7,411 nucleotides of DNA from DASVDK01 sp036562265 [NCBI: Thermodesulfobacteriota bacterium]. GTDB lineage: Bacteria; DASVDK01. The stretch lies in NCBI GenBank assembly GCA_036562265.1, contig DATCKS010000609.1, forward strand, positions 1 to 7,411, in the 5' to 3' direction. The number at the start of each line of letters is the position of its first letter. Positions within the stretch are counted from its first letter, which is position 1. Of the stretch, positions 1-7,411 are shown piece by piece. The position numbers and the translations under genes are program-made. The notes beneath the pieces were generated by a model. It did not search any database. It was not told the origin of the DNA and saw only the letters and a program-made list of their open reading frames with translations.

Positions 1-40
1 GACGTGGAGCGGCTTTGCGCCGTGCCGCTGCGTGTCTCCG

Positions 41-69
41 TTGCCCGGCTCCTTCCGATCCGGTAAGCT
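41..69 (+). promoter_or_regulatory. Candidate sigma70-type promoter of the ABC/ureohydrolase operon
   Basis: TTGCCC at 41-46 and TAAGCT at 64-69 are separated by 17 bases, the ideal spacing for a housekeeping sigma promoter. The -35 matches the consensus at four of six positions and the -10 at three of six, so this would be a weak promoter. Transcription would start near 76, leaving a leader of about 78 bases before the first gene. I saw no TPP-riboswitch or guanidine-riboswitch core in the leader. Confidence 0.4.
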
Positions 70-73
70 ACCG

Positions 74-85
74 ACTTCGTGAAGT
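74..85. promoter_or_regulatory. Short inverted repeat, possible operator
   Basis: ACTTC (74-78) and GAAGT (81-85) form a perfect inverted repeat around a 2-base centre. The repeat begins 4 bases after the candidate -10 box and covers the expected transcription start. Its position and relatively AT-rich composition in a very GC-rich leader suit a repressor site. Half-sites of five bases can arise by chance, so this is tentative. Confidence 0.25.
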
Positions 86-153
86 AATCTCGTCGTCGAC
101 CACGTGCGCGCGGCGAGCGGCCGGCCGGCCGTCCATCGCGCGGGAGGTGACCC

Positions 154-1143
154 ATGGCCCAGAGGCTCCTCGCCGTCGCCCTCGCGGTCGCCGTGACCGC
201 CGGTTTCGCCCTCGCCCGATCCGCCGACGCGGCACCGCTCCGGATCGGCTACTCCACCTGGGTCGGTTACGGTCCGCTCTTCCTCGCGCGCGACCTCGGC
301 TACTTCCGGGAGGCGGGCGTCGAGGTGGAGATGGTCCTCGTCGAGGACCCGAAGGTCCGCTTCACCGCGCTCGCCGCCGGGCAACTCGACGGCCTCGTCT
401 CGACCGTCGACACGCTCGTGCTCTACCTCAAGCAGGGGAACGAGTACCAGCACGTGCTGGCCCTCGACGACTCCGCGGGCGGCGACGGCCTCGTCGCGAA
501 CAAGGCGATCGCCGACGTGAAGGGGCTCAAGGGCAAGAAGGTGGCGCTCGTCGAGGGCTCCGTGTCGCACTTCTTCCTCGCGGTGCTCCTCAGGCGGAAC
601 GGCCTCGGCCTCAGGGACGTGCAGATCGTCAACGTCGACTCGGCCGGCAACGCCGCCACGGCGTTCATCGCGAAGCAGGTGGACGGCGCGGTCACCTGGG
701 AGCCGCACCTCACGCGGGCGAAGACGACGGCGCACGGCCACGAGCTGGTCAGCTCCGCGAAGACGCCCGGCCTCATCACCGACACGCTGATCTTCCGGCG
801 CAGCGTGATCGAGACGCGCGCCCGGGAGATCCAGGCGATCGCGAAGGGGTGGGACCGCGCGGTCGCCTACTGGAAGGAGCGGCCCGACGACGCCAACGCG
901 AAGATGTCGGCCGCCCTCGGCTCGTGGCTCAAGGATCCGAAGGTGTTCGCCGAGACGCTGACGGGCATCCGGTACTACACCCTCGCCGACAACCAGCGCT
1001 TCTTCGGGACGCCGGAGCGGCCGGGCGCGATCCTCGACACCGCCCGCAACTCCGTCGAGATCTGGGGCGAACTCGGCAAGCTGCCGGGCAAGCCGGACCC
1101 GAAGGAGACGCTGAGCTGGGTGGCGGTGACCGGCGCCAGATGA
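154..1143 (+). CDS. NitT/TauT-family ABC transporter substrate-binding protein (SsuA/THI5-like)
   Basis: This is the 329-residue periplasmic receptor of an ABC importer. An Arg-containing N-terminus and a hydrophobic stretch (residues 5-21) precede an Ala-rich cleavage site near residues 26-27 (ADA|A), a typical Sec signal peptide. The mature protein opens with RIGYSTWVGYGPLFLARDLG, the usual first strand and loop of SsuA/THI5-like binding proteins. Further family hallmarks are DLKGKKVA-like VKGLKGKKVAL, GSVSHFFLAVLL, and the hinge-region DGAVTWEPHLTRAK. The start is well supported: GGGAGGTGA at 142-150 is a near-perfect Shine-Dalgarno placed 6 bases before ATG. The permease follows within 30 bases. 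Family members bind sulfonates, nitrate, cyanate, pyrimidine precursors and other small solutes. The ligand cannot be read from sequence, and the GYSTWVGYG opening differs from the HMP-binding ThiY type as I recall it. Confidence 0.9.
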   Translation: MAQRLLAVALAVAVTAGFALARSADAAPLRIGYSTWVGYGPLFLARDLGYFREAGVEVEMVLVEDPKVRFTALAAGQLDGLVSTVDTLVLYLKQGNEYQHVLALDDSAGGDGLVANKAIADVKGLKGKKVALVEGSVSHFFLAVLLRRNGLGLRDVQIVNVDSAGNAATAFIAKQVDGAVTWEPHLTRAKTTAHGHELVSSAKTPGLITDTLIFRRSVIETRAREIQAIAKGWDRAVAYWKERPDDANAKMSAALGSWLKDPKVFAETLTGIRYYTLADNQRFFGTPERPGAILDTARNSVEIWGELGKLPGKPDPKETLSWVAVTGAR

Positions 1144-1173
1144 CCGCCCGTCCAGGCCGTGCCGGCTGAGGCG

Positions 1174-1992
1174 ATGTCGCGGCCGGCGGTGTCCGCGTCC
1201 AGGGGGACGTCCCTCTTCGCGCCGAAGGAGCCGATCCCGCGCCGGGCGGCCCTCGGCGCGATGCTGGTCCTGCCGGCCGTGCTCGGCACGGCGTGGGTCG
1301 TGCTCGCCTACAGCGGCGCCGTCGACCCCATCTTCCTGCCGACCCCGGGCGACGTGGCCCGCGCGGCGGCGGCGATGGCGGCCGACGGCAGCCTCGGCCG
1401 CGACATCGCCGCCTCGGTCGCCGTCATCCTCACCGGCTTCGCCGTGGCGTCGGTCCTCGCCGTGCCGCTCGGGATCCTCATGGGCTCGATCCGGATCGTC
1501 GAGGCGTTCCTCTCCCCGGTCGTGGAGTTCGTCCGCTACCTGCCGGTCTCGGCGCTGATCCCGCTCCTCATCCTCTGGATCGGCATCGACTTCCCCACGC
1601 GCGTGGCCATCATCTTCATCGGGACCTTCTTCCAGCAGGTCCTCCTCGTCGCCGACGTCTCCGCGCACGTCGCCAAGGAGCTGCTCGACGTCGGGTACAC
1701 GCTCGGCGCCACGCGCAGGCAGGTCGTCACGCGCGTCCTCGCGCCGGCGACCCTGCCGGGCGTCATGGACGCCCTGCGCATCACGCTCGGCTGGGCCTGG
1801 ACCTACCTCGTGGTCGCGGAGCTGCTCGCCGCCAACAAGGGGCTCGGGTACCTGATCCTCTCCTCCATGCGCGGGCTCTTCACCGACCGGATCTTCGTCG
1901 GGATCCTCACGATCGGCCTGCTCGGCCTCGTCTCGGACCAGCTCTTCAAGCAGCTCCACCGGACGCTCCTGCCGTGGTCGCCAAAGGCGTGA
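1174..1992 (+). CDS. ABC transporter permease, NitT/TauT family (SsuC/TauC-like)
   Basis: This inner-membrane channel subunit has about six hydrophobic helices. The first follows a short basic cytoplasmic N-terminus (residues 28-45). The EAA-type coupling loop that contacts the ATPase lies around residues 168-200, from AKELLDVGYTLGATRRQ to APATLPGVMDA, and the helix GWAWTYLVVAELLAANKGLG follows, as in BPD_transp_1 permeases of sulfonate, taurine and nitrate importers. Length from ATG 1174 is 272 residues, normal for the family. An in-frame GTG at 1159 would add five residues. Neither start has a well-spaced Shine-Dalgarno, so the start is uncertain and translation may depend on coupling to the upstream gene. 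The last bases overlap the mtgA start (GTGA, 1989-1992). Substrate unknown; it pairs with the preceding receptor and the ATPase at 2936. Confidence 0.9.
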   Translation: MSRPAVSASRGTSLFAPKEPIPRRAALGAMLVLPAVLGTAWVVLAYSGAVDPIFLPTPGDVARAAAAMAADGSLGRDIAASVAVILTGFAVASVLAVPLGILMGSIRIVEAFLSPVVEFVRYLPVSALIPLLILWIGIDFPTRVAIIFIGTFFQQVLLVADVSAHVAKELLDVGYTLGATRRQVVTRVLAPATLPGVMDALRITLGWAWTYLVVAELLAANKGLGYLILSSMRGLFTDRIFVGILTIGLLGLVSDQLFKQLHRTLLPWSPKA

Positions 1993-2939
1993 GCCGGCGC
2001 CCGGGACGGCGGCCCGGGCGATCAGTCGTCGGGCGATGGCTCAGGCGCGCCGTCGTAGCCGCCCTGATCGCGGCGGCGATCGCCGTCTGGCTCCTCTGGC
2101 CGGCGCTCACCGCCGACGTCGACCGGCTGGCGACGCGGTGGCCCGACACCCTCCCGAAGGACCGCCGCCCGCCGGTCTGGACGCCGCTCGATCGGATCGA
2201 CCCGAAGCTCCGGTGGGCGGTGATCGCCGCGGAGGACGCCAACTTCTGGCGACACGGCGGGATCGACTGGGACGCCACCGTGGCGGCGGCACGGTACAAC
2301 CTCGAGGTCGGCCGCTACGCCGTCGGCGGCTCGACGCTGACGCAGCAGCTCGCCAAGAACCTCTTCCTCTCCCGGGAGAAGACGCTCCTGCGCAAGGCGC
2401 GCGAGGCGATCCTCGCCTGGCGCCTCGAGCGCGCGCTGACCAAGCGGCGGATCCTCGAGCTGTACCTCAACGTGGCCGAGTGGGGCGACGGCATCTTCGG
2501 CGCCGAGGCGGCCGCCCGGCACCACCTCGGCCACTCGGCCGCCCGGATGACCTGGGGCGAGGCGGCCACGCTCGCGGCCATCCTCCCCTCCCCGACCAAC
2601 AAGCTCGACCCCGACAGGGCGCCCGGCCGGGTGCGCCGGCGCCGGGCGATCGTGCTGAACCACCTCTACCGGGCGAACCGGCTGTCGCGCGCCGAGCTGT
2701 TCGAGGCGCGCGCCGCGCCGCTCACCGCGGCGGAGGCTCGCGCGGCGGCGGCTGCGGAGGCCAGAGAGGCGGCGGCACGGGCCGCCGCCCGGCCGCCGGC
2801 GCCGGCCGCCACGCCCGCGATCCGGCCGGCCGTGGGCCCCTCCGGATCCGACCCGGCCGGCGCGGCCGAGGACCGGGCGGTCGGCCGCGCGCTCTTCGAG
2901 CCGGTCGCGCCGCCTCCACCGGAGGCTCCCGCGCCGTGA
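1989..2939 (+). CDS. mtgA: Monofunctional biosynthetic peptidoglycan transglycosylase (GT51)
   Basis: This enzyme polymerises lipid II into glycan strands on the periplasmic face of the inner membrane. The 316-residue product has a basic N-terminus, one membrane anchor (about residues 21-40) and a GT51 domain (about 63-240). Visible GT51 motifs are AAEDANFWRHGG with the catalytic Glu82, GGSTLTQQLAKNLFLS (113-128), RKAREAILAWRLE with Glu139, ILELYLNVAEWGDGIFGAEAAA (155-176, split here only for naming) and AAILPSP (196-202). No transpeptidase domain follows, which separates it from class A PBPs. The GTG start overlaps the permease stop as GTGA and has no usable Shine-Dalgarno of its own, so it probably depends on termination-reinitiation. 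The stop overlaps the ATPase start in the same way. Residues 242-316 are a low-complexity Ala/Pro/Arg tail beyond the usual MtgA end. A GTG at 1974 is an alternative start. Confidence 0.9.
   Translation: MSRRPGRRPGRSVVGRWLRRAVVAALIAAAIAVWLLWPALTADVDRLATRWPDTLPKDRRPPVWTPLDRIDPKLRWAVIAAEDANFWRHGGIDWDATVAAARYNLEVGRYAVGGSTLTQQLAKNLFLSREKTLLRKAREAILAWRLERALTKRRILELYLNVAEWGDGIFGAEAAARHHLGHSAARMTWGEAATLAAILPSPTNKLDPDRAPGRVRRRRAIVLNHLYRANRLSRAELFEARAAPLTAAEARAAAAAEAREAAARAAARPPAPAATPAIRPAVGPSGSDPAGAAEDRAVGRALFEPVAPPPPEAPAP
2712..2936 (+). other. Low-complexity Ala/Pro-rich C-terminal extension of MtgA
   Basis: After the GT51 domain the reading frame continues for about 75 residues dominated by Ala, Arg, Glu and Pro, for example ARAAAAAEAREAAARAAARP followed by proline-rich stretches and a PPPPEAPAP end. 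The first part could form a charged alanine helix and the rest looks disordered. With the anchor at the N-terminus, this tail should lie in the periplasm. Its function is unknown. Because of it, the coding sequence reaches the ATPase gene and supplies the GGAGG (2921-2925) upstream of that gene's start. Confidence 0.6.
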
Positions 2940-3706
2940 CCGCCCCCGCGAAGCTCCTCATCGACGGCGTGTCGATGCGCTTTCGCACGAAGCGGGGGGA
3001 CACGATCGAGGCGCTCGCCGGCATCTCCTTCGCGGTCCGCCCGCGGGAGCTGGCGGTCATCGTCGGCACCTCCGGGTGCGGCAAGTCGACCCTCCTCAGG
3101 ATCGCCGCCGGCCTCGTCGCCCCGACCGCCGGGCGCGTCGTCGTCGACGGCCGGGAGGTCGTCGGCCCCGGCGCCGATCGCGGGATGGTGCCCCAGGCCT
3201 ACACGCCGTTCCACTGGCTGACCGTGCAGGGGAACGTCGAGTTCGGTCCCAGGCTGCGCGGGGTGCCGGCGGCCGAGCGGCGGGCCCTCGCGAACCGCTA
3301 CCTCGAGATGGTCGGCCTCTCCGGATTCGCCGGAGCCTATCCGAAGGAGCTCTCCGGCGGTATGCTCCAGCGGGTCGCGCTGGCGCGGGCCCTGGCGAAC
3401 GACCCCGAGATCCTCCTCATGGACGAGCCGTTCGGGGCGCTCGACGCCCAGACCCGCTCCGAGATGCAGGAGATGCTTCTCAAGGTGACGGAGGCCGCGG
3501 GGCAGACCGTGCTCTTCGTCACGCACGACATCGACGAGGCGATCTACCTCGGCGACCGGGTCTTCGTCATGACCTCGCGCCCCGGGCGGCTCCGTGAGAC
3601 GGTCGAGGTCGGCGTTCCGCGCCCGCGGCCGCTCGAGTTCACGGCGACGCCGGAGTTCGCCGCGCTCAAGCGGCGGGTCCTCGACCTGGTCCGCAGGGAG
3701 ACGTGA
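2936..3706 (+). CDS. ABC transporter ATP-binding protein, NitT/TauT family (SsuB/TauB-like)
   Basis: This cytoplasmic ATPase drives the importer encoded upstream. All nucleotide-binding motifs are intact in the 256-residue product: Walker A GTSGCGKST (44-52), Q-loop Gln87 in MVPQAYTPFHWLTV, signature LSGGMLQRVALARAL (139-153), Walker B ILLMDEPFGALD with catalytic Glu164, and switch His197 in FVTHDIDEA. The LSGGM signature, PFGALD and a C-terminal segment ending after the DIDEAIYLGDRVFVM region are typical of SsuB/TauB/NrtD ATPases. The GTG start overlaps the mtgA TGA by four bases. GGAGG at 2921-2925 lies 10 bases upstream, so it can also be initiated directly. The ureohydrolase gene follows after six bases and is in the same frame, separated only by the TGA and two codons. 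The ATPase is separated from its permease by mtgA, which is unusual. Confidence 0.93.
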   Translation: MTAPAKLLIDGVSMRFRTKRGDTIEALAGISFAVRPRELAVIVGTSGCGKSTLLRIAAGLVAPTAGRVVVDGREVVGPGADRGMVPQAYTPFHWLTVQGNVEFGPRLRGVPAAERRALANRYLEMVGLSGFAGAYPKELSGGMLQRVALARALANDPEILLMDEPFGALDAQTRSEMQEMLLKVTEAAGQTVLFVTHDIDEAIYLGDRVFVMTSRPGRLRETVEVGVPRPRPLEFTATPEFAALKRRVLDLVRRET

Positions 3707-3712
3707 GCACCG

Positions 3713-4684
3713 ATGAGGTTCCAGCCCCCCGACGCGAGTCGCTCCCCCCGCTTCGCGCAGATCTCGACCTTCATGCGCCTGCCGCACGTTCGCGACCTCT
3801 CCTCGGGGCTCGAGGTGGCGATCACCGGCGTCCCCTACGACGGCAGCATGTCCTACCGTCCCGGCGCCCGCCTCGGACCGAGGGCGATCCGCGACCAGTC
3901 GAGCCTCCTTCGGCCGTACAACCCGGTGCTCCGGGTCAAGCCGTTCGAGGTCCTGAACGCGGCCGACTACGGCGACATCGACATCGCGCCGAACTCCGTC
4001 GAGGCGAGCTACGAGCTGATCCAGGCCGAGGTGCGCCGGCTCGTCGACGCCGGCGTCTTTCCCATGCTGGTGGGGGGCGACCACTCGATCACCCTCGCGC
4101 ACCTGCGCGAGGTGGCGCGCCGCCACGGGCCGCTCGCCGTCGTCCACTTCGACAGCCACCTCGACACCTGGGACGAGTACTTCGGGAGCAAGTACTTCCA
4201 CGGCACCCCCTTCCGCCGCGCGGTCGAGGAGGGGGTGCTCGACAGCCGGAACTTCATCCAGGTGGGCATCCGCGCGTCGCTCTACGACGAGGCCGACCTC
4301 GACTTCCAGCGCCGGCACGGCATCGAGGTGATCCGCATCGACGACATCCGGGCAAGCGGCGTCGCCCGGGCCATCGAGCGGCTCGGCCGCCTCAAGGGGA
4401 AGCCCCTCTTCGTCTCCTTCGACATCGACGTGGTCGACCCCGCCTTCGCGCCCGGCACCGGCACGCCCGAGGTCGGCGGCCTCGACTCCTACGAGGCGCT
4501 CACCTTCGTCCGCGCCTTCGCCGGCTTCGACCTGGTCGGCTTCGACCTGGTCGAGGTCTCGCCCCTCTACGACGGGCCGGGTCAGGTCACCGCGCTCCTC
4601 GCGGCCAACCTGCTCTACGAGGCGCTCTGCGTGGTCGCCCTCAACAAGCAGGCCGGCCTCGCACGCTGGAAGACGGGCCGGTAG
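3713..4684 (+). CDS. speB: Agmatinase / guanidino-compound ureohydrolase (arginase family)
   Basis: This is a 323-residue binuclear-metal (normally Mn2+) hydrolase of the arginase family, which splits a guanidino group to release urea; agmatinase yields putrescine. Metal ligands are all present: His124 in GGDHS, Asp147/His149/Asp151 in HFDSHLDTWDEY, and Asp237/Asp239 in SFDIDVVDPAFAPGTG. The N-terminal GVPYDGSMSYRPGARLGPRAIR (39-60, named in part) and HGTPFRRAVEEG (163-174) resemble agmatinases and guanidino-acid hydrolases. The active-site strip reads GTGTPEVGG. As I recall, nickel guanidine hydrolases (GdmH) have Trp in this strip (GTGWPEPGG), so this looks like the classical type. The EVSPLYD end is followed by GPGQ before VTA, one residue longer than in E. 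coli SpeB. GGGAG lies 12 bases before ATG. The exact substrate (agmatine, guanidinobutyrate or other) is undetermined. Co-transcription with an ABC importer suggests an imported substrate. Confidence 0.85.
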   Translation: MRFQPPDASRSPRFAQISTFMRLPHVRDLSSGLEVAITGVPYDGSMSYRPGARLGPRAIRDQSSLLRPYNPVLRVKPFEVLNAADYGDIDIAPNSVEASYELIQAEVRRLVDAGVFPMLVGGDHSITLAHLREVARRHGPLAVVHFDSHLDTWDEYFGSKYFHGTPFRRAVEEGVLDSRNFIQVGIRASLYDEADLDFQRRHGIEVIRIDDIRASGVARAIERLGRLKGKPLFVSFDIDVVDPAFAPGTGTPEVGGLDSYEALTFVRAFAGFDLVGFDLVEVSPLYDGPGQVTALLAANLLYEALCVVALNKQAGLARWKTGR

Positions 4685-4688
4685 GAGG
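4683..4688 (+). promoter_or_regulatory. Perfect Shine-Dalgarno that overlaps the speB stop codon
   Basis: AGGAGG lies 7 bases before GTG 4696 and shares its first two bases with the TAG stop (4682-4684) of the ureohydrolase gene. It fixes the start of the radical SAM gene and excludes the long upstream extension of that reading frame. The terminating ribosome would cover this site, which implies tight translational coupling between the two proteins. Confidence 0.8.
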
Positions 4689-4695
4689 ACGCCTC

Positions 4696-5745
4696 GTGCC
4701 GGGTCCCGAAATCGCCACCATCCGGGCCAGGACCATCCTCACACCGGCGGTGGGGTATATCTCGGGCGGCTACACGCACACGCTCAACCCGTACCAGGGC
4801 TGCGGCTTCGGGGCCGACCTGACCGACCTGTCCGATGCGACGGCCGGCGACGGCGACGCCGGCGGCCGCGGCGACCGCGGCTGCCCCTACTGCTACGTCC
4901 GCCGCATGCCGCTCGCGCTCTTCGGCCCCGGGCCCTGGGGGTCGTGGGTCACCGCCAAGGTGAACGCGGCCGACCTCGTGCGCGAGGAGGGGCGCCGGGG
5001 ACGCCTCGCGCTCGCCCGCATCTTCCTCGGCTCGGCCACCGACCCCTACCAGTTCGTCGCGGAGAACCGCTTCCGCCTCACGCGCGCGGTTCTCGAGGCG
5101 CTGGTCGACTACCCGCCGGCGCACGTCACGGTCCAGACCCGTTCGCCGCTCGTCGAGCGCGACTTCGACCTCCTCGTCAGGCTCGGTTCGCGCGTCCGGC
5201 TCTCGATGACGATCGAGACCGACGACGAGGCGGTCCGCCGGGCGATCACCCCCACCACGCCGCCGGCCGCGCGCCGCCTCGAGTCGCTCCGCCGCGCCCG
5301 CGCCCTCGGCATCGAGACCCAGGCGGCGATCGCGCCGGTCCTCCCCTGCCACCCCGAGCGCTTCGCCGACCTGGTGGCCGAGGTCGCCGACCGCGTCTAC
5401 CTCGACAGCCTCTGGATCGGCGACGGCGCGCGCGGCGCCCGCAGCGCGGCCCTCGGCATGCCGCGCCGGCTCCGGGCGATCGGCCGGGGCGACTGGGTGA
5501 GCCGCGACGCCCATCTGCCGCTCTACCATGCGCTCGTCGCGCGCATGGGAGAGGCGCGCGTGCACGCGGCCGAGATGCGGGGTGCGCAGGCCCAGGCGGG
5601 CGGCTCGCGGCCCTCGCCGACGCCGTTCGAGGCGGGCGGGCCGCACGGTTCGGCGCGTCCGGCCCCTGCCCGGCCCGAGCAGTTCGACCTCTTCACGCTC
5701 GACCCGCGCTTCGCGCCCGGCCGCGACCGGCAGCGCGGCCGCTGA
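4696..5745 (+). CDS. SPL-family (COG1533-like) radical SAM protein with expanded cluster motif
   Basis: The 349-residue product shows the SPL-like order: NPYQGC (31-36), CPYCYVRR (63-70), PWGSWVTAKVNA, IFLGSATDPYQ, the VQTRSPLVERDFDLL strand and SMTIETDDEAVRRAITP. These are hallmarks of radical SAM proteins related to spore photoproduct lyase. The cluster cysteines are Cys36, Cys63 and Cys66, giving CX26CX2C rather than CX3CX2C. The extra 23 residues are Gly/Asp-rich and cysteine-free. The only other cysteine is Cys218, and nothing matches the hydrogen-donor cysteine about 43 residues past the cluster in B. subtilis SPL, so a true spore photoproduct lyase is unlikely. The C-terminal 50 residues are Pro/Ala/Gly-rich and contain QFDLF. 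The reaction is unknown. Start is GTG, with AGGAGG 7 bases upstream. It is the last gene of the operon. Confidence 0.85.
   Translation: MPGPEIATIRARTILTPAVGYISGGYTHTLNPYQGCGFGADLTDLSDATAGDGDAGGRGDRGCPYCYVRRMPLALFGPGPWGSWVTAKVNAADLVREEGRRGRLALARIFLGSATDPYQFVAENRFRLTRAVLEALVDYPPAHVTVQTRSPLVERDFDLLVRLGSRVRLSMTIETDDEAVRRAITPTTPPAARRLESLRRARALGIETQAAIAPVLPCHPERFADLVAEVADRVYLDSLWIGDGARGARSAALGMPRRLRAIGRGDWVSRDAHLPLYHALVARMGEARVHAAEMRGAQAQAGGSRPSPTPFEAGGPHGSARPAPARPEQFDLFTLDPRFAPGRDRQRGR
4813..4881 (+). repeat. Repeat-built 69-base in-frame insertion in the radical SAM cluster motif
   Basis: These 23 codons lie between Gly39 and Cys63, exactly where canonical proteins go from CxxG straight to the second cysteine. 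The stretch is made of short repeats: CCGACCTG occurs at 4814-4821 and again at 4823-4830 (a 9-base period giving ADL-TDL), and GGCGAC occurs at 4846-4851, 4852-4857 and 4870-4875. This suggests growth by replication slippage, or a natural subfamily loop that has become repetitive. Confidence 0.55.
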
Positions 5746-5758
5746 CCCTCCCGCCCCT

Positions 5759-5782
5759 CGGGACGCCGCGTCCCGCAGTTTT
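5759..5782 (+). terminator. Rho-independent-type terminator closing the six-gene operon
   Basis: CGGGACG (5759-5765) pairs perfectly with CGTCCCG (5769-5775) around a 3-base CCG loop, giving a 7-bp GC-rich stem. CAG and then TTTT (5779-5782) follow. The site lies 13 bases past the radical SAM stop codon. The T tract is short, but AT runs are rare in this DNA. Confidence 0.6.
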
Positions 5783-5785
5783 CGC

Positions 5786-5814
5786 TTGCGTCCCGTCCCC
5801 CGAATGCGTAGATT
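5786..5814 (+). promoter_or_regulatory. Sigma70-like promoter of the lipoprotein gene
   Basis: TTGCGT (5786-5791) and TAGATT (5809-5814) are separated by exactly 17 bases. The -10 matches TATAAT at four of six positions, and the -35 keeps TTG. It begins directly after the terminator, so the lipoprotein is probably its own transcription unit with a leader of about 45 bases. Confidence 0.6.
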
Positions 5815-5821
5815 CCCCGCC

Positions 5822-5838
5822 CTCCGCGTCTGGCGGAG
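5822..5838 (+). other. Small hairpin near the 5' end of the lipoprotein transcript
   Basis: CTCCGC (5822-5827) and GCGGAG (5833-5838) pair perfectly around a 5-base loop, right at the predicted transcript start and 28 bases before the gene. It does not cover the Shine-Dalgarno region (GGAGGG, from 5854). A 5'-end hairpin of this kind could protect the mRNA from decay; that role is inferred. Confidence 0.35.
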
Positions 5839-5865
5839 CGAACGGACACGATCGGAGGGCCAGGG

Positions 5866-6516
5866 ATGCAGGCGAAGGGCGGGTGGATCGCCGTCATGGC
5901 CGGCGCGATGACGATCGCGCTCCTGGCGGCGGGCTGCGGGACCGCGGACGAGGGGGGCGTCGGGTCGGTGAGCTTCGGGAGCGTGGCCGCGCTCGACGGC
6001 ACGGTGCGCGAGGACGGCGCCGTCGACACGTCCGGGCAACCGATCGTCGGCGGCGCCGGCGGGTCGCTCCACCGGGCGTTCTTCTCGTTCGACCTGAGCG
6101 GCCTGCCCGCCGGCGCGACCGTCCGGGCCGCGACCCTGAGCCTCTACCAGGGCGCGACCGTCGGCAACCCCTTCGGTCCCGGCCCCAGCAGCTCGCAGAT
6201 GGGCGACGTGGTGGTCGACCTGGTCGACTTCGGCGCGACCCCGGCCGGCGTCGAGTTCGAGACCGCCACGGTGCAGCCGAACGTCGGCACCCTCTCGACG
6301 AGCCACGCCGAGGGGTGGCGTCACCTCTCGGTCACCGAGGCCGTGCAGGACGCGGTGACGTCGGGCCGGCGCTACGTCCAGTTCCGCCTCCGCTTCTCCC
6401 GCGACGACACCTACGACAGCACCACGGACTACACGTGGTTCGTCGACGCGCTCTGCCTCGGCTGCTCGTCGGGCAACCCCGTCCCCCGGCTGGACGTCGA
6501 GTACACCGCCGACTAG
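5866..6516 (+). CDS. Lipoprotein with a DNRLRE-type beta-sandwich domain
   Basis: The 216-residue product has a lipoprotein signal peptide: Lys4, a hydrophobic stretch (residues 7-22) and the lipobox region LLAAGC with Cys24 as the lipidated residue. The mature part, from about residue 30, is one beta-rich domain. FFSFDLSGLPAGATVRAATL is the clearest segment and matches the signature of DNRLRE (CBM96-like) domains, which occur in surface proteins and polysaccharide-binding or cell-surface proteins. The aspartate after the lipidated cysteine region (GTADEGG) is not directly at +2, so outer-membrane sorting is possible but unproven. A CLGC pair (Cys197, Cys200) lies near the C-terminus. No catalytic domain is attached, so the role is unknown, perhaps a structural or glycan-binding envelope protein. 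GGAGGG upstream supports ATG 5866. Confidence 0.75.
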   Translation: MQAKGGWIAVMAGAMTIALLAAGCGTADEGGVGSVSFGSVAALDGTVREDGAVDTSGQPIVGGAGGSLHRAFFSFDLSGLPAGATVRAATLSLYQGATVGNPFGPGPSSSQMGDVVVDLVDFGATPAGVEFETATVQPNVGTLSTSHAEGWRHLSVTEAVQDAVTSGRRYVQFRLRFSRDDTYDSTTDYTWFVDALCLGCSSGNPVPRLDVEYTAD

Positions 6517-6615
6517 GCGGGACCCGGGCAGCGCTCACGCCTCCGCGGCATGCCCGCTGCGACGGCCGTGCCCTACCCGGGCGTCTCTCGCGCCCGAGGC
6601 CAGGGAGACGAAGCG
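6517..6615 (+). other. Intergenic leader with hairpins before the thiamine-binding gene
   Basis: This gap of about 100 bases has no gene that I can support. GCAGCG (6528-6533) can pair with CGCTGC (6555-6560) over a 21-base loop. CGGGCG (6578-6583) pairs with CGCCCG (6591-6596) over a 7-base loop, just upstream of the Shine-Dalgarno AGGGAG (6602-6607). I saw no T tract, no clear -35/-10 pair and no TPP-riboswitch core. An in-frame ATG at 6550 would extend the next protein through this region but lacks a ribosome site and family homology. Confidence 0.4.
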
Positions 6616-6954
6616 ATGCTCGTTGAGTTCAGCGTGATCCCCGTCGGATCCGGTCCCCAGATGAAGGAGCCGGTGGCGCAGGTGGTCGACATGATCGACA
6701 AGAGCGGCCTCCCCTACCAGGTGACCGCGACCTCGACGATCATCGAGGGGGACTGGGACAACGTCATGCCGCTCGTGCGGCGCTGCCTCGAGGACGTGCG
6801 CCGGGGCTCGCCCCGCGTGGTGGCGACCCTCAAGATCGACGACGAGGGGGGCGAGACGAACCAGCTCGAGTCGAACGTCCGCGACGTCGAGGAGATGCTC
6901 GGCAAGCGGCCCCCGTCGTCGAAGGCCGTGCAGACGAGGCCCGAGAACCGCTAG
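6616..6954 (+). CDS. MTH1187/YkoF-type thiamine-binding family protein (DUF77)
   Basis: This is a small cytoplasmic protein of 112 residues; family members are usually about 95-105. It matches MTH1187 from end to end: MLVEFSVIPVGSG as the first strand, VVDMIDKSGLPYQVTATST, IIEGDWDNVMPLVRRC, and RVVATLKIDDEGG followed by a final helix (VRDVEEMLGKRP). These proteins are ferredoxin-like and form oligomers. Relatives such as YkoF bind thiamine, but the cellular role of the stand-alone form is poorly known. The C-terminal 15 residues after KRP are a charged tail. ATG 6616 is chosen because AGGGAG (6602-6607) lies 8 bases upstream and homology begins at this Met. It is probably a single-gene unit, convergent with the methyltransferase gene that ends 21 bases away. 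Confidence 0.85.
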   Translation: MLVEFSVIPVGSGPQMKEPVAQVVDMIDKSGLPYQVTATSTIIEGDWDNVMPLVRRCLEDVRRGSPRVVATLKIDDEGGETNQLESNVRDVEEMLGKRPPSSKAVQTRPENR

Positions 6955-6963
6955 CCCGCGCCG

Positions 6964-6986
6964 AGCGGCCGGCCCTCACGGCCGCT
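6964..6986. terminator. Candidate bidirectional terminator hairpin between convergent genes
   Basis: AGCGGCCG (6964-6971) pairs perfectly with CGGCCGCT (6979-6986) around a 7-base loop, giving an 8-bp, almost all-GC stem. It lies 9 bases past the stop of the plus-strand gene. It overlaps the end of the minus-strand gene, whose stop codon (6976-6978) is in the loop. Neither side has a T tract, so it may act with Rho or mainly stabilise the 3' ends. Confidence 0.4.
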
Positions 6987-7411
6987 GCGCGACCATGAGG
7001 AACACCGGGAACACCCGCGGCCGGTCCTGCACCGTTTTCGTGATCTCGAACGCGGTCACGAACCGGGCGGACGGGAAGCCGGCTCGCGCCGCGTCGGCCG
7101 CCAGCGCGTCCCTGTCGAAGCCGTTGTGCCCGCCGAAGTCCCGGCCGTGGAAGGAGCCGTCCTCCCGGTCGAGGTCGGCGACGGCCAGGTACCCGCCCGG
7201 CTTGAGGAGGGCGTGGAAGTCCTCGAGGATCCGGCGGGTGTCGGGCACGTGGTGGAGCGTCATCAGACTCACCACCAGGTCGTAGCGGTCGGGCGGCCTC
7301 GGGTCGGTCGTCAGGTCGAGCTTCGTCGCCCGCATGTTGGTCGCGCCGCTCGCCGCGATCTTCTCCCGGAGCACCGCGAGCATCCCCTCGGAGCTGTCGG
7401 CCAGGGTGAGG
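6976..7411 (-). CDS. Class I SAM-dependent methyltransferase, 5' end beyond the window
   Basis: The gene runs leftward and its frame stays open to the right edge, so the N-terminus, including the glycine-rich motif I, is missing. The visible 144 residues start with LTLADSSEGMLAVLREKI, where the acidic residue at the end of the second strand normally holds the SAM ribose. Then come LDLTTDPRP, the motif IV strand YDLVVSLMTLHHVPD, and RILEDFHALLKPGGYLAVADL, all classic for Methyltransf_11/25-type enzymes. A segment around FHGRDFGGHNGFDRDAL and the ending FPVFLMVAQRP suggest a small-molecule methyltransferase. The substrate cannot be inferred. The Met at 7383 is internal, because the homology continues upstream of it. 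Confidence 0.88.
   Translation of the reverse strand, partial: LTLADSSEGMLAVLREKIAASGATNMRATKLDLTTDPRPPDRYDLVVSLMTLHHVPDTRRILEDFHALLKPGGYLAVADLDREDGSFHGRDFGGHNGFDRDALAADAARAGFPSARFVTAFEITKTVQDRPRVFPVFLMVAQRP

Follow-up and report, generated by a model that had tools for sequence, protein, structure and literature searches.

A predicted SPL-like radical SAM protein with CX26CX2C spacing and its long-loop relatives

Radical SAM enzymes are usually recognised by the cysteine spacing CX3CX2C, and annotation based on this motif could miss genes with another spacing or label them broken. A gene of this kind was found in a 7,411-nucleotide stretch of DNA (contig DATCKS010000609.1, hereafter the window), where the three cysteines of the motif read CX26CX2C. 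The locus thus raises the question of whether the gene is damaged, or wrongly assembled, or whether it carries a natural form of the loop that holds the iron-sulfur cluster. In the following, Xn is used as shorthand for CXnCX2C.

The gene product and its cysteine motif

The gene (4696..5745, + strand) has a GTG start and encodes 349 amino acids with no internal stop. Its product, which we take to be of the COG1533 type, contains a radical SAM domain as judged from the Pfam profile PF04055 (Radical_SAM; E 2.1e-12, 47.9 bits against a cut-off of 29.5). The best-matching stretch began only at residue 61, just ahead of the second cysteine. Translation placed cysteines at positions 36, 63, 66 and 218, and the spacing formed by the first three is CX26CX2C rather than CX3CX2C. 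An earlier note on this DNA had located this motif at 4801-4893, and both coordinates and spacing proved exact when compared with the codon positions of C36, C63 and C66. The same note had regarded these three as the only cysteines available for a cluster; they are present as described, but the fourth, Cys218 (5347..5349, + strand), which lies outside the motif, had been overlooked.

Cys36 (4801..4803, + strand), the putative first cluster cysteine, is part of an NPYQGC motif and was invariant in the alignments inspected, including one of 46 rows. The putative second and third cluster cysteines form Cys63-Pro-Tyr-Cys66 (4882..4893, + strand; codons 4882-4884 for C63 and 4891-4893 for C66), directly followed by Y67, and C63, Y65, C66 and Y67 were all invariant in the 46 rows. 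The same applied to the TDPYQ motif at residues 115-119 (5038..5052, + strand). Between FG and CPYC lie the extra residues 40-62 (4813..4881, + strand), which are rich in D and G. Their number, given as 23 in the earlier note, is right in relation to X3 proteins, but comes to only 19 against X7 and 15 against X11 relatives.

To obtain a predicted structure, AlphaFold2 was run on the window protein together with 45 relatives, giving a model with a mean pLDDT of 78 and a pTM of 0.77. Between residues 81 and 290 the blocks had values of 78-99, while residues 41-60 of the loop, predicted to be disordered, and residues 297-348 were below 50, and the value was ~54 over residues 61-70, the site of C63 and C66. 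The model of an X11 relative (L012) had a mean pLDDT of 86.9, with ~52 over residues 41-60, which include both the loop and the cysteines. Six entries for spore photoproduct lyase (SPL) led both lists of fold matches obtained with the predicted window model (Foldseek, 3.3e-07), and the best VIA-align match was the SPL structure 4fhf (Z 18.1, 3.4 A over 236 residues). When solved structures were searched by sequence with the single protein, no convincing match was obtained (best E 0.11), and a profile search returned RlmN (6fz6) as its sole match (E 0.0048). These two models, of an X26 and an X11 protein, speak for an SPL-like fold with a loose loop, but give no support for how the cluster site is arranged.

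Relatives with a long loop

A profile scan of genome contigs found 369 relatives. The 80 best were retained, mostly from Bacilli and with 38-51% identity. The same contigs yielded no relative when scanned with the single protein. The Bacilli copies that were read had CX3CX2C (e.g. CAFGCxYC), except for those of two Alicyclobacillus species with CX11CX2C. CX7CX2C was observed in two loci from MAGs, of which one carries the title Candidatus Binataceae and the other Proteobacteria. Genomes of the class to which the Binataceae locus belongs (called Binatota-type here, a lineage label that follows the titled loci) were then covered more widely, and 30 of the 148 matched at 1e-60. CX7CX2C was present in 29 of these (e.g. 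CAFGDNGGCPFC) and CX5CX2C in the remaining one (L156). Across the phylum that includes the Binataceae genome, 35 of 395 genomes matched at 1e-25 and the five best were X7; 23 of the 25 weaker loci (L102-L126) could be read, all as X3, with L108 and L111 unmatched by the pattern, and five more genome matches came without a locus. The order of Alicyclobacillus gave matches in 19 of 59 genomes (two X11, 17 X3).

Beyond these groups, samples of 398 genomes each from Pseudomonadota and Bacillota contained no long loop other than a single X11. The only match in Pseudomonadota was an X3 protein, which is Bacilli-like and belongs to the centre genome itself, and the six matches in Bacillota comprised the X11 and five X3. 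Scans of viral contigs revealed three CX3CX2C relatives and no long-loop member. Plasmids contributed 17 records, none above 43% identity, and the eight that were read (L001-L008) all had CX3CX2C. This was also the spacing of the remaining relatives read, apart from a CX6CX3C group described below.

Loop lengths were tabulated for reading frames with [TS]DPYQ, with duplicate loci counted, and the 160 rows comprised 113 X3, 37 X7, 5 X11, 1 X26 and 4 unread by the pattern. A deduplicated set of 149 rows, read with a wider pattern, held 117 X3, 29 X7, 2 X11 and 1 X26. L156, which has TDPFQ, and L183-L187 fell outside the [TS]DPYQ filter and were read separately, L184 and L186 excepted. All X7, X11 and X26 rows of the loop table had CP[YF]C after the loop. 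The long-loop relatives were 49-55% identical to the window protein, and some CX3CX2C copies from Bacilli reached 54-58% over the stretches aligned (58% for L056), so that raw identity alone does not plainly show a closeness to the long-loop proteins. No relative above 58% identity was found; those found were about half identical to the window protein.

Some loci stood out during this survey. L183, L185 and L187, from the Binatota-type class, belong to a related SPL-like group with CX6CX3C (e.g. CTFGRTLCGVGC and CAFARALCGTFC), and L186 was unmatched by the pattern. CX6CX3C was not found among the papers listed when it was searched jointly with 'radical SAM' or CX5CX2C. A Bacillota copy (L181) has an in-frame TAA shortly ahead of the cysteine motif and is probably a pseudogene or a sequencing error. 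A Bacilli-type copy on a 10.6 kb contig of Sphingomonas sp. PsM26 (L091) had rows from Lysinibacillus and Cytobacillus as its neighbours in the tree, and probably represents contamination of that assembly.

Phylogenetic trees were built with the loop residues cut out, and the long-loop proteins and the window protein fell on one side of a branch with an SH-aLRT support of 95 (149 rows without the X5 protein) or grouped together with a support of 98 (90 rows including X5; nine loci were omitted, as were two out of every three Bacilli rows). In a third tree, from which all of the cysteine motif and 11 long-branch loci had been dropped, the support for this clade was 81. All three were quick trees with SH-aLRT support only, and the CX6CX3C group was outside them. 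The X11 pair were the best matches of the window protein by E-value, and in each of the three trees no other rows were closer to it by path. Beyond this pair, some X3 rows lay nearer by path than X7 rows in the 90-row tree and in the tree without the motif. The window protein branched first within its group on a long branch (length 0.82-0.95), and its exact place in the group is therefore not firm. As far as these trees can tell, the long-loop proteins and the window protein form one clade. The earlier note had asked whether a clade shares a long loop at this point, which is the case for the X5, X7 and X11 relatives. The window protein does not stand alone against a CX3CX2C background, since these relatives have a stretched loop at the same point.

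Origin and possible role of the loop

Accordingly, we hypothesize that the window protein is one of a small SPL-like subfamily of radical SAM enzymes whose first two cluster cysteines have been moved apart by added residues (X5, X7, X11 and X26), and we give this reading a probability of roughly 0.6. One [4Fe-4S] cluster would still be ligated by C36, C63 and C66, with SAM binding to its open iron. The added residues would bulge outward as a flexible, solvent-exposed loop, with the loop ends sitting where the ends of a normal short loop sit, so that the three cysteines could keep their usual arrangement. SAM binding and reductive cleavage would then proceed as in canonical enzymes, and the loop would be tolerated rather than selected.

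It could also be imagined that the long loop has acquired its own role, either as an active-site lid or in docking an electron donor or a substrate partner, and has been kept by selection. A loop of exactly seven residues recurs in 29 genomes, and G62-C63-P64 was invariant in nine aligned long-loop rows, suggesting a constraint on the loop end. However, the residues between FG and GCP vary among the X7 members and loop length differs between lineages, while pLDDT was low in the X26 loop and in that of the X11 model (~52 over residues 41-50). Nor did the gene neighbourhood point to a partner: frames were listed in four long-loop loci (L012, L013, L024 and L082), and none of the 7 chosen neighbours from three of them that were identified with Pfam recurred. 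We regard such a selected role as unlikely.

The neighbours of the window gene itself are an agmatinase-type gene directly upstream (3713-4684; TIGR01230, 232 bits against a cut-off of 174) and, downstream, a gene for a DNRLRE-domain protein (5866-6516; NF033679, 1.2e-10) with a start that looks lipoprotein signal-like by eye. No agmatinase like that of the window was among the 7 Pfam-identified neighbours of the long-loop relatives; other frames in those loci were seen as translated starts only, and no function could be drawn from the four neighbourhoods. The disordered C-terminal tail of the window protein contains QFDLF (5680..5694, + strand), which we take to resemble the pentapeptide that binds the sliding clamp. 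When the 60-residue tail was shuffled, a pattern of this kind, chosen after QFDLF had been seen, came up in 0.02% of cases. The last residues of sister-family proteins are QLSLF (L007) or QESLF (L008), and no QFDLF-like pentapeptide was present in the X7 and X11 proteins listed.

Another explanation is that the insert arose by slippage in one strain, or by an assembly fault, on an ancestor with a shorter loop, in which case the protein would be dead or its true loop shorter. X26 is known from one contig only, and the insert contains short repeats, as the earlier note had pointed out: CCGACCTG occurs twice (4814 and 4823) and GGCGAC three times (4846, 4852 and 4870). The named repeats are thus real, but their density is ordinary for a window with a GC content of 73%. 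Of all 69-base stretches in the window, 10.9% contain some 6-mer at least three times and 19.4% some 8-mer at least twice. Tandem arrays detected by TRF at the insert were short and imperfect (best score 49). The repeats therefore tell little about the origin of the insert and are weak evidence of slippage.

Further observations speak against a damaged gene. The length of the insert is a multiple of three, and its GC content by codon position (0.87/0.65/0.96) matches the composition of the rest of the gene (0.75/0.57/0.95). Conservation reaches at least 97% at 58 columns in the 45 relatives, and the window protein keeps 57 of these, the exception being I22 for L; when the other rows were each compared with the remaining 44 in the same way, a mean of 0.5 columns and up to 5 were missed. 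This bears out the view of the earlier note that the insert is in frame in an otherwise well-conserved gene. Moreover, a long loop is to be expected in the window protein because the relatives that group with it have long loops. As the closest relatives are at most 58% identical, slippage or an assembly fault in one strain keeps some room, and we consider it quite improbable overall.

The alignment showed further indels in the window protein, namely a single added residue that separates TDPYQ from E123 and a gap of four residues around position 99. At the former site (5050-5064) the window has QFVAE, where relatives have QGAE or QPxE, and L156 likewise has one more residue there by eye (QPRLE). 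An intein remnant was also considered as the source of the insert and set aside, the X5, X7 and X11 relatives providing the simpler series; one NCBIfam sister model is the intein-containing form of Rv2578c. Finally, a different ligand set for the cluster, e.g. C63, C66 and C218 with C36 free, for which the protein does have a fourth cysteine, is very improbable given that C36 is invariant in 46 aligned rows and position 218 is N or H in eight aligned long-loop relatives.

The window gene thus seems to stand at the far end of a natural range of loop lengths and does not look like a broken gene. More tentatively, it can be proposed that this is an active SPL-like subfamily in which the hallmark spacing is free to grow, through X5, X7 and X11 up to X26, beside the related CX6CX3C group, and that, of all radical SAM cluster sites recorded so far, the one in the window protein has the longest loop separating the first two cysteines; we are less than convinced of this wider claim. 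The spelling 'CX26CX2C' was not found in a literature search covering few subscription papers. If natural, the series X3, X5, X7, X11 and X26 in SPL-like proteins would offer a way to test how far the cysteines can be separated before cluster binding or SAM cleavage is lost.

Comparison with known systems

Among proteins of known structure, SPL is the closest to the predicted window model (Z 18.1, as above), and the two also share a tri-cysteine site with a CxYCY pattern, in which Y65 and Y67 of the window protein are placed as Y97 and Y99 of SPL. Roles for these tyrosines and for C141, the essential hydrogen-donor cysteine of the Bacillus subtilis enzyme, are given in passages of PMC3742179. 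In contrast, identity in the fold alignments was only 9-15%, and the SPL motif is CX3CX2C against CX26CX2C in the window. The hydrogen donor of SPL lies 43 residues past the last cluster cysteine, whereas the window protein has no cysteine between C66 and C218. Judged by position rather than by a residue-level alignment with SPL, a counterpart of C141 is thus absent, and the window protein resembles SPL in its predicted fold but is most probably not itself a spore photoproduct lyase. A role in DNA repair is suggested by the modelled fold alone.

By sequence, the best-matching named families were the NCBIfam PA0069 family (NF033668; E 7.4e-26, 91 bits against a cut-off of 360), the Rv2578c family (NF038135; E 8.7e-26, 90.7 bits against 430) and the mobile-pair-B radical SAM family (E 4.5e-18, 66 bits against 410). 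For every NCBIfam family matched at 0.01, the window protein scored well short of the cut-off, and nine long-loop alignment rows, the window included, matched the same four families at 1e-5. The two members of these named families that were read (L007 and L008) have CX3CX2C. This is also the spacing read in Bacilli radical SAM proteins other than the X11 pair (from Paenibacillus, Bacillus and others), which showed 38-51% identity over most of the protein by tblastn.

Stretched first segments have been described in other radical SAM families. In QueE (7-carboxy-7-deazaguanine synthase) the spacing is CX14CX2C, and passages of PMC4389238 describe this enzyme as canonical with one extended loop. 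The segment that is lengthened is the first one, as in the window protein, but QueE belongs to another family and its loop has 14 residues against 26; it was not among the best 50 rows of either fold list, which excludes no likeness. The same passages give CX5CX2C for HmdB and treat other cluster spacings as accepted within the radical SAM superfamily. PoyC and PoyB have CX7CX2C, as do the Binatota-type relatives, and PoyC is active according to passages of PMC5682303 and PMC11285071. These two differ from the window protein in being B12-dependent methyltransferases of another subfamily, with X7 against X26. The suggestion of the earlier note that the locus encodes an atypical radical SAM cluster-binding loop is thus right if the enzyme is active, with the reservation that stretched CXnCX2C motifs have already been described in QueE, HmdB and PoyC, at least in the passages cited. 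On the evidence of the sequences compared here, the stretched loop appears to be of a type already known elsewhere, to which the window protein would add the new length of X26.
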